Part shown: positions 1 through 64,000 of the stretch, piece after piece | Layout of the letters: every line of letters starts with the position of its first letter | Numbering within the stretch: the first letter of the stretch is position 1 | From: Aquificaceae bacterium | GTDB lineage: Bacteria; Aquificota; Aquificia; Aquificales; Aquificaceae | Length of the DNA stretch: 64,000 bases | Assembly: GCA_027079305.1 (NCBI GenBank) | Contig: JALWVU010000055.1 | Location: 310,001-374,000 of the forward strand | Reading direction: 5' to 3' | Notes under the pieces: generated by a model | What the model saw: the letters and a program-made list of their open reading frames with translations, nothing else | Database searches by the model: none | Told to the model about the DNA's origin: nothing | Translations under genes and position numbers: made by a program

Positions 1-693
1 GGCAATCACTTCTCTATCCTTCAGAGTATCCAGAGGGATCCTCTCGAATTTGGTGTTCAGAAGATGGGTAAAGCGTCTGAACATCTTAAAAATCGGCTTG
101 TCTCCGAACTTAAAATCGAAGGGCTCTATCTCCTGATAGGAGAGGACTATGGCTTCTGCCCGGGACAGACTGCTTACGGGTTCTCTCAGAAGTCCCGCCG
201 GTAGGAGCTTGTCTTTAATATCCCTTTTCCTCAGGAGAACTATATCCAAATCCCTGCACAGCCCTCTGTGCTGAAATCCGTCGTCGAGGATTATCAGCTC
301 CGCTTTCAGCTCTTCTACCGCGAGCATACCACCCTCGAACCTGCTTTCCGAAACCACTACGGAAGCCTGCGGGAGCATTCTGGCGAGGAGGAATGCCTCG
401 TCCCCAGATCTCGGAAGATCCACCTTTAGCTCACCCCACTGGGAAACAACGAGGCTTCCCCTGCTCTTCCTCTTATAGCCTCTGAGGAGAACCGCTACTT
501 TGAACTCATCTCCAAGCTTTTCAGTTAAGTGTCTCACGAGGGAGGTCTTCCCGGTCCCTCCCACCGAGAGGTTGCCCACGGAGATGACCGGGACCGGGAG
601 CTTCTTGCACTTGAGGACTTCCCTATCGTATAGTGTGTTCCTGAGAGCAACCGCCCCGCGATAGATCAGGCTGAAGGGATGGAGCAAAAACAC
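1..693 (-). CDS. lpxK: Tetraacyldisaccharide 4'-kinase LpxK (3' part outside window)
   Basis: Lipid A pathway kinase that phosphorylates the 4' position of the tetraacyldisaccharide at the inner membrane. Translating the minus strand from a GTG at 693 gives an N-terminal amphipathic/hydrophobic stretch, then SVGNLSVGGTGKTS (Walker A P-loop characteristic of LpxK), GYKRKSRGSL, GDEAFLLA and LDDGFQHR, all family signatures. An in-frame TAA lies three codons before the GTG, so the start is well bounded. The gene runs off the left edge after about 231 codons of an expected ~310. It is divergent from pyrE with only 17 nt between the two start codons, so the two promoters must overlap the opposite genes or leaders are very short. 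Identification is firm. Confidence 0.93.
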   Translation of the reverse strand, partial: MFLLHPFSLIYRGAVALRNTLYDREVLKCKKLPVPVISVGNLSVGGTGKTSLVRHLTEKLGDEFKVAVLLRGYKRKSRGSLVVSQWGELKVDLPRSGDEAFLLARMLPQASVVVSESRFEGGMLAVEELKAELIILDDGFQHRGLCRDLDIVLLRKRDIKDKLLPAGLLREPVSSLSRAEAIVLSYQEIEPFDFKFGDKPIFKMFRRFTHLLNTKFERIPLDTLKDREVIA

Positions 694-710
694 CTTAAAA
701 TATTAGCACC

Positions 711-1253
711 GTGGAGAGAGAGAAACTTAAGGAGCTTATACTGGAGAGATCTCTTAAGGTGGCGGAGGAAGCGATCTTCAAGCTTTCTTCGGGGAAGATG
801 AGCAGATACTACGTGGATCTGAAGCAGATAACCTTTGATCCCGAGGGTGCTTACCTGGTGGGAAAGCTGATGTATGATCTTGTAAAGGACTTTAATCCTG
901 ACGGTGTAGGAGGTTTGACCCTCGGAGCGGATCCCATAGCCTACGCGGTCTCCTTCGTCTCTTACTCTGAAGGGAACCCCATAAAGCCTTTCGTGGTCAG
1001 GAAGGAACCTAAAGGCCACGGTATGGGGAGGCAGATAGAAGGACTTTTGGCGGAAGGTAGTAGGGTGGCGGTTGTGGAAGATGTGGTAACGACCGCAGGA
1101 TCTTCCCTAAAAGCGGTCCGGGCTTGCAGGGAGGCGGGTTTTGAGGTTCTCGGTGTCTTCACCATAGTGGACAGGGAGGAGGGCGGAAAGGAGAACGTGG
1201 AAAGGGAAGGACTGAAGCTTTACTCGCTTTTTAAGCTCTCAGAGCTTCTTTAA
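711..1253 (+). CDS. pyrE: Orotate phosphoribosyltransferase
   Basis: Joins orotate to PRPP to give OMP in de novo pyrimidine synthesis. 180 residues, normal for the family. The PRPP-binding motif is seen as VAVVEDVVTTAGSS, and the orotate/PRPP loop region as FVVRKEPKGHGMGRQIEG. The start is GTG at 711; no ATG upstream is possible because lpxK begins 17 nt away. The stop overlaps the ATG of the next gene by one base (TAATG), so the permease that follows is probably translationally coupled. Confidence 0.95.
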   Translation: MEREKLKELILERSLKVAEEAIFKLSSGKMSRYYVDLKQITFDPEGAYLVGKLMYDLVKDFNPDGVGGLTLGADPIAYAVSFVSYSEGNPIKPFVVRKEPKGHGMGRQIEGLLAEGSRVAVVEDVVTTAGSSLKAVRACREAGFEVLGVFTIVDREEGGKENVEREGLKLYSLFKLSELL

Positions 1254-2080
1254 TGCATGGCATTCTCTTCGCCCTACTATCCGCCTTCTTCTGGGCAACC
1301 AACGACATCTTCAATAAAAAGAGCCTCCTCAAGGGGTATGAAGAGAACTTCGTCCTCTGGATCAGGTTTCCCATAGGCGCTTTTCTGATGCTTCCCCTCG
1401 GCCTCTACTTCTGGGACTTCAACTTTACGGTCTTCTGGACGACCTTCCTATGGCTTCCGGTGGAGATAGTTGCCTCAATCCTCTTCATAAAGGGGATAAA
1501 ACACGCTCCCCTTTCCCTCGGGATGCCCTTCTTCGCCTTCATGCCCCTGTTTTCAGTTCTCTTCGGATTCATCCTCCTCGGAGAGGAGATAAGCTCTAAG
1601 GGGTTTGCGGGTATAGTTCTGATACTCCTCGGTTCCGTGATCGTAACGGGAGGGTCTTTCAGGGCTTTCTTTAAAGCCAACAGGGGAAGCCTCTATATGC
1701 TTCTTTCTGCCCTTCTCTTTGGTTTCAGCGTTGTGGTGGGGAAGCTCGTGATAGTGGAAAGCAATCCCTTTTTCTTCTCATGGTATTACTGCCTTGTGAT
1801 GAGCTTTGGACTCCTACCCTTTGTCGGAATGAAAGAGCTTCTTAATGTGAGGAACTACGCAAATCCACTGAACATTCCCATAGGGATTCTCTTCACCTTG
1901 GGGATGTTAACCTACTCTCTCGCCCTCCTTCACACACTCACCTCTTACGTAGTCTCCATAGAAAGGCTTGCGATTATCCTCGATGTTTTATACGGGAGGA
2001 TCTTCTTCGGTGAAAGGATAAGGAGAGGTTTCTGGGGTGCCCTCCTTATGGTTTTCGGTGCTGTGCTTATGAGCGTTTAG
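1253..2080 (+). CDS. DMT-superfamily permease (EamA-type)
   Basis: 275 residues, about ten hydrophobic segments arranged as two repeats of five, the EamA layout: the first half contains FALLSAFFWATNDIFNKKS and the second LYMLLSALLFGFSVVVGK, both the typical opening of an EamA repeat, and each half ends in a GxxLxxxG-type segment (GIVLILLGSVIVTGG; GALLMVFGAVLMSV). Substrate cannot be read from sequence; family members export amino acids, metabolites or nucleotide sugars. Its one-base overlap with pyrE suggests co-expression but not a shared pathway. It converges on the GspC-like gene with a 7-nt gap and no clear terminator hairpin. Confidence 0.8.
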   Translation: MHGILFALLSAFFWATNDIFNKKSLLKGYEENFVLWIRFPIGAFLMLPLGLYFWDFNFTVFWTTFLWLPVEIVASILFIKGIKHAPLSLGMPFFAFMPLFSVLFGFILLGEEISSKGFAGIVLILLGSVIVTGGSFRAFFKANRGSLYMLLSALLFGFSVVVGKLVIVESNPFFFSWYYCLVMSFGLLPFVGMKELLNVRNYANPLNIPIGILFTLGMLTYSLALLHTLTSYVVSIERLAIILDVLYGRIFFGERIRRGFWGALLMVFGAVLMSV

Positions 2081-2087
2081 TTCCCGA

Positions 2088-2876
2088 TCATTCTATCCTT
2101 ATGTTTATCTCCTTTTTCTGACCGTTTCTGAGAACCACTACCCTGAGGTTAGGCTCGTTTCTGAGGATCTGCAGTAGCCTGAAGGCATCTTCGCCACTCT
2201 GGATGGTCATGTTGTTTATGGAGAGAAGTATGTCTCCCTTCCTCAGTCCCGCCTTGTAGAAAAGGCTTCCCGGCTTCACCCATTCGAACATAAAGCCCTC
2301 CGTTCTCCCGTTCTTCACGTAAGGGACAAGCCTTATCTGCCTGAACATTATCCCAGGATCCTTCGTTATCCTCTCAAGCTCCCTCCTCGATATCCTGAAC
2401 TCTGCGGAGGGTGTTCTTCCCGCGTAAGATCTATCCGGTGTAGAACTGTTGCGCCTTCCCGGTTTCAGTTTAAGCTCAATCTCTTTATCTCCCACCTCCA
2501 CGACCGCACTCTTTTTGGATACCTTTATCAGCTTTATTCCTTCTTTACTCTGACCTTCTCCGAGAACGAGAGTCCTCTTCCCTACCTTCAGAAGAGCCAT
2601 ACTCTTTACACCTACGGAAGTCCCCAGAAGCTCTATATCGAGGGAAACTGATCTGGATGTTGGACCAGTCCCGGTGATTACCTTTTTCGGGAGTTTGCTT
2701 TCGGGAAACACCTTTGAAAAGGCCTCTTTTATCTTTGATATGTCCGGCTCCTGCCTTCTCAGGGTCGGGACTTTTGTATCTTTCAAGGCCAAGTTCACGC
2801 TCATATATAGACCTGCGGTAGCGAGAAGGAAGGATATAGACACAACGAGAGGCAGGGATAGAACGGCCCAGTTCAT
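2088..2876 (-). CDS. GspC-like type II secretion protein with C-terminal PDZ domain
   Basis: 262 residues. One N-terminal membrane segment (about residues 5-27), a periplasmic HR-like domain (about 70-140, with LLGTSVGVKSMALLKV and LVLGEGQS followed by the KVSKKSAVVEVGDKEIEL strand pair) and a PDZ domain (about 185-262: GFMFEWVKPGSLFYKAGLRKGDILLSINN). This is the GspC/PulC architecture, the inner-membrane clamp that links the outer-membrane secretin to the assembly platform. No other gsp gene is adjacent, so the rest of the system must lie elsewhere. Divergent from the flavoprotein gene with 15 nt between start codons. Confidence 0.78.
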   Translation of the reverse strand: MNWAVLSLPLVVSISFLLATAGLYMSVNLALKDTKVPTLRRQEPDISKIKEAFSKVFPESKLPKKVITGTGPTSRSVSLDIELLGTSVGVKSMALLKVGKRTLVLGEGQSKEGIKLIKVSKKSAVVEVGDKEIELKLKPGRRNSSTPDRSYAGRTPSAEFRISRRELERITKDPGIMFRQIRLVPYVKNGRTEGFMFEWVKPGSLFYKAGLRKGDILLSINNMTIQSGEDAFRLLQILRNEPNLRVVVLRNGQKKEINIRIE

Positions 2877-2891
2877 TTATATTATTATTCC

Positions 2892-4604
2892 ATGTCTGTT
2901 AAGAGATACGATGCGGTCGTTGTAGGCGGAGGCGGTGCGGGACTGAGGACCGCCATAGAGATAGCCAGGGACCCGCATATAAGGGTAGCGGTGGTCTCGA
3001 AGGTATATCCCACGCGTTCCCATACGGGAGCGGCCCAGGGGGGTATGAACGCAGCTCTCGGAAACGTGATACCGGACGACAATCCGGAGGCCCACGCCTT
3101 CGATACTATAAAGGGATCGGACTTCTTGGCGGACCAGGATGCGGTCTTCTTCATGACCGAGAAGGCCCCGGAGATAATATACGAGCTCGACAGGTGGGGC
3201 GTTCCCTTCTCGAGGCTCGAGGACGGCAGGATCGCCCAGAGGCCCTTCGGCGGAGCCTCCTTTCCCAGGACCGTCTTCGCCGCGGACAAGACGGGGCACG
3301 TCCTCCTCCACACCCTCTTCGAACAGGCCCTTTCCAAGGACAACATAGACTTCTACAACGAGTTCTTCCTGCTGGACCTGATCCACGACGGGGAGAGGGT
3401 GAAGGGCGTCTCCATATACGACATAAAGAACGGAGAGGTTTTAGTCCTCCAGGCTAAGGCGGTCGTCCTCGCCACGGGAGGTTTCGCGAGGATCTACTGG
3501 TTCCGGAGCACGAACGCTATAGGGAATACGGGAGACGGACAGGCGGTAGCCCTCAGGAGCGGGGTTCCCCTGAAGGATGTGGAATTCATCCAGTTCCATC
3601 CCACGGGCCTGGCGAAAACGGGGATACTTCTCTCGGAGGCCTGCAGGGGAGAGGGCGGATACCTGGTGAACAAGCTGGGCGAGAGGTTCATGAAGAGATA
3701 CGCTCCGGAGAAGATGGAGCTCGCCCCGAGGGACATGGTCTCGAGGGCTATAGAGTATGAGATAAGGGAAGGAAGGGGTGTTGGAGAGGGGGCGAGGGCT
3801 TACGTTTACCTCGATCTGAGACATCTGGGCGAGGAGAGGATAAAGGAGAGGCTCCCTCAGGTCAGACAGCTCGCCATAGACTTCGAAGGTGTGGATCCTG
3901 TGAAGGACCTCGTTCCCATAAGGCCCACCGCCCACTACTGCATGGGCGGGATACACGTTGTCGATTACAGAACCTCCGAAACTCCCCTGAAGGGGCTCTA
4001 CGCGGTGGGAGAGTGCGCCTGCGTATCCGTTCACGGGGCCAACAGACTCGGGGGGAACTCTCTCACGGAACTTATAGTCTTCGGGAAGTTCGCAGGTATA
4101 GCTGTGAGGGAGTTCGTGAAAGAGGTGGACTACCTGGAGCTTACGGAAGGTGAGGTGAACAAGGGAAGGGAGTTCATCGAAGACCTCATGAAGAGGGAGG
4201 GAGAAGAGAACCTCGCCCATGTAAGGGCCCAGATGGGGGAGATAACCTGGGCCAAGATGGGGATATTCAGGGACGAGGAGTCCCTCAGAAGTGCCTACGA
4301 GGAGCTTTCGGAGCTTTTAGAGAGGTGGGAGAGGATCCCTGTGGTGGACAAGTCTAAGGTCTTCAACACAAACCTTATAGAGCTTTTAGAACTCAGGAAC
4401 ATGCTCGAGCTCGCGAGGGCCGTAGCCCTGTGCGCTCTGAACAGGCGCGAGTCGAGGGGAGGACACTCGAGGGAGGACTACCCCGAGAGGGACGATGAGA
4501 ACTTCCTGAAGCACTCCTTAGTCTATTACGAGAACGGAGAGCTTAAGCTCGACTACATCCCCGTCAGGATAACCAAGTATCAGCCTACCGAGAGGAAGTA
4601 TTAG
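2892..4604 (+). CDS. Fumarate reductase / succinate dehydrogenase flavoprotein subunit
   Basis: 570 residues. FAD-binding GGGGAGLR at the N-terminus (about 12-19), the covalent-FAD histidine loop YPTRSHTGAAQGGMN (about 40-54), ATGGFARIYW, the active-site HYCMGGIHV motif (about 352-360) and NRLGGNSL near the second FAD contact. It interconverts fumarate and succinate; in an organism running the reductive TCA cycle, fumarate reduction is the expected direction, but sequence cannot fix this. The B and membrane subunits are not adjacent. A TATATT box at 2878-2883 sits only 8 nt before the ATG and no Shine-Dalgarno is visible, so the message may be leaderless or nearly so. The 3' end overlaps mtaB by 4 nt in convergent orientation. 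sdhA and frdA cannot be told apart here. Confidence 0.9.
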   Translation: MSVKRYDAVVVGGGGAGLRTAIEIARDPHIRVAVVSKVYPTRSHTGAAQGGMNAALGNVIPDDNPEAHAFDTIKGSDFLADQDAVFFMTEKAPEIIYELDRWGVPFSRLEDGRIAQRPFGGASFPRTVFAADKTGHVLLHTLFEQALSKDNIDFYNEFFLLDLIHDGERVKGVSIYDIKNGEVLVLQAKAVVLATGGFARIYWFRSTNAIGNTGDGQAVALRSGVPLKDVEFIQFHPTGLAKTGILLSEACRGEGGYLVNKLGERFMKRYAPEKMELAPRDMVSRAIEYEIREGRGVGEGARAYVYLDLRHLGEERIKERLPQVRQLAIDFEGVDPVKDLVPIRPTAHYCMGGIHVVDYRTSETPLKGLYAVGECACVSVHGANRLGGNSLTELIVFGKFAGIAVREFVKEVDYLELTEGEVNKGREFIEDLMKREGEENLAHVRAQMGEITWAKMGIFRDEESLRSAYEELSELLERWERIPVVDKSKVFNTNLIELLELRNMLELARAVALCALNRRESRGGHSREDYPERDDENFLKHSLVYYENGELKLDYIPVRITKYQPTERKY

Positions 4605-5833
4605 AGGACAACCTCTATCAGATCTCCCGGTCTGTGCTCTCTGGAGACCTCTAACTCTATGTAGTTCTCTGTTAAAGCCCTTCCCTCGGAGAGGACTATG
4701 GCCCTGAGCTTTCTACCTCTGTTCTTCTCCCTGAACTCCTCCCTCTTCTGCTGATCGAGTTCTCTGAGGGCTTTCACTCTCTCCTTCTTGATCCTTTCGG
4801 GGACCTTGGGCTTTAGCCTGCTCGCCTTGGTAAAGGGTCTGTCCGAGTAGGGGAAGACGTGGAGGTATGCGAAGGGAGTGTTTCTGACGAACTCCAAGGT
4901 CTCCTCGAAGTCCTCATCGCTCTCGGTGGGAAAGCCCACTATTATGTCTGTCCCTACGGCGGACTCGGGCCTTCGGTCGAGTATGAACTCCACGACCTTC
5001 CTGAACTCTTCTGGCGTGTAGCCCCTCTCCATCAGATCGAGGATCCTCTTGGAACCGCTCTGGAGGGACAGGTGAAAGTGGGGAGCGATTTTTTCCTCGG
5101 TCGTTATAAGATCGAGTAGCTCCTTGTCCATCTCCTTGATGTGCATGGAGGAGAGCCTGATTATCTCTATCCCTTTCACTTCGAGAAGGTCCAGCAGGAG
5201 CTCGTAGAGAGAGCTTCCTATGTCCCATCCATACTGGGAGAGCTGGGTTCCGGAGAGGACTACCTCTTTAAAGCCTCTCTCCGCGAGGATCCCGACCTGC
5301 TCTACGACCTTCTCCTTGGGAGCGCTCCTGACCTTTCCCCTTGCGAAGGGGATCACGCAGAAGGTGCAGAACTTGTTGCATCCCTCCTGAACCTTCAGAA
5401 AGGGCCTCCTCTCCTCGAAGTAGAGGACGAGATCGAAGTTCCTTAGCTCCTTTTCCCTGAATATCTCACCGACCACTACCTTCCTGTCTCTTCTTTCCAA
5501 AAAGTCCTCCACGAGTTTGAGGATCTCGGACTTGTGGGTGTTCCCGATTACAAGATCTACCTCCTCGAGGGAGGAGAGTTCTTCTGGCTTAACCTGGGCG
5601 TAGCAACCCGTGGCCACCACGATCGCCTTAGGGTTCCGTCTTTTTGCCTGATATATAGCCTGCCTTGAGGCCCTGTCCCCTCCTGTAGTAACGGTGCAGG
5701 TGTTGATTATGTAAATGTCTGCAGGCTCTTCAAAGTCCACCACCTCGTATCCGGACTCCGCGAACTTAAAACGCATAAGGTCGGTGTCGAACTGGTTCAT
5801 CCTGCATCCGAGGGTGCAGAAGGAGACCTTCAT
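4601..5833 (-). CDS. mtaB: tRNA t6A37 methylthiotransferase MtaB
   Basis: Radical-SAM enzyme converting t6A to ms2t6A at position 37 of tRNAs reading ANN codons. 410 residues. UPF0004 N-terminal domain with three cluster cysteines (CTLGCRMNQFDTD at the start, INTCTVT, TGCYAQ), radical-SAM motif CNKFCTFC at about 152-159, and a C-terminal TRAM-like segment ending in EHRPGDLIEVVL. CRMNQFDTD and the length fit the MtaB branch rather than MiaB or RimO. It sits 18 nt downstream of truD, so two tRNA-modification genes form one unit. Confidence 0.9.
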   Translation of the reverse strand: MKVSFCTLGCRMNQFDTDLMRFKFAESGYEVVDFEEPADIYIINTCTVTTGGDRASRQAIYQAKRRNPKAIVVATGCYAQVKPEELSSLEEVDLVIGNTHKSEILKLVEDFLERRDRKVVVGEIFREKELRNFDLVLYFEERRPFLKVQEGCNKFCTFCVIPFARGKVRSAPKEKVVEQVGILAERGFKEVVLSGTQLSQYGWDIGSSLYELLLDLLEVKGIEIIRLSSMHIKEMDKELLDLITTEEKIAPHFHLSLQSGSKRILDLMERGYTPEEFRKVVEFILDRRPESAVGTDIIVGFPTESDEDFEETLEFVRNTPFAYLHVFPYSDRPFTKASRLKPKVPERIKKERVKALRELDQQKREEFREKNRGRKLRAIVLSEGRALTENYIELEVSREHRPGDLIEVVL

Positions 5834-5851
5834 AGCCTGAATAAATATAGC

Positions 5852-6991
5852 TCACGAGTCCACAGGTGAGCAGAGGAGTTTCCTCAGAAGCACGGTGGCG
5901 TAGCTTCCGGGAGGAAGGGTGAAGGAGAGCTTCACGAAGTCCTTTCCCTCCTCGAGAATTTTCAGGCCCTCGGGAAAGACGAAGGCCCTCCTCTTCCCGT
6001 CCGAAAAGAGCTTAACGCCTATCCTCTCCGCTCTAAGGTCCTCCTCCCTTAAACCCTCCTCCTTGAGAACCTCCCTGATTATCAGCTCTATCTTCTTGCT
6101 TTCGGGCCTCAGCTCCACTCCGAGGAAGGGGATCTCCAGATCCTTTATCTCCCGAAAGATACTCTCCTCTATCTGCGTTATGAAGGCGAGCCTCCACCTT
6201 AGGAAGGGGACGGAGCAGTGTCTGAAATACCTGACCACGAAGGTGCTAAGATACCTGTTCCAGAGGTAGCTCTGGTAGGCGAAGAGGAACATGAGCTTGA
6301 TCCTTTTCGGCAGATTAGAGAGAACCTCCTTGAAGGACCTCCCCTCCATCAGGCCTCGCACAATGCCAAGCTCCACATGGGAGCCTTTAGGCATCAGCCT
6401 CATGAACTCCCTCCACCTACCCCAGGCCTTCAGGAGTGCCTTCCTCCTTCTTTTGTCCCTCATGGAGGTCAGGTATTCCCTTACCGCCCCCTCGTAGTCT
6501 CTCCTGAGAAGGTGCTTGAGTATGAACTCCTCCGCGTATGCCACCGATCCGAACCTCTGCTCCCCGAAGTAGTTCTCAAAACCGAACCTCCTTACGAAGG
6601 GGACCCTCTCTTTCAGAAACTCCCTCTTCCTCTTCCCAAGCCCGCGGACCACCACCTCGAAGTAGTTGCCCTCTATCTCACCGAGGCTCACGGGCCTGTT
6701 TCCGTAGCCGAGAAATCTGAGCTTCAGGTTCTCCGTGTCCAGCTCCCTCACCTCCACGGGCATCTCCACCGAGATGAACTGCTCCGAGACCGACCTCTTG
6801 TCCTTCAGGCCCCCGAAGCCTATCCTCTCCTCGGGAACTTGCAGATGTTCGGCTACTATCTTCACAGCTTCCAGAGTGCTCAGGTTCTTTTTCCTCATCA
6901 GGAAGTAGGCGTAGCGTCCCTCAGGCTCGAACTCTAAGTGCTTTATCTCCCTCACGTAAAAGTCCTCTGGACTTTCCTTTATCCTCGTCAT
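5852..6991 (-). CDS. truD: tRNA pseudouridine synthase TruD
   Basis: Makes pseudouridine at tRNA position 13. 379 residues. The catalytic aspartate motif is seen in GFGGLKDKRSVSEQFIS (about 58-74; Asp of GxKD), preceded by the family opening KESPEDFYVREI and followed by FENYFGEQRFG (about 136-146), a second family signature. The C-terminus (LPPGSYATVLLRKLL) is also typical. Transcribed ahead of mtaB. The 13-nt gap to the divergent small ORF leaves room only for short leaders. Confidence 0.92.
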   Translation of the reverse strand: MTRIKESPEDFYVREIKHLEFEPEGRYAYFLMRKKNLSTLEAVKIVAEHLQVPEERIGFGGLKDKRSVSEQFISVEMPVEVRELDTENLKLRFLGYGNRPVSLGEIEGNYFEVVVRGLGKRKREFLKERVPFVRRFGFENYFGEQRFGSVAYAEEFILKHLLRRDYEGAVREYLTSMRDKRRRKALLKAWGRWREFMRLMPKGSHVELGIVRGLMEGRSFKEVLSNLPKRIKLMFLFAYQSYLWNRYLSTFVVRYFRHCSVPFLRWRLAFITQIEESIFREIKDLEIPFLGVELRPESKKIELIIREVLKEEGLREEDLRAERIGVKLFSDGKRRAFVFPEGLKILEEGKDFVKLSFTLPPGSYATVLLRKLLCSPVDS

Positions 6992-7004
6992 ACTTTAAGG
7001 ATAC

Positions 7005-7109
7005 ATGGAGCCTGTGGACATTTTGCTGGGGGCGGTTATAGTTGCGGTGGGTGCGCTCCTCCTCTGGAGGGGAACCCGGAAAAAGAGCAGGGGAGAGTGC
7101 TGTCAGTGA
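7005..7109 (+). CDS. Small single-pass membrane protein with C-terminal CC pair
   Basis: 34 residues, ATG at 7005 preceded by AAGGA at 6997-7001. The protein is a short acidic N-terminus, one hydrophobic helix (LLGAVIVAVGALLLW) and a basic tail with KKSRGECCQ. This resembles the small Cys-rich membrane proteins associated with FeoB, but no feo gene is near and two cysteines alone are weak evidence. It ends just before the tRNA promoter. Coding status rests on the good ribosome-binding site, the clean helix-plus-basic-tail layout and the fact that it fills the gap exactly. Confidence 0.55.
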   Translation: MEPVDILLGAVIVAVGALLLWRGTRKKSRGECCQ

Positions 7110-7111
7110 TG

Positions 7112-7120
7112 TGCTATAAT
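7112..7120 (+). promoter_or_regulatory. Extended -10 promoter of the initiator tRNA / efp unit
   Basis: TGCTATAAT at 7112-7120 is a perfect -10 hexamer with an upstream TG. No good -35 lies 16-18 nt upstream, as expected for an extended -10 promoter. The tRNA begins 14 nt downstream. The same nine bases occur before rpsF (57509-57517). Confidence 0.7.
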
Positions 7121-7133
7121 ATTAAACCGGCAA

Positions 7134-7207
7134 CGCGGGGTGGAGCAGTCTGGTAGCTCGCCGGGCTCATAACCCGGAGGTCGCGGGTTCAAATCCCGCC
7201 CCCGCAA
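7134..7207 (+). tRNA. Initiator tRNA-fMet (CAT)
   Basis: 74 nt without an encoded CCA. Acceptor strands CGCGGGG (7134-7140) and CCCCGCA (7200-7206) pair at six positions and leave C1-A72 unpaired, the hallmark of bacterial initiator tRNA. The anticodon stem has three G-C pairs next to the loop (GGG CTCATAA CCC, anticodon CAT), the second initiator feature. T-arm is GCGGG TTCAAAT CCCGC. Discriminator is A. efp starts 13 nt downstream and may share the transcript. Confidence 0.97.
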
Positions 7208-7220
7208 TACTACCAATACC

Positions 7221-7790
7221 ATGGCGGAAAGGATAGACATAAACAGGATAACGAGGGATCTCTTCATAGAGCACAAGGGAGAGCCCTACAGGGTCCTGGA
7301 CTACGAGCACGTCAAGCCGGGGAAAGGTCAGGCCTTCGTCAGGGTGAAGGCCAAGAACATGGTTACGGGGAACGTGATAGAGATAACCTACAAGTCCTCC
7401 GACACCATACCCCTCGCGGACTTCGAGCAGGTCTTTGCGGAATACTCCTACTTCGACGGGGAGAACTACCACTTCATGAACACCCAGACCTACGAGATGG
7501 TAGCTATACCGAGGGAGAAGATAGAGGAGGAGGCCAAGTTCCTCAAAGAGGGGATGCAGGTGGTGGTCTTCATATACCAGGGCCAGCCGGTGGGCATAGA
7601 GCTCCCCAAGCACGTGGAGCTGAAGGTCGTCGAGACGGAGCCCGCCTTTAAGGGGGACACCGCGGCGGGAGGAACCAAGCCCGCCAAGCTTGAGACGGGA
7701 GCGGTCGTTCAGGTTCCCTTCTTCGTGAGCGAGGGGGACATAGTGAAGGTAGACACGAGGACGGGAACCTACGTGGAAAGGGTCAAGTGA
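7221..7790 (+). CDS. efp: Translation elongation factor P
   Basis: Relieves ribosome stalling at polyproline. 189 residues, three beta-barrel domains as normal. The tip of domain I is [15 protein letters not shown], placing a lysine (Lys35) at the position modified in the EpmA pathway. The downstream domains follow the family ([36 protein letters not shown]). No epmA/epmB is in the window. The stop overlaps the accB ATG by one base (TGATG). Confidence 0.96.
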
Positions 7791-8248
7791 TGGACAAGGA
7801 CTTCGTAAGGGAACTCATAGAGCTCGTCAAGAACTCGAACATAAAGTCCCTCAAGATAGAGAGCGAGGAAGGGAAGATAGTCATAGAGACCCACAGGGGA
7901 GAACCTGTCCCCGCGGAACAGGTAAGGAAGAGCCCGAGCGTCGAAGAGTTCAAGCATCAGGAGGTCCTCCCTCCCTCGGAGGACATAAGCGAGGAGGAGA
8001 AGAAGTATCACGTCATAAAGAGTCCGCTCGTGGGGACCTTCTACCGCTCTCCCTCTCCCGGCGCCCCTCCCTTCGTGGAGGTGGGGGACATAGTCTCCCC
8101 GGGTCAGGTTCTCTGCATAATAGAGGCCCTAAAGGTCATGAACGAGATAGAGAGCGACGTGAGGGGAAAGGTAGAGAAGATCCTTGTCGAAAACGGAGAA
8201 ACGGTGGAATACGGCCAGCCCCTCTTCCTGATAGACACTGAGATCTGA
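7790..8248 (+). CDS. accB: Biotin carboxyl carrier protein of acetyl-CoA carboxylase
   Basis: Carries carboxybiotin between biotin carboxylase and carboxyltransferase in fatty-acid synthesis. 152 residues from ATG 7790 (a GTG three bases earlier would overlap the efp stop codon more and is less likely). Layout: N-terminal helix, a linker rich in Pro/Glu, then the biotinyl domain with [20 protein letters not shown], the thumb typical of AccB, and EALKVMNEI, where the lysine is biotinylated. The usual methionine before the lysine is leucine here (EALK for EAMK). accC is not adjacent; efp-accB pairing is common in bacteria. Confidence 0.94.
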
Positions 8249-8263
8249 GAGTTCCTAAAGACG

Positions 8264-9124
8264 ATGAGCGGAAAGGCCCCGATCCTCGTAATCCCTGTTG
8301 CCCTTGCCTTCTCGATCTTCTATGCGGTTTTGAGTTCCCTACCTTCAGAGAGAAAGGTTCTAAAACTCATCTCCTCTCAGGCCTCCACCCTCCGGCTTCC
8401 TAAGATAAAGGTTATCTACAGAGCCCCGTCCGGCCCGGACGACATACTCCCCGTAGAATGCTCCAGGGTCATCCCCGTGACCTACACCAGAGTCGTGTCA
8501 CTTAAAGATCTCCCGCCGGAAGAGAGGAAGAGGAAGTTCATAGACCTGATGCTCCCTTCGGTTCTGATCGTTAACTACGAGGTTTACCACGCGAGGAGGA
8601 ACCTGCTGAACATACTCGAGAAACTCAGGAAAGGCCTCAAGCTGTCGAGGGAAGAGGTGATGTTCGTGGAGAGTATCCTGGACAGGTGCAGATCCGACTC
8701 CATAGAGGAGGCCCTCGTGAAGGCCAATCCGGTCCCTCCCAGCCTCGTCATAGCCCAGGCGGCCATAGAGAGCGGGTGGGGAACCTCCCGCTTCTTCGTG
8801 GAGGGAAACAACCCCTTCGGCATATGGACCTTCAGAAAGGACGGCAACTCCCTTCAGGCGGAGGGGAGCACCGCCAGACTCAGGAAGTTCGACTCCCTTT
8901 TGGAGGCGGTGAGAGAATACGTCTACAACGTGAATGTGGGCTGGGCATACAGAGGGTTTAGAGAGCACAGGCTAAAGAGCTTCGATCCCTTTGAGCTATC
9001 CGAGTTCCTCAGCTTTTACTCCATAGAGAGGGAGAGGTATGTCAGGAAGATCCAGAGGATCATCGAAGAGAACGATCTTGGCAGGCTTGATCTCTGCACT
9101 CTCGATCCTGCTTACCTGGAGTGA
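8264..9124 (+). CDS. Bax/FlgJ-type glucosaminidase domain protein
   Basis: 286 residues. N-terminal hydrophobic segment (about 5-22, PILVIPVALAFSIFYAVL) that is a signal or anchor, a helical region, then a glucosaminidase domain: VPPSLVIAQAAIESGWGTSR (about 156-175, with the catalytic glutamate in AAIESGWG), GNNPFGIWTF and the C-terminal repeat-binding AVREYVYNVN. This matches the Bax branch of family GH73-like peptidoglycan hydrolases. Predicted periplasmic or membrane-anchored cell-wall hydrolase. It overlaps the polysaccharide deacetylase by 86 nt. Confidence 0.8.
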   Translation: MSGKAPILVIPVALAFSIFYAVLSSLPSERKVLKLISSQASTLRLPKIKVIYRAPSGPDDILPVECSRVIPVTYTRVVSLKDLPPEERKRKFIDLMLPSVLIVNYEVYHARRNLLNILEKLRKGLKLSREEVMFVESILDRCRSDSIEEALVKANPVPPSLVIAQAAIESGWGTSRFFVEGNNPFGIWTFRKDGNSLQAEGSTARLRKFDSLLEAVREYVYNVNVGWAYRGFREHRLKSFDPFELSEFLSFYSIERERYVRKIQRIIEENDLGRLDLCTLDPAYLE

Positions 9125-10073
9125 AGTCTACGCGGGTCACGCAACCATCCTCCTCTACCACAGATTCGGGGACGAGAGATACCCCACAACCTCCGTCTCC
9201 TTGGAGGACTTCGAGAGGCAGATGATGTATCTGAAGGAGAACGGATACAGAGTCGTAAGTCTCAGGGACCTCGTGAGAATGCTCAGAGAAGGTAGAGAGA
9301 TACCGCCTAAGACGGTCGCAATAGCCATCGACGACGGATATAAGTCCACCGTAAAGGCCTACCGGATACTCAAGAGGTTCAATTTTCCTTTCACCGTCTT
9401 CCTCTACATGGAGGCGGTGGGGAGATACCCCGATTTCTTAACGCTGGAGCAGATAAGGGAGATGGAGAGCTCGGGCCTTGCGGACTTCGAGAACCACTCC
9501 TACTCCCACAGAGCCTTCGGCCTGATGAGGGACGAAAAGTCCTTTGCCCTGGACCTCAGAAAGAGCGAGGAGAGGTTCAAAAGGATCTTCGGAAGGAGGC
9601 CGAGCCTTTACGCCCTGCCCTACGGCTTTTACAACAGAAAGATCCTGAAGGTGCTAAAGGAGAGGGGATACGAGGCCATCTTCACCCAAGACCCAGGAAA
9701 CGTGGACCTGAACACAAGCCCCTACAGGATCCCAAGACAGGCCATAGTGGGAAGCTGGAGCAGGATGGAGAACTTCAAGAAGAAGCTCGTTAGGGAGCCC
9801 CTGCCCCTGAAGAAGCTCTACCCCGACTACGGATTCCTGAAAGAGAACCCTCCCAAGATAGTCGGTGCGGAGCTCGAGTTCCCCCAGCGCTACGAAGGTT
9901 GCAGGATATACGTCACGGAGATAGGATGGAGAAGGGCCAAAAGGGATGGGAGCCTCGTTTACGTGGATAACCTGCCAAAGCTGAAGAGGAAGTGGAACAG
10001 GGTAGGAGTCAAGTGCAGGAACAGGGAGACTCAGATATGGGCGGAGAGCTTCTGGATGATAATAGTAAGATGA
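9039..10073 (+). CDS. Polysaccharide deacetylase (NodB homology) family protein
   Basis: 344 residues. A signal-peptide-like N-terminus (KRTILAGLISALSILLTW, cleavage likely near VYA-G) leads into the NodB domain: ILLYHRFGD, VAIAIDDGYKS (metal-binding Asp-Asp motif 1), ENHSYSHRAF (His-x3-His motif 2, about 153-162) and RPSLYALPYG (motif 3). A deacetylase acting on peptidoglycan or exopolysaccharide outside the cytoplasm. Start at 9039 is backed by GGGAGAGG just upstream, but implies an 86-nt overlap with the preceding hydrolase; a TTG at 9078 would shorten it and lose the basic n-region. The pair of wall-active enzymes suggests one role. Confidence 0.85.
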   Translation: MSGRSRGSSKRTILAGLISALSILLTWSEVYAGHATILLYHRFGDERYPTTSVSLEDFERQMMYLKENGYRVVSLRDLVRMLREGREIPPKTVAIAIDDGYKSTVKAYRILKRFNFPFTVFLYMEAVGRYPDFLTLEQIREMESSGLADFENHSYSHRAFGLMRDEKSFALDLRKSEERFKRIFGRRPSLYALPYGFYNRKILKVLKERGYEAIFTQDPGNVDLNTSPYRIPRQAIVGSWSRMENFKKKLVREPLPLKKLYPDYGFLKENPPKIVGAELEFPQRYEGCRIYVTEIGWRRAKRDGSLVYVDNLPKLKRKWNRVGVKCRNRETQIWAESFWMIIVR

Positions 10074-10999
10074 GGTTCCTTGTCATAGGCGTAGGTGCCA
10101 TAGGGAGCGCATACCTTGCCTTTCTGACGCGGGCGGGCTACGAAGCGGTAGGCCTTGTGAAAAAGGGAAGGAAGATAGACAGGATAAAGGTGGAGGGCAT
10201 ATGGGGGGAGTTCCAGGTTCCCGTGAAAACGGTGGAGAGCCTGAGGGAGTTGAAGTTCGATCCCGATGTTGTGATCCTCTCGGTCAAGTCCTACGACACG
10301 GAGAAGGCCCTCGAAACCCTCAAAGATCTGAACTGGGAGGGGAAGTATCTCATGGTGGCCCAAAACGGCTACGGGAACTATGAGAAGGCGGTCTCAATGC
10401 TCGGTGAAGGGAAGGTAGTGCTCGCCAGGGTCATATTCGGCTCCGAGGTTGTGAGGCCGGGACACATAAGGATCACCGTCTGTGCGGACGATGTGGTTAT
10501 AGGGGATCCCTCAGAAAGGATCGGGGAAGACTTCCTGAGGTCCCTCGCGGAAGTTTTCACGAAGGCGGGCATACCCACCAGGTTCGAGAGGGAGGTCTAC
10601 AAGTATCTGTGGGACAAGATAATCTACAACAGCGCTTTAAATCCCCTCGGAGCTCTTTTTGAAACCAACTACGGGACCCTCGCCCGGAACCCCCACACGA
10701 GGGAGATTATGGACAGGATAATAGAGGAGATCTTCCAGGTCCTTAAGTCCGCTGGCATGGAGACCTTCTGGAAAAGCCCAGAGGAGTATAAGAAGGTCTT
10801 TTACGAGAAGCTCATACCTCCCACCTCAGCCCACTACCCTTCTATGCTGAAGGACATAAAGAGGGGGAAAACGGAGATAGACTCCTTGAACGGGGCAATA
10901 TGCGAACTCGGAAGAAAGCTGGGCGTTCCCACACCTACCAACGAGCTGATAACGAAGCTGGTGAAGGCTAAGGAGCTACTCTCCGGAGCTGACCGATAA
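10070..10999 (+). CDS. panE: 2-dehydropantoate 2-reductase
   Basis: Reduces ketopantoate to pantoate with NADPH for CoA synthesis. 309 residues from ATG 10070, which overlaps the previous stop (ATGA); the longer frame upstream is non-homologous. N-terminal Rossmann motif VIGVGAIGSAYLA, SVKSYDTEKAL, AQNGYGN (the AQNG motif), and a C-terminal catalytic segment WDKIIYNSALNPLGALFETNYG with the Lys and Asn of the family. Good match throughout. Converges with the bactofilin gene with a 24-nt overlap. Confidence 0.9.
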   Translation: MRFLVIGVGAIGSAYLAFLTRAGYEAVGLVKKGRKIDRIKVEGIWGEFQVPVKTVESLRELKFDPDVVILSVKSYDTEKALETLKDLNWEGKYLMVAQNGYGNYEKAVSMLGEGKVVLARVIFGSEVVRPGHIRITVCADDVVIGDPSERIGEDFLRSLAEVFTKAGIPTRFEREVYKYLWDKIIYNSALNPLGALFETNYGTLARNPHTREIMDRIIEEIFQVLKSAGMETFWKSPEEYKKVFYEKLIPPTSAHYPSMLKDIKRGKTEIDSLNGAICELGRKLGVPTPTNELITKLVKAKELLSGADR

Positions 11000-11371
11000 G
11001 CTCTCCGTAAAGTGGGCACCACCCATGGAGCAGTGGCCGTTGTAGACCGCTCCCTCCTCGATCACGAAGACGTCCGTCTTAACGTCCCCGTTCAGGGTGG
11101 CTCCCTTCTTGAGCTCTATCCTCCTCGCCTCTATGTTTCCGTTCACCACGCCGTGGATGAGTATCTCACTACAGTTTATATCTCCCTCCACGCTTCCCGA
11201 CTCACCTATTATCAGCATACCCTCGCTCCTGATGTTTCCCTTCACCTTGCCGTCTATACGGGTAGCTGTGGAGAGGTTCAGGTTCCCCTCGAACACGCAT
11301 CCCTCTCCTATCAGGGTGTTTACATCTGAAGTTTCAACGGGTTTAAAACTTTCCTTCTTACCTCCGAACAT
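10976..11371 (-). CDS. Bactofilin
   Basis: 131 residues. Short disordered N-terminus (MFGGKKESFKPVET) followed by the bactofilin core: NTLIGEGCVFEGNL, GKVKGNIRSEGMLIIGES, GSVEGDINCSEILIHGVVNG and IEARRIELKKGATLNGDVKT, a right-handed beta-helix with hydrophobic residues every second position. Bactofilins form nucleotide-independent filaments that position wall enzymes. It lies one base after the M23 peptidase gene, the pairing known from bacteria in which bactofilin and M23 peptidase together set cell shape. Confidence 0.93.
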   Translation of the reverse strand: MFGGKKESFKPVETSDVNTLIGEGCVFEGNLNLSTATRIDGKVKGNIRSEGMLIIGESGSVEGDINCSEILIHGVVNGNIEARRIELKKGATLNGDVKTDVFVIEEGAVYNGHCSMGGAHFTESLSVSSGE

Positions 11372-11372
11372 A

Positions 11373-12209
11373 TCACCACCTCACATACATGTATTTTAGA
11401 GGGTTCTGCTTCCTCGAATACCTCCACACCTCGTAGTGGACGTGGGGTCCGGTGGACCTACCTGTTGATCCCACATAGCCAATTATCTGACCCGACTTAA
11501 CCCACCTCCCGGGCTTGACCTTTATCTTGGACATGTGGGCGTATAGAGTTCTGAACCCGAAGGCGTGCTTTATTATGACCGTCTTTCCGTATCCCGCCTT
11601 CCAGCCCGCGTATATCACCTTGCCTTCCGCGGTAGCCCTCACGGGCGTTCCCCAGGGCGCCTTTATGTCAACCCCGTCGTGGAACTCATACTTGCCGCTG
11701 AAGGGATCCCTCCTGTATCCGAACCTTGAGGTTATCCTGCCCCATACGGGCGGTCCGAGAGGAATCCTGCTTAGATACTTTTCGAACTTGGTGGCTTCGT
11801 TGTGGAGGAAGCTAACGTATTCCACATCGAGTATGTCTACTTTGGAGCTGGCCCCGCCTATGTTGCTGGGCACCCTCCTTATACCCTTCCTTCTCAGGAA
11901 CTTGTCGATGGTCATCAGCTTGCTCTCTAATAGCTCCACCTTCTCCTTGAAGCTCTGGAGGTAGGAGCTCTTCTCCTTCTCCTTCTCCAATAGGGCCTGG
12001 AGTTGTTCGCGCTCCTGGGTGAGTTTGGCAAGCTCACCTTTGAGATACCTGTTCTCGTAGAAGGTGAAGGTGGAAAAGAGCATCAGCCCAGCCAGACCCG
12101 AAATGGAGGCGACCGCCGCCCCTTTAAGGAACCTCAGGTTGACCCTGAAGCTCTTTGCCTTCTTCCCCCCGTAACCTACAATGATGATGTTTATATACTT
12201 ATCCTTCAT
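11373..12209 (-). CDS. M23 family peptidoglycan metallopeptidase with coiled coil
   Basis: 278 residues. A membrane anchor (about 28-50), a coiled coil (about 55-100, ELAKLTQEREQLQALLEKEK), then the LytM/M23 domain: SRFGYRRDPF, HDGVDIKAPWGTPV (zinc His and Asp), GYGKTVIIKH, LYAHMS and GPHVHYEVW (HxH). All zinc ligands are present, so it should be active. Anchored facing the periplasm. Downstream of lepA by 7 nt and upstream of bactofilin by 1 nt; the wall enzyme and its scaffold are therefore co-transcribed. Confidence 0.9.
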   Translation of the reverse strand: MKDKYINIIIVGYGGKKAKSFRVNLRFLKGAAVASISGLAGLMLFSTFTFYENRYLKGELAKLTQEREQLQALLEKEKEKSSYLQSFKEKVELLESKLMTIDKFLRRKGIRRVPSNIGGASSKVDILDVEYVSFLHNEATKFEKYLSRIPLGPPVWGRITSRFGYRRDPFSGKYEFHDGVDIKAPWGTPVRATAEGKVIYAGWKAGYGKTVIIKHAFGFRTLYAHMSKIKVKPGRWVKSGQIIGYVGSTGRSTGPHVHYEVWRYSRKQNPLKYMYVRW

Positions 12210-12216
12210 AGTGCTC

Positions 12217-14019
12217 TTATTCTACACTAAGAACGCTTAGAAATGCCTCCTGCGGTAGGGAGACGTTTCCGAACTGCTTCATCCTCTTCTTACCCTCCTT
12301 CTGCTTCTCGAGAAGCTTCTTCTTCCTCGTCACGTCTCCTCCGTAGCACTTGGCGGTCACATTGGCCCTAAGGGGCTTTATCCTCTCAGAGGCTATGACC
12401 TTCCCGCCTATGGCCGCCTGTATGTGAATCTCGAAGAGCTGGCGAGGTATTGTCTCTTTCAGCTTTTCAACTATCTGCCTCGCCCTCCTGTAGGCCTTGT
12501 CCCTGTGGACTATAAATGAAAGGGCATCCACGGGCTTCTTGTTTATTAGAACGTGGAGCTTAACGAGGTCCGAAGGTCTGTATCCCACAAACTCGTAGTC
12601 GTAGGAGGCAAAACCTCTCGAGAGAGTCTTTATCTTGTCGTGAAAGTCCAAGATTACCTCCGAGAGGGGAAGCTCGTATTCCAGGAGAACCGTGTTCTCG
12701 TCCAGGTAGGAGAACTTCTTCTGCTCTCCCCTCTTCTCCTGACAGAGTTGCATTATGTTCCCCACGAACTCCTTGGGCGTGATTATCGTGACGAGGACGT
12801 AAGGTTCTTCGACGCTCTCCACGAGGCCAAGGTTGTCCGGAAACTCGGAGGGGTTCCTTACCTCTAACACCTCACCGGTGTGCTTCTTCCTCACCCTGTA
12901 TATAACGTTCGGAGCGGTTGTGATGATTTTTACCCCGTATTCCCTTTCAAGTCTTTCCTGGACTATCTCCATGTGAAGAAGCCCGAGGAATCCCACCCTG
13001 AAGCCCATACCGAGGGCGGGAGAGCCTTCGGGTTCGTAGACTATCGCCGCGTCGTTTATCGCGTATTTTTCCAAGGCGTCCCTGAGTTCCTCGAAGGTGG
13101 TATCTTCCGTGGGGTATATCCCCGCGAAGACCATGGGCTTGGCGGGCCTGAAGCCCGGAACGGGCTCTTTGGTAGGGTTCCTTGCAAGGGTTATGGTGTC
13201 TCCTATCCTTATGTCTCTGACATCCTTTATTGAGGCGGCTATGTATCCCACGTCCCCGGCCTCGAGCTTTTCAAACTTGGTCATCTTGGGAGTTTGGGCA
13301 CCAACCTCTGTCACCTCGTATTCTTTTCCGGTCGAGAAGAGCCTTATCCTGTCTCCAGGCTTTACCTCCCCGTCGAACACCCTCACGAAGGCCACCGCCC
13401 CCCTGTAGGGATCGTAGTAGGAGTCGAAGATGAGGGCTTTGAGTGGCGCGCCCGGATCCCCCTCGGGTGGAGGTATCCTCTCCACGATCGCCTCGAGTAT
13501 CTCCTCTATACCTATCCCCTCCTTCGCGGAGGCGAGTATGACCTCCTCCCTGGGAAGACCCAGAACCTCCTCTATCTGCTTTATTATCCTCTCGGGCTCC
13601 GCAGCGGGAAGATCTATCTTGTTTATCACGGGTATTATCACCAAATCCTGCTCCACCGCCTTCCAAAAGTTGGCGACCGTCTGGGCCTCTATCCCCTGGG
13701 TGGCATCCACCAAAAGCAGAGCTCCCTCACAGGCGGCCAGGGCCCTCGAGACCTCGTAGGAGAAGTCCACGTGCCCGGGGGTGTCTATTAGGTGGAGCTT
13801 GTAGGTCTCCCCGTCCTTTGCCCTGTAGAACATCCTTACCGCCTGCATCTTTATCGTTATTCCCCTCTCCCTCTCGATGTCCAGGGTGTCAAGGAGCTGT
13901 TCCCTCTTCTCCCTTTCGCTTACAGCTCCAGTGAACTCCAAGAGACGGTCCGCGAGGGTGGACTTGCCATGGTCCACGTGGGCTATGATGGAGAAGTTCC
14001 TGACCTTATCGAGGGCCAT
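12217..14019 (-). CDS. lepA: Elongation factor 4 (LepA)
   Basis: Ribosome-associated GTPase that back-translocates or aids ribosome assembly. 600 residues, full length. G1 [19 protein letters not shown]3 [18 protein letters not shown]4 [11 protein letters not shown] and the LepA-specific C-terminal domain with [20 protein letters not shown] near the end. A TATTAT box sits on the minus strand about ten bases before the ATG, so its leader is short. First gene of the lepA-M23-bactofilin unit. Confidence 0.97.
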
Positions 14020-14097
14020 AGTATTAAAGATAATACACTCCTCTCTCCTTTCCCGCTTGTCTCTGAAAGGATCGGTGGGCTATCCTTTTTCCTGAGG

Positions 14098-14781
14098 ATG
14101 AGGCTTCTTACCCTCGACGTTGGAAACACCACGGTGGACGCCTGCCTACACGAAGGAGGAAAGATCCAGCCTCTGGGCAGGTTCGCCCATTCAGATATTG
14201 AAAGGCTCCTCGGGAACTACGACCTCGTGGTGGTCTCCTCCGTTAAACCATCTTTGAACCAGGAGCTGAGATTCCTGTTCGGGGAAAGGTTGAAAATACT
14301 CAAAATAGAGGATATCCCCCTGAAGATAGATTACAGAACTAAGGAGACCCTTGGCATAGACAGAGTCCTGCTCGCATACGGGGTAAGGGAGCTTTATTCA
14401 GACAGCGCGGTGCTCGTGAGCGCGGGAACAGCCCTCGTGGTGGACCTCCTGCTGGATGGCGTTTTCATGGGAGGATTTATAACCGCAGGGCTCGGATTGA
14501 AGCTGAGATCCCTCTCTGAGCGAACTGAGGGACTGCCGGACTTAGAACCTTCCGTCCTGAAAGTGTCCGTAGGGAAGAGCACGAGGGAGTGCCTCTTAGG
14601 AGGTGTTTTTCTGGAGAGCTTCTGCTTCATCAAGGAGACCGCGGAAAGATGGAGGAGTGAAACGTGCAAGGAGCTTCCGATTTTTATAACGGGCGGGGAG
14701 GGATTCCTTTTCAAGGAGCTTGGAGTTTATGATCCCCTCCTTCTCCATAGGGCGATGCGCAGGATTATAATTAACAGATGA
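14098..14781 (+). CDS. coaX: Type III pantothenate kinase
   Basis: First step of CoA synthesis. 227 residues from ATG 14098 (GAGGATG context); the frame stays open far upstream but that part overlaps lepA antisense and has no homology. Motifs: [15 protein letters not shown] (ATP P-loop of the ASKHA fold), [23 protein letters not shown] (catalytic Asp) and [15 protein letters not shown]. Slightly shorter than most CoaX (about 240-260). Two CoA genes, panE and coaX, fall in this window but are not adjacent. Overlaps dnaJ by 4 nt. Confidence 0.85.
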
Positions 14782-15875
14782 GATCCGCAATAAAGGACTA
14801 CTACAAGATCCTTGGAGTTGAGAAAAACGCTACGAAGGAGGAGATCAAGAAAGCTTACAGGAAGCTTGCCCGTCTCTACCATCCTGACAGAAACCCCGAT
14901 CCGGAGGCGGAGGAGAAGTTCAAGGAGATCAATGAGGCCTACCATGTTCTCTCGGACGATGAGAAGAGGGAAGAATACGACAGAATTCTCAAAAGCGGGG
15001 ACGAGAGCAAGTTCAGGGACTTTGTAGAGTATATACAGGAGTTCATCGAGAGCATTATAAAGGGCGAAAGGGAGAAGGCCAGAAGACCCAAAAAGGGACA
15101 GGACATAAGGCTTAAGCTCTACCTGAGTCTCGAGGAAGCAGCCTTCGGTGGTGAAAAGGAGGTGGAGTATGAGAGATGGATAGACTGCCCGGACTGTGAG
15201 GGTAAGGGAGTTAAAGGCAAAGCTGAAACCGTCGTGTGCCACGCCTGTGAGGGCAAGGGGAGGAGGGTGAGCGGAATATTCAGCTTTCCGAGGCCCTGCT
15301 CTGTCTGTAGGGGAAAGGGTTTTATAGTTAAGAACCCCTGTCCCACCTGTTTCGGAAGGGGCAGGGTGACCACCAAGGCCAAGATAAAGGTAAGCATACC
15401 TCCTGCAACCGATGAAGGGGACGTTCTCAAGGTTCTAGAAAAGGGGCACTTTGGCGTAAACGGAGGCAAACCCGGAGACCTCTATCTCAGAGTCTTCCTG
15501 AAGGAACATCCTGTATTTAAAAAGGTGGGAAGCGACCTTATGATGGAAAAGTTGATAAGCTATCCGCTTGCGGTTCTCGGGGGAACGACAAGGGTTCCCA
15601 CCCTTGAAGGTGAAGAGGTGGAGGTGTTCGTTCAACCTGGAACGGAGTGCGGCTCTACCAAAACACTTCCTGGGAAGGGCTTCCCTCTGCAGGACGGCAG
15701 AAGGGGCAACATGATAATAACCTTCAGGATAGAGGTTCCCAAGAATATAAGCGGTAAGCAGAAAAAACTCCTCGAGAAACTGGCAAGGGAACTCGGCGAG
15801 GAAGGTATAAACAGAGAGGAGGGGCTACCCGGCAGGATAGCCCGCTGGATAAAAAGGAAAAACGCGCCGCGTTAG
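14778..15875 (+). CDS. dnaJ: Chaperone DnaJ
   Basis: 365 residues. J domain at about 7-70 with [19 protein letters not shown] (HPD motif), a short linker without the long Gly/Phe-rich stretch of E. coli DnaJ, four zinc-finger repeats ([32 protein letters not shown], about 138-200) and the C-terminal peptide-binding barrels ([17 protein letters not shown]). Type I DnaJ by the zinc fingers. No dnaK or grpE adjacent. Its ATG overlaps the coaX stop. Confidence 0.93.
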
Positions 15876-15884
15876 AACGAAGTA

Positions 15885-16361
15885 TTATTGTATTATTGTT
15901 AAATAGGTGGATTTAAGATCACAAATATATTCATGTGAGGTATTAAGCTTGATAACGCATACTTCTAACTTGACCTCTATATTTGTAGCTGTAAAAAGGA
16001 AGCCTAAACCACCATTGCCACAACTCATCCAATAGCTGTCAACGACATTTTCAATCATGCATTCTAAATTGCAGAGGTATCTGTTATTACATATACCTTT
16101 TAAAAGCTTTTCCGGCACTTCATTAGTGCTGTTCATTACATAAAGAGTAGCATAGTAGACTGTGGCGTCGGTATTAACGTTCCAGCTAATGAGGAAAGCT
16201 TCTCCCACCTTTATAGAAGATTTATCTGTATAGAAGCTATCTATGTGTATATAAGTTCCAGAATAACGAATAATATGAGGGTCAAGAGAATCCTGTGTGT
16301 TTTGGTTTCCTCCTCCACATGAGGCTAGAAAAATCATCAAATATAGTAAAGTTTTTTTCAT
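15885..16361 (-). CDS. Putative lipoprotein, unknown function
   Basis: 158 residues from the ATG at 16361, which has GGAGG seven bases upstream; the longer frame starting at 16403 has no such site. The N-terminus MKKTLLYLMIFLASCGGG is a lipoprotein signal with lipobox LAS-C. The mature part has six or more further cysteines (CNNRYLCNLEC, WMSCGNGG, EVCVI, EYICDL), suggesting disulfides in the periplasm. A beta-rich domain (SSIKVGEAFLISWNV) recalls an Ig-like or cohesin-type strand pattern, but I do not recognise a family. Markedly more AT-rich than its neighbours; probably acquired with the following gene. Confidence 0.6.
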   Translation of the reverse strand: MKKTLLYLMIFLASCGGGNQNTQDSLDPHIIRYSGTYIHIDSFYTDKSSIKVGEAFLISWNVNTDATVYYATLYVMNSTNEVPEKLLKGICNNRYLCNLECMIENVVDSYWMSCGNGGLGFLFTATNIEVKLEVCVIKLNTSHEYICDLKSTYLTIIQ

Positions 16362-16389
16362 GATACTCCTCCAAACATAAATTATCTGT

Positions 16390-17477
16390 TTAAAATCTAA
16401 CACCAGTAGCTAAAGTTATCCTGTGCACTATATTATCTATTACTGATATTCTATCGTCAATTGCCATAGGTCTTTTGCCTTCAATCCTAAACCAGTATGG
16501 ATTATACATAACATCTAAGAAAAAGTGTTTTAAGTTTAAACCAAAATGAATTTCGCTGGATATATATATCATTGAGCCTGCTTCTACTTGAAACACACGT
16601 CTAGGTGAAAGACCAGCATTGTTTACTTTTGTCCACCCATACTTGCCTATACGTAAAGGCCCTATAACACGCAAAGGTCCCATTTCTAATAACTTCGGTA
16701 TATATATGTATACCTGTTTACCATATACTTTGTTGAAGCCTATCCCTCCACATAAACCCTCAAAAGTTATATCTGACCTTATAATAATAGCAGAGCGCTC
16801 TGCAGGACTCCTTCCAAAGGACCACCACGTAACTGGTTGTCTTGTCTTTATATTACAATAACCTATCCAGGTTTTTATAAAATCATATTTAACGCCTGTA
16901 TATATATTCTGAAAAGTGAAATCTTGAAGTAGTGTATAGGTCGTGTCGCTTTGAAGTTCCTGAATATTAGTAAATTCTCCATTTTCTATATCAACATAAT
17001 AAACTTTATAACCATCTTCAAGAACAGCCTTATTTATAATTAACTTTGAATTATATACTTCTTTGTCAAAAGTATATCCAATAAATACATCAAACTTTAT
17101 ATATTTGCTTTTGCTTAAAAGATCAAGAAAGAAAAGATTTAAACTAAGCAAATCCCTTTCATAGTGATTTTTTTTCTCCATAAACCGAAAACTCTTTTGC
17201 TTGTTTTTCCTATAGGATATACCTTTTCATATCTAAATACATCACGCCATAATATCTTAAAGTACGCTAAATTAACATGCTCATAGCTAATATCAAATGC
17301 TTGTTGCGCATCATCACTGCTTGTATATTTATTATAATTAGACTTAATAAAGTTAATTTGGTACCCAACTCCTATCTCTAAACCATTCAAAGGAGTCAAT
17401 TTGTCCGTTGCAAATGAATATGAGACCAAAAATATTATTGAAAAGACCATAAGCGTAGTGGAAAGATATGTATACAT
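16390..17477 (-). pseudogene. Envelope protein split by a frameshift at an A8 run
   Basis: Two minus-strand frames read as one protein: the first (17477 to 17139) begins with a signal peptide (MVFSIIFLVSYSFA) and GLEIGVGYQINFIKSNYNK; the second (17181 to 16390) continues with alternating hydrophobic strands (SKYIKFDVFIGYTFDKEV, KVYYVDIENGEF) and ends RITLATGVRF, with a terminal Phe as in outer-membrane beta-barrels. They overlap at eight A residues (T8 at 17168-17175 on plus); a -1 shift there joins WRKK to NHYERD. It may be a broken gene, a phase-variable tract, transcriptional slippage or an assembly error. Strongly AT-rich. No family recognised. Confidence 0.6.
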
Positions 17478-17563
17478 GAAATTAATTATAACAAATCCGA
17501 AGAAGATATCGAGGTAAGCCGAGCCTGTTGAAAAAATCCTCATTTTATTGAAGGACTGAAGAT

Positions 17564-17640
17564 GTCAAGATAAGCCCTCCAGAGTGTAGTATAGGAAGAT
17601 AAAAGTCCTGAGAAAGCTCGAAATAGTCTCAAACTTAGGA
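17564..17640 (-). mobile_element. Remnant of a second insertion sequence (transposase 3' end only)
   Basis: Read on the minus strand from 17639, this stretch encodes 24 residues and a stop that align without gaps to the last 24 residues of the adjacent transposase, with 12 identical (ETI, S, L, FI, LY, L, E, S positions), and the stop falls at the same place relative to a GTCAA end at 17564. The rest of this older copy is missing and its broken edge abuts the intact element. Confidence 0.75.
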
Positions 17641-17644
17641 CCAT

Positions 17645-18316
17645 GTCAACTTTTAACCTCCAGAAGAGTGTAGAGAGTGATGAAAGAAGCAAGCCAGCTC
17701 CAAATAGTCTCATACCTGGCGTTCCAGGGAAATCTCTTGTAAAACCTACTAAGCCTGTACTTTATAGGGAAGAACCGCCTCTCCACCACATTCCTCTTCC
17801 CAAAAGTCTCGTGAACCCACTTTATTGGAAGCTTCCTGACAGCACTTACATACCAGGGACCTTTGTCAGTTGTGCATACCTTGGCTTTTGTACTACTTAG
17901 CACTACCTGTGCTGTCCACGAATCCCTCCTAGCTGTCAGACTTGCATACACAGGCCTGCCTTGCTTGTCCACCGCAAGCCACAAATAGTAGAATTTCCTT
18001 CGCTTCTTTATCTTCGTCTCGTCCACATACACCCATAGCGCATGAGTGTACAATGCTCTGAACATCTTGCCCACTGAGTGGAACCACTCTCTAATTGCTT
18101 CTATGCTTGCTCCATAGCCTTCGTCTGAAAGGTATTTCTGAACGTCTCTCAGAGACATACCTCTGAAGTAGAGCAGGACTGCTTTTGCCTTGACACTTGA
18201 AGGGATTCTATGCCAGTGGTAAACTTTAATCAAGTAGTTCTCTTACAAGCCTTGGAGCACTCATATTTCAATTCTAACTTCTCCGCTCGGAGGGGTCCCT
18301 CCCTTAAAAAGTTGAC
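17645..18316 (-). mobile_element. Compact insertion sequence, IS6-like
   Basis: 672 bp bounded by perfect 10-bp inverted repeats GTCAACTTTT (17645-17654) and AAAAGTTGAC (18307-18316). The transposase fills almost all of it and its TGA lies inside the left repeat. No convincing target-site duplication is seen in the flanks, perhaps because it landed beside an older copy. Confidence 0.8.
17646..18233 (-). CDS. DDE transposase (IS6-like)
   Basis: 195 residues from a TTG at 18233; a stop lies four codons upstream. N-terminal helix-turn-helix (VLLYFRGMSLRDVQKYLSDE), then the catalytic core: WVYVDETKIKKRRKFYYLW (first Asp), VCTTDKGPWYVSA (second Asp) and KRNVVERRFFPIKYRLSRF (Glu). The order and spacing fit IS6/IS240-type transposases. 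All three acidic residues are present and the frame is open, so the element may be active. It shares 12 of its last 24 residues with the remnant just downstream. Confidence 0.82.
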   Translation of the reverse strand: MIKVYHWHRIPSSVKAKAVLLYFRGMSLRDVQKYLSDEGYGASIEAIREWFHSVGKMFRALYTHALWVYVDETKIKKRRKFYYLWLAVDKQGRPVYASLTARRDSWTAQVVLSSTKAKVCTTDKGPWYVSAVRKLPIKWVHETFGKRNVVERRFFPIKYRLSRFYKRFPWNARYETIWSWLASFITLYTLLEVKS

Positions 18317-18343
18317 CTCCTCACTGTCTAATGTAGGAAAGAT

Positions 18344-18904
18344 CTAAGCGCTCTCCGAGGACTCCGCTTTTATCTCTGTGGGAGCGGTGAAGAAGCCTAT
18401 AGTGGCGAGTATCCACCCCACGTATAGGACGAGGAAACCCACGAGAATTACGGTCAGTATTGCTCCAACGAACAGGACCGTTCCCGCTGTTCCTATAAGA
18501 CCGTGTCCCAGCTTGGAGGCTATCCTGGAGAAGCTCTGCTTATACATGTAGAAGGCGACCACCGTGAGCGCGTAGCTTATTAGAGCTATGAGTATTAAGC
18601 CTATACCTATTCCTGCACCCACAGCACCCTCGCTACCGCCTCCCATAATGGCTGTTGTGAGTGCTCCCGCAACCCCGAAGAAGATGGCTATGACTATTCC
18701 AAATATGCTGAGCAGGAAACCTATGAGGAACTTTTTGAAGATCTCTCCGTCCGAGAGAGCCTTACCGTAGTGATGCATGGCGACGAGAAGAAGGACCCAG
18801 CCCGCTATTGCGAGTAGCCAGCCTATGTAGGGAATGATGGACAGAACCACAAAGAGGGAGCCCAGACCTGCCAGGGTCTTTGGAGTGGAGAGGTTTCCTT
18901 CCAT
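18344..18904 (-). CDS. DUF996-like membrane protein
   Basis: 186 residues, about five hydrophobic helices. Opening TPKTLAGLGSLFVVLSIIPY and the small-residue-rich helices (IGLILIALISYALTVVAFYMYKQSF) fit the DUF996 family of integral membrane proteins of unknown function found mainly in archaea and thermophiles. 28 nt downstream of tsaE, so it may be the last gene of the long icd-cfiBA run. The insertion sequence lies just past its stop. Confidence 0.6.
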   Translation of the reverse strand: MEGNLSTPKTLAGLGSLFVVLSIIPYIGWLLAIAGWVLLLVAMHHYGKALSDGEIFKKFLIGFLLSIFGIVIAIFFGVAGALTTAIMGGGSEGAVGAGIGIGLILIALISYALTVVAFYMYKQSFSRIASKLGHGLIGTAGTVLFVGAILTVILVGFLVLYVGWILATIGFFTAPTEIKAESSESA

Positions 18905-18932
18905 TTCTTACCCTCCCAGAGGTTTTGATTCG

Positions 18933-19325
18933 TTAATTATAACGGACGATAACCCGCCTTTTTTCATCATCCAGGATCTCTATCTCAACAAGGATATCGC
19001 ATTTATCGCCCTCTTCCTTCCACTCTACCACCACGATGCCCTCACCCACGAACTCGGAAAAGTCGAAGTCCCTGACCCTGTAAAGATCTATGTGGATCAG
19101 CTTTCCTCTCTTGATGGGATACTCGTTCACTATGGTAAAGGTGGGGCTTCTGACCTGATAGCCTTCCTCTATGCCCAGACCCTTTGCGAGCCCTTTGACG
19201 AAGGTTGTCTTCCCTGCCCCAAGATCTCCCTTCAGACATACAACCTCATCGCCTTTCAATCTTTTTGCAAGGGAGGCCCCGAGGGCTTCCATCTCCTCGG
19301 GGCTTTTTACTAAATACTCCTCCAC
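18933..19325 (-). CDS. tsaE: tRNA t6A synthesis ATPase TsaE
   Basis: ATPase partner of TsaB-TsaD in making N6-threonylcarbamoyladenosine. 130 residues from GTG 19325. Walker A GDLGAGKTTFVKGLA (about 34-48), SPTFTIVNEY (about 68-77) and LIHIDLYR (Walker B-like, about 83-90). Start is two bases past the cfiA stop. Functionally linked to mtaB at 4601-5833, which modifies t6A further. Confidence 0.92.
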   Translation of the reverse strand: MEEYLVKSPEEMEALGASLAKRLKGDEVVCLKGDLGAGKTTFVKGLAKGLGIEEGYQVRSPTFTIVNEYPIKRGKLIHIDLYRVRDFDFSEFVGEGIVVVEWKEEGDKCDILVEIEILDDEKRRVIVRYN

Positions 19326-19327
19326 GA

Positions 19328-21283
19328 TTACTGGTAGCTGTTGTCCTCCTTGTGGGGAACTATCCTGAGGATTGCCTCGTCAGGATTGACCTGATCTCCT
19401 ACTTTGGCAAAGATCTTCTTGACTATCCCGTCTATGGGGGCGTGGATCTCGTTCTCCATCTTCATGGCTTCCACTATGGCAACCGTCTGGCCCTGCTCAA
19501 CGGGCTGGCCTTCCTCGACGAGTATCTTGGCTACCTTGCCGGGCATAGGAGGCGTTACGTCGCCGGGTTCGGTAGCCTTGGGTATTCCACCTTCCGCGGT
19601 CTGAGCGGTTGTGGTGGTAGCTCCGCCCTGGGCTGGTATGGCCTCTTTCTGCGGTATGAGCTGTATCTCCTCGAGTCTTCCGTCCACCCTGACGTAGTAT
19701 TTCCTCGGCTTACCGGGCTGGTCCTCGAGGGAGACGCCCTCTACCTTCACTTTGAACTTGTCCCCGTGGTAGATGATCTCGAACTCCACAGGAGCGGCGC
19801 CGACCACCTTTCCAGCTTCGGTCTCCGCTATCTCGGGAAGCTCTTCCACAGGCTCGGGGTGAAGCTCTCCCTTCTCCCTGAGGGTAAGGAATTCCTTGGC
19901 CTGCATGGGGAAGAGTATGTAGAGTAATATCTCCTCGTCTGTGGGTTCTCTCCCGAGGAGCTTCTCAAGGTCAGCTTTGGCCTTATCCCACTCCTGCTGA
20001 TCCGCGAGGTCTCCGGGTCTGATCGAGAAGTCGGGCTCCTTTCCGGGACCGAGTATCTTCTCCACCAGCTCTTTGGAAAGGGGCCCCGGTGGCTTTCCAT
20101 ACTTGCCCTCCACGTAGTCCCTGACTTCCTTGGTTATGGTTTTGTATCTCTCTCCCGTTATGACGTTGAGAACCGCCTGAACTCCAACTATCTGGGAGGA
20201 GGGGGTGAGGAGAGGAGGGTATCCGAGGTCCTTTTCTACGTTTGGAACCTCCGCAAGGGCCTCCTCTATCTTGTCGAGGGCGTTTGCCTCCATCAGCTGG
20301 GCTACCATATTGGAGATCATACCGCCCGGTATCTTGTGGATAAGGACCTGTGCGTTCACTCCCGCGTATTCGGTCTCATACTTTCTGTATTTCTTCTTTA
20401 TCTTCTTGGCTTCCTCCGCTGCCTCAGCTATCTTGGCAAGATCGAGGCCCGTGTCAAAGGGCGTGTCCTGGAGAGCGGCCACTATCGTTTCGGTAGCAGG
20501 GTGCGAGGAACCGAAGGCGAGAGGTGATAGGACCGTATCGAGCATATCCACGCCCGCGAGGACCGCCATCATGTGGTTTATGGTGGCCATCCCGCTCATG
20601 TCGTGGTTGTGCAGGAGGACGGGGATCTTGCCCTCGGTAGCCTCCTTTATGCCCTTGATTATCTGGTAGCACTCGAAGGGTGGCATTATCCCTGTGGCGT
20701 CCTTGAAAGAGATCCAGTCGGGTTCCATGTCTGCGAGCTCCTTCGCGTATTCCATCCACTTCTCGTAGGTGTGAACGGGAGATCTGGTGTAGCTTATCTC
20801 CGCGTGGACCTCGCCCCCGAACTCCTTTATCGCCTTGACCGCTACCTCTATGTTCCTGTTGTCGTTTAGAGAGTCAAAGACCCTGAAGACGGTTATCCCG
20901 TTCTCTATCGCCTTCTCAACGAACTTCTTGACCGTCTTGTCCGACCTGGGCCTGTATCCCACTATGTTCTGGCCCCTGAAGAGCATCTGGAGCTTGGTGT
21001 TGGGCATGACCTCCTTGATGCGCCTGAGCCTCTCCCAGGGATCTTCCTTCAGATACCTGAGACACACGTCGTATGTAGCTCCTCCCCAAACCTCCACTGC
21101 GTAGAATCCGCACTTGTCCAGCTTCTCGCAAAGGGGAAGAAGGTCGTCGGTCCTGACACGTGTGGCGAGCTTACACTGCTGTCCATCCCTGGGAGTTAGG
21201 TCTGAGATGTGTATCTTCTTTTTAACACCTTTCTTTTCAAACTCCTTCATCTTCTCCCTGATCTCCTCGACAACCTCGATCAT
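19328..21283 (-). CDS. cfiA: 2-oxoglutarate carboxylase large (biotin) subunit, or pyruvate carboxylase subunit B
   Basis: 651 residues. N-terminal carboxyltransferase (HMGL-like) domain: HISDLTPRDGQQC (about 23-35), AVEVWGGATYDVCLRYL, MLFRGQN, FRVFDSLND, and the metal-binding HNHDMSG; a PYC/OADA domain in the middle; C-terminal biotinyl domain with VEAMKMENEIHAPI (lysine biotinylated). This is shared by pyruvate carboxylase B/oxaloacetate decarboxylase alpha and the Hydrogenobacter CfiA that carboxylates 2-oxoglutarate to oxalosuccinate. The choice of CfiA rests on length, the adjacent 472-residue biotin carboxylase, and icd at the head of the same run. RBS GGAGG precedes ATG 21283. Confidence 0.78.
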   Translation of the reverse strand: MIEVVEEIREKMKEFEKKGVKKKIHISDLTPRDGQQCKLATRVRTDDLLPLCEKLDKCGFYAVEVWGGATYDVCLRYLKEDPWERLRRIKEVMPNTKLQMLFRGQNIVGYRPRSDKTVKKFVEKAIENGITVFRVFDSLNDNRNIEVAVKAIKEFGGEVHAEISYTRSPVHTYEKWMEYAKELADMEPDWISFKDATGIMPPFECYQIIKGIKEATEGKIPVLLHNHDMSGMATINHMMAVLAGVDMLDTVLSPLAFGSSHPATETIVAALQDTPFDTGLDLAKIAEAAEEAKKIKKKYRKYETEYAGVNAQVLIHKIPGGMISNMVAQLMEANALDKIEEALAEVPNVEKDLGYPPLLTPSSQIVGVQAVLNVITGERYKTITKEVRDYVEGKYGKPPGPLSKELVEKILGPGKEPDFSIRPGDLADQQEWDKAKADLEKLLGREPTDEEILLYILFPMQAKEFLTLREKGELHPEPVEELPEIAETEAGKVVGAAPVEFEIIYHGDKFKVKVEGVSLEDQPGKPRKYYVRVDGRLEEIQLIPQKEAIPAQGGATTTTAQTAEGGIPKATEPGDVTPPMPGKVAKILVEEGQPVEQGQTVAIVEAMKMENEIHAPIDGIVKKIFAKVGDQVNPDEAILRIVPHKEDNSYQ

Positions 21284-21305
21284 CTATATCACCTCCTTCA
21301 AGTTT

Positions 21306-22724
21306 TTAAAGTCCGTGGTAAGAGGCTATAACCGCGGAAAGGAAGGCAACAAAGTCCTCTTTATCCCTGTGCTCCTTGTAATCGAAGACCTGAGGATGCT
21401 CCTCGAGATACTTGGTCGTAAACCTACCCGCCCTGAAATCGGGCTCCTTCATGATCTCCACAAGGAGCGGTATGGTGGTTTTTACCCCGGTTATCTCGTA
21501 TGTCTCGAGTGCAGCCCTCATTCTGTCCACAGCTATCTCCCACTCGGGAGCCCAGACGATCAGCTTGGCTATCATCGAATCGTAGTAGGGGGTGACCTCA
21601 AACCCTCTGGAGGCCGCGTGCTCCACCCTGATGCCAAAACCCCCAGGAACGTAGTAGCGCTCTATCGTGCCTACAGAGGGAGCGAAGTTGTTCTTCGGAT
21701 CTTCCGCGTTTATCCTGCACTCTATGGAATACCCTTTAAACTCTATGTCCTCCTGCTTGTATTTGAGCTTCTCGCCCGCCGCGATCCTCAGTTGCCACTT
21801 GACTATGTCTATGCCCGTCACCATCTCCGTCACCGGGTGCTCTACCTGTATACGGGTGTTCATCTCTATGAAGTAAAGGTTTCCCTCTTCGTCCGCTATG
21901 AACTCCATGGTTCCCGCGTTGTAGTAGCCTATCTCCTTTGCAGCCTTTGCCACTATGTTTCCGTAGTATTCCCTCTTCTCAGGAGTGAGGAGTAGGGAGG
22001 GGGCTATCTCCACGAGCTTCTGGTTCCTCCTCTGTATGGAGCAGTCCCTCTCCCCGAGGTGTATGACGTTCCCGTATTTGTCCCCGAGAACCTGGAACTC
22101 TATGTGCTTGGGATTTTCTATGAACTTCTCAAGCAGAAGATCCCCGCATCCGAAGGCCTTTTGGGCCTCGCTCTGAGCGCTTTCGTAGTTCTTAACCAGT
22201 TCCTCCTCGTTCCTGCATATCCTGATTCCCCTTCCACCGCCTCCGGCGGTCGCCTTCAGAAGGACGGGATATCCTATCTCCTTTGCTATCGCCTTGGCCT
22301 CCTCCACATCCTTAAGAACCCCGTCCGAACCGGGAACTACTGGGACCCCTGCCTTCTTCATGACCTCTTTCGAGCGGGCTTTGTCCCCCATCAGCTCTAT
22401 GACCTGCCAGGGAGGACCGACGAAGGTTATCCCCGCCTCCTCGCACATCCTGGCAAACTCCGCGTTCTCCGCGAGGAAGCCGTATCCGGGGTGTATCGCG
22501 TCCGCTCCCACCTCGAGGGCGAGGTCTATGATCCTCTGCTTGTTCAGGTATGTGTCGAGGGGATCCACACCTATCATGTAGGCCTCGTCCGCCATCTTCA
22601 CGTGGCGGGCGGTCCCCTCTATCTCGTTGTAGATGGCGACCGTTTGTATGCCCAATTCTTTGGCGGCCCTGATTATCCTGCAGGCTATCTCGCCTCTGTT
22701 GGCTATAAGGAGTTTTTTGAACAT
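21306..22724 (-). CDS. cfiB: 2-oxoglutarate carboxylase small (biotin carboxylase) subunit
   Basis: 472 residues, ATP-grasp biotin carboxylase: KLLIANRGEIACRIIRAAKE at the start, VGPPWQVIELMGDKARSK, the glycine-rich loop LLKATAGGGGRGIR (about 158-171), RDCSIQRRNQKLVE, FIEMNTRIQVEHPVTE (catalytic region, about 287-302). It carboxylates the biotin of the partner subunit using ATP and bicarbonate. Followed 22 nt later by cfiA. Its start overlaps the stop of a Uma2-family gene (TGATG), so translation is tied to that gene. AccC is the main alternative and cannot be excluded by sequence alone. Confidence 0.8.
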   Translation of the reverse strand: MFKKLLIANRGEIACRIIRAAKELGIQTVAIYNEIEGTARHVKMADEAYMIGVDPLDTYLNKQRIIDLALEVGADAIHPGYGFLAENAEFARMCEEAGITFVGPPWQVIELMGDKARSKEVMKKAGVPVVPGSDGVLKDVEEAKAIAKEIGYPVLLKATAGGGGRGIRICRNEEELVKNYESAQSEAQKAFGCGDLLLEKFIENPKHIEFQVLGDKYGNVIHLGERDCSIQRRNQKLVEIAPSLLLTPEKREYYGNIVAKAAKEIGYYNAGTMEFIADEEGNLYFIEMNTRIQVEHPVTEMVTGIDIVKWQLRIAAGEKLKYKQEDIEFKGYSIECRINAEDPKNNFAPSVGTIERYYVPGGFGIRVEHAASRGFEVTPYYDSMIAKLIVWAPEWEIAVDRMRAALETYEITGVKTTIPLLVEIMKEPDFRAGRFTTKYLEEHPQVFDYKEHRDKEDFVAFLSAVIASYHGL

Positions 22725-23305
22725 CAGAGGACCTCCTCCATAAGGTCTTTTAAGTTTACTCTAATACCACCAAGGACTTCAAAGGTTTTTTCCCACCCGT
22801 GGACTATCCAGTCTTTGTTCTTTTCCGCAATAAGAACCTTTTTAGGCCTTGTGAAAATCCATATCACCTTCTCAACACCTGCATCTAAAAGCTCTTGAGT
22901 CTTTTCAAAAGTGTAGTCCTCAACAGAAGCGTAACCCTTTAAGTCCACTTTTACATCCACTTCTATAACCACCTTCGGTAGCACCTTCGTGTATTCTTCT
23001 GTAAAACCGAACTTCTCCTTATCAAAAATGGCTATATCAAGGAGCCTGTAAGAGTCTTTCCCAGTAAAGAATCCAAGCTCATTGGCGGTTATCACATATC
23101 TTTTCTTATCAACCTCGGAAAATAGATATGCAACTAATAGTGCTACCAAAAAAGCTTGCAGTTCACTACTTCCCATAATTGCCTCTGGTGGGAGTTTGCC
23201 TTTGAGGACTTTTTGGTAGTTGCGGTAGTATATGGGTTTGCCTTTTACTTTTTCGTAGGTTAACACTTCAAGAAGATCCTTTTTGGGAAGATTAACTGCT
23301 ATCAT
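22724..23305 (-). CDS. Uma2 family (DUF820) nuclease-like protein, copy A
   Basis: 193 residues. Shared core of the four copies in this locus: GKPIYYRNYQKVLKGKLPPE and MGSSELQ near the N-terminus, then a PD-(D/E)xK-like site with Asp90 (LLDIAIF) and Glu115/Asp117/Lys119 (VVIEVDVK), and KTQELLDAGVEKVIWIF. The catalytic residues are intact. Biological role of Uma2 proteins is not established. It overlaps the DUF262/DUF1524 gene upstream by 4 nt and cfiB downstream by 1 nt. Confidence 0.85.
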   Translation of the reverse strand: MIAVNLPKKDLLEVLTYEKVKGKPIYYRNYQKVLKGKLPPEAIMGSSELQAFLVALLVAYLFSEVDKKRYVITANELGFFTGKDSYRLLDIAIFDKEKFGFTEEYTKVLPKVVIEVDVKVDLKGYASVEDYTFEKTQELLDAGVEKVIWIFTRPKKVLIAEKNKDWIVHGWEKTFEVLGGIRVNLKDLMEEVL

Positions 23306-25020
23306 TGGAAATGCTCCTCCGTATATATGCTCAATACCAGTTCTTTCAAGTTTTTATGTCTGTTTTCAAGTTCGCTTCTTGTCCATTTTGTATACTGTTG
23401 TAGCAGAGTATTGTTTAGTAGTGTAAATTCTCTGCCTTTTGCTTCTATAAGCAGTTTTTTCTTTTCATTGAAAGGTTTATTCCTCATCTTAGAGTTCAGA
23501 TTTCCTTTTATCAAGGTCAGATTACCTAGTTTGTTGACATACTTATCGTAGTCATAACCAAATATTTTCTTCCATTCATCTGTTGGGCTCCTTGGAAGTA
23601 TATGTTCCACCGTTATGTTCTCCAAATTATCAAGTAGATCCCTTTCCTTTGCACTATATTCTATTCTCAGTAGAGTATATTTAGCCAATCGTCCTCTAAA
23701 CTTTCCGTAAAAATCTTCAGCATCAAGGTGAGATTCAATGGTTTCTTTATTTGGTAAGTCTTTAGCTAAATTATCCATAATTTCATCCGTACTTTTGTTG
23801 TTCTTTATATATTCCAATGTTTCGTAAACAGGTCTGAGTCTTACTGTAGGAGTTTTACCCACTAACCAATCCAAATAAAGTCTCTTCTCTAAAGCTTTAA
23901 CAAACTCAAGAAATCTTTCCTCACCTTTAACTTTATAGAACCATACTACAGCTCCTATCCATTCTGAACTGGGATAAAATTCACGCAGTATAATTATCAT
24001 ATTCTTAAGCTTAGTTTTTCCACTACTGTCAATAGGCAAATTATCTATCTTATCTAAATCCTTAATTAGACCTTCGTAAAGATCTGTTACACTTGACAGT
24101 AGATCTTTGAATTCCGAAACTTTTATTTCGTTGTTCTGTATTAGTTTCGTATATTCTTTAAATAGAGCTTCTTTTGGTTTCTGAGGATTATAGTAACTCC
24201 TTATAAATCCTAAGATAGCATCAAACTCGTTTTGCCCAAAACGTTCTTCGGAAAATTCAGTTTCTAATCTTTCCCATTCTTTCACAAACTCTCTTCTTGC
24301 TTGCTCATTAGGTAATCTTTCATATATGTATGATTTTATCAAATCCGCATTGGTTAGAGGTAGCCCTCGGGAGTTTATAACATTAAAGATGTTTATTGCA
24401 GTTTCAATTTCACGAGTTGAAATAACAACCATGTAGGTTTGCAAGTTTAGAAAGCTTATAAATTTCTCCAATACATCCAACGATTTATCTTCCAACCATT
24501 TTTTAAATACATCTAAAGCTTCTCTAAATCTCGGATATTTTATTTCTTCTGCTTTTCCACGTATTATAGCCTCATACTCTTTAGACTCTGGTCTGCTATC
24601 AGGAGATTCAAATTTTATTCTAAAGTCTTCATTTCTATTAAGCGTCCTAGCTGGTGGAGAATATATAAAGTTATTTAGCTCAGCTCTCAACTCATTATCA
24701 TTCACAATATCACGCAGGGTAGCATACAGCAAAGATATAGTTGTTAATCTTTGTTGTCCATCTATGACCTTATATAAATTCCTACCTTCCCTGCTCAATA
24801 CAATACTTCCTAAGAAGTAGTAGCCTTTTCCGGATTCAAAAGCTTCCCATAAATCCTCCATAAGCTGTTGAAAGTTTTCTTTGTCCCATACAAACCTTCT
24901 TTGGAATGGAGGGATTATATAAAACTTGTCAGGAGAGAATACCTCAGCTATAGTCTGTTTCTCAGCGTATAACCTTTCCTCATTGGGAATAACTTTCCCT
25001 TCTTCGCGTATACCCACCAT
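23302..25020 (-). CDS. DUF262/DUF1524 protein (GmrSD-like)
   Basis: 572 residues. N-terminal DUF262 (ParB-like nucleotidase fold) with IPPFQRRFVWDKENF and the signature VIDGQQRLTTISLLYATL (about 84-101); a long helical middle; C-terminal DUF1524 HNH-type nuclease with TVEHILPRSP and KLGNLTLIKGNLNSKMRN. Same two domains as GmrS+GmrD, the type IV enzymes that cut glucosylated-hydroxymethylated phage DNA, here in one chain. Both active sites look complete. AT-rich compared with cfiAB and icd, suggesting acquisition. Between Uma2 copies B (20 nt upstream) and A (4-nt overlap). Confidence 0.85.
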   Translation of the reverse strand: MVGIREEGKVIPNEERLYAEKQTIAEVFSPDKFYIIPPFQRRFVWDKENFQQLMEDLWEAFESGKGYYFLGSIVLSREGRNLYKVIDGQQRLTTISLLYATLRDIVNDNELRAELNNFIYSPPARTLNRNEDFRIKFESPDSRPESKEYEAIIRGKAEEIKYPRFREALDVFKKWLEDKSLDVLEKFISFLNLQTYMVVISTREIETAINIFNVINSRGLPLTNADLIKSYIYERLPNEQARREFVKEWERLETEFSEERFGQNEFDAILGFIRSYYNPQKPKEALFKEYTKLIQNNEIKVSEFKDLLSSVTDLYEGLIKDLDKIDNLPIDSSGKTKLKNMIIILREFYPSSEWIGAVVWFYKVKGEERFLEFVKALEKRLYLDWLVGKTPTVRLRPVYETLEYIKNNKSTDEIMDNLAKDLPNKETIESHLDAEDFYGKFRGRLAKYTLLRIEYSAKERDLLDNLENITVEHILPRSPTDEWKKIFGYDYDKYVNKLGNLTLIKGNLNSKMRNKPFNEKKKLLIEAKGREFTLLNNTLLQQYTKWTRSELENRHKNLKELVLSIYTEEHFQ

Positions 25021-25040
25021 ACCTCCTCAAGAAAACTCTA

Positions 25041-25655
25041 TTAACTTAACCATTTTTTCAACTCCCCAGAGCTGTTCCCAACAATCTTCACCAAATTCAT
25101 AACCTTATCCTCTATCAAATCTATATCCTCATCTATACCTTGAACCACCCACTTTTTGCCCTTTTCCGCAACGAGAACCTTCTTAGGTTTCGTAAAGATC
25201 CATATCACCTTCTCAACTCCGCAATCGAGAAGCTCCTGAGTCTTTTCGTAGGCGTAAGATTCAACAAGTCCGTAATCCTCTAAATCCGCTTTTGTATCTA
25301 TTTCTATCACGAGCTTTGGGGGTATCCTTGTATATTTTCCTGTAAGCTTAAACTTATCCTTTTCAAAGACCGCTATGTCAAGGAGACGGTAGGTGTCCTC
25401 GCCCGTGAAGAAGCCGAGTTCTCCGCTGGCAACTATAAAGTCTTTCTCAAGCTCTTTTGCCAGAAAAGCTACCAAGAGCGCCATCAAAACCGCATGAAGA
25501 TCACTGCTCCCCATAACCGCCTCCAGCGGGAGTTTGCCTTTGAGGACTTCCTTATAGCCCCTGTAGTAGATGGGTTTACCTTCTTTGGTGATTTCGTAGG
25601 TCAGTTTTTTAAGAAGTTCCTTTTTCTCTTCCTTTACCTTTTGAGTTACCGCCAT
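25041..25655 (-). CDS. Uma2 family nuclease-like protein, copy B
   Basis: 204 residues. Same plan as copy A: EGKPIYYRGYKEVLKGKLP, MGSSDLH, Asp93 (LLDIAVF), Glu118/Asp120/Lys122 (LVIEIDTK) and KTQELLDCGVEKVIWIF. An N-terminal Lys/Glu-rich helix and a longer C-terminal tail (IDEDIDLIEDKVMNLVKIVG) differ from copy A. Begins one base after the stop of copy C, so those two are almost certainly co-translated. Confidence 0.85.
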   Translation of the reverse strand: MAVTQKVKEEKKELLKKLTYEITKEGKPIYYRGYKEVLKGKLPLEAVMGSSDLHAVLMALLVAFLAKELEKDFIVASGELGFFTGEDTYRLLDIAVFEKDKFKLTGKYTRIPPKLVIEIDTKADLEDYGLVESYAYEKTQELLDCGVEKVIWIFTKPKKVLVAEKGKKWVVQGIDEDIDLIEDKVMNLVKIVGNSSGELKKWLS

Positions 25656-25656
25656 G

Positions 25657-26259
25657 CTAAGCTACCTCTAAGAGCTTGGAGATGTTAACCTTAATACCTT
25701 CTAAGATATTAATATCCTTGTCCCATCCATGGATTATCCAGTCCTTACCTCTTTCCGCCTCCATCACCTTTTTTGTCCTTGTGAAGATCCATATAACTTT
25801 TTCCACGCCCGCATCCAGCAGATCTTGGGTTTTCTCGTGGACGTATTCTTCAAAGCTTCTGTATCTTGAAAGATCCGCCTTAGTGTCTACCTCTATAACG
25901 ACCTTCGGCGCCACGGGGATCAACTTATCCTCCAGGAGATAGGGCTTTACCTTTTCCTTTTCAAAGATAGCTATGTCTAAGTTCCTCCAGGAGCCTTTTT
26001 TATATAGGAAGCCAAGTTCACTTGAAAGAAGCAAAAACCTGTTTTCATCAAGCTGATCCAGCAGAAACTTAATCAGAAGCATTATCAGATAAGCCTGAAT
26101 CCCGCTACTTCCCATAACCGCCTCCGGCGGGAGCTCCCCCTTCAGAACCCTCCTGTAATCCCTGTAGTAGATAGGTTTGCCGTTGGCCTTCTCGTAGGTG
26201 AGGAGTTTCAGAAGCCTTTTCCTCTCCTCCTTTGAAGGCGTATTCTTTACCATAGCCAT
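25657..26259 (-). CDS. Uma2 family nuclease-like protein, copy C
   Basis: 200 residues from ATG 26259 (AGGA seven bases before; a TTG at 26265 is also in frame). Core GKPIYYRDYRRVLKGELPPE, MGSSGIQ, Asp95 (NLDIAIF), Glu123/Asp125/Lys127 (VVIEVDTK), KTQDLLDAGVEKVIWIF. Lacks the GFFTG loop of copies A and B, having GFLYKKGSW instead. Nine nt after osmC. Confidence 0.85.
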   Translation of the reverse strand: MAMVKNTPSKEERKRLLKLLTYEKANGKPIYYRDYRRVLKGELPPEAVMGSSGIQAYLIMLLIKFLLDQLDENRFLLLSSELGFLYKKGSWRNLDIAIFEKEKVKPYLLEDKLIPVAPKVVIEVDTKADLSRYRSFEEYVHEKTQDLLDAGVEKVIWIFTRTKKVMEAERGKDWIIHGWDKDINILEGIKVNISKLLEVA

Positions 26260-26268
26260 ATTCAAATC

Positions 26269-26688
26269 CTACCTAACTATCTCCACCTTATATTCAATAG
26301 GTGCCACCTTGTTTATCATGTAGGCTATCGAGCAGGTTCCCGGATCGTATATCGTCTTGTCGAGGGCCTTTCTAACATCTTCCTCGCTCACATCCCCCTT
26401 CACCTTAACGTTCAGGTATATCTTCAGAAACACCTTAGGATATCCCTCCGTTTTCCTGTCCGCGTCCGTCTCTATCTCTATGTCCTCAACATGCTTCCCC
26501 TCCTTGTGAAGGGCCTCGTAGAGGTGAATTCCCACGCACCCCGCTATTGAGTGGAAGAGGAGCTCGGGAGGTCTTATACCTCTACCCTTTCCGCCCACGT
26601 AGTCCGCAGCGTCTATGGGCACCTCCCTGCCTGCGGGACCTATCCCTACGAAGTGAAAGTCCTCCTTCTGCTTTACCTTGACCTTCAT
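26269..26688 (-). CDS. OsmC family peroxiredoxin-like protein
   Basis: 139 residues. OsmC fold with the two redox cysteines in AGCVGIHLYEAL (about 50-61) and PGTCSIAYMINK (about 116-127), and the substrate-side PPELLFHSIAGC. Members reduce organic hydroperoxides or bind small acyl compounds. RBS GGAGG six bases before ATG 26688. Its place between Uma2 copies D and C, in a run with icd and cfiBA, has no obvious functional reason; oxygen-sensitive carbon fixation would be one. Confidence 0.85.
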   Translation of the reverse strand: MKVKVKQKEDFHFVGIGPAGREVPIDAADYVGGKGRGIRPPELLFHSIAGCVGIHLYEALHKEGKHVEDIEIETDADRKTEGYPKVFLKIYLNVKVKGDVSEEDVRKALDKTIYDPGTCSIAYMINKVAPIEYKVEIVR

Positions 26689-26699
26689 CGGGAACCTCC

Positions 26700-27311
26700 T
26701 TATCGGATTTGTATGTCTTCCTCGTCCAGAAGTTTTTTAAGATTAAGCTTCACGCCTTTTAAAACTTCTATGTCCCTGTCCCAGTCCGTGGTTATCCAGT
26801 CCTTTCCGTTTTCCGCTATCAGGACCTTCTTGACCTTGGTTATATACCAGATTACCTTACGAACACCCGCATCGAGAAGATCTGTTGTCTTCTCATACAT
26901 GTATTCCTCAAAGCTCGAATACCTGCTCAGATCTGCTTTTGTATCTATCTCTATAACCACAAGGGGAGCCTTCTTCGTGTATCCATCGGCAGGATTTTTC
27001 ATGTCCTCTTTCCTGTAGACAGCTATATCCAGACTCCTGAAGTTTCCAGGAGAGGTGAAGAAGCCGAGCTTTCCACCTAAAATCGCATAGTCTTCACCCA
27101 AGCTGTCCATTAAAAACCTGCCTATCAAAAGAAGTAGTACTGCATGAAGCTCACTACTTCCCATAACCGCCTCCGGCGGAAGCTCCCCCTTCAGAACCCT
27201 CTTGTAATCCCTGTAGTATATAGGTTTACCGTCGACCTTCTCGTAGGTGAGCACTTTAAGAAGTTCCCTTCTCTTCTGGGGAGAAAGCTTTTCCTTAACC
27301 GCCATAACCAT
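26700..27311 (-). CDS. Uma2 family nuclease-like protein, copy D
   Basis: 203 residues, ATG 27311 with AGGA eight bases upstream (second ATG at 27305). Core GKPIYYRDYKRVLKGELPPE, MGSSELH, Asp95 (SLDIAVY), Glu121/Asp123/Lys125 (VVIEIDTK), KTTDLLDAGVRKVIWYI. First Uma2 copy after icd, three bases past its stop, so transcribed from the icd promoter unless an internal one exists. Confidence 0.85.
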   Translation of the reverse strand: MVMAVKEKLSPQKRRELLKVLTYEKVDGKPIYYRDYKRVLKGELPPEAVMGSSELHAVLLLLIGRFLMDSLGEDYAILGGKLGFFTSPGNFRSLDIAVYRKEDMKNPADGYTKKAPLVVIEIDTKADLSRYSSFEEYMYEKTTDLLDAGVRKVIWYITKVKKVLIAENGKDWITTDWDRDIEVLKGVKLNLKKLLDEEDIQIR

Positions 27312-27314
27312 AAT

Positions 27315-28592
27315 TTAGATCCTGTTTACGATCTCCTGGGCGTATTCCATCGTGGAGAGGGACTTAGCCTCTATACCTATCCTCTGGAAGCCTGATGCTA
27401 TGTCGGGGGTTCCCACCCTGTCCTCGAAGGTCCTTTTAACCGCGGAGTATATCCTCTCCGCAGCCTCCTTCCAGCCCAAGTATTCAAGCATCATCGCTCC
27501 CGAAAGCGTTATCGAGAGGGGGTTGGCTATCCCCTTTCCCGCTATGTCCCAGGCGGTCCCGTGAGTGCTTTCAAAGAGGGCGTATCCGTCCCCTATGTTC
27601 CCGCTGGGAACGAAGCCCGGACCGCCTATCAGAGCGGCGGCAAGGTCGGAAACGTAGTCTCCGTTGAGGTTCTGGGCTATTATCACGTCCCAGGCCTCGG
27701 GCCTCAGGACGAGTTGCATAAGCATCTGGTCGGTAATTACCTTAGAGAGCTTGACCTGCCCATCTCCAGGTTCCGCTTCTGGGTCCGTTATCACCTTACC
27801 TTCGAACTCGGGTTCCTGGGCCACCTCGAAGGCCCAGTTTATGAAGGCTCCCTCCGTCGCCTTCATTATGTTCCCCTTGCCTATAACCGCCACATTCTTC
27901 CTTCCTGTCTCGAGGGCGTATCTGAGGGCCTTTCTGACGTGCCTCTTGGTCTTGAACTCGCTCATGGGCTTCACGGTTATTCCCACGTCCTCGGGAAAGC
28001 CTTCCTCTTTTGCCCCCATCTCTTTTATCAGAAACTCCCTCGCCTTCTTGGCCTCTTCGGTTCCGGAGAAAAATTCCACCCCCGCGTAGACGTCGTCGGT
28101 GTTCTCCCTGAAGACGACCACGTCCACCCTTTGTGGGTCAGGTATGGGAGTAGGCTGTCCCATCCAGTAGACGGGACGGACCGCGGAGTAAAAGTCGAAG
28201 GCCCTTCTCAGGGCGGAGTTTATGGAACGAACACCCTTACCGACGGGAGTCCCGAGAGGTCCCTTTATACCAACTATGGCCTCTTTCAGAAAGTCCAGCG
28301 TCTCCTGAGGAAGCCTCTCTCCCGTCTTCTCCTCCGCCTTATCCCCCGCGAGGAGCTCCACCCAGATTATTCTTCTGGAGGATCCGTAGGCCTTCTCAAC
28401 CGCAGCGTTGACCACCTTTATCATGGCGGGGGTTATCTCAGGACCTATCCCGTCCCCCTCTATGAAGGGGATTATGGGCTTATCGGGAACGCTCACGGTT
28501 TTGTCCGGGTTCAGCTTTATGAACTCCCCTTCCGTGGGTGTTTTAACTCCTCCGTCCCACGGATATACGTTCTCCTCCTTTATTACCTGCAT
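27315..28592 (-). CDS. icd: Isocitrate dehydrogenase / oxalosuccinate reductase
   Basis: 425 residues from ATG 28592, which follows GGAGGAGG; the frame extends to 28649 but the extra residues are non-homologous and lie over the promoter. Motifs: FIEGDGIGPEITPAM, IKGPLGTPVGKGVRSINSAL (substrate Ser/Asn loop), PVYWMGQPTPIPDP, VVFRENTDDVYAGVEF, NLNGDYVSDLAAALIGG and ESTHGTAWDIAGKGIANP. In Hydrogenobacter the homologue reduces oxalosuccinate made by CfiAB to isocitrate; the cfiBA genes in the same run support that role here. Preceded by a near-consensus promoter and flanked by a divergent IclR gene. Confidence 0.9.
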   Translation of the reverse strand: MQVIKEENVYPWDGGVKTPTEGEFIKLNPDKTVSVPDKPIIPFIEGDGIGPEITPAMIKVVNAAVEKAYGSSRRIIWVELLAGDKAEEKTGERLPQETLDFLKEAIVGIKGPLGTPVGKGVRSINSALRRAFDFYSAVRPVYWMGQPTPIPDPQRVDVVVFRENTDDVYAGVEFFSGTEEAKKAREFLIKEMGAKEEGFPEDVGITVKPMSEFKTKRHVRKALRYALETGRKNVAVIGKGNIMKATEGAFINWAFEVAQEPEFEGKVITDPEAEPGDGQVKLSKVITDQMLMQLVLRPEAWDVIIAQNLNGDYVSDLAAALIGGPGFVPSGNIGDGYALFESTHGTAWDIAGKGIANPLSITLSGAMMLEYLGWKEAAERIYSAVKRTFEDRVGTPDIASGFQRIGIEAKSLSTMEYAQEIVNRI

Positions 28593-28610
28593 ATCCTCCT
28601 CCTGAAAAAA

Positions 28611-28691
28611 AGTGTTAAAAATTTTATGTAAGCCTCCGAAGGGTGTCAAGGATTTTTAAAACACCGTTTGAACTCTGTTAGAGTGTTAAAA
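28611..28691. promoter_or_regulatory. icd promoter and divergent icd/iclR control region
   Basis: On minus, TTGACA (28649-28644), a 17-nt spacer and TAAAAT (28626-28621) form a near-perfect sigma-70 promoter for icd. The ten-mer AGTGTTAAAA occurs at 28611-28620, just past the -10 where a repressor would block the start site, and again at 28682-28691 over the probable -10 of the divergent iclR gene; a related inverted form (TTTTAAAACACC) lies between at 28654-28665. The IclR protein encoded next door is the likely ligand. Confidence 0.65.
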
Positions 28692-28701
28692 TAGACCGCT
28701 G

Positions 28702-29361
28702 ATGAAGGCTTTAGAGAAGGCTTTGGACGTTCTCGACTACCTTATGGAGAAGGGAAGTGCCGGAGTCACCGAGATAAGCAACGAGCTGAATCTCAACAAG
28801 AACAACGTCTTCCGCATACTCGTCACCCTCGAGGAGCACAGGCTCGTGGAGAAGGAGGAGGAGACGGAAAAATACAAGCTCTCAACAGGATGCGTTATCC
28901 TCGGATACGGCTTTATACACAAGCACCCTCTTACAAAGCTCTCTATCCCTGTCCTTAAGAGTCTGAGGTTCAGGCTCGGGGAGAGTATAAACCTCGCCAT
29001 GCTCGATGAAAAACAGCAGTTTGTCATATACGTAGCTTCGGAAGAGACCATAAAGCCTGTGAAGGTGAAAACACGCCTGGGAAGGAGATACAGCATAAAC
29101 GGCCCGGTGTGCTCCGCAAGGGCCATAAAGAGGGCTCTCAAGGGTGAGGCCGGCTTCGTCTTCGACTACGAACTGAGTGAAGAGAAGGGCATATCGGGGG
29201 GAGCCTGTGTGATAAGGGATTACAAAGGTAGGCCCATAGGGGCGGTGGAGGTTATAGCTCCCCTATACAGGATGCCCCTTGTCAAGATAGAGGAGGAGGT
29301 GAAACCTCTTTTAGAGGACGCGGCCCTCGACATATCCCTCAAGCTCGGCTACTGGGATTGA
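28702..29361 (+). CDS. IclR-family transcriptional regulator
   Basis: 219 residues. N-terminal winged helix-turn-helix (KALDVLDYLMEKG, VTEISNELNLNKNNVFRILV, about 5-45) and the IclR ligand-binding domain (LRFRLGESINLAML, GPVCSARAIKRALKG, ISGGACVIRDYKGRPIGAVEV). Short for the family (about 250). Divergent from icd with 109 nt between the starts, and the space carries repeated AGTGTTAAAA sites, so it probably controls the icd-Uma2-cfiBA run. Effector unknown; IclR proteins often sense central-carbon acids. Confidence 0.87.
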   Translation: MKALEKALDVLDYLMEKGSAGVTEISNELNLNKNNVFRILVTLEEHRLVEKEEETEKYKLSTGCVILGYGFIHKHPLTKLSIPVLKSLRFRLGESINLAMLDEKQQFVIYVASEETIKPVKVKTRLGRRYSINGPVCSARAIKRALKGEAGFVFDYELSEEKGISGGACVIRDYKGRPIGAVEVIAPLYRMPLVKIEEEVKPLLEDAALDISLKLGYWD

Positions 29362-30125
29362 AGTCTTCCCAGTCTTTTGGAGAGCTCCTGCGCGGCCTCT
29401 ACGGTTATGTCCTTGAACTTTCCCTTTAGGAGCTCCTCCGGGACCCTGTAGGCGGGGGCAACGAGGCTGATGGTGTAGCTCACCTTCCCTGCGTAATCGA
29501 AGACGGGAGAGGCTATGCTTACCACATCCTCCTCGTATTCGCCCATGTTTAGCGAGTAGCCCCTCTCCCTTATCAGCTCCAGCTCCCTCTTTATCTCCTC
29601 GGGCTTCTTGGTCCTATCCGTATACCTTATCCACTTTACCTTCTTGAAGTAGTCCTCCACCTCCCTCTCATCGAAGTAGGCCAGGTATATCTTTCCCGAG
29701 GCGGAGGCATACATGGGGAGGACCCTTCCGAACCTGGAGAGTATCCCCACCTCCCTCTCCACTTCCTGCTTCTCTATGTAAAGAACCTCGTAGGCTATCC
29801 TCGTGGTCAGGTAGGCGTTCTCTTTAGTCTTTTCGACCACCTCCTTGAGGATGGGCCTTGCGAGATCCCTCACATCCAGGTGCTGGAAGTAGGATCTTCC
29901 CAGCTCGAAGCACCTGACTCCGAGCATGAATTTGCCCGACTCCTCGTGGTAGCTGAGCCACTCTCTGTCCACGAAGGTCTGGAGGATGCGCTCTATCCTC
30001 TCAGGCTTTAGCCCCGTTTCCCTCTGGAGGTCCTCGAGGCTTCTGGGCTCCTTCTCTATGAGGAAAAGGATCCTGAGGGCGAGGTCGACGTTCTGGATTA
30101 TGTAGAAGCTTTTATCTCTGTGCAT
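29349..30125 (-). CDS. Second IclR-family transcriptional regulator
   Basis: 258 residues. Winged HTH (RSLEDLQRETGLKPERIERIL, about 34-54), then the ligand domain (ARPILKEVVEKTKENAYL, LPMYASASGKIYLAYFDERE, GEYEEDVVSIASPVFDYAGK). More typical length and motifs than its neighbour, so not a recent duplicate. Converges on the first IclR gene with a 13-nt overlap. TATAAT on the minus strand at 30144-30139 with a leader of about a dozen bases. Confidence 0.87.
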   Translation of the reverse strand: MHRDKSFYIIQNVDLALRILFLIEKEPRSLEDLQRETGLKPERIERILQTFVDREWLSYHEESGKFMLGVRCFELGRSYFQHLDVRDLARPILKEVVEKTKENAYLTTRIAYEVLYIEKQEVEREVGILSRFGRVLPMYASASGKIYLAYFDEREVEDYFKKVKWIRYTDRTKKPEEIKRELELIRERGYSLNMGEYEEDVVSIASPVFDYAGKVSYTISLVAPAYRVPEELLKGKFKDITVEAAQELSKRLGRLQSQ

Positions 30126-30169
30126 CCTTGAGCTTCATATTATACAATTAGAAGTTCGGAGCCAATTCC

Positions 30170-31465
30170 ATGGACAGGAAGCTCGTAATCTTAGGCGCCC
30201 AGTGGGGGGACGAAGGAAAGGGCAAGATAGTGGACCTCCTCTCGGAGGGCTACGACGTAACCGTCAGGTATCAGGGGGGGAGCAACGCGGGCCACACGGT
30301 TATAGTGAACGGTGAGAAGTTCATACTGCATCTACTTCCCACGGGAATACTCCATCCCCACGTGGTAGGTGTGATAGCCCAGGGGATGGTGGTGGATCTG
30401 GAGGTCCTCGACAGGGAGCTGGAGAACCTGAAATCCAAAGGTATAGACTACGAGGGAAGGCTCCTGATAAGCGACAGGGCGCATCTCGTTATGCCCTACC
30501 ACAAGCTCCTCGACAAGCTCTTCGAGAGGAAGGGGGGGATAGGGACCACCCTGAGAGGAATAGGTCCAGCCTACATGTTCAAGTTTGGGAGGAAGGGGAT
30601 AAGGCTCTCGGATCTGGACGATGAGGGGAGGTTCCGTGCGCTCCTCGAGGAGAACACCGCCTTCGTGAAGGACCTGTGTGAGAAGGTCTTCTGCGAGAGA
30701 TACGACCTGGACGTGGAGGAGACCTTAGAGAGAACCTTAAGGCTCTACGAAAAGTATAAGGCTCTCGTGACTGACGTCTCCCAGTATCTTTTGAGGAGCT
30801 CTGGGAGCATCCTCTTCGAGGGCGCCCAGGGGACCATGCTCGACGTGGACATGGGAACCTACCCCTACGTCACCTCCTCCAACTCCTCAGCTCTCGGGCT
30901 TTCCAACGGGACGGGGCTCTCGCCCAAGTTCTTCTCGGACGCATACCTTCTCGGCGTGGCCAAGGCCTACACCACGCGCGTCGGCGGAGGGCCCTTCCCG
31001 ACGGAGCTGAAGGGAGAAGAGGGGAACAAGCTCAGGGATCTGGGAGGGGAATACGGATCCACCACGGGAAGGCCGAGGAGGTGCGGGTGGTTAGATCTGG
31101 TGGCTCTAAGGTATGCGGTTCAGATAAACAGCTTCGACGGACTCATAATAACTAAGCTGGACGTCCTCGACAGCTTCGAGGAGATAAAGGTCTGCGTGGC
31201 CTACGAGCACGGCGGTGAGAGGATAGAACACTTCCCCGCCTCCCTCAAGATCCTTCAGGAGGTGAGGCCCGTTTACAGAACGCTCAGGGGATGGCTCAGG
31301 AGCACTAAAGGCATAAAGGAGATTAAAGATCTGCCCCCAGAGGCTAAGGATTACATCCGCTTCATAGAGGACTTCGTGGGAGTTCCCGTCATCATGCTCT
31401 CCACGGGACCTAAGAGGGAAGAGTTCGTATGGCTCAGGGATCGGATAAAGGTGAGCTCTTTATAA
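30170..31465 (+). CDS. purA: Adenylosuccinate synthetase
   Basis: Commits IMP to AMP synthesis with GTP and aspartate. 431 residues, full length. N-terminal GAQWGDEGKGKIVDLL (catalytic Asp and P-loop), GGSNAGHTV (catalytic His), the IMP-binding region GTTLRGIGPAYMFK, LFEGAQGTMLDVDMGTYPYV and the aspartate loop TTGRPRRCGWLDLV. The following gene begins inside its last 37 nt in another frame. Confidence 0.97.
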   Translation: MDRKLVILGAQWGDEGKGKIVDLLSEGYDVTVRYQGGSNAGHTVIVNGEKFILHLLPTGILHPHVVGVIAQGMVVDLEVLDRELENLKSKGIDYEGRLLISDRAHLVMPYHKLLDKLFERKGGIGTTLRGIGPAYMFKFGRKGIRLSDLDDEGRFRALLEENTAFVKDLCEKVFCERYDLDVEETLERTLRLYEKYKALVTDVSQYLLRSSGSILFEGAQGTMLDVDMGTYPYVTSSNSSALGLSNGTGLSPKFFSDAYLLGVAKAYTTRVGGGPFPTELKGEEGNKLRDLGGEYGSTTGRPRRCGWLDLVALRYAVQINSFDGLIITKLDVLDSFEEIKVCVAYEHGGERIEHFPASLKILQEVRPVYRTLRGWLRSTKGIKEIKDLPPEAKDYIRFIEDFVGVPVIMLSTGPKREEFVWLRDRIKVSSL

Positions 31466-31854
31466 AGAGAGCCAAGCACTTCAACCTCGCCTTCGTGGTC
31501 TCGATCACGGTTCTGTTCTTGGTGAACCTGGCCCTCTACAGCTTCTTCTCCATGCCCGTGTCCTCCAAGCTCCTACTCTACGTTTACTCCCTCCAGATCC
31601 TCTCCGCCCTAACCGCATACACGGTAGCCTTTCTTGTAAGGAAAAAGATGCTCCCCGTGAGAACCTCAGAAGCTTACTGGAGCTACACCGCAGTTAGGAG
31701 ATACTTCTGGAGCTACGTTCTCCTTTCGGTTCCCTTCGGGATAGGCTTTCTCTTTTACCTTTTTGCGGGGAACCTCTCGAGCCTGCTCCTGGGATACCTG
31801 CTGTCCCTCTGTGGTTTAATAATCTTCAGGCCCAGAAGGGGGGACGTGGTATGA
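31429..31854 (+). CDS. Small four-helix membrane protein, unknown
   Basis: 141 residues with a short polar N-terminus and four hydrophobic helices (about 20-40, 47-67, 90-110, 112-132) ending in RPRRGD. I do not recognise a family. The start overlaps purA by 37 nt; a GAGGG-like sequence precedes it. The stop overlaps the next ATG by 4 nt, so it is coupled to the DUF465 gene. Confidence 0.65.
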   Translation: MAQGSDKGELFIKRAKHFNLAFVVSITVLFLVNLALYSFFSMPVSSKLLLYVYSLQILSALTAYTVAFLVRKKMLPVRTSEAYWSYTAVRRYFWSYVLLSVPFGIGFLFYLFAGNLSSLLLGYLLSLCGLIIFRPRRGDVV

Positions 31855-32075
31855 CGAGAGAGGAAGCCATAAAGAAGCTCTACGAAGAAGATCCTCAGTT
31901 CAGAGAGTGGAAGGACAGGCACGACGAGCTCGACAAGGACATAGCCAAGATGGAAAAGCACCACCCCATGACCCACGATCTCGAGCTCGAGATAGAGAAG
32001 CTCAAGAAAGAGAAGCTCTACTACAAGGACCTTATGGAAAGGAAGATACAGGAGCTTATGAAAGATAGTAAGTAG
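31851..32075 (+). CDS. DUF465 (YdcH-like) coiled-coil protein
   Basis: 74 residues, entirely helical and charged. EDPQFREWKDRHDELDKDIAKM and LEIEKLKKEKLYYKDLMERK give the DUF465 pattern (the family ends in LKKxKLxLKDxI). Function unknown; small cytoplasmic coiled coil. Converges with the QueC-like gene, overlapping it by 20 nt. Confidence 0.8.
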   Translation: MTREEAIKKLYEEDPQFREWKDRHDELDKDIAKMEKHHPMTHDLELEIEKLKKEKLYYKDLMERKIQELMKDSK

Positions 32076-32679
32076 GATCGGGAACTCCCGCCTTCTTAAA
32101 ACCCTCCTTCCTCTCCCTGCACTTGGCGCACATGCCGCAGTGATGTCTTCCCGCAGGCGAGGCGCAGGAGAAGGTGAGGTGGTAGGGGACCTTTCCGTAG
32201 AACTCTTTTATCACCTCCCACTTCTCAAGACCCATGAAGGGAGTTTCCACGCGGAACTCCTCCCTCAGCCCCTCCGATACAAGCTCCTCAACCCTGCTAA
32301 GATACTCTCTATTGTTGTCGGGGAAAGGGTATATGCCGAGACTGCCTATCGCGAGCCTGTTTACACCCCTCCTGCAGGCTACCAGTGCGGAGGAGACTAT
32401 TAAAGTCAGGTTCCTCAGAGGTATCTCGAGACCCTCCTCCCTTGAGGCGTCCGAAGGGCCCAGCCCGGCTCCGAAAGGTATCACACGAACGGGAAGTATC
32501 CTCCCGAACCTCTTCCTGTAAAAACTCCACAGCCTCCCGAGCCACCAGAGTTCTACCCTCTCCCATCCGATACCGGAGCGAACGTAAAGGGGATGCACCA
32601 AAAAGCCTTTGGACAGGTAGTGGTAGGCTAAGGAGGCGCTCTCCACACCGGAACTCATGAGGATAGCTATTTTTTTCAT
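32056..32679 (-). CDS. QueC-like PP-loop ATPase
   Basis: 207 residues from ATG 32679 (ATGA overlap with the SDR stop). PP-loop at residues 8-14 is MSSGVES, where QueC and relatives have SGG-x-DS: the first Gly is Ser and the Asp is Glu. C-terminal zinc site like QueC (SCASPAGRHHCGMCAKCRER, then GFKKAGVPDPTYY, the QueC ending). Likely a 7-cyano-7-deazaguanine synthase or a paralogue using another substrate. The conserved tail argues for QueC; the loop changes argue for caution. Confidence 0.7.
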   Translation of the reverse strand: MKKIAILMSSGVESASLAYHYLSKGFLVHPLYVRSGIGWERVELWWLGRLWSFYRKRFGRILPVRVIPFGAGLGPSDASREEGLEIPLRNLTLIVSSALVACRRGVNRLAIGSLGIYPFPDNNREYLSRVEELVSEGLREEFRVETPFMGLEKWEVIKEFYGKVPYHLTFSCASPAGRHHCGMCAKCRERKEGFKKAGVPDPTYYLS

Positions 32680-33449
32680 CCTATCGACGAGATTCCTGAA
32701 CCGGCTACGTGCCTGCCGCTGTCGAGGTTGATTATCTCTCCCGTTACGCTCTCGGTGCTCAAGAGGAATTCGGTCAGCCGCAGGACATCCTCCATCGAGA
32801 CGGTCCTCTTCAGAGGTGTGTTTCTCAGGATCCTCTCCCACTCCTCCTCGGTCAGATCCTCCGCCTTTAAGGTGGGGCCGAGGGCTATGCAGTTCACGAG
32901 AACGTGTGGGGCAAACTCTTTCGCAAGGACCTTAACGGCGGTGTGAAGCGCACCCTTGGCTACGAAGTAGGCGGAGTAGTTCCTGTAGGGAGTGCACTCC
33001 ACAGCCCAGTCTCCGAAGGCTACTATGCGCCCCTTTATATCTCCCTCGTTCGGAAGCATCCTTCTGTAGGCTTCTTTGGAAAGGATCAGAAAGGCCTGGG
33101 CTATCGGCCTGAAGTGCTCCTGTATGCTCTCTTCGGAGAGGTCCTCTATGGGAGTCCTGAAGTAAGGGGAGGCGAGGTGTATGAGGGCGTCTATCCTTCC
33201 CAGCTCCTCAAAGGTTCTTTCCACCGCATTCAGGCAGAAGTCCTCTCGGGATAGGTCTCCCTTCAGGAGTAGGACCTCGGTCCCCGCCTTCCTTCCGAAC
33301 TCCTCTATCTCTTTGGCCTCCTTTTCCGAGCTTCTGTAGACCACGGACAGGCTGTATCCCTCTTTAGCGAGAGTTTTGGCTATCTCCAGACCTATCCTCT
33401 TTACGCCCGTTATCAGAGCCACCTTCCCGGATCTCGAACCTGAAGACAA
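32676..33449 (-). CDS. Short-chain dehydrogenase/reductase
   Basis: 257 residues from a TTG at 33449 with a GGAGG seven bases upstream; a GTG at 33422 is an alternative. Rossmann motif ITGVKRIGLEIAKTLAKEG, LIHLASPY in place of the usual NNAG, and catalytic YFVAK (Tyr-x3-Lys). VKRIG resembles pteridine reductases and FabG-like enzymes. Its start lies inside the end of the upstream lipoprotein gene (86-nt overlap) and its end overlaps the QueC-like gene by 4 nt; pterin chemistry would suit a queuosine-pathway neighbour but this is inference. Confidence 0.8.
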   Translation of the reverse strand: MSSGSRSGKVALITGVKRIGLEIAKTLAKEGYSLSVVYRSSEKEAKEIEEFGRKAGTEVLLLKGDLSREDFCLNAVERTFEELGRIDALIHLASPYFRTPIEDLSEESIQEHFRPIAQAFLILSKEAYRRMLPNEGDIKGRIVAFGDWAVECTPYRNYSAYFVAKGALHTAVKVLAKEFAPHVLVNCIALGPTLKAEDLTEEEWERILRNTPLKRTVSMEDVLRLTEFLLSTESVTGEIINLDSGRHVAGSGISSIG

Positions 33450-34023
33450 CCTCCTTCCTCCGCTCTCCTATTCTATAGCCCACCCGAAGGCTCACTCTGC
33501 GAGCTTCGTCAGGTATCTTCTGGAAGTATACGAAACCTTTGAGTTTAGCCCCGGGGAGCACCTTACCGGGGATGAAAGCCTTGTTTATTACATCCTCCGT
33601 ATCGCTGTAGTAGGGAGGCCCGCCCGCAAGCCATCCAAGCCCCCATCCGGGAGTTCCGTAGGCAAAGCCTACCGAGATACCGACCGTGGAACCGCCCCTT
33701 ACAGCTTCTGCCACATCCTTAGGTTCTAATGGATTGAACTGGTTTCCCCTGTCGTCTACGAGAGTTATGTCCCTCAGGTCTATCTCCACCACCTCCGAGC
33801 TCTTGTTGCGGACCTCTAAGTAAAGGGGAAGGACGTAATCTGGCAGGTCCGAAGGATAGCCTTCCCAGGCATTTGCTCTGACCTTTATGCTGACAAACTC
33901 ATCCTCATAGATGGAGGTATAGGTTTTGGTGTCCACCTTCACACCGTTTTCCAAAGGAATCAGCTTCTTCTGAGCGCAGGAGAAGGAGAGGATAAAGATC
34001 ACAAGGATCAGAAGATATCCCAT
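33364..34023 (-). CDS. Putative lipoprotein, unknown
   Basis: 219 residues. Lipoprotein signal MGYLLILVIFILSFS-C, then a beta-rich domain with YVLPLYLEVRNKSSEVVEIDL (conserved-strand pattern of DUF4352-like periplasmic domains), a glycine-rich insert (GFAYGTPGWGLGWLAGGPPYY) and PGAKLKGFVYFQKIPDEARR. The last ~28 residues are polar and overlap the SDR start. No family named with confidence. Confidence 0.65.
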   Translation of the reverse strand: MGYLLILVIFILSFSCAQKKLIPLENGVKVDTKTYTSIYEDEFVSIKVRANAWEGYPSDLPDYVLPLYLEVRNKSSEVVEIDLRDITLVDDRGNQFNPLEPKDVAEAVRGGSTVGISVGFAYGTPGWGLGWLAGGPPYYSDTEDVINKAFIPGKVLPGAKLKGFVYFQKIPDEARRVSLRVGYRIGERRKEVVFRFEIREGGSDNGRKEDRSGDSQNSR

Positions 34024-34039
34024 AACATCTTAGTTTAAG

Positions 34040-36025
34040 TCAGAAGAGATAGCTTGCATTCACGTAAAAGCTCCTGCCCGGTTCTGGAACCCTCGTTCCG
34101 CTGGAGAAGGGATCCCTCAGATAAGATAAGTGCTCGTAGTAGAACTTGTCAAAGAGGTTTTCCACCCCGGCGATCAACCTGAAGTTTCTGTAATCTCCTC
34201 CAACCTTTAGGTTCACTATTCCCCATCCCGGAGTTTTCTGCTCGTTCAGATCCGAGTCAACCTTGTCTTGAGTAGCTTGAAAGAGACCCTCTATCTGGGC
34301 AAAGTATATACCTGTGTCGAACCTGAGGGCTAACCTGCCCTTTAGGGGCGGTATTTCCGCTATGTCTTCGTCGGTTATATTCCTGGAAGGGTCCGTATCT
34401 TTTTTACCTCTCACGTAGGAGAATCCCCCTTCCAAAAATAGGGTCTCGGTAAGTGCCAAGGTTGCCTTCGCTTCACCGCCGTAGAGCCTTGCATCCACAT
34501 TTGTGTAAGATCGTGCCTTATTGTCGTTGTCCATCCCTACGGGTGTTCCGTATACTCCCGTGTCGTTGTATAGGGTTACGAAATCCTTGACGAAGCTGTA
34601 GAAAAGAGAGATATCCGCACTGACTCTTGAGGTCCTCAGCTCAAGACCGAGATCGAGCTGTGTGTTCTTTGAGGGTTTGAGGTCCGGATTTCCAACCCAG
34701 TCACCGTATCTCGTTTCCATCATCCCCATCCTGTCCAGGGCAAAATATCTCTCCTGAGCGTCCGGAACTCTGACCGAGTATCCGATACCGCTGAAGAGTT
34801 CCACACCTTCCGAAAGTTTATAAAACAACTGCAGGTTGGTCGAAGGGTATGTGTCTCTTTTGTTCGTATTTCTCGTTCCGTGGTATCTGTAGTAGAGGGC
34901 TGTATTTGCCTTGCTTTTGCTTGCCTTAGTTTGAGTTGTATCGAGCCTGAGCCCCGCTACCAGTCTGAGATCTTTTTTCAACTTTTTCCTGTATTCTCCG
35001 AAAAGGCCAAAGTCCGTTGTGTCCACGTCTGGAATTGTGTTCTGGGACATGCTTCCCATTTGTGTCTTTGCCCTCCAGTTCCATGTGAAGGCCTCCAGAC
35101 CGAAGCTGAGACTTCCGAGATCGTATTCCGCCTTTATCCCGTAGGTTTTAGACCTGGCCTTGGTCTCCATAAACATCATGGCCCTTCTCTTTGAGTTGTT
35201 CATAAGGTGGTCGACGTAGGAGTAGTAAGCGTTGAGCTTCAGCTTTCCGTAAGATAACTTTAGATTCAATCTATCCGCATCGTCCTTCGGAGAGTCCATC
35301 ATAAGGTAGGGATAGAGGACGTCCCTTGCCCTCTGGGCGGTATAGGAAAGCTCCACCTTAGAGTCCTTGGCAGGCTTGAAGCCTATCTTAGTCCAGGCTG
35401 TGTTTATCCTGAAGGCGGTAGAGTCTCTCTCACTCGGTTTGTAGTCGGCATACTCGGTAAATCTCTTCCCCTCACCGGTTTTGTAAGGCTTCGAGTATCT
35501 GTAGGAGTATCCGAGGAGTCCGTAAAACCTGTCCGATCCGTAGGATAGGCTCAGAGAGGGGTTGAAGTAGGAAAAGGATCCTACTCCGATGTTGAGTTTC
35601 CCGTGCAGGCCCTTCTTGGGTTCAACTGTTACTATGTTCACCGTCCCGCCGAGGCTACCGTAGTTTCTAATGTCGAAGGGACCTTTGATAACCTCTATTT
35701 CTTTCACCTCCGCAAAGTCCACGTGGAAGAGGGAAGGATCCATCCTGTTGGGGCAGGCATTGTATATTCTCGCACCGTCAAATAGGACGTTCAGGTTCCT
35801 GCCGGAAAATCCCCTCAGGACTATATCGTTGGCTATCCCTCCCTTTCTGAGCTTCCACACGCCCTCCATCTGCGAGAGTGCCTCTCCGGGGTCTTTGGCG
35901 AAGCTCTCCCTGACCTCACGGGTAGTAAGGACTTCTTTCTTGGCCTTCACCTCAACCTCTTTGAGCAGAACTTCCTGGGCTACCGCTACCGAAAGCGGGG
36001 CAAGGAGTAAAACCAGCCTTTTCAT
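34040..36025 (-). CDS. TonB-dependent receptor, OprC/NosA-like (copper candidate)
   Basis: 661 residues. Signal peptide (to about 16), plug domain with LRGFSGRNLNVLFDGARIY, then CPNRMDP at 91-97, and a 22-strand barrel ending in YVNASYLF with terminal Phe. Cys91-x3-Met95 followed by Asp-Pro corresponds to the copper site (Cys-x3-Met) of Pseudomonas OprC and the NosA family, and the protein has other Met clusters (LMMDSP, AMMFMET, MGSMS, RMGMMETR). TonB box probably VEVKAKK near the N-terminus. Own upstream AT-rich motif at 36041-36063. Copper specificity is inferred. Confidence 0.82.
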   Translation of the reverse strand: MKRLVLLLAPLSVAVAQEVLLKEVEVKAKKEVLTTREVRESFAKDPGEALSQMEGVWKLRKGGIANDIVLRGFSGRNLNVLFDGARIYNACPNRMDPSLFHVDFAEVKEIEVIKGPFDIRNYGSLGGTVNIVTVEPKKGLHGKLNIGVGSFSYFNPSLSLSYGSDRFYGLLGYSYRYSKPYKTGEGKRFTEYADYKPSERDSTAFRINTAWTKIGFKPAKDSKVELSYTAQRARDVLYPYLMMDSPKDDADRLNLKLSYGKLKLNAYYSYVDHLMNNSKRRAMMFMETKARSKTYGIKAEYDLGSLSFGLEAFTWNWRAKTQMGSMSQNTIPDVDTTDFGLFGEYRKKLKKDLRLVAGLRLDTTQTKASKSKANTALYYRYHGTRNTNKRDTYPSTNLQLFYKLSEGVELFSGIGYSVRVPDAQERYFALDRMGMMETRYGDWVGNPDLKPSKNTQLDLGLELRTSRVSADISLFYSFVKDFVTLYNDTGVYGTPVGMDNDNKARSYTNVDARLYGGEAKATLALTETLFLEGGFSYVRGKKDTDPSRNITDEDIAEIPPLKGRLALRFDTGIYFAQIEGLFQATQDKVDSDLNEQKTPGWGIVNLKVGGDYRNFRLIAGVENLFDKFYYEHLSYLRDPFSSGTRVPEPGRSFYVNASYLF

Positions 36026-36040
36026 AGTTCACCTCCCTGT

Positions 36041-36063
36041 GTTAATTTAACGTTAATTTTAAA
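36041..36063. promoter_or_regulatory. AT-rich TTTAACGT motif upstream of the OprC-like receptor
   Basis: GTTAATTTAACGTTAATTTT is nearly a perfect palindrome centred on the AACGTT; the same AATTTAACGT core appears before the first receptor of the locus (41687-41719). It lies 16-38 nt ahead of the start codon, where a metal-responsive repressor could sit. Confidence 0.55.
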
Positions 36064-36080
36064 CAGATTTTAACACAAAT

Positions 36081-38123
36081 TTACCACACCATGTCGACGC
36101 CTACGTATAAGGTTCTGGGCATTCCCGGTCTGTATCTCTCCCTTCCGTAAGCTATGTTGGCGGTTTCCGCGTAAAGTCTGTCGGTGAGGTTGTATATCTT
36201 TCCGAATATTCTGAAGTTATCGCTCAGTCTGTATTCAGCTCTAAAGTTCAGGAGGTCGTATCCCCCATACTTTTTGGTGTTGTCGTCGTCCATGTAATAA
36301 GGTCCAACGTGTTGATATTCCAGTTCCGCTGTGAGCCTCTTCTCGAAGAAGGGGTTGTATATGAGCCTCACATTCGCCAGGTCTCTCGGAGCCATGCTCA
36401 TCTCTTTCCCGCTGTAGTCCCTTCTTCCCGTATTGAAGGAGACGTATTCGTGTTTTGATATGCTGTAAGAGGCTCTGAGTTTCAGGTCTTCCGAGAGAAA
36501 ATACTCAGCTCCCACCTCTAAGCCTTTATGTTTCGTTTTGCCCGCGTTCGCTCTGTAGGAGACAGACCTCTCCCTGACGGTTATTATCTTGTCCTTTATC
36601 TCCATGTAGTAAGCGCTTACGTTCAGTATAAGACCTAAACCGCTCAGCTTCGCCTTATAGCCAACCTCGTAGCTGTCCGCCTTTTCAAGCTTCAATCCCT
36701 TCTCCTGAAAGTTCTTCTTCAGTTCGTATAGACTGCCCGCCTGCGGAATCCTGAAACCGTGTGCGTATCTTACAAACAGGGAACTGTTATTGTTTATTGA
36801 AAAAACGAAACCGAGCTTCGGACTCAGATGTGAGAAGGAGTCGCTTCTATCATCGGGTCTCTGCCAAACACCGAAGTTTCCCGCGGTCAGTTTGTTGTTG
36901 TATTCGTAGCGGGCGTAATCATACCTTAGACCTGCGGTTATCCTGAGCCTCTTGTATCTGTAAACACCGTGAAGGTAAGGGGCTACGTTGTAAAAGTTAA
37001 CATCGTATTTGTAAATGTCTCCCTGCGGATAGAGCCTTCCCCATATGTTCACATCCGGTCTGGTCTGGTAGTAGTGGTTGTTAGCTTTCGTTCCTTCAAG
37101 ATCCAGACCGAGGATTATTTTTCCACTTCCATACCTGCGGATGTATTGGTTCAAAAAGCCGAGGGTGTAGGTCTTCAGGTCTCTCTCCGGGTAAGCCCTC
37201 GGTATCCAGGTGGCGACGTATCTGTTTCTGTTGAATCTGAGGTAGGCGATCAGCCTCAGTCTGTCTTTCGTCGTCAGTCGCCCTTCGTACTTTGCAGAGA
37301 GCCTCGCCATATCTACCTTCCTGTAGGGGTCTTCCAGATCGGAGGGAAGTCCGGAGCTTTCCGGATTGTCCTTAAAGGTCTGGTAATCCAGATATCCCGC
37401 CATCTTGGCATCCATTTTGTTGGCTAAGAAGGAAACCTCCACCGAGCTGACGGAGTCTATCCTGTAGATGTCTTTGAGGAGGGTCTCTCCCCTCTTAAAT
37501 CCCGTTTTCTCCCTCCAGCCGTCGGAACGGGAGAAAGAAACTGAGGTCAGGTATGCGTTCTTACCTTTCGTATCCGAGAGCTTGCTCTTGATCCTGAAGT
37601 ATCCGTAGCTTCCCCCCTCCAGGAGGATGTTCCTCTTCAGAACCTTGGAAGGCTCTTCGCTCTTTACGTTGACCACCGCACCTATCGCGTCCGAGCCGTA
37701 TACTGCGGTTCCCACGCCTTTGAGAACCTCAATACCTTCCAGTGAACTCTCCCAGGAGGTCCACCACAGCCCGTTGTGGTTGAAAAAGCCCGAAGACTGG
37801 ACAGGAATTCCGTCCTGCAGATACAGGTAGTAAGGACCGTAGTTGATAGGGAGCCTTATGGCGGTAGCGTGTCCGAGAGAGGCGGCAACCTGGGTTATCA
37901 GAACACCGGGCACCGAGTTCAGGTTATCCCTTATGTGGTTTGGCTTATCCAGCTCTATCTCCTCTTCGGGAACCGAGTCCACTCTGACGGGCATATCAAG
38001 GGACTTCTCCTTCTCCCTCGTTGCGGTGACGGTAACGCTTTCAATCCTGTAAACCTCCTGAGCGAGGGAGAGGTTCGCAAAGACCGCTGAAAGGAGAGCG
38101 GACATCAGGAGCTTTCTCCTCAT
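36081..38123 (-). CDS. TonB-dependent receptor
   Basis: 680 residues from ATG 38123, eight bases after GGAGG (a GTG at 38132 is also in frame). Signal peptide to about residue 21 (LSLAQ), TonB box ESVTVTATR, plug domain (GTAVYGSDAIGAVVNV, IEVLKGV), barrel with alternating aromatic strands and YVGVDMVW at the end. Siderophore or metal-chelate receptor; no specificity motif recognised, and no CxxxM site. Third gene of the run begun by the receptor at 41663. Confidence 0.9.
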   Translation of the reverse strand: MRRKLLMSALLSAVFANLSLAQEVYRIESVTVTATREKEKSLDMPVRVDSVPEEEIELDKPNHIRDNLNSVPGVLITQVAASLGHATAIRLPINYGPYYLYLQDGIPVQSSGFFNHNGLWWTSWESSLEGIEVLKGVGTAVYGSDAIGAVVNVKSEEPSKVLKRNILLEGGSYGYFRIKSKLSDTKGKNAYLTSVSFSRSDGWREKTGFKRGETLLKDIYRIDSVSSVEVSFLANKMDAKMAGYLDYQTFKDNPESSGLPSDLEDPYRKVDMARLSAKYEGRLTTKDRLRLIAYLRFNRNRYVATWIPRAYPERDLKTYTLGFLNQYIRRYGSGKIILGLDLEGTKANNHYYQTRPDVNIWGRLYPQGDIYKYDVNFYNVAPYLHGVYRYKRLRITAGLRYDYARYEYNNKLTAGNFGVWQRPDDRSDSFSHLSPKLGFVFSINNNSSLFVRYAHGFRIPQAGSLYELKKNFQEKGLKLEKADSYEVGYKAKLSGLGLILNVSAYYMEIKDKIITVRERSVSYRANAGKTKHKGLEVGAEYFLSEDLKLRASYSISKHEYVSFNTGRRDYSGKEMSMAPRDLANVRLIYNPFFEKRLTAELEYQHVGPYYMDDDNTKKYGGYDLLNFRAEYRLSDNFRIFGKIYNLTDRLYAETANIAYGRERYRPGMPRTLYVGVDMVW

Positions 38124-38146
38124 ATCTATCACCTCCTTCCTTTTTA

Positions 38147-39541
38147 TCAGCCCGCACGGTGTCCTCCGAAGAGGAGGTTGGCGGTGAGCACGAAACTCCA
38201 GAGGAAGAGGTAAACGATCGGGAGAATTGAGGAGGACAAAAGGAACAACTTCCTGTGCTTGGGACGGATCAGGTCAACTCTCTTTTTCAGAATGAAGAGG
38301 CTCCATACACCCGCTATGAAGGGGAATACCTTAAAGATGAAAAGCCAGTCCTCCCCCCTCCTTGCGAGGGGCTGTGCATGAATACCGAGACCGAAAGCCT
38401 GAGACAGTCCGTTCACTATGTCGCTGTAGTAGTGGATAAAGAAGAACTCGCCCACGTGAGCGAGGGAACACACTATCATGAGAGGTGCGAAGGCGTAACC
38501 TATCTCAAGGAAGACCTCTTTTTTGGGAATGCCTCCTACCTTTGAAGATAGCCATACGCTGATGTATACCGACAGGAGGACTATGACCAGGGCGGTAAGC
38601 ATGGCAAAGAGTCCCTTCAGGTCTATCCACGCGGGCAGTCCCAAACTCTCCTGAAGGAACTTCCCGAAAACAACCCAAGGCGTATACTCAGCGATAGGTA
38701 TTCTCCCGAGTCCGTGATGGAGCCTCATCGCCACCGTTATGACCGCGACCATGAGTATGTAAACCCACACTTCCCAGTTGAGCGGTCTTTGAATCCTTTT
38801 CACAAGGGAGCTACCCCAACTTCTCACCTCAAACCTGACCGCGGGACAGGCGTGGGCACACTCCATGCACAGGGTGCAGTTCGCCATAGAGTTCCTTTCA
38901 TCAAACTTTGATGGATTGAGTTCGTACGGGCAGGAGAGGGCACAATCGGGCTTTCTGCAGGACTCACACACCTCTTTATAGGTAGAGAGCCATGTAAAAC
39001 CTACTCTTGAAAAGGCACTGCTTACAGAACCAACGGGACAGAGATATTTGCAAAAAGCCATCCCTCTGAAGAGGAAGAAGACAAGGATCGACACAAGCAG
39101 GAATACGGAGAAGAAGACCGATGCCACCACAGGTTTTCTGAGAAGACCAGGAAACGTGTATAGAATGAACCAGTAGGCGAGTATGTTTGAGAGAACTATC
39201 CCGATGAAGGGACTCCTGAGCCACTTGGGTGGCCTGAGCTTCAGCCCTACCTTCTGGATGTTCCTGCCGAGAAAACCGAGAGGGCAAACCATACAGAACA
39301 CGCTCCCGAGGGTGTTTAGGGTGATAACCATGAAGAAGGGCCAAAAGAGGCTCCAGAATATGGCGGTTGTAAAGGCGTTCTCCTCACGGGTTGGGTAGAG
39401 GAATCCGTAAATCAGGGCGTATAAAAAAAGAAAGAGGGAAAGGAGGCGGTAAAAGAGGAGGGCGTGCTTGTTTTTAAACAGGAAGCCGAGAACCGGTATC
39501 CCGAAAAGGTCCTTGCGCGTTCTTTTGACTTCTCTTTCCAT
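38147..39541 (-). CDS. Membrane polyferredoxin (NapH/NosR/CcoG-like)
   Basis: 464 residues, about eight helices. Two CxxxCP loops between helices (FCMVCPLGFLGRN, FCKYLCPVGSVSSAF) as in NapH/NosR, then two cytoplasmic 4Fe-4S motifs (CESCRKPDCALSCP and CTLCMECAHACP, about 205-250), and four or five further helices with paired histidines (RLHHGLG, SLAHVGEFFFIHYY) that could hold haem. It should move electrons across or into the membrane. Lying between two TonB receptors, it is a candidate reductase for imported metal; CcoG is a known Cu(II) reductase. NosR's FMN domain is absent. Confidence 0.8.
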   Translation of the reverse strand: MEREVKRTRKDLFGIPVLGFLFKNKHALLFYRLLSLFLFLYALIYGFLYPTREENAFTTAIFWSLFWPFFMVITLNTLGSVFCMVCPLGFLGRNIQKVGLKLRPPKWLRSPFIGIVLSNILAYWFILYTFPGLLRKPVVASVFFSVFLLVSILVFFLFRGMAFCKYLCPVGSVSSAFSRVGFTWLSTYKEVCESCRKPDCALSCPYELNPSKFDERNSMANCTLCMECAHACPAVRFEVRSWGSSLVKRIQRPLNWEVWVYILMVAVITVAMRLHHGLGRIPIAEYTPWVVFGKFLQESLGLPAWIDLKGLFAMLTALVIVLLSVYISVWLSSKVGGIPKKEVFLEIGYAFAPLMIVCSLAHVGEFFFIHYYSDIVNGLSQAFGLGIHAQPLARRGEDWLFIFKVFPFIAGVWSLFILKKRVDLIRPKHRKLFLLSSSILPIVYLFLWSFVLTANLLFGGHRAG

Positions 39542-39554
39542 GACATAACCTCCC

Positions 39555-41663
39555 TCAGAACTTGTAAGAGACTCTGACTGTGTAAGTCCTCGGTGGTGCT
39601 GGGTATATCCTCGTCCTCCCCCTTATATCCTTCTGGTAGGTTGCTGCGTACTTCTTATCAAAGATGTTGTTAACGTCAAAGTAAAGGGCGAACTTGTCCC
39701 CCTTTCCGTATCCGAGGGTGAGGTTGGTTATGAACTTATAATCGCTGTATTTTTCGGTATTGGCGTTGTCAACGTAGTAAGGTCCCCAGGTATTCGTATC
39801 TATCCTGAACCTTAAACCTTTCTCGGCCCACCACTGAAGGTAAAGGGAATACATATACTCGGGTATATAGGGCAGTTTGTTTCCGCTTCTGTTATAGGCG
39901 TATACGCGACTTCCGCGCCTGACATACTCGGTAAACTCCTTATACTTGAAGTCAAAGTATGAGAAGGCGCCTCCCACTACGAAGGGACCGAAGAGCCTGA
40001 TTTTGCCGTCAAGCTCAAATCCTTTCTTCTCCGTTCTTCCCGCGTTCAGGTAGGTTCTTTCCCCGCTTCCCAGAATTGAGTAAACTATCTCGTCCCTCAC
40101 ATCGCTGTAGAAGACCGCGGTGCTGAAGGTGAAACGTTCTCTGTCAGAGCCTTTAAGCCCTGCCTCGTAATTGATAATCCTCGCAGGTTTTAAATCAGGA
40201 TTGGTCAGAACTTCGTTATCCTGCGGTGTCTGGAAACCTGTTGATACCGAGACGTAGGCGTTCAGGAAGGAAAAGAGCCTGTAGGTCAATCCTATCCTCG
40301 GACTGAAAGCGTTGAAGGTCTTCCTTGTGTTCCTGGTCTCGCTTACGTTCCTGTAGTAGTTCCTTCCCCATGCGAAGTCCACATATGTGTCCTTCTTGAT
40401 GTCAAATATCACCTGGTCAAACCTGATCCCGAGATCAACTATCGTTCTTTCCGTGGGTCTGAGTGTCTCTTGGGCAAATACTCCCCACATTAGATTTCTG
40501 TTTTTCTGCTCGTCCGCAAGCTCCCCCTTATCATCCGAGATTGCGTACTCTATGGTGTTCGTCCTGCTGGAGTTGGAACAGAGGTCGTAGCCCCCGCTCA
40601 GTTTGCAGTATTTGTAGGCATACCTTTTGGAGTTGTAGTGGTTATATCTTATTTGAATACCTGCGATAAGCTCCGCGCTCCTGCCAAGAAGGCTGTGTCT
40701 GTAATTTACCTGCGTGTCGGTTCCGCCTACGTATGAGCCTCCCGTAACTATCCTTGCGGTAACCGGATGGTAGTGGGTCCACCTCTGGAGATAGAGCACG
40801 GACTTCAGCTTGAGCTTTCTTGAAACTTCCCTCTCATACTTCCCGCTCCAGAAGAATATCCTGCTGTATCTTCCCGACTTTCTCCAAGGCTCTGAGGTCT
40901 GCTGGGAAGGATCCCTCTCAAACTCCCCCTTGGTGAGGGGTCCGGGGAGCTGAAGGTCCGCCTTGGAGAAGTTGAAGGTCATCTCCAAGGTAGAGCCCGG
41001 GTCGGGGATGAAGCCCAGCTTTAAGGTGTTTTTGAAGCTCTCAAACCTGTTCCACTCCCTCCATGAGTCGGACTTCTTGTAGGAAGTGCTGACGTTGTAA
41101 AAGACCTCGCCCTTTACGTTCCCACCGTAAAGAAGGTTGAACATATAGGTGTTGTAGCTTCCGTAGCCCATCTTCAGCTTGAAGCCTTGGAATTTGAAAG
41201 GGCTTACCGTGATGAAATTCACCACTCCGCCCGCGGAGTTCGCACCGTAAAGGGTTGAGTTGGGACCTTTGACTATGTCTATTTGTTCAAGCATCTGGGT
41301 ATCCACAAAGTCCAGTCTCGTGAGACCGTCTGGGTCGGTTATGGGAACTCCGTCAAGGAGTATGTTTATCTCCCTCACCGCGTAAGGAGCTTTGAGACCT
41401 CCCCCCCTTATAATCAGCCTCACGTCGTAACCGCCGTTCCTCGTGGTCGCCTGAACTCCCGAGATGCCCTGAAGAAGCTCGTAGGTTCCCACTCCGGGCT
41501 TCGTTTCTATCTCCTCCTCGGTTACCGTATAGACTCCCGCGGGAATGTCCTTTTCCTTCCTTTCTTCCCGCGTTGCGGTTACCTGAAGTTTTTCCAGAAC
41601 CACCTCCTGAGATAGGGACAGGATCGGGAATCCGAGAACCGCGGGGATAAGTGACTTCCTCAC
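39555..41663 (-). CDS. TonB-dependent receptor, first gene of the uptake run
   Basis: 702 residues. Signal peptide (to SLSQ), TonB box EKLQVTATR, plug with YELLQGISGVQATTRNGGYD, LIIRGGG, ILLDGVPITDPDG, IDIVKGPNSTLYGANSAGG, barrel ending YTVRVSYKF. Two cysteine pairs (CKLSGGYDLCSN) in a barrel loop. Divergent from exbB with a 75-nt AT-rich control region. Ligand unknown; class suggests a metal chelate. Confidence 0.9.
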   Translation of the reverse strand: MRKSLIPAVLGFPILSLSQEVVLEKLQVTATREERKEKDIPAGVYTVTEEEIETKPGVGTYELLQGISGVQATTRNGGYDVRLIIRGGGLKAPYAVREINILLDGVPITDPDGLTRLDFVDTQMLEQIDIVKGPNSTLYGANSAGGVVNFITVSPFKFQGFKLKMGYGSYNTYMFNLLYGGNVKGEVFYNVSTSYKKSDSWREWNRFESFKNTLKLGFIPDPGSTLEMTFNFSKADLQLPGPLTKGEFERDPSQQTSEPWRKSGRYSRIFFWSGKYEREVSRKLKLKSVLYLQRWTHYHPVTARIVTGGSYVGGTDTQVNYRHSLLGRSAELIAGIQIRYNHYNSKRYAYKYCKLSGGYDLCSNSSRTNTIEYAISDDKGELADEQKNRNLMWGVFAQETLRPTERTIVDLGIRFDQVIFDIKKDTYVDFAWGRNYYRNVSETRNTRKTFNAFSPRIGLTYRLFSFLNAYVSVSTGFQTPQDNEVLTNPDLKPARIINYEAGLKGSDRERFTFSTAVFYSDVRDEIVYSILGSGERTYLNAGRTEKKGFELDGKIRLFGPFVVGGAFSYFDFKYKEFTEYVRRGSRVYAYNRSGNKLPYIPEYMYSLYLQWWAEKGLRFRIDTNTWGPYYVDNANTEKYSDYKFITNLTLGYGKGDKFALYFDVNNIFDKKYAATYQKDIRGRTRIYPAPPRTYTVRVSYKF

Positions 41664-41686
41664 ATCTTACCTCCTGTTAAAATCGT

Positions 41687-41719
41687 GTTAAATTTAACGT
41701 GAAATTAACGTAAATTTTA
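41687..41719. promoter_or_regulatory. Divergent receptor/exbB control region with TTTAACGT motif
   Basis: GTTAAATTTAACGT (41687-41700) followed by GAAATTAACGTAAATTTTA (41701-41719): two copies of an A/T-TTAACGT-A/T element in tandem, one shared with the site at 36041-36063. It lies between the receptor start at 41663 and exbB at 41739 and can serve both directions. Confidence 0.55.
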
Positions 41720-41738
41720 TCATAAAATTAACAGTAGG

Positions 41739-42164
41739 ATGAAAGGTATAAAGGAGATAGTTGATTACGGTGTCATAGGGATACTGCTACTCATGAGTGT
41801 TGTATCCGTAGGGGTCGCCCTTGAGAGGTGGTTATTCCTGAGGAAGGTGAAACCCGAAGAGTTCAGAAGCAAACAGGAGCTTGAGGTAGAGTTGACTAAA
41901 GGTCTCCACCTGATAGCCACTGTAGGGGCAAACGCTCCCTACGTGGGACTGCTGGGAACCGTTCTCGGGATAATGCTCACCTTCTACAGCATAGGTTCTC
42001 AGGGCTTCGTGAACACAAGGGAGATAATGGTAGGCCTCGCCCTGGCTCTAAAAGCTACCGCTGTGGGACTCCTGGTGGCGATCCCTTCCGTCATCCTTTA
42101 CAACCTGCTCCTGAGAAAGGTAAGGGTTCTCTTAGCCAGGTGGGAGGTAGAGAATGGAAGATAG
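41739..42164 (+). CDS. exbB: ExbB-like proton channel subunit (MotA/TolQ/ExbB)
   Basis: 141 residues, the short form with three membrane helices: VIGILLLMSVVSVGVALERW, then the conserved VGANAPYVGLLGTVLGIMLTFYSIG and LALKATAVGLLVAIPSVILYNL. With ExbD it uses the proton gradient to drive TonB. AGG precedes the ATG. Overlaps exbD by 11 nt. Confidence 0.9.
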   Translation: MKGIKEIVDYGVIGILLLMSVVSVGVALERWLFLRKVKPEEFRSKQELEVELTKGLHLIATVGANAPYVGLLGTVLGIMLTFYSIGSQGFVNTREIMVGLALALKATAVGLLVAIPSVILYNLLLRKVRVLLARWEVENGR

Positions 42165-42540
42165 GGAGTTCAGTTACATAAACGTCATACCCCTCGTGGA
42201 CATCATGCTCGTCCTCCTCACGATAGTTCTCACAACCGCGACCTTCATGGTTCAGGGAGAGATACCGGTGAGCCTCCCTTCCGCAGGTAGCTCTCAGGAG
42301 AGAAGAACACACGGAACCATCGATATAACCGTAAGCAGGGACGGAAGGATCTTCTTTGGAGGTAAAGAGGTGAGTCTTAAGGAGCTCTCCGCTATGCTGA
42401 GGCCCGTAGACAGAAAGACTCCCGTCAACATAAGAGCGGACAGAAGGGCGAGCGTCCAGAGCTTTGTGAGCGTCATGGATGTCCTGAAAAGACTCGGATT
42501 TAAAAGCGTTAATCTCTTGGTGAGAAAGCATGGGAATTAA
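42154..42540 (+). CDS. exbD: ExbD-like biopolymer transport protein
   Basis: 128 residues. One membrane helix with the essential proton-carrying aspartate at residue 16 (NVIPLVDIMLVLLTIVL), then a periplasmic domain (IDITVSRDGRIFFGGKEVSLKEL, VNIRADRRASVQSFVSVMDVL). Overlaps tonB by 11 nt, so the three energy-transducing genes are tightly coupled. Confidence 0.92.
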   Translation: MEDREFSYINVIPLVDIMLVLLTIVLTTATFMVQGEIPVSLPSAGSSQERRTHGTIDITVSRDGRIFFGGKEVSLKELSAMLRPVDRKTPVNIRADRRASVQSFVSVMDVLKRLGFKSVNLLVRKHGN

Positions 42541-43348
42541 GGGGTCTCTTTTTTTATCCCTTCTGCTACACGTGAGCGTGCTCGTCGCGGTCATGTCTTT
42601 CATACCTTCCTATAGGGAGGAGAGTGATGCTGTAAGGATAAGCCTGAACGGTGTGAATATAAAGGAGGTTCCCCGGCAAGCTCGTGTAAAGAGATCCTCC
42701 GAGCGGAAGAAAACCCCGAAAAAGAGGGTAGTTAAGAATAAGAATAAAAAAAGAACTATCGTAAAAAACGTAAAAAAGAAGGCAAAAAGGAAACCCCAGA
42801 AAGATGTAGTTAAGAAAAAAGCGCTTAAGAAGGAGATCATAAGGCGGAAGAAGGTTCTGGCCCGATCTAAGGGAGACAAGCGGAAAGCGGATAAAGTATC
42901 TGGGAAAAGTAAGCCTCATATAGAAAGCCCTCAGCGAAAAGAGGTAGCTAAATCAACTACCACAGATCAGGTTCTTCCGGTTAAAGAAAGTGCTTCAAAG
43001 GCTTTGCATAGAGAAACACGGGACCAGATTAAGAAGAGTTTCGTAGATAGTGTTAAAAGCTACCAAGAGAAGTACAAAGAGGAAAACCTGTCCGTAATCA
43101 GAGAAACTATCCTCTCTTACCTGAAGTATCCTCCCATAGCAAGAAGGATGGGCTGGGAAGGAACTGTAATAGTCAGATTCACACTCCTACCGGACGGAGA
43201 GCTTGAGGAGAGCGGGATAGAGAGGAGCTCCGGGCACGGGATCTTGGACAGAAGCGCTCTTGAAGCTGTCAGGCTCGCCCACAGGAACTTCCCGAGGCCT
43301 AAGGATAGGGTAACCATAGTTATCCCCATAGTTTACAAGCTGGAGTAA
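42530..43348 (+). CDS. tonB: TonB energy transducer
   Basis: 272 residues. N-terminal anchor with Ser10 and His14 four residues apart (SLLLH), matching the Ser/His pair of E. coli TonB that touches ExbD; a spacer of about 140 residues that is strongly basic (runs of Lys/Arg) rather than the usual Pro-rich; and a C-terminal receptor-binding domain (YPPIARRMGWEGTVIVRFTL, PDGELEESGIERSSG, RSALEAVRLA). End overlaps the propeller gene by 16 nt. Confidence 0.9.
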   Translation: MGIKGSLFLSLLLHVSVLVAVMSFIPSYREESDAVRISLNGVNIKEVPRQARVKRSSERKKTPKKRVVKNKNKKRTIVKNVKKKAKRKPQKDVVKKKALKKEIIRRKKVLARSKGDKRKADKVSGKSKPHIESPQRKEVAKSTTTDQVLPVKESASKALHRETRDQIKKSFVDSVKSYQEKYKEENLSVIRETILSYLKYPPIARRMGWEGTVIVRFTLLPDGELEESGIERSSGHGILDRSALEAVRLAHRNFPRPKDRVTIVIPIVYKLE

Positions 43349-45219
43349 GCTCTGCGTATAAGCCTTCTAACAGCTATCAGAATACCCACTATCAGCCAAA
43401 GGGCAGGGACACCGTTAAATGATGTGCACCCTCCTACAGTTACCGTAGTCCCTTCCTTTGTATCCACCTTCTGAGCTACTTGGACCGTAACGGTGGCAGG
43501 TATAGACCTGTTTTGATCCATATAATCCTGTAGCCAGTATGTAATCAGGTAAAAGTCCTCATTGATATGTACTGAATAGTTGTCGCTGTTATAGGGCTCT
43601 TGTGTATATACAAAGATATGCTCGCAAATGTCTCCGGGGGCAATAGTAGTGGAAGCGGAAGAGTTATTATTTGAACTATAAGCACATTCTATACTATTCA
43701 ATTCACTAAGATTGTTGTTATTTCCGGCGGCAGATATTCTATCCACATTAAAACCTTTAATAGTAACCGGTAACAAGGTATTGTTCTTGAATCTTACTGT
43801 GACATAGAAGGTTCCCCCATCAGCACTGATGGGTATGTATATATCCTCCGGATAAAAAGTCAGTCTTGGTGTGGGAACTATGGTAAAGTTCATCCCGAGC
43901 GCTCCCGAAGAGAAACCTATTCTTGTTGCCACAGCTTTGTTAAGCTGTATTCTGTACGCTGGATCTGGAGAGATTGATATCCATCCTTCCCTTCTATAAT
44001 GCGCATTAGAAAGCAATATAGTTCCCTCCCTGCTGACTATCATGTAAATCTCAGGCCCGAGAGCCTTATTAATAGCTATACCTTTAAAAGTGAGAGGAGG
44101 GATCACCTGCCAGGAGCCGTCTCTCGAGCCAGCAAGAGAACCGTTTTCCTCCGGCTTCAGGAAAATAGGAACCTTCACGACAGCGCTTCCCCGCGGATAT
44201 ATCTCGTAGAATAGACCATTCTGGCCAACAGCTATAAAGACGTTACCTCTATCCCAGATTACATCATATATAGGATCTATGGGTGCCATAGACTTCGGGA
44301 TTTCTACAGTATCATTAAGGGAAGGATCGAACTTATAGTATCTGTTTATTTCCCTTGCTTTAAAGTATGTGCTAAAGTTGCTGTTCCAATGGCCAATTAG
44401 ATCCCTCATGTCCACGTAGTATACTTTTCCCAAGTCACCCACAATAACTATGTAATTATTGTTGGCAGCTATACCGTATAGGAATGTGTGTATGCTACTG
44501 TTATCGCTCTTTCTCTTTAATCTGAACACATATTTGCCCCTATATTTTACCTCCCTGATATTCTCCACAATACTGCCTGAATTCGATTGCGGTAGAACTA
44601 CCTGAGTTATTGTGAATTTGCATATTCTGCCGTCATCACCCACACCTATAAATACACCGCTCCCTATGTGTTCTATGGCCAGTATATCGTCACCACAGAA
44701 TGTAGAGGAGAGTTCTTTAACATACCACTTGCCATTGTAAAAGGCAGCTATCACTACGATACCTTCATCACCCGAAGCAACAAAGACGGGCGCCTGAGTT
44801 AAATTGTTTCCAATTTTTACGTTTATCAATCCTCCAGCAACCGTCCATAGCTTTCTTGAGAAGAAAGTGATATTTTGTGGGTTTGTATAATTCTTTGGAA
44901 GAGGATACCATGTGAATCCCCCATCAAGTGAGACTACAAGGATTCCATAGCCGGTTTCCTGTTGGGGATCTCCAAGTCCGCCTGCTACTACAACTATATC
45001 ATAGTTTTGGTCTTGTGAAGGATTGTAGTGTTGATAGGTTAAATCGTATGTATAAACCATATTACATTGAGGCATAAAACACTGAAAGAGGTCTTTCATT
45101 ATATCCATAACTCCGAAAAACTCAAAGCCCCATTTTGTAAATTTCTTGGGGCTGAATCCAATACCAAAGATTAAACCTGGTATTGCAAAAAGAGCAACAA
45201 ATAACACCTTAAGCCTCAT
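43333..45219 (-). CDS. Secreted beta-propeller protein with C-terminal sorting-like tail
   Basis: 628 residues, AT-rich and Asn-rich unlike the neighbours. Signal peptide (VLFVALFAIPGLIFG). Repeated beta-propeller blades with VxGDxG-type turns: VVVAGGLGDP, SLDGGFTWYP (a classic Asp-box), VASGDEGIVV, IGVGDDGRIC, IVGDLGKVYYVD, AVGQNGLFYE and IVSREGTILL, as in BNR/Ycf48-like repeats. The C-terminus is VGGCTSFNGVPALWL, a hydrophobic helix and a cluster of Arg (RRLIRR), the Gly-Gly-Cys plus helix plus basic layout of CTERM sorting signals. Function unknown; likely outer-surface protein. Confidence 0.7.
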   Translation of the reverse strand: MRLKVLFVALFAIPGLIFGIGFSPKKFTKWGFEFFGVMDIMKDLFQCFMPQCNMVYTYDLTYQHYNPSQDQNYDIVVVAGGLGDPQQETGYGILVVSLDGGFTWYPLPKNYTNPQNITFFSRKLWTVAGGLINVKIGNNLTQAPVFVASGDEGIVVIAAFYNGKWYVKELSSTFCGDDILAIEHIGSGVFIGVGDDGRICKFTITQVVLPQSNSGSIVENIREVKYRGKYVFRLKRKSDNSSIHTFLYGIAANNNYIVIVGDLGKVYYVDMRDLIGHWNSNFSTYFKAREINRYYKFDPSLNDTVEIPKSMAPIDPIYDVIWDRGNVFIAVGQNGLFYEIYPRGSAVVKVPIFLKPEENGSLAGSRDGSWQVIPPLTFKGIAINKALGPEIYMIVSREGTILLSNAHYRREGWISISPDPAYRIQLNKAVATRIGFSSGALGMNFTIVPTPRLTFYPEDIYIPISADGGTFYVTVRFKNNTLLPVTIKGFNVDRISAAGNNNNLSELNSIECAYSSNNNSSASTTIAPGDICEHIFVYTQEPYNSDNYSVHINEDFYLITYWLQDYMDQNRSIPATVTVQVAQKVDTKEGTTVTVGGCTSFNGVPALWLIVGILIAVRRLIRRAYSSL

Positions 45220-45381
45220 GATCTACCCCCTTAAGCAGGTTTTCTGTGTTAAATAAATACCTGTATCTCTTTGACTTGTCTATTTTATTCACTTAAATCC
45301 TTATTAAGTTAAGTTATTTAAGAATATACTAAACCTCTAACTTGAAACTACCCAACTTGAATGGTGTAATATTACTCCCAG

Positions 45382-46803
45382 ATGGCGCCTCCTGAAGAGA
45401 TCTCAGAAATTCTATTGACAGCCAAGGGTATAACCGACAACTCCAAGGAAGTAAAGGAGGGCTTTGTCTTCTTTGCGGTCAGAGGATCAAAGTTCGACGG
45501 ACACAATTTTATAGGAGAAGCCTTTAAGAGGGGAGCGGTAGTCGCGGTTGTGGAAAGGGAGGTGGAGGGATGTGAAGGTAAGCTTCTGAAGGTTGACAAC
45601 ACGAGAAGGGTCCTTGCGGAGAGCGCCCACTTTTTCTTTGGAGAACCATCCCATAAGCTCAACGTGGTGGGTGTTACCGGAACTAACGGCAAGACTACGA
45701 CCACCTACATAATCGAAAGTATGCTAAGGGAAGCTGGATTTAAAGCAGGCCTTATAGGAACCGTTCAATACAGGCTCGGAGAAAAAGTTCTGGGGGAGGG
45801 CAGGACCACACCTGATCCTGTAACATGGCACAGGACGCTCGGACAGATGCTCGATATGGGAGCTACCCATGTGGTCGCGGAAGTGTCCTCTCATGCCCTT
45901 GATCAGTATAGAGTTTGGGGAACGAAATTTGAGGCGGTTATCTTCACAAACCTTACACAGGACCATCTCGATTACCACGGGAACATGGAAAGCTACTTCC
46001 TTTCAAAAAGGAGACTCTTCTCAGATTACGAATACGAGTTTGCTGTTGTGAACGCGGACGACCCATACGGAAGGAGGCTACTGAAAGATTTAAAGGATAA
46101 AGCTGTAAGCTACGGGAGAGAAGGAGATCTCCGGATAATCGAGTTTGAGACCGGTTTTGAAGGGTCTAAGATATCCGTAGAATTGGGCTCCAGAACCTTC
46201 AAGTTCAGGTCCAGCCTAATAGGGGAGTTCCAGGCCTACAACCTTTCGGCTGCTATCGCCTACGCTTTAAAAAGGGGACTTGATCCGGAAGCTATACAGA
46301 AGGCCCTCGAAAACATCTTCGTTCCGGGAAGGTTTGAGGTCTACAGATCGGAAATAGGTTTTCTCGTTGTTATAGACTACGCCCACACCCCAGACGCGGT
46401 AGACAACGTTCTTAAAACCATAAAGAAGCTTTCAAAGGGCAAAGTCATAACCGTATTCGGAGCTGGCGGGGACAGGGACAGAGGAAAGAGACCTCTTATG
46501 GGAGAGGCTTCTGAAAGGTGGAGTGACCTTATCGTTATTACATCCGATAATCCCAGGTTTGAAGATCCAAGAAGAATAATAAAAGACATCCTCAAGGGCA
46601 TAAAGGATAAGAAGAAAGTCCTCGTGATAGAGGACAGAAGGGAAGCTATAGAAGAAGCTATAAAAAGAGCGAGGGAGGGTGATGTGGTTGCCATCCTTGG
46701 CAAAGGGCATGAGGGTTATCAGGAGATCGAAGGAGTAAAATATCCCTTCAGCGATGCCCGGGTGGTCAGAGAGATCCTTGAAGGAGGTGCGAATGTCCTG
46801 TGA
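45382..46803 (+). CDS. murE: UDP-MurNAc-tripeptide ligase MurE (DAP-adding)
   Basis: Adds the third amino acid to the peptidoglycan stem. 473 residues. N-terminal ITDNSKEVKEGFVFFAVRG, ATP P-loop VTGTNGKTTTTYI, Lys-containing VFTNLTQDHLDYHG and DNPRFEDP at about 392-399; the DNPR motif marks meso-diaminopimelate-adding enzymes. Start at 45382 has no clear Shine-Dalgarno; TTGAAA (45342) and TAATAT (45367) are a weak candidate promoter that would leave almost no leader. Followed by two overlapping small genes. Confidence 0.93.
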   Translation: MAPPEEISEILLTAKGITDNSKEVKEGFVFFAVRGSKFDGHNFIGEAFKRGAVVAVVEREVEGCEGKLLKVDNTRRVLAESAHFFFGEPSHKLNVVGVTGTNGKTTTTYIIESMLREAGFKAGLIGTVQYRLGEKVLGEGRTTPDPVTWHRTLGQMLDMGATHVVAEVSSHALDQYRVWGTKFEAVIFTNLTQDHLDYHGNMESYFLSKRRLFSDYEYEFAVVNADDPYGRRLLKDLKDKAVSYGREGDLRIIEFETGFEGSKISVELGSRTFKFRSSLIGEFQAYNLSAAIAYALKRGLDPEAIQKALENIFVPGRFEVYRSEIGFLVVIDYAHTPDAVDNVLKTIKKLSKGKVITVFGAGGDRDRGKRPLMGEASERWSDLIVITSDNPRFEDPRRIIKDILKGIKDKKKVLVIEDRREAIEEAIKRAREGDVVAILGKGHEGYQEIEGVKYPFSDARVVREILEGGANVL

Positions 46804-47056
46804 TTTTGAGGGCCTTTACTATAACGTCAAACAGGAACTTCTCGATGTGTTCAGAGAGGCGGACAAGCCCGTTCCGAGGGTTAAAATAAAGGATCTTAAA
46901 TCCGCACGACTCTGCGGACTTGTGAACCTCGCCAAGATGATCCTCTACTTCGAGACCCTGGGTATAGTGGTAGTTGTGAACAAGGACGAACCCTACCAGA
47001 ACTGGGAGATAGATGTTCTCGCCCAAGTTCTCGACGTTCTGTTCGAGCAGATATGA
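46793..47056 (+). CDS. Conserved small protein, unknown
   Basis: 87 residues from ATG 46793, preceded by GGAGGTGCGA and overlapping the murE stop by 11 nt. Helical start (LYYNVKQELLDVFREADKP), KIKDLKSARLCGLVNLAKMIL and a mostly hydrophobic C-terminus. No family recognised. Next gene overlaps by 4 nt (ATGA), so it is part of a murE-X-phosphatase unit. Confidence 0.6.
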   Translation: MSCDFEGLYYNVKQELLDVFREADKPVPRVKIKDLKSARLCGLVNLAKMILYFETLGIVVVVNKDEPYQNWEIDVLAQVLDVLFEQI

Positions 47057-47658
47057 AGAAGTATATATACCTCGTAAGACACGCCCAGAGCGAATTCAAC
47101 GAAAAGGGTATATTCCAGGGAAGTCTCGACAGCGATCTTACCCCCCTCGGCTTCGTGCAGGCGAGGATGGTGGCGAAGTTCTTGGAGGGTGAAGGTATAG
47201 AGCTTGTTATAAGCTCACCCCAGAGAAGAGCTTACAAGACCGCCCTAACCATCTCGGACGTCCTTGATGTTAGGCTGGAGGTGGACGAGAGGATACGGGA
47301 GATGTCCTTCGGTATTCTGGAGGGAAGGAACTTCTGGGAGCTTTTTGAGAAGGAAAAGGAGATGATGCTTAGCTGGCTCAGAAATCCTGTAGAGGCTCCT
47401 CTTCCCACACAGGAGCCTATGGATGCGTTCGAGAAGAGAGTTCTAAGCTTTCTCGATGACCTCAAAAGCAGGAAGGAAACAAGCATAGTGGTGGTGGCCC
47501 ACGGAGGAACCCTACACGCTATCGTCTGTCTCGCCCTCGGCCTTGGCCTTGAAAAGCTGTGGCACGTTCATATGGACAACACAGGGGTGAGCCTGCTGGA
47601 GATGGAGGGTGAAAGCTTCAGACTCGCTTACCTTAACAGGCTCTGCCACTTACTCTGA
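47053..47658 (+). CDS. Histidine phosphatase superfamily protein
   Basis: 201 residues. Catalytic motif RHAQSEFNEKGIFQGSLDSDL at the N-terminus (phospho-accepting His in RHA), SSPQRRAYKTA (second Arg), and VVVAHGGTLHAI (second His). Phosphoglycerate mutase-like fold; in Hydrogenobacter a related branch is a metal-independent phosphoserine phosphatase, so serine synthesis is possible, but other cobalamin or sugar phosphatases look alike. Overlaps the M23 gene by 9 nt in convergent orientation. Confidence 0.82.
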   Translation: MKKYIYLVRHAQSEFNEKGIFQGSLDSDLTPLGFVQARMVAKFLEGEGIELVISSPQRRAYKTALTISDVLDVRLEVDERIREMSFGILEGRNFWELFEKEKEMMLSWLRNPVEAPLPTQEPMDAFEKRVLSFLDDLKSRKETSIVVVAHGGTLHAIVCLALGLGLEKLWHVHMDNTGVSLLEMEGESFRLAYLNRLCHLL

Positions 47659-48936
47659 AAAGGCAGGCTCTATCCTGGTTCTTATCCACTTCCTGTCCCA
47701 CCACTCTAAAGGTGTGACCTCGTATCCGTCTATGAGAATTCCGAAATGTAAGTGATCTCCGAAGGCGAGGCCGGTGGTGTCCGTGTATCCTATGAGCTGA
47801 CCCTTTCTGACGATGTCTCCCTCCTTGACCTTGAAGTCCGCAAGATGAGCATACAGACTCATCAGTCCGTATCCGTGGTCTATTATCACCGTGTTCCCGT
47901 ATATGCCGAGATCGCCTGCAAAGACCACCTTCCCTGTGTTTGCAGCTACCACTCTGGCGTTTTTAACGGAGGCAAGATCGTAGCCCAAATGCCAGCTTTT
48001 GCTTATGAGCCTGCCCCTGTAGGTGTATCTCCTTTTCTCTCCGTATCTGGAAAGAACCTTGCTGTTTCTGAGCTGGAGGAACTTGCCTCTCCAGAACCTC
48101 TGTGGTTCAGACTTACTTCCTATCTGGCGAATCTTCTCCTCGTTTTGTTTTCTAACCTCCTCGTTGACCTTCTTAAAGAGGCTCACGAAGTCTATGTTTT
48201 CGAGATCTCCACCAACTATGGTGTGAAGTTTGGCGGTTATTACCCTTTCCTTTCCCCTGAGCTCTATCCAAACGGTCTTGAAGTTGTTCCTCTTTATGCC
48301 TGTTCCGAGGGGTAGAACGGTTCTATTCCCTACATCGTCCACCGCAACCACCTTTATTACGTCCCTTGGAGAGGCCGTGACGGGCACTCCGAAGAGAGAT
48401 ATATAGACGTTATCCCCTACTCTGTAGGATCTAAACTTCCTACCTCCCACTTCCACGTAGAGCTCCGCAGGTTCGCTCAGCCTCGCCCTTATTCCTCCGG
48501 AACCACCCTGCAGAACCATGTAGGGCGCGTAGATGAGCTGGATCCTCGGGGGCTGGGTGTCTATCTTTGCCCGCACTTCGAAGCTGTCCTTGAGTAGAAA
48601 GAACCTCCTGAGCTCCACCACTATCCTCGCGTCGCCGTCCTTAAGGCCCAGTTCCTTAGGCTCCACCGTAAAGCTGACTTCGTTCACCCTGGATGGCAGT
48701 TTTCCTTCGAACAGAACCACCTCCCTGCTTCCCTGAATAGCCACAACGGACACTCTGTCCACGTAAGCCCTCGGTGATACTATCAGGCTAACTTCCTTCT
48801 TTTTAGGGAGCTTTTTCAAATTCTCGAGGCCTTCTACCCGAGGCTTCAGGAAGAAGACGTTGTATACGGTGAAACCTACTATCCCTATCAGGGCGAGAAA
48901 GACCACCGTTCTGATCAGTTTTCTAATTCCCTGCAT
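47650..48936 (-). CDS. M23 family metallopeptidase with long periplasmic N-domain
   Basis: 428 residues. Membrane anchor (about 8-28, LIRTVVFLALIGIVGFTVYN), then two or three beta domains of Ig-like character, and a C-terminal LytM domain: KSWHLGYDLASVKNA (His, Asp), VVAANTGKVVFAGDLGIYGN, YGLMSLYAHLADF and GDHLHFGILID (HxH). Zinc ligands complete. Second wall peptidase in the window; no bactofilin next to it. Last gene of the minus operon; start overlaps prmA by 14 nt. Confidence 0.87.
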   Translation of the reverse strand: MQGIRKLIRTVVFLALIGIVGFTVYNVFFLKPRVEGLENLKKLPKKKEVSLIVSPRAYVDRVSVVAIQGSREVVLFEGKLPSRVNEVSFTVEPKELGLKDGDARIVVELRRFFLLKDSFEVRAKIDTQPPRIQLIYAPYMVLQGGSGGIRARLSEPAELYVEVGGRKFRSYRVGDNVYISLFGVPVTASPRDVIKVVAVDDVGNRTVLPLGTGIKRNNFKTVWIELRGKERVITAKLHTIVGGDLENIDFVSLFKKVNEEVRKQNEEKIRQIGSKSEPQRFWRGKFLQLRNSKVLSRYGEKRRYTYRGRLISKSWHLGYDLASVKNARVVAANTGKVVFAGDLGIYGNTVIIDHGYGLMSLYAHLADFKVKEGDIVRKGQLIGYTDTTGLAFGDHLHFGILIDGYEVTPLEWWDRKWIRTRIEPAFSE

Positions 48937-49663
48937 CTCCCACCCCTACGCAGAACCAGTCTTGATCCTCCAATATTCTATCCGCTTTCATGCCCCTTTG
49001 TTCAAGCATCTTCAGAAACTCCTTCAGTTCCTCCCTTCTGTATAGTCCTGAGAAGATGGCCCGCCTTTTAAAAAGAGGAATAATGTTGTCCAGTTCCTTC
49101 CTGAATATGGGAAGCTCGAGGTTCGCCACGATAAGATCAAAGCTCTCCTCTACATCGGAAGGACCCGCAAGCCTGCACTCTATACTGACGCAGTTCAGCT
49201 CAGCGTTCTCCCTGCAGGATCTTATCGCCTCCTCACTTATGTCTATGCCCAGAACTCTACCCGCACCTGCCTTCTTAGCAACTATGGAGAGTATCCCGCT
49301 CCCAGTTCCCACGTCCAGGACCGATTCTCCTTCTTTTAAATACTCTCTGACAAGCTTTATGCAGAGCTTGGTGGTGGGATGGAGACCCGTCCCGAAGGCC
49401 ATTCCGGGATTTATGAAGATTGGAACCTTCCAGGGTGGCATTATCACAAACTCTTCCACCTCAACGGGACCGAAGCTCTCCCTCCACCTTTGCCAGTCTT
49501 CGGAAACTTCTTCAACCCTGATAGGTTTAAGATCTTTCAGGGGTGTGTAGGTAGCCACAATAACCTCTTGGTCCTCCCTTTTCAGGACCTCTAAGGGTGC
49601 CGGTTCCTCCGCAAGGATTTCTCCCAGTTTTAACTCCGGGAGTCTGTATATGAATCTCTTCAA
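48923..49663 (-). CDS. prmA: Ribosomal protein L11 methyltransferase
   Basis: Methylates L11 lysines. 246 residues from TTG 49663 (TTGA overlap with the hydrolase stop). Family motif MAFGTGLHPTTKLCIKLV (about 88-105), SAM motif VLDVGTGSGILSIVAKKAGA, IDISEEAIRSCREN and the Asn-Leu-Glu of VANLELPIFR in place of the usual NI/NL. N-terminal domain short, as in Thermus-like forms. Good match. Confidence 0.88.
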   Translation of the reverse strand: MKRFIYRLPELKLGEILAEEPAPLEVLKREDQEVIVATYTPLKDLKPIRVEEVSEDWQRWRESFGPVEVEEFVIMPPWKVPIFINPGMAFGTGLHPTTKLCIKLVREYLKEGESVLDVGTGSGILSIVAKKAGAGRVLGIDISEEAIRSCRENAELNCVSIECRLAGPSDVEESFDLIVANLELPIFRKELDNIIPLFKRRAIFSGLYRREELKEFLKMLEQRGMKADRILEDQDWFCVGVGDAGN

Positions 49664-50418
49664 AGAACTTTCCTCAGGAACTCTAAGAGAACTCCGTTGA
49701 AACCTTCAGGATTTTCGAAGGGAGGGAGATGGGCGGAGTTCTCAAGCTCTATGTAGTGAGCACCCTTTATGCCTTCCGCGATCTTTCTAACAACTTCTGG
49801 AGGGGTGACCTTCTCATCGTCCTTACCCGCTACCACGAGGGTGGGTAGGTCTATCTGGGAAAGCAGGTCCGTATTGTCCCGTCTTTCCGCGAGCGCCCTG
49901 AGTGTTTTCACTATCCCCTCCTTCGTAGCCTTCTCCATCATACACCTCAGATGATTCATCTTACCCTGATCCTTTTTTGTCGCAGGGGAGGTCTGATTCT
50001 CGAGCATGGTGTTCACTAAGAAGGAAGTTCCTTCCTCCTTCACCCTGCCTATCAGGTTGTAGCGGATCTTCTTACCTTCCTCCGTTTCTCCCTCCGCCCT
50101 GGTGGCAACGAATACGAGACCTCCCAGAAGCTCTCTGTATCTCCTGAAGAGATCGAACATTATGTAGCCTCCCATGCTGTCTCCCACGGGAACGATCTTC
50201 TTCACTCCGAGGGAGTTTATCTTTGAAACCACAAAGTCTGTGAGCCTCTCCACGCTCACTTCTCCGGGGAGAGGCGGTTCATAACCAAAGCCAGGGTAGT
50301 CAAGGGCTATGTAAGGTATACCCTCACCTTCAAGGGCCTTGAACTGATGAACGAACATCTCCTTGTTGAGAGGGAAGGCGTGTAGGAAGAGAACCGCTTT
50401 GGGAAGGTGGACTCTCAT
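49660..50418 (-). CDS. Alpha/beta hydrolase
   Basis: 252 residues. Canonical fold: oxyanion/HGF-like LHAFPLNKEMF, ALDYPGFGYEP, nucleophile elbow VGDSMGGYIMF (Ser), acid VAGKDDEKVTP and His in NSAHLPPFENPEGF. Carboxylesterase or acyl hydrolase; substrate unknown. Two-base spacing from ispD. Confidence 0.85.
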   Translation of the reverse strand: MRVHLPKAVLFLHAFPLNKEMFVHQFKALEGEGIPYIALDYPGFGYEPPLPGEVSVERLTDFVVSKINSLGVKKIVPVGDSMGGYIMFDLFRRYRELLGGLVFVATRAEGETEEGKKIRYNLIGRVKEEGTSFLVNTMLENQTSPATKKDQGKMNHLRCMMEKATKEGIVKTLRALAERRDNTDLLSQIDLPTLVVAGKDDEKVTPPEVVRKIAEGIKGAHYIELENSAHLPPFENPEGFNGVLLEFLRKVL

Positions 50419-50419
50419 A

Positions 50420-51058
50420 TCACACCTCCTTGCTCAGGAGCTTCTCTAAAAACTGCAGATCCTCTCTATAAGTAACCTTCACGTTCCAGTAGGACCCCAT
50501 GACGACCCCCACCCTGTAGCCGTATCTCTCCAAAAGGCTTGCGTCGTCGGTCCCGTAGAAGCCCTCGTTCCTGGCCCTGAAGTGGCACTCGAGGAGAACC
50601 TTCCTTTTGAAAGCCTGAGGAGTTTGAGATAGCCAAATATGAGAGCGGTCTACCGTCCTTAAAACGGTTTCGTTGGAGACTTCCTTTATGGTGTCCCTGG
50701 AGGGGACCGCCACTATCTTTCCATCGAACTCTCCCAGGTTCGAGACCTCCCTGAACATCTCCTCCGTGGCCAAGGGCCTCGCGGCGTCGTGGATAACAAC
50801 CACCTCCGCCTCAGTTTCGAGTATTCCATTTAGAACCGAGTCCTGCCTTTCTTTGCCACCTTCTACCTTCTTTACACCTTCTGGAACCGATACCCTCGAG
50901 ATGGCATCCCTCGGAAGGACAAGGATAACCTCATCGAAGATCTTTAGGGCCTTCTCCACCGAATACATGAAGAGGGGCTTCCCCTGGATCTCTATAAACT
51001 GCTTCCTCAGCCCCAGCCTTCTGCCTTCGCCCGCCGCAAGGATGACGCAGGCTTTCAT
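50420..51058 (-). CDS. ispD: 2-C-methyl-D-erythritol 4-phosphate cytidylyltransferase
   Basis: MEP-pathway step giving CDP-methylerythritol. 212 residues, a little short. CTP motif VILAAGEGRRLGLRKQFIE, KPLFMYSVEKAL, VVIHDAARPLA (substrate-binding Asp-Ala-Arg), LSQTPQAFKRKVLLE and TDDASLLERYG. Start overlaps the preceding gene's stop (ATGA). Only MEP-pathway gene in the window. Confidence 0.9.
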   Translation of the reverse strand: MKACVILAAGEGRRLGLRKQFIEIQGKPLFMYSVEKALKIFDEVILVLPRDAISRVSVPEGVKKVEGGKERQDSVLNGILETEAEVVVIHDAARPLATEEMFREVSNLGEFDGKIVAVPSRDTIKEVSNETVLRTVDRSHIWLSQTPQAFKRKVLLECHFRARNEGFYGTDDASLLERYGYRVGVVMGSYWNVKVTYREDLQFLEKLLSKEV

Positions 51059-51417
51059 ACCTCCTCTCTCATGCGCTCTATGCGCGTGAGGATAAGCTCT
51101 GAGAAGTCTTCGGACTCTTTGGTGATTATTTTAAGCCCGCTCTCCGACTCGAAGACGTATCCGTATAGCTTGAGGCCTTTAACGTCCGCCTCGAGGGCTT
51201 CCCTCGTGGTCCTGTCGAGGAACTTCTTTACGCTCTCCTTGTCCTCTAGGTCCACATCCTGCTCGGAGACCTCTATCTCCTCCTCCTCGAAGTCACCCTC
51301 CTGAGGAACGAAGACCGCGTACACTACGGTCTCTTCCTCCCGGGGGAAGTCCGGATCTTCTATCATCAACTTGAAGAGTTCTTCCACCTTGGCCCTCATC
51401 TGGTGCCTTATGCTCAT
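51055..51417 (-). CDS. Conserved acidic protein, unknown
   Basis: 120 residues from ATG 51417, six bases after GGAGG (a TTG at 51423 has poor spacing). A cytoplasmic, acidic protein with helix-strand pattern: RHQMRAKVEELFKLMIEDP, FEEEEIEVSEQDVDLEDKESV, LKLYGYVFESESGLKIITKES. No family recognised. Between aldehyde dehydrogenase and ispD. Confidence 0.6.
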   Translation of the reverse strand: MSIRHQMRAKVEELFKLMIEDPDFPREEETVVYAVFVPQEGDFEEEEIEVSEQDVDLEDKESVKKFLDRTTREALEADVKGLKLYGYVFESESGLKIITKESEDFSELILTRIERMREEV

Positions 51418-51429
51418 GGGCAACCTCCT

Positions 51430-52860
51430 TCAGGTTAAATCAAATATAACCGTCTTTATCTCCGTGTAGTCCTCCACCGCGAATTTGGGCCCCTCCCTTC
51501 CTATCCCAGAGTTCTTGAATCCTCCGTATGGCTGGTGATCCACCCTGAAGGTGGGACCCTCGTTTATGAGGACTCCACCAACTTCGGCCTTCTTTATAAA
51601 CTCCCAGGCTACCTTTATGTCTTTCGTGAACACCCCCAGCTGGAGTCCGTATTCGGAGCTGTTCACGAGATCGAGGGCCTCCTCCACTTCCCTGTAGGGA
51701 TCCACGATCACCACGGGGGCGAAGGCCTCTTCTTTAAAGAGCTTCGTCTCGGGCGGTACCAAGGAGACCACCGTGGGCTCGAAAAGGGCGGTCTTCTCAC
51801 CGCGGGGAGCACCTCCCACCTCTACCTTAGCACCTTTCTCGAGTGCCTCACCGATCCATTCCTGAACCCTGACAACCTCCGAACCGCTTATCATAGGACC
51901 CACGTCGGTGCTCTCGTCCATGGGATCTCCGACTTTAAGGGCCTTCACCTTTTCCTTCATGATTTCCACGAACCTTTCGAACACCTCCTCGTGGACGAAC
52001 ACCCTCTGGACGGAGATGCAAACCTGACCCGCTATAGCGTAGCCTCCGAGAACCGCTTTTTGGGCGGCCTTCTCCAGATCCCCGTCCCTGTGGACCACTA
52101 TAGCGGAGTTCGAACCGAGCTCCAGGACCACCTTCTTTATCCCAACCTGACGGGTTATGAGCTCCCCCACCTTCTTGCTCCCTGTGAAAGAAACGACCCT
52201 CACGTCGGGATGGGTGGTCATGGCCTTTCCAACGTCCCCGTATCCGGGAATCACCGATAGGGCTTTCGGGGGCACCCCCGCCTCTAAGAGGACTTCCGCG
52301 AGCATTAGGGGAGTCAGAGGTGTTCTTTCGGAGGGCTTGAGCACCACCGCATTACCGCAGGCGAGGGCGGGAGCCACCTTGTGCATGGAAAGGTTCAGGG
52401 GGAAGTTGAAGGGGGTTATGGCGGAAACTATCCCTACCGGGACCCTTATGTAGAAGCCCACCTTGCCCACGCCGTTGGGGTGTGCGTCTATAGGGAAGGT
52501 CTCGCCGTTCAGCCTCTTTGCCTCCTCCGCGGAGAATATTAAGGTCTGTATTGCCCTCTGGACTTCCGTCCTCGCCTCCTTTATGGTCTTTCCAACTTCT
52601 AAGACAAGCGTCCTTGCGAACTCCTCCGCCCTTTTCCTGAGTATCTCCGCAGCCCTCATCAGAATCTCGTATCTCTGGTAGGCGGTCAGGGAAGAGATCT
52701 CTTTAAAACCCTCCTTGGCCACTTCTACCGCTCTGTTTACGTCCTCTTCAGTTCCCTGCGGGACTTTTCCTATCACCTCACCCGTGTAGGGATACACCAC
52801 CTCTATCTTCTGGGGGCTGTCCACCCACTCACCGCCCACGAGCATCCTCTTCTCGATCAT
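51430..52860 (-). CDS. Aldehyde dehydrogenase family protein
   Basis: 476 residues. NAD(P) fold with ITPFNFPLNLSMHKVAPALA, FTGSKKVGELI, the Glu motif VVLELGSNSAIVV, and catalytic Cys in IAGQVCISVQRVFV. PYGGFKNSGIGREGPKFAVEDYTE at the end (split here: PYGGFKNSGIGREG). Closest by feel to lactaldehyde/glyceraldehyde-3-P-type thermophile enzymes; substrate not provable. The Gly normally after ELG is Ser (ELGS). Confidence 0.85.
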   Translation of the reverse strand: MIEKRMLVGGEWVDSPQKIEVVYPYTGEVIGKVPQGTEEDVNRAVEVAKEGFKEISSLTAYQRYEILMRAAEILRKRAEEFARTLVLEVGKTIKEARTEVQRAIQTLIFSAEEAKRLNGETFPIDAHPNGVGKVGFYIRVPVGIVSAITPFNFPLNLSMHKVAPALACGNAVVLKPSERTPLTPLMLAEVLLEAGVPPKALSVIPGYGDVGKAMTTHPDVRVVSFTGSKKVGELITRQVGIKKVVLELGSNSAIVVHRDGDLEKAAQKAVLGGYAIAGQVCISVQRVFVHEEVFERFVEIMKEKVKALKVGDPMDESTDVGPMISGSEVVRVQEWIGEALEKGAKVEVGGAPRGEKTALFEPTVVSLVPPETKLFKEEAFAPVVIVDPYREVEEALDLVNSSEYGLQLGVFTKDIKVAWEFIKKAEVGGVLINEGPTFRVDHQPYGGFKNSGIGREGPKFAVEDYTEIKTVIFDLT

Positions 52861-52890
52861 GGCCCTGCCCTCCGGTGGAATAATTTAAAA

Positions 52891-53223
52891 CTACTTCTCC
52901 TTTTCTTTCTTTTCATGCTCTGGCTGTAGGGCAACAACCGCCTCCTTGGAGAAGGTTATCCTGGTATTGGCATCAACCTTCAAGGTTACCGTTCTGTCCC
53001 CTATCTCCACTACCGTTCCCCATATGCCCGCTGAGGTTATCACCTTGTCCCCCTTCTTCAGACTCTCTATCAGCTTCCTGTGTCTCTCCCTCTCCTTCTT
53101 CTGGGGTCTTATGATCAGAAAGTAGAAGATGGCAAAGATTCCTACGAGGAAAAGAATCTGAAAAAGAATGGCTCCCATAGGATCCGGCTTTCCCTGTCCC
53201 TGGGCGAAAGCTATGTCTATCAT
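52891..53223 (-). CDS. yajC: Preprotein translocase accessory subunit YajC
   Basis: 110 residues. Single helix (AILFQILFLVGIFAIFYFLI) followed directly by RPQKKERERHRKLIESLKKGDKVITSAGIWGTV, the diagnostic YajC stretch (residue groups split for length). Helps SecDF. No secD/F adjacent, though they often follow yajC. One base after the FAD reductase stop. Confidence 0.93.
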   Translation of the reverse strand: MIDIAFAQGQGKPDPMGAILFQILFLVGIFAIFYFLIIRPQKKERERHRKLIESLKKGDKVITSAGIWGTVVEIGDRTVTLKVDANTRITFSKEAVVALQPEHEKKEKEK

Positions 53224-53224
53224 C

Positions 53225-54262
53225 TCACTCCTCCTTCCAGTACTCCTCGAAGGCTATCCACGTCCTCGGGATTACGAACTCCAAGTTGTCCCAGGACTTC
53301 ATGTATTTTACACGCTTACGGGCTGCTCTGCTGAGGGCGCCTCCGAAGACCTCGAGGGCTTCCTCCTCGTAGTCCTCCGGCGAGCCTTCTAAAAGGGCTT
53401 CCCCTACCATAGCACCCGTGTAAACCGCGTTCGCTATCCCTCCTCCCGTTATGGGATGGCAGAAACCTCCCGCATCTCCAGCAAGTAGGACATTACCTCT
53501 CACGGGATCCTTAACGCCTTCCGCGGGTATCCAACCTCCTGTCCTTCCCACTATCCTGTCCTCCACTATACCTTCTGAGACGACTTCCCGCACGAACTTT
53601 CTGAGGGAGTCCATCACGTTCAGCGGATAATCGGGATCAATCCCCACACCCACGTTAGCCAAGTTCCCTTTGGGGAATACCCAGCCGTATCCCCCGGGAA
53701 TGTAGTCCCGAAAGTAGATGAGCAGGTCCCCGAGAGGCTCTCTGAGTGGCATGGTGAACTGGGCGGTGGTCAGGAAGTTCTTTGTATGCTCTCCCGTCAG
53801 TTTGGCCACTCTGGAGCGGGGTCCGTCCGCCCCGATAACGAACCTCACCTCGACGCTGAAGCGCTCCCTTTTGTCTATGTTCTCAAGCCATACCTTCCCG
53901 TTCTCGAAGCCCAGAAATCTTGTTCTGAGAAGGATCTCTGCACCGTTTTCAACCGCGAGCCTTGCTATGTTTGCGTCGAAGACATCCCTTCGGAGCATGT
54001 ATCCCTCCGAGGGCATGCTGACGACCTCTCCCCATGGGGTGAAGTGGACCATATCTTTAACCTTCTGAACCACCGCTTCCTTAGGGAAAAACTCGGGGAA
54101 CTTGTGTTCCAGCTGGACGGGAACGAACTCCGCACACTGGACGGGGACACCGGGAGCCCGCTTTATATCTATCAGAAGAACTTTCGCTCCGCCTTTAGAG
54201 AGGACGTAGGCGGTCGTGGAGCCTGCGGGCCCGGCGCCCACTACGAGGACGTCCCACCTCAT
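53225..54262 (-). CDS. Geranylgeranyl reductase-family FAD oxidoreductase
   Basis: 345 residues. Rossmann VLVVGAGPAGSTTAYVLSKG, PVQCAEFVPVQL, ADGPRSRVAKL and the late FAD motif LLAGDAGGFCHPITGGGIANA (split). Family reduces isoprenoid double bonds of lipids or quinones using FAD; here possibly a saturated-tail quinone, unproven. Start overlaps the HU gene stop by 4 nt. Confidence 0.83.
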   Translation of the reverse strand: MRWDVLVVGAGPAGSTTAYVLSKGGAKVLLIDIKRAPGVPVQCAEFVPVQLEHKFPEFFPKEAVVQKVKDMVHFTPWGEVVSMPSEGYMLRRDVFDANIARLAVENGAEILLRTRFLGFENGKVWLENIDKRERFSVEVRFVIGADGPRSRVAKLTGEHTKNFLTTAQFTMPLREPLGDLLIYFRDYIPGGYGWVFPKGNLANVGVGIDPDYPLNVMDSLRKFVREVVSEGIVEDRIVGRTGGWIPAEGVKDPVRGNVLLAGDAGGFCHPITGGGIANAVYTGAMVGEALLEGSPEDYEEEALEVFGGALSRAARKRVKYMKSWDNLEFVIPRTWIAFEEYWKEE

Positions 54263-54543
54263 TCATGTTTAGAATTTAGATGATTCTTCAAGAGTTTCCC
54301 CATCTTGAAGGTGGGGACGAACTTCTCCTTTACGAATATCTCCACGCCTGTTCTTGGATCCTTTACGAATCTGGAAGGCTTCTTCTTTATCCTGAAGGTT
54401 CCCAAACCCCTTATCTCCACCTTCTCTCCGCGGGTGAGGGCCTCCGCCATGGCTTGGAAAACCTGATCAACGATTATTCTCGCCTTCCTCTGGGATATTC
54501 CCCTCTTGCGGGCTATCTCCTTGGTTATGTCCGATTTCTTCAT
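54259..54543 (-). CDS. HU/IHF-family DNA-binding protein
   Basis: 94 residues. HU signature GLGTFRIKKKPSRFVKDPRTG (DNA-clasping arm), N-terminal helices (KEIARKRGISQRKARIIVDQV). Compacts or bends DNA. GGAGGAAGAGA precedes ATG 54543. The gene starts 77 nt inside the lptA frame, and its stop overlaps the reductase start. Confidence 0.93.
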   Translation of the reverse strand: MKKSDITKEIARKRGISQRKARIIVDQVFQAMAEALTRGEKVEIRGLGTFRIKKKPSRFVKDPRTGVEIFVKEKFVPTFKMGKLLKNHLNSKHE

Positions 54544-54973
54544 TCTCTTCCTCCTCTATGTAGATGGTCCTGACCCTTCCTTCTTTCCCTCTTGCCTGAA
54601 GTGTTCCGCTCTTCCTATCATACACTATCTCCTCCGCTTCCAAGATATTTTTGTCCTCCTCTACCCTCGCCCTGCCCTTAAGGAGTATCACATCTCTTTT
54701 CAGATCATACTCTGCGTAGTCTGAGAAAGCCCTCCTGTTAGTCTCCGCATACCTAACTTTACCGGTGGCCACTACCTTGACCGGTTTTCCCTTTTCGTCA
54801 AGCAAGATTTCCACCCTGTCCGCCCGGAGGATCGATTCACCTCTTATCAGTTTTACGTCACCTGTGTAGATTATCCTGTCCTTCCTGAACTCGAGCTTCT
54901 TTGCCTCTCCGGTTATGGGTTGGGAGAAAGAAATTCCTACAAGTAAAAGAAGAAGGGCAAGCTTATACCTCAT
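54467..54973 (-). CDS. lptA: LPS transport periplasmic protein LptA
   Basis: 168 residues. Signal peptide (LALLLLLVGISFSQ), then the beta-jellyroll repeats: ITGEAKKLEFRKDRIIYTGD, LRADRVEILLDEKGKPVKV and YAEYDLKRDVILLKGRARVE. Bridges inner and outer membranes for LPS. Acidic C-terminal tail (YIEEEENEE) read over the HU start. Overlaps lptC by 11 nt. Confidence 0.85.
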   Translation of the reverse strand: MRYKLALLLLLVGISFSQPITGEAKKLEFRKDRIIYTGDVKLIRGESILRADRVEILLDEKGKPVKVVATGKVRYAETNRRAFSDYAEYDLKRDVILLKGRARVEEDKNILEAEEIVYDRKSGTLQARGKEGRVRTIYIEEEENEEIGHNQGDSPQEGNIPEEGENNR

Positions 54974-55460
54974 GCTTCGTTTTTACATCCCCTATTATAA
55001 CTTTTAGAGGTTTGAGATATGCCTTGAAGCCTTTGCCCTCTATGAAATTACTTTCCCTCCACACCATCACCTTTCCGTCTCCCCAAAGGAGGTTCCTGTT
55101 GAAATCTATCATGGCCCTTTCGGTTTTCACAAAGAGGGCTTCCCCTCTTATCTCCACATCTCCTTTAAGCTCCCCTTTATTCCTGTCCCTGAATAAGGTT
55201 ATCGAGTCCGCTTTGACCACGTATCCGCTTGCGGATCTGAGAAAAACTCCTAAGAGGTGTATCTCCCTGCCGAAGGACACCAGCTCCCTTCCCTCCACCT
55301 TCCATTCCTCACCCCCTTCACCGAATACCTTTATACTGATGTCCCTGGCTATACTCTTTTCCCTCACGAACACTTTAGCTTCCCTGCTGAGTTTCTCGAT
55401 GTAAGCGAGGGAACCCATCGAAAGAAGTATAAAGGCCAGGTGCAGGAGGAGGAACCTCAT
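54963..55460 (-). CDS. lptC: LPS export protein LptC
   Basis: 165 residues. N-terminal membrane anchor ([18 protein letters not shown]), then a periplasmic jellyroll like LptA's: [57 protein letters not shown]. Hands LPS from LptBFG to LptA. Identification by position between kdsC and lptA as much as by sequence. Confidence 0.8.
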
Positions 55461-55978
55461 CCCAAATATTTTCCCACGAGCCTCTTGTAATCTCCCCTTA
55501 GCCTGAGTATCAGTTCCACAACTTCCCTGACCGCGCCTTTTCCTCCCTCCTTTAACGTTATATAAACAGCGAAGCGTTTAACTTCATCCGGAGCGTTCTT
55601 AACAGCCACAGGGAAGCCGATCTTCCTTAGGACCGGAATATCCACCAGATCGTCTCCGATAAAGCCCACCTCCTCCGCGGAAAGACCTTTTCTACTCATA
55701 ATCTCCTCCAGAACACCGTCCTTCTGGAATCTGCCCATGTATATCTCCTCTATACCGAGCTCAAGAAGCCTATTTTTTAGGGCTTCAGACTCTCTTCCCG
55801 ATATAACTCCCGTTGAAATACCTGCCCTCTGGAGAAGCTTTATACCAAGACCATCGTGAACGTTGAAGACCTTTAACCTCTCCCCTTCCTCGGTGTAATA
55901 GAGTCTTCCATCGGTGAGAACTCCGTCCACGTCCATCAGGAGAAGTTTGAGTTTTAGGATCCTATCCTTTAGACTCAA
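55457..55978 (-). CDS. kdsC: KDO-8-phosphate phosphatase (KdsC, HAD IIIA)
   Basis: 173 residues from TTG 55978 (TTGA overlap with the previous stop). HAD motif [53 protein letters not shown], and motif [18 protein letters not shown]. The layout and length are KdsC; makes KDO for lipid A core. Overlaps lptC start by 4 nt, typical of the kdsC-lptC-lptA cluster. Confidence 0.9.
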
Positions 55979-56382
55979 CAGCTCTTCACCTTAACCTTAG
56001 AGCAGGCTTCCCTCAAAAGTTCGAGGAACTCATCACTTTCCTGCATACCGAAGATCTGAAGTATTATCTTATCCCTGTTAGGATCGTATACAAAAAAGGT
56101 AGGAGTTCCGTAAACTCTGAACCTTTTATCGAGGTAGTCGGGAATGTCTTCAGTATCTACCGGAACCACAACAAAGGCTTTGTCCATAAGAGAGCTTACC
56201 TCAGGCTCTACGAAGACAACCTCCTCCATATACTTACAGTAATTACAGCCTTCCTCGTAAAAGTAAACGAGGACGAGCTTACCCTCCCTTTTTGCAACCT
56301 CCACACCCTTTCTGAAGTCAGGATACCACTGAGAGGCGAAGAGGAAGCATGAAAGTAAGAGCATTATCAATAATCCTCTCAT
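55975..56382 (-). CDS. Thioredoxin-fold periplasmic protein
   Basis: 135 residues from ATG 56382 (signal peptide [16 protein letters not shown]; the frame to 56439 is noncoding upstream). Thioredoxin fold with active site [15 protein letters not shown] (CNYC), [17 protein letters not shown] and cis-Pro motif [12 protein letters not shown]. SoxW/DsbD-gamma-like reductant for exported disulfides. First gene of the long minus operon. Confidence 0.85.
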
Positions 56383-56720
56383 AGAAGTAAAAATATACCT
56401 TCCATACCTATACTGAGCATTTTTATGGTCCCCGCTCACGGGGGCTTCAAGGTGCTATACTATTTTTCAGCAGGACAAAAGGGCCTGCCGGCTCCTTGGC
56501 AAGGGAATAGGTAAGAGAGATTTATGGTGCATCAAAATGCCTTGATGTTTTGATACTTTGATGACGCCATTCTGGGCAGGTTGATACAGAAGGTTTTAAA
56601 GGAGGCCATTTTTAAGGTCTTTTGCAGGACCGGTGGTTTTCGGAAATTAACTTCATTTGCGGAGACTGGGAGTCGTATAAGTTATTGAATTGGCTTATAT
56701 TATTAAACGGCTCGTTTGGG
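56383..56720. other. Non-coding stretch: hairpin-rich segment then AT-rich CRISPR leader
   Basis: No gene seen. Four potential hairpins in a row: 7-bp stem 56428-56445 (loop CTCA), 5-bp stem 56470-56488, CCTT/AAGG at 56494-56504, and an ATCAAAA/TTTTGAT repeat at 56531-56554. The last has three competing partners (56542-56547, 56548-56554, 56557-56563), a hint of alternative folding. This may be an RNA gene, a 5' leader for the minus-strand operon, or leader DNA. The last ~100 bases before 56721 are AT-rich and end in TATTATTAAA, as a CRISPR leader would. Confidence 0.5.
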
Positions 56721-57416
56721 GTTCCTAATGTGCCGTGTGGAGTTGAAAGTACCGAACTCGATATAGCCCTCTTTAAAGTCTATGTGGAGTTCCTAATGTG
56801 CCGTGTGGAGTTGAAAGTCGGTAACGATACCGATGGCCGCAATTTCGTAGAGGTTCGTTCCTAATGTGCCGTGTGGAGTTGAAAGTTCACAATATCATGA
56901 ATAATTGAAGTTAATAATATCCAGTTCCTAATGTGCCGTGTGGAGTTGAAAGTATATAGTGGTATATATACGTATAGGTGGTATATTTAGTTCCTAATGT
57001 GCCGTGTGGAGTTGAAAGTATATAGTGGTATATATACGTATAGGTGGTATATTTAGTTCCTAATGTGCCGTGTGGAGTTGAAAGTATATAGTGGTATATA
57101 TACGTATAGGTGGTATATTTAGTTCCTAATGTGCCGTGTGGAGTTGAAAGTAGAAGGCTATGGGTAGATAGAGCTTCTTCCTGAACTCTGTTCCTAATGT
57201 GCCGTGTGGAGTTGAAAGTCCAAAACTTGGTATGTTCCCCTAAAGTCTCTAACTGTTCCTAATGTGCCGTGTGGAGTTGAAAGGTGGAATAGGTTAAAGA
57301 CCATCTTGTAGGAGACAATTGAGTTCCTAATGTGCCGTGTGGAGTTGAAAGCTCAGGTATGTAATCTTTCTTCCCGAGCTGTAAACTGTTCCTAATGCGC
57401 CGTGTGGAACTCAAAG
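56721..57416 (+). CRISPR. CRISPR array, 11 repeats, 10 spacers
   Basis: 29-nt repeats (starting GTTCCTAATG, ending GTTGAAAG) begin at 56721, 56789, 56857, 56924, 56990, 57056, 57122, 57190, 57255, 57323 and 57388. Repeats 1-10 are identical; repeat 11 has several changes (GCGCC, AACTC). Spacers are 39, 39, 38, 37, 37, 37, 39, 36, 39 and 36 nt; spacers 4, 5 and 6 are identical. The GTTGAAAG end is the usual 5' handle of crRNA for class 1 systems, so transcription is left to right, with leader at left and decayed repeats at the right (trailer). No cas gene in the window. Confidence 0.97.
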
Positions 57417-57452
57417 TTTCTTTTTGTTGGTCCCGATAAGGAATTCCTTAAA

Positions 57453-57481
57453 ATTCCCAGTCCACCGCGCGGAGCTGGAGC
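57453..57481 (+). repeat. Decayed twelfth CRISPR repeat
   Basis: 29 bases matching the array repeat at 17 positions, most differences being transitions, at exactly one spacer length (36 nt) from repeat 11. Probably the oldest, trailer-end repeat. Confidence 0.6.
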
Positions 57482-57508
57482 TTTCGGAGTTTTTATCCCT
57501 AAAAAAGA

Positions 57509-57573
57509 TGCTATAATAGACAACCTACCTTGCTCCCTCCACATGAGAGGGGGCCAAAAGACCAGGAGGTAGG
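57509..57573 (+). promoter_or_regulatory. rpsF promoter and folded S6 leader
   Basis: Extended -10 TGCTATAAT at 57509-57517, same nine bases as before the initiator tRNA. The leader then has CCTACCT (57524-57530) pairing perfectly with AGGTAGG (57567-57573), enclosing CCCTC/GAGGG and a small GG/CC hairpin. The right arm of the outer stem overlaps the GGAGG ribosome-binding site of rpsF, so folding would hide it. S6:S18 autoregulation through an mRNA leader is known in bacteria; this is a candidate case. Confidence 0.6.
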
Positions 57574-57576
57574 AAG

Positions 57577-57918
57577 ATGCCAAGAAACAGGCACTATAAG
57601 ACCGTAAGATTTTACGAAACTGTCTTTGTCCTCAAGCCCACTCTTACAGAGGAGGAAGTTAAACAAAAAGCTGAAGAGATCAAGAAGTTCATCGAATCGA
57701 AGGGCGGTGAGATACTCCACTTTCAGGACTGGGGAACGAAGACGCTCGCCTACAGGATAGAGAACTATAACCACGGCAGATACTTCCTCGTTCAATACAA
57801 AACGGAAAATCCCCAGCTCCCCAACGAGCTTGACTTCCAGCTCAAGATAAACGAAGATGTAATAAGGTGGCTTAACTTCCAGATAAAGGAGAGCGAGGTG
57901 ATAAAGAGTGCTAAATAA
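57577..57918 (+). CDS. rpsF: 30S ribosomal protein S6
   Basis: 113 residues. YETVFVLKPTLTEEEVKQKA, the S6 opening, WGTKTLAYRIENYNHGRYFL and a C-terminal helix-rich tail (VIRWLNFQIKESEVIK). ATG 57577 after GGAGGTAGGAAG. Heads rpsF-ssb-X-rpsR-rplI, a common bacterial cluster. Overlaps ssb by 11 nt. Confidence 0.95.
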   Translation: MPRNRHYKTVRFYETVFVLKPTLTEEEVKQKAEEIKKFIESKGGEILHFQDWGTKTLAYRIENYNHGRYFLVQYKTENPQLPNELDFQLKINEDVIRWLNFQIKESEVIKSAK

Positions 57919-58342
57919 GGTCCTCCTGATAGGAAGACTTACAGGGGATCCGGTTATCAGGTATCTTCCCTCTGGAAGTCCGGTAACCGAGTTCAACGTA
58001 GCTTGGAACAGAAGGTATAGAGTAGGGGAGGAGTGGAAGGAAGAGAGCCACTTCTTCGATGTGAAGGCTTACGGGAAACTGGCGGAGGACCTGTCAACGA
58101 GGCTGTCCAAGGGATATCAGGTGGTCATAGAGGGAAGGCTTACCCAGGATAGGTGGACAGGGCAGGATGGAAAGAACTACTCGAAGGTTAGAATAGTGGC
58201 TGAAGCTGTCAGGATAATAAGAAAGCCCAGGATCGAAGAGGTGGAGGAGGAAGAGATTCCTACGCCCGAGAAAATAGAGGAGGAGCTGAAAACTCTTGAG
58301 GAAAAGGAACCTTTCGACGAAGACGACGAACTACCTTTTTAG
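57908..58342 (+). CDS. ssb: Single-stranded DNA-binding protein
   Basis: 144 residues. OB fold: NKVLLIGRLTGDPVIRYLPSG, SHFFDVKAYGKLAEDLSTRL, VVIEGRLTQDRWTGQDGKNY; the acidic tail ends in EPFDEDDELPF, the SSB protein-interaction peptide. Start TTG or GTG region inside rpsF overlap: frame opens at 57908. Conserved place between S6 and S18. Confidence 0.95.
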   Translation: MLNKVLLIGRLTGDPVIRYLPSGSPVTEFNVAWNRRYRVGEEWKEESHFFDVKAYGKLAEDLSTRLSKGYQVVIEGRLTQDRWTGQDGKNYSKVRIVAEAVRIIRKPRIEEVEEEEIPTPEKIEEELKTLEEKEPFDEDDELPF

Positions 58343-58352
58343 GGGTTAAGTC

Positions 58353-59063
58353 ATGCATATGAAGGTTGCGGTATGTCCCCACGACTCTACTAAGAATAAG
58401 GTGAACTGGCTTTACTTTATAACCTATCTTTCCGAAAAGGTTGGTATAGACCTAACCATGGAGCAGTGTTTTGATTTTGATTGCTACTACAAGAGCTTTC
58501 CGCACGTGGACATGACCTATTCAAATCCTCTCGACGCTCTCAAGATTCACAGAGAAAGGGACTTTATCCCCGTGGCGGGGAACGACAACTACGACGAGGT
58601 TGTGATAATAGCCAACAAGGAGGCGGAACCGAAGCTTGAGGCTATAAAAGGAAACAAGGTTCTCTGTGTTAAGAATCAGTTCGCCACCTATTTGGGAATG
58701 CACATACTCAAGAAGATGGATGTCGATTACTTCCTGGAGTATAAAGATTCCTGGCAGAGCGTTCTGAGCGGAGTTTCCAGGGGAGAAGCCCCTTACGGCT
58801 TTCTATACAAGGATTTCTGGGATCAGCTTTCGGACCTCTCCAGGAGAGCGGTGGTTCCAATATACGAAAGCGATGAGAAACTCAGCTCCCACCTGATTAT
58901 GATAGCTCCCGAGCTTCAGCAGTACAGGAGCCTTATACTCGAAGCTCTTGGGGAGATGCCCAAAGACGAAAAGGGTGCTAAAATAATGAAGGAACTAAGG
59001 ATAAACAGGTGGTATCCCGTGGATTCACTCGATAATATAGAAAAGCTCATTCAGGAGGTTTGA
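58353..59063 (+). CDS. PhnD/SsuA-like binding-protein fold, cytoplasmic, within S6-S18 operon
   Basis: 236 residues. KVAVCPHDSTKNKVNWLYFI, then a two-lobe pattern (YSNPLDALKIHRERDFIPV, VIIANKEAEPKLEAIKGNKV, DSWQSVLSGVSRGEAPYGFL) like periplasmic phosphonate-binding proteins, but with no signal peptide, so probably intracellular. I do not know its function. It sits between ssb and rpsR, where that gene is normally absent. Confidence 0.55.
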   Translation: MHMKVAVCPHDSTKNKVNWLYFITYLSEKVGIDLTMEQCFDFDCYYKSFPHVDMTYSNPLDALKIHRERDFIPVAGNDNYDEVVIIANKEAEPKLEAIKGNKVLCVKNQFATYLGMHILKKMDVDYFLEYKDSWQSVLSGVSRGEAPYGFLYKDFWDQLSDLSRRAVVPIYESDEKLSSHLIMIAPELQQYRSLILEALGEMPKDEKGAKIMKELRINRWYPVDSLDNIEKLIQEV

Positions 59064-59064
59064 A

Positions 59065-59286
59065 ATGGCTATAAAGAGACCTGCAAAGAAGAAAGTATGT
59101 TACTTTTGCGAGAACAAAAAAGAGCCTGACTATAAGAACTACGAAGAACTCAGGCAGTTTATGACCGAGAGGGCGCGTATAAAGTCGAGGAGGCAGACGA
59201 ACCTCTGCAGTAAGCACCAGAGAAAGCTTGCCCTTCAGATAAAGAGGGCCCGTCAGCTCGCACTCCTACCTTACGTGGTAGTCTGA
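59065..59286 (+). CDS. rpsR: 30S ribosomal protein S18
   Basis: 73 residues. KKKVCYFCENKKEPDYKNYEELRQF with the CxxC seen in some bacteria, ERARIKSRRQTNLCSKHQRKL, IKRARQLALLPYVV. Zinc-binding version (CYFC and LCSKH). Starts two bases after the previous stop. Confidence 0.94.
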   Translation: MAIKRPAKKKVCYFCENKKEPDYKNYEELRQFMTERARIKSRRQTNLCSKHQRKLALQIKRARQLALLPYVVV

Positions 59287-59300
59287 AAGGAGGAAAAAAG

Positions 59301-59753
59301 ATGAAGGTTATCCTGACAAAGGATCTGGAAGGCTACGGCTTCTTCGGGGACATAATAGAGGTTAAAAGAGGTTTTGCTAACAACTATCTGATCCCCAGAG
59401 GTTACGCCCTGCCTGCCACCGAAGGGAATGTGAAGCACGTTCAGGAGATCCTCAGACAAAGACGCAGGAAACTGGAAAGGGAAAAGAAAAAGGCACAGGA
59501 GCTTGCCAAGAAGCTCGAGGGTGTAGTTGTTGAAATCAAAAAGCCCGTGGGAGATGCAGGCAAGCTATTCGGATCCGTTACCGCCACCGATGTCGTAAAT
59601 GCTCTCAAGGAGCAGGGCATAGAAGTGGACAGGAAGACGATAGTTTTCCCCCATCCCATAAAGGAGATAGGCGTTTATCCTATAACGCTGAGGCTTCACA
59701 GGGAGGTCTCGGTGGAGATAAAAATCGATGTCAAACCCGAGGAGAAGGAATAA
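59301..59753 (+). CDS. rplI: 50S ribosomal protein L9
   Basis: 150 residues. MKVILTKDLEGYGFFGDIIEV, NNYLIPRGYALPAT, long connecting helix rich in Lys/Glu, and C-terminal GKLFGSVTATDVVNALKEQG. Standard. GGAGG before ATG. Confidence 0.96.
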   Translation: MKVILTKDLEGYGFFGDIIEVKRGFANNYLIPRGYALPATEGNVKHVQEILRQRRRKLEREKKKAQELAKKLEGVVVEIKKPVGDAGKLFGSVTATDVVNALKEQGIEVDRKTIVFPHPIKEIGVYPITLRLHREVSVEIKIDVKPEEKE

Positions 59754-59765
59754 ATTATTCGGGCT

Positions 59766-60701
59766 ATGAAGGAGGTAATAGTAGAGAAAAAGAGAATTTC
59801 TATATCCACGGATATACTGTTTGCTGTAAGCGGTATAGCCCTGTCTGTGCTCTTATCGCTTCTGCCCTTTGAGAACACCTTTTGGTATAAATCCGCAATG
59901 CTCACCTACGGGCTCGCTTCTCTCGTTTATATAGCCTACCTACTCGTGAGGGAGTCCATACTGGGCAGAACGGCTACCGGCATACTTTTCTTAGGACTTC
60001 TTCTGAACCTGACGGGAATGATAAGAAGAGGCATAGAAAGCTACCAGATGGGAGTGTTTCATCCTCCCTGGAGCAACCTCTTTGAGGCTTTAACCTTCTG
60101 GAGCTTTGTAGCAGGAAGTGTTTACCTGATAATAGAGAGAAAGTACGGATTTAAGCTGATAGGAGCCTTTGTGGTTCCTCTTATATTCCTTACCTCAGCC
60201 TACGCCATATTCAAAGCGTCTCACGAAATCCAACCTCTCATGCCCGCACTGAGGAGCTACTGGCTCTACATACACGTTGTTACAGCCTTCATAGGCTACG
60301 CGGGATTTACCGTGGCCTTTGGTGGAGCGGTAGCCTACCTGATAAAAGAGCACTTTGGGGATAAGGACTGGGCCAAAAGGTTTCTCCCTTCCAAGGAAGT
60401 TCTCGATGAGATAACCTACAAGTCGATAGCCATAGTCTTCCCGATCTGGACCGCTTCTATAATCCTTGGAGCTGCTTGGGCAAACGAGGCCTGGGGCGGA
60501 TACTGGAGCTGGGATCCAAAGGAAGTTTGGTCCCTTATAGTCTGGCTTTTCTTCGGCGCCTACCTGCACGCCCGCCAACTGATGGGCTGGAGGGGTAAAA
60601 GAGTCGCTTGGATGGTGGTTTTCGGCTTTATAACGGTTCTGATATGCTTCTTTGCAATAAACCTATACTTCCCAGGGCTTCACAGCTACGCTACTGAGTA
60701 G
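59766..60701 (+). CDS. Cytochrome c biogenesis protein CcsB/ResC family (CcsA-type haem handling)
   Basis: 311 residues, about eight helices. WWD-type haem-binding loop WGGYWSWDPKEVWSLIVWLF with flanking His (LHARQL, LHSYATE; also YIHVVTAFIGY). Part of system II cytochrome c maturation, delivering haem to apocytochromes outside. The partner (ResB/CcsB) is not adjacent. Named CcsA or CcsB depending on source. Ends 11 nt inside the EAL gene. Confidence 0.85.
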   Translation: MKEVIVEKKRISISTDILFAVSGIALSVLLSLLPFENTFWYKSAMLTYGLASLVYIAYLLVRESILGRTATGILFLGLLLNLTGMIRRGIESYQMGVFHPPWSNLFEALTFWSFVAGSVYLIIERKYGFKLIGAFVVPLIFLTSAYAIFKASHEIQPLMPALRSYWLYIHVVTAFIGYAGFTVAFGGAVAYLIKEHFGDKDWAKRFLPSKEVLDEITYKSIAIVFPIWTASIILGAAWANEAWGGYWSWDPKEVWSLIVWLFFGAYLHARQLMGWRGKRVAWMVVFGFITVLICFFAINLYFPGLHSYATE

Positions 60702-61944
60702 ATTTCTTCTTTTTTTTCCTTCTACCTACGGAGGCTATCTGATTGGCTATCTTCTTTGCGTTCTTTATTGCTGTCTTCACCTTAGGCTTGGTCGTTTTGA
60801 GCATCTTTGCTACCTTGTCGATTATCTCCTCGTCCTCCATAGATTCCTCTAATAGCTCTACAAGTGAAAGGATAAGTCCGAGCTCGTTATACCTGCTCTC
60901 ATAGGCTTCTATCACATCCTCGTCCAGATCGAGCTCCTTGGCTATCTCCTGCGGATGCTCGCCCATAAGCTCGTCCGTCAAAGAGAATAGACCCGTTATG
61001 TAGGCCTTCTCCTCAAGTCCCGGGGCGTATATCTTGGCCAGTTCCTCCGCAAGGCTCGCCCTGAGGAGAGATCTCTTTATTAGCTCCTCCTCTTCGTGTC
61101 CCGCAAAAAGCTCCGTTATGGCCAGGGCCAAGGTGAAGTTGGCCACGTTGTTGAGGCTTAGCAGCGATATAGCATCCTCGACGGAGTTTATATCTTGGGC
61201 CCTCTCCCTGTATAGGGATTTAACGAACCTGAGCAGTCTGTAGGTAGCTCCCACATCCTGTTCTATAACTTCCGCTACCTTCTTGAGATCCCTCCTCTTT
61301 AGGGCCTCGTATAGCTTTATCACGGTGTCCTTCATGAAGTAAAGGCTCCTTATATCCCTTATGGGTATGGGTTTTGCAAGGTAGTAGCCCTGGAAGTAGT
61401 CCACACCAGCACTTTTGGCTCTGTCGTAGTCCGCTTCGCTCTCTATGTTTTTAGCTATGACTCCCTTCTTGAGTTCTTTGAGTATTCCCATTACCTCGGT
61501 AAGTTCCTCGTCCGTGTAGACCATCTCCTTCCAGTTGATCTTCACCATGTGGCACTTGTTGAGGAGAGGTAAGTAGTTCACCTTCTCAAAACCAAAGTCG
61601 TCTATGCAGAAGGTAAAGCCCCTGTCTACCAGCTCGTTTACAGCCTTCAGAAGCTCGTTGGTTATGCTTCTGTTCTCCACAAGCTCTATTCCCACCAGCT
61701 CGGGAGGAAGTAGCTCGAACATGGTAGCTTCCAGGAATAAGGAAGGAACGTTTATGAAAACGAGCTTTCCGTTCCCGATCTTCTCGGGTCCAACATCCGT
61801 GACTATGTTTATGGTTATCGAAGTCGCCTTGAGAGGGTCAAGGTCCTTGGGAAACTTCTTGGTCTTTATGTCCTTTAGGGTAACCTCGTAAAAGGCTATA
61901 TTCCCTTCCCTGTCGAAGATGGGTTGCTTAAACAGCACATACAT
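60691..61944 (-). CDS. EAL-HDOD (YuxH-type) signalling protein, EAL probably inactive
   Basis: 417 residues. Opening FKQPIFDREGNIAFYEVTLK is the YuxH form of EAL with the EAL triad lost; CIDDFGFEKVNYLPLL and GVDYFQGYYLAKP keep the fold. HDOD domain follows (about 200-400: LRFVKSLY, LLSLNNVANFTLALAITELF). C-terminal basic tail. Probably binds c-di-GMP poorly or not at all and acts through protein contacts. Confidence 0.8.
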   Translation of the reverse strand: MYVLFKQPIFDREGNIAFYEVTLKDIKTKKFPKDLDPLKATSITINIVTDVGPEKIGNGKLVFINVPSLFLEATMFELLPPELVGIELVENRSITNELLKAVNELVDRGFTFCIDDFGFEKVNYLPLLNKCHMVKINWKEMVYTDEELTEVMGILKELKKGVIAKNIESEADYDRAKSAGVDYFQGYYLAKPIPIRDIRSLYFMKDTVIKLYEALKRRDLKKVAEVIEQDVGATYRLLRFVKSLYRERAQDINSVEDAISLLSLNNVANFTLALAITELFAGHEEEELIKRSLLRASLAEELAKIYAPGLEEKAYITGLFSLTDELMGEHPQEIAKELDLDEDVIEAYESRYNELGLILSLVELLEESMEDEEIIDKVAKMLKTTKPKVKTAIKNAKKIANQIASVGRRKKKKKSTQ

Positions 61945-61970
61945 GAATCTACACTCCCTTCACTAAGATT

Positions 61971-63194
61971 TTATATAACGTAGCCTCTCATAGCCTCTTT
62001 AATCTCGCCCACAAGGTAAAGGGAGCCTACCGCACACACGTCCTTCTCAAGAAGCCAGGCATCCCCGGGGGTGTCTATGACCTCCACCTCCCTGAATTTC
62101 AGCTCCCTCGCATAGTTATATAAATTTCCCACAGGCTCGCCTCTGTAGTGGCTGACCTGTGTAAGTATTATTCTATCAGAAAACCTCCTTATGAGTTCCA
62201 TCGATAGCCTCCACTCCTTCTCCAGAAGGCCTGTAAACAGGATCCACACGTCTCCGAAAAGCCTGAAAACCTCCTTAACCACTTTGGCTATGGCGTAGGG
62301 ATTGTGAGAGCCGTCCACCATGAGGAGCGGATCTTTTCTGAGGATCTCCATCCTCCCCTCCCATCTCGTCTCAAGCAGGGCCCTTCTTGCCTTTACCGGG
62401 TCAATCTCGCTGAAGATCCTTGCAAGGGTCAGGGCAAAGGAGGCGTTGTCCGCCTGCCACTTTCCCAGAAGCCCGAGGGGAGCTTCTTCCACCCTTAAAT
62501 CCAGAAAGCTGTAGTCCCTCAGGAGTGTTTTCCCTTCACAGGACGCACCCGAGTAGGAGTAGTCCAATCCCGCAACCACCAGATCCTCGATACCCATCTC
62601 CAGGGCTTTCGTGTATAGGGGATACCTGGCACTTCCGAGAACTAAAGGAGCTCCTTCTCTGTGCAAGTAGAGTTTGTCCTGAGCTATCTCCTCCACATTC
62701 TTCCCGAGCCACCTGGTATGATCCCTTTCCGCGTTCGTTATGCCCACCACCTCCGCCTCACAGACCTTCGTTGCATCCCACCTTCCTCCCATCCCCACCT
62801 CCATAACCGCCACATCCACTCCTTGATCCCTGAAGTAAAGGAGAGCTATGAGTGTAGCCGCTTCAAAGTAGGTCAGATCGAACCTCTCAAAAACCTTTCT
62901 CAGATCCCTTACGTAAGCGGAGAGAACCTCCTCCGGTATCTTCTTTCCGTTTATCCTCCACCTCTCGGTCTCCTCTACAAGATGGGGCGAGACGAACCAG
63001 CCCGTTCTGTGCCCGTGCTCCCTGAGAATCCTTTCCAGAAAGGCACAGGAGGACCCCTTTCCATTAGTTCCACCCACAAGGATCGCGGGGAACTCCCTCT
63101 GGGGATTACCCACGTATCTGACCGCCTTTCTTATCCTCTCAAGGGTAGGCTCTATCTTGTAGTCCCTTCCTTTGTAGAGATCCCAGAGTTTCAT
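61971..63194 (-). CDS. folC: Bifunctional folylpolyglutamate synthase / dihydrofolate synthase
   Basis: 407 residues. Mur-ligase fold: P-loop VGGTNGKGSSCAFLERIL, YFEAATLIALLYFRDQGVDVAVMEVGMGGRWDATKV (split), DHTRWLGKNVEEIAQDK with carbamylated-Lys region, and DGSHNPYAI. Adds glutamate to folates; whether both activities are present cannot be told. Confidence 0.9.
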   Translation of the reverse strand: MKLWDLYKGRDYKIEPTLERIRKAVRYVGNPQREFPAILVGGTNGKGSSCAFLERILREHGHRTGWFVSPHLVEETERWRINGKKIPEEVLSAYVRDLRKVFERFDLTYFEAATLIALLYFRDQGVDVAVMEVGMGGRWDATKVCEAEVVGITNAERDHTRWLGKNVEEIAQDKLYLHREGAPLVLGSARYPLYTKALEMGIEDLVVAGLDYSYSGASCEGKTLLRDYSFLDLRVEEAPLGLLGKWQADNASFALTLARIFSEIDPVKARRALLETRWEGRMEILRKDPLLMVDGSHNPYAIAKVVKEVFRLFGDVWILFTGLLEKEWRLSMELIRRFSDRIILTQVSHYRGEPVGNLYNYARELKFREVEVIDTPGDAWLLEKDVCAVGSLYLVGEIKEAMRGYVI

Positions 63195-63266
63195 GGGAGA
63201 GAAATTAGGACCGCCTTCACCTTTTTCAAGTTAAAATGAGAGAAACTCATAAGGAGGGCTGAAGCG

Positions 63267-64000
63267 GTGAGAAAGTATGTTCTTTCAGAAGGAGAGATTC
63301 CTAAGAAATGGCTAAACATAGCACCCCTTCTCCCGGAGCCTCTGGAACCTCCGTTGGATCCGGAAACCAAGGAGCCGGTATCACCGGAAAAGCTAACTGT
63401 GATCTTTCCAGAGCCGTTGATAGAACAGGAGGTTTCGGATAAGGAGTGGATAGACATACCGGAAGAGGTCCTGAATATTTACTCCCTCTGGAGACCTACC
63501 CCCCTCCACAGGGCAAAGAATCTGGAGGAGTATCTGGGAACCCCTGCTAAGATCTTTTATAAGAACGAGAGCGTATCCCCTCCGGGATCCCACAAGCCCA
63601 ACACCGCGGTCGCCCAGGCTTACTACAACAAGATCTCGGGAGTCAAGAGACTGACGACCGAAACGGGGGCGGGCCAGTGGGGAAGTGCCCTCTCCTTTGC
63701 TACCCAGTTCTTCGATATAGAATGCAGGGTATACATGGTGAGAGTCAGCTACAACCAGAAGCCCTATAGAAGGATACTGATGGAGACCTGGAAAGGGGAG
63801 GTGATACCCTCACCAAGTCCCTTCACGAACGCGGGTAGGCGGTTCTACGAGAAGGACCCCGAACATCCCGGAAGCTTAGGCATAGCGATAAGCGAAGCTA
63901 TAGAGGAAGCGGCCACAAGGGACGACACAAAGTATTCGCTGGGAAGTGTTCTGAACCACGTCCTGCTACATCAGACGGTTATAGGTCTTGAAGCTAAAAA
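63267..64000 (+). CDS. Tryptophan synthase beta chain, TrpB2 type (3' part outside window)
   Basis: GTG 63267 with AAGGAGGG nine bases before. Opening [20 protein letters not shown] and [23 protein letters not shown] lysine motif [14 protein letters not shown] with [31 protein letters not shown] and the long N-terminus fit TrpB2, the branch that works without TrpA-style partner or as serine/indole enzyme. Cut by the window end after 245 codons. Confidence 0.88.

Follow-up and report, generated by a model that had tools for sequence, protein, structure and literature searches.

A single-chain GmrSD-family gene among Uma2-like genes in a carbon-fixation operon of Aquificaceae: a possible mobile defence cassette

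Why should a gene for a GmrSD-family nuclease be lodged among Uma2-like genes inside a carbon-fixation operon, and does this pairing recur elsewhere? Both questions are raised by a 64,000-nucleotide stretch of an Aquificaceae genome (hereafter, the window), located in contig 55 of a 2.0-Mb, 75-contig bin (G000). The favoured answer, to which a probability of about 0.6 is given, is that a GmrSD defence nuclease is carried by a mobile cassette of divergent Uma2-like genes, a subfamily here named UmaX, and that it occupies an insertion hotspot between icd, osmC and cfiB.

The GmrSD protein and its operon

The gene at window positions 23302-25020 (minus strand) is an intact open reading frame of 572 amino acids with an ATG start, immediately preceded by gaggaggt, and encodes a single-chain GmrSD-family protein, the sole GmrSD_N match of its genome. 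The sequence-only reading had placed both domains of the family in one chain, and both score over their Pfam cut-offs: GmrSD_N (DUF262) with 124.2 bits against a cut-off of 33.2 (9.4e-36) and GmrSD_C (DUF1524) with 80.5 bits against 23 (1.4e-22). PADLOC matches the protein to Orf5 (5e-78) and HEC-06 (5e-63). The N-terminal VIDGQQRLTT corresponds to (I/V)(I/V)DGQQRLTT, and residues D87-T93 are invariant in the alignments with relatives (A1, A3). The HNH motifs VEHILPR (with R for Q), LGNLTLIKGNLN and NKPFNEKK align with those of relatives, H473, N500 and N509 being invariant in alignment A1; the motifs in print are (E/D)H(I/L/V)xPQ, L(G/A)NLxLLxxxN and NxxFxxKK (PMC4619093; this and the other papers are cited for their accessible portions). 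The single-chain form itself is real, but it is the ordinary and predominant one of the published family: Eco94GmrSD and BrxU have the same two domains in one chain, the DGQQR motif and the His-Me finger residues (PMC4619093, PMC4437046). The protein would thus have two parts, a ParB/Srx-type NTPase-like domain carrying DGQQR at the N-terminus and an HNH domain at the C-terminus, and probably acts in phage defence through NTP-dependent cutting of foreign, probably modified, DNA. Cutting of modified phage DNA, as the earlier reading also had it, would be the activity expected from the family.

A very improbable alternative is that the protein is a phosphorothioate-dependent nuclease of the DndI/SspE kind rather than a Type IV enzyme. 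Its closest solved structures by sequence profile are indeed DndI 9jfl (E 1e-45) and SspE, the AlphaFold model (pLDDT 82) has DndI 9jfl as its top Foldseek match (TM 0.64) with SspE also among the best, and the domain order is common to both (PMC11662687). Such matches may, however, merely mirror which relatives have solved structures. A phosphorothioate system is further disfavoured by the lack of any DndC (TIGR03183) match in G000 and of any over the cut-off in the 8 genomes searched, and neither dnd nor ssp genes were recognised next to the locus.

The gene is also more AT-rich than cfiB and icd, as had been noticed from the letters, with a GC content of 0.340 and a GC3 of 0.297, compared with GC3 values of 0.71-0.72 for cfiB/cfiA and 0.68 for icd. 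This GC3 is the second-lowest of the 54 window ORFs of at least 150 aa (median 0.617). The value of this bias as proof of recent transfer is weakened by the homologue in genome G075, which has the lowest GC among seven G075 genes measured; since that copy is AT-rich too, the composition cannot be taken solely as a mark of foreign origin. Elsewhere in the window, a second AT-rich patch (15885-18233) contains two minus-strand ORFs with a GC3 of 0.25-0.33, near an IS240-type transposase ORF, and a 628-aa ORF at 43333-45219 (minus strand) has a low GC of 0.41; neither the two ORFs nor the long one gave a Pfam or PADLOC match.

The neighbourhood consists of the following genes, where we take the two carboxylase subunit genes to be cfiB and cfiA:

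19328-21283, minus strand: cfiA-like carboxylase subunit with biotinyl domain, backbone (NCBIfam PRK09282, pyruvate carboxylase subunit B, over cut-off)
21306-22724, minus strand: cfiB-like biotin carboxylase subunit, backbone, downstream border (NCBIfam PRK08591, over cut-off)
22724-23305, minus strand: UmaD, Uma2-like, 193 aa (without Pfam match; 60% identity to UmaC)
23302-25020, minus strand: GmrSD-family nuclease gene (Pfam GmrSD_N and GmrSD_C, PADLOC, AlphaFold/Foldseek)
25041-25655, minus strand: UmaC, Uma2-like PD-(D/E)XK gene, 204 aa (Pfam Uma2, PF05685, 33.0 bits, cut-off 27)
25657-26265, minus strand: UmaB, Uma2-like, 202 aa (Pfam Uma2 21.3 bits, under cut-off; 56% identity to UmaC)
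26269-26688, minus strand: OsmC-family gene, backbone (Pfam OsmC 1.9e-12)
26700-27311, minus strand: UmaA, Uma2-like, 203 aa, in the icd/osmC junction (Pfam Uma2 22.4 bits, under cut-off; 54% identity to UmaC)
27315-28649, minus strand: icd, isocitrate dehydrogenase, backbone, upstream border (NCBIfam TIGR00183 2.7e-138, under curated cut-off)

All nine genes form a single co-directional run (icd-UmaA-osmC-UmaB-UmaC-GmrSD-UmaD-cfiB-cfiA) with spacings of -4 to 22 bp. UmaC lies 20 bp upstream of GmrSD, the start of UmaD overlaps the GmrSD stop by 4 bp, and the stop of UmaD overlaps the cfiB start by 1 bp. The earlier description of GmrSD as embedded among Uma2 genes agrees with the four Uma2-like genes found near it, most of them below the Pfam cut-off (only UmaC, one of the four paralogues, passes it); it needs the correction that osmC (26269-26688) stands between two of them. 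The UmaC model (pLDDT 86.9) has 9y1l, 3ot2 and 1wdj as top Foldseek matches (E 5e-7 to 2e-6), which is the Uma2/DUF820 fold, and D93, E118, D120, K122 and K138 are invariant across 10 sequences, so that K122 and K138 are both candidates for the catalytic, possibly migrated lysine of a PD-(D/E)XK site.

According to the proposed model, the cassette would comprise UmaB, UmaC and, as its last gene, GmrSD, the first two encoding Uma2-like PD-(D/E)XK proteins. It would have been inserted flush between osmC and a pre-existing umaD of the carbon-fixation operon icd-osmC-cfiBA. An insertion of this kind would keep the genes co-directional and packed, with probable co-transcription with a strongly needed operon.

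Recurrence of the pairing in Aquificota

GmrSD_N matches were found in 48 of 136 Aquificota genomes, in 24 of them over the cut-off, and close relatives of the window protein are present in only five of the 136 (G000, G007, G013, G075 and G067), the named carriers being Aquifex sp., Aquificaceae and Hydrogenothermaceae bins. In G007, from another genus, the order is UmaA-osmC-UmaB-UmaC-GmrSD-cfiB, with a GmrSD 56% identical, in the same osmC|cfiB junction as in the window and without UmaD. In G013, from the same genus, UmaB-UmaC-GmrSD lies beside folE. This GmrSD is 86% identical over a 146-residue remnant and is broken by an in-frame stop and interrupted by a transposase gene (IS). The contig may be mis-binned or derive from another species, because the G013 bin carries two folE genes and the other bins one each; the arrangement itself was read directly on one contig. 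Among 24 folE loci fetched, this is the only one with a UmaX gene nearby.

The closest other homologue, that of G075 (51%), belongs to a type I-B set in which cas5 and cas3 flank it; about 7.6 kb upstream of this GmrSD, the same co-directional run has a UmaX gene with cmr3 and cmr4 on either side. At these loci (L077:12788-17485 in G075 and L078 in G067) GmrSD overlaps the start of cas3, and the G075 operon also holds cmr genes and UmaX. The G067 and G075 proteins are identical in reading, and one of the five clade members is almost surely a copy of the other, to judge by this identity; the G067 contig begins 107 bp upstream of GmrSD, which leaves its flank unreadable. UmaX thus shares an operon or cassette with GmrSD in 4/4 readable clade members.

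Outside this clade the picture is different. No Uma2-like gene was found in the fetched flanks of the 24 other Aquificota GmrSD loci (277,741 bp in all), nor in those of six relatives from other phyla. The 24 control loci comprise every over-cut-off match not belonging to the clade, apart from four ORFs (~270-290 aa) with GmrSD_N alone, and many of their contigs are short (3.3-8.6 kb); the Uma2 profile used, which includes one antisense ORF of L008, recovered 8/8 positive-control loci. The contrast of 4/4 with 0/24 gives a Fisher p of 4.9e-5, or 3.4e-4 when three sites are counted, in a test that ignores kinship. The adjacency for which a lack of recurrence in other genomes had been named as the refuting outcome therefore does recur, as UmaB-UmaC-GmrSD in G007 and G013 and as a UmaX gene of the same operon in G075. 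It does so within one phylum and one GmrSD clade.

This recurrence bears on the view that the association is a coincidence, with the icd-osmC-cfiB junctions accepting unrelated short genes and GmrSD and UmaX being separate tenants without linkage. This view is doubtful. It draws on the unrelated ORFs without Pfam match that are present in these junctions (192 aa in G004; 244-263 aa in G012 and G018) and on the abundance of Uma2 in G000, with 17 matches. The conserved order beside folE, the UmaX gene in the operon of the CRISPR-embedded G075 relative and the 0/24 of other GmrSD loci all speak against it.

The same linkage could instead reflect a functional defence module, in which the Uma2-like proteins act with GmrSD, for instance as regulators, as partners of an antitoxin-like kind or as a further nuclease. 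The conserved gene order, the 20-bp gap after UmaC and the 4-bp overlap with UmaD would fit such a module, as would the UmaX linkage in all four readable members of the clade; Uma2 has also been termed a likely solo toxin that forms paralogue cassettes (PMC2701414). A module is nevertheless decidedly unlikely, given that UmaD is absent in G007, that UmaX flanks are mainly housekeeping genes and that most UmaX genes occur without GmrSD (119 ORFs in 91 loci, with GmrSD adjoining in two, plus the window).

Empty, intermediate and filled junctions

OsmC is present in 46 of the 64 genomes of the family, and UmaX adjoins it in 12 of the 30 loci fetched. In G021, G009 and G023, icd, osmC and cfiB are contiguous without insert, and G016 has icd-UmaA-osmC-UmaD-cfiB without GmrSD, a layout that would be expected just before the entry of UmaB-UmaC-GmrSD. 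Other genomes hold different genes in the same places: G012 and G018 carry an ORF of 244-263 aa between osmC and cfiB (L145:467-1201, minus strand; L146:1895-2674, plus strand), with a similar stretch in G019, and in G004 a 192-aa ORF has a UmaX gene on each side. None of these ORFs of G012, G018 and G004 gave a Pfam match, and the G012 copy gave none with PADLOC. A label of uracil-DNA-glycosylase, assigned by eye to the G012/G018 ORF, was dropped on the same two grounds. The inserts of these junctions are AT-rich as well (GC 0.33-0.36). The two junctions thus form a small insertion hotspot in which GmrSD is one tenant among several.

The favoured reading, that of a mobile cassette, is thus supported by the gene order kept at a second site beside folE, by the empty and intermediate sites and by the 4/4 linkage. 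What weighs against it is the small size of the clade, with five GmrSD matches of which one is almost surely a duplicate. Vertical descent with repeated loss is a possible alternative to movement, because identity to the G000 protein decreases from G013 to G007 and then to G075, which is the order of kinship. No recombinase or integrase gene was found in the cassette among its ORFs or by Pfam, and no target duplication or terminal repeat was seen by eye at the junctions. As for viral or plasmid carriers, neither the GmrSD and UmaX alignments searched against viral_contigs nor UmaC searched against plasmids found a relative. The presence of the cassette in related genomes, both at the same junction and elsewhere, suggests movement of the three genes as a unit.

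UmaX in other operons and the meaning of the cassette

Relatives of UmaC occur in at least 73 of the 136 Aquificota genomes. Among the matches listed, 119 UmaX ORFs in 101 runs were collected by hand from 91 fetched loci. Their flanks are co-directional within 60 bp in 132 of 186 cases (0.71), hardly above the figure for the remaining gene pairs of these loci (439 of 689, 0.64), so that tight packing was rejected as an argument on its own for targeted operon insertion.

A Pfam scan of 129 of these close co-directional flanking proteins (132 minus three unscanned) returned fumarase alpha (11) and beta (11), OsmC (11), biotin carboxylase (9), isocitrate dehydrogenase (6) and CoA ligase (3). UmaX separates the class I fumarase alpha and beta genes at 11 loci (L195, L198, L199, L202, L210, L212, L217, L218, L220, L223 and L226), the flavoprotein and iron-sulphur subunit genes of fumarate reductase in two (L231 and L233, from G110 and G111) and the beta and alpha genes of succinyl-CoA ligase in one (L068, from G010), another being interrupted by a contig end. 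One locus each has UmaX in csm4|csm5 and in cmr3|cmr4. In the type III-A CRISPR operon of G110 (L074:953-9228), the Uma2-like genes between csm4 and csm5 include a fragmented one, and a nucleotidyltransferase/HEPN-like pair, recognised by eye, lies between csm3 and csm4. Junctions of the reductive TCA cycle look over-represented among the 51 UmaX junction types, an impression for which no significance is claimed.

In a quick tree with many weak forks, the fumarase-junction copies form one clade, which makes a single entry followed by inheritance probable for them. The Aquificaceae copies from the icd-cfi, folE, sucCD and csm4|csm5 sites are intermixed in the same tree, and two families fall within shared clades, as would be expected for genes moving between operons.

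A broader and rather unlikely proposal is that UmaX are homing-type selfish genes, inserting themselves flush into junctions of essential and highly expressed operons (reductive TCA, CRISPR) from which their removal would be costly, and able to carry passengers such as GmrSD. If so, UmaB-UmaC-GmrSD would be a minimal, recombinase-free defence carrier.

Several elements of the locus have precedents. The spread of Uma2 was proposed to be selfish in 2005, with virtually random insertion and no recurrent partner described in the accessible part of that paper (PMC551604). UmaX has the fold and the paralogue clusters of Uma2/COG4636/DUF820, whose patchy spread is described as selfish (PMC551604, PMC2701414), but it is divergent, mostly under the Pfam cut-off, located at specific junctions and recurrently partnered by GmrSD. 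A Uma2 gene, aq_1194, lies inside the PFOR cluster of Aquifex aeolicus, and thus likewise within a reductive TCA cycle operon; GmrSD is unmentioned in the accessible portion of that report (PMC10052474). Published GmrSD neighbourhoods abound in Type I RM genes, helicases and integrases (PMC4619093), whereas the window copy is found among Uma2-like genes in a carbon-fixation operon. Literature searches, with subscription papers mostly outside their coverage, found no paper pairing Uma2 with GmrSD, DUF262 or DUF1524, and none joining GmrSD with Aquificota names. The single-chain form of GmrSD and the Uma2 paralogue cassettes (PMC2701414) were already known; the recurrent Uma2-like/GmrSD cassette is what is new here.

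Uma2 is a much expanded and uncharacterised nuclease family, and the cassette gives a concrete locus at which to ask whether Uma2 proteins cut DNA and drive their own insertion, with empty, intermediate and filled sites sequenced in close relatives, beside a known defence nuclease. It would also place defence genes outside the classical islands, inside a core operon of CO2 fixation.
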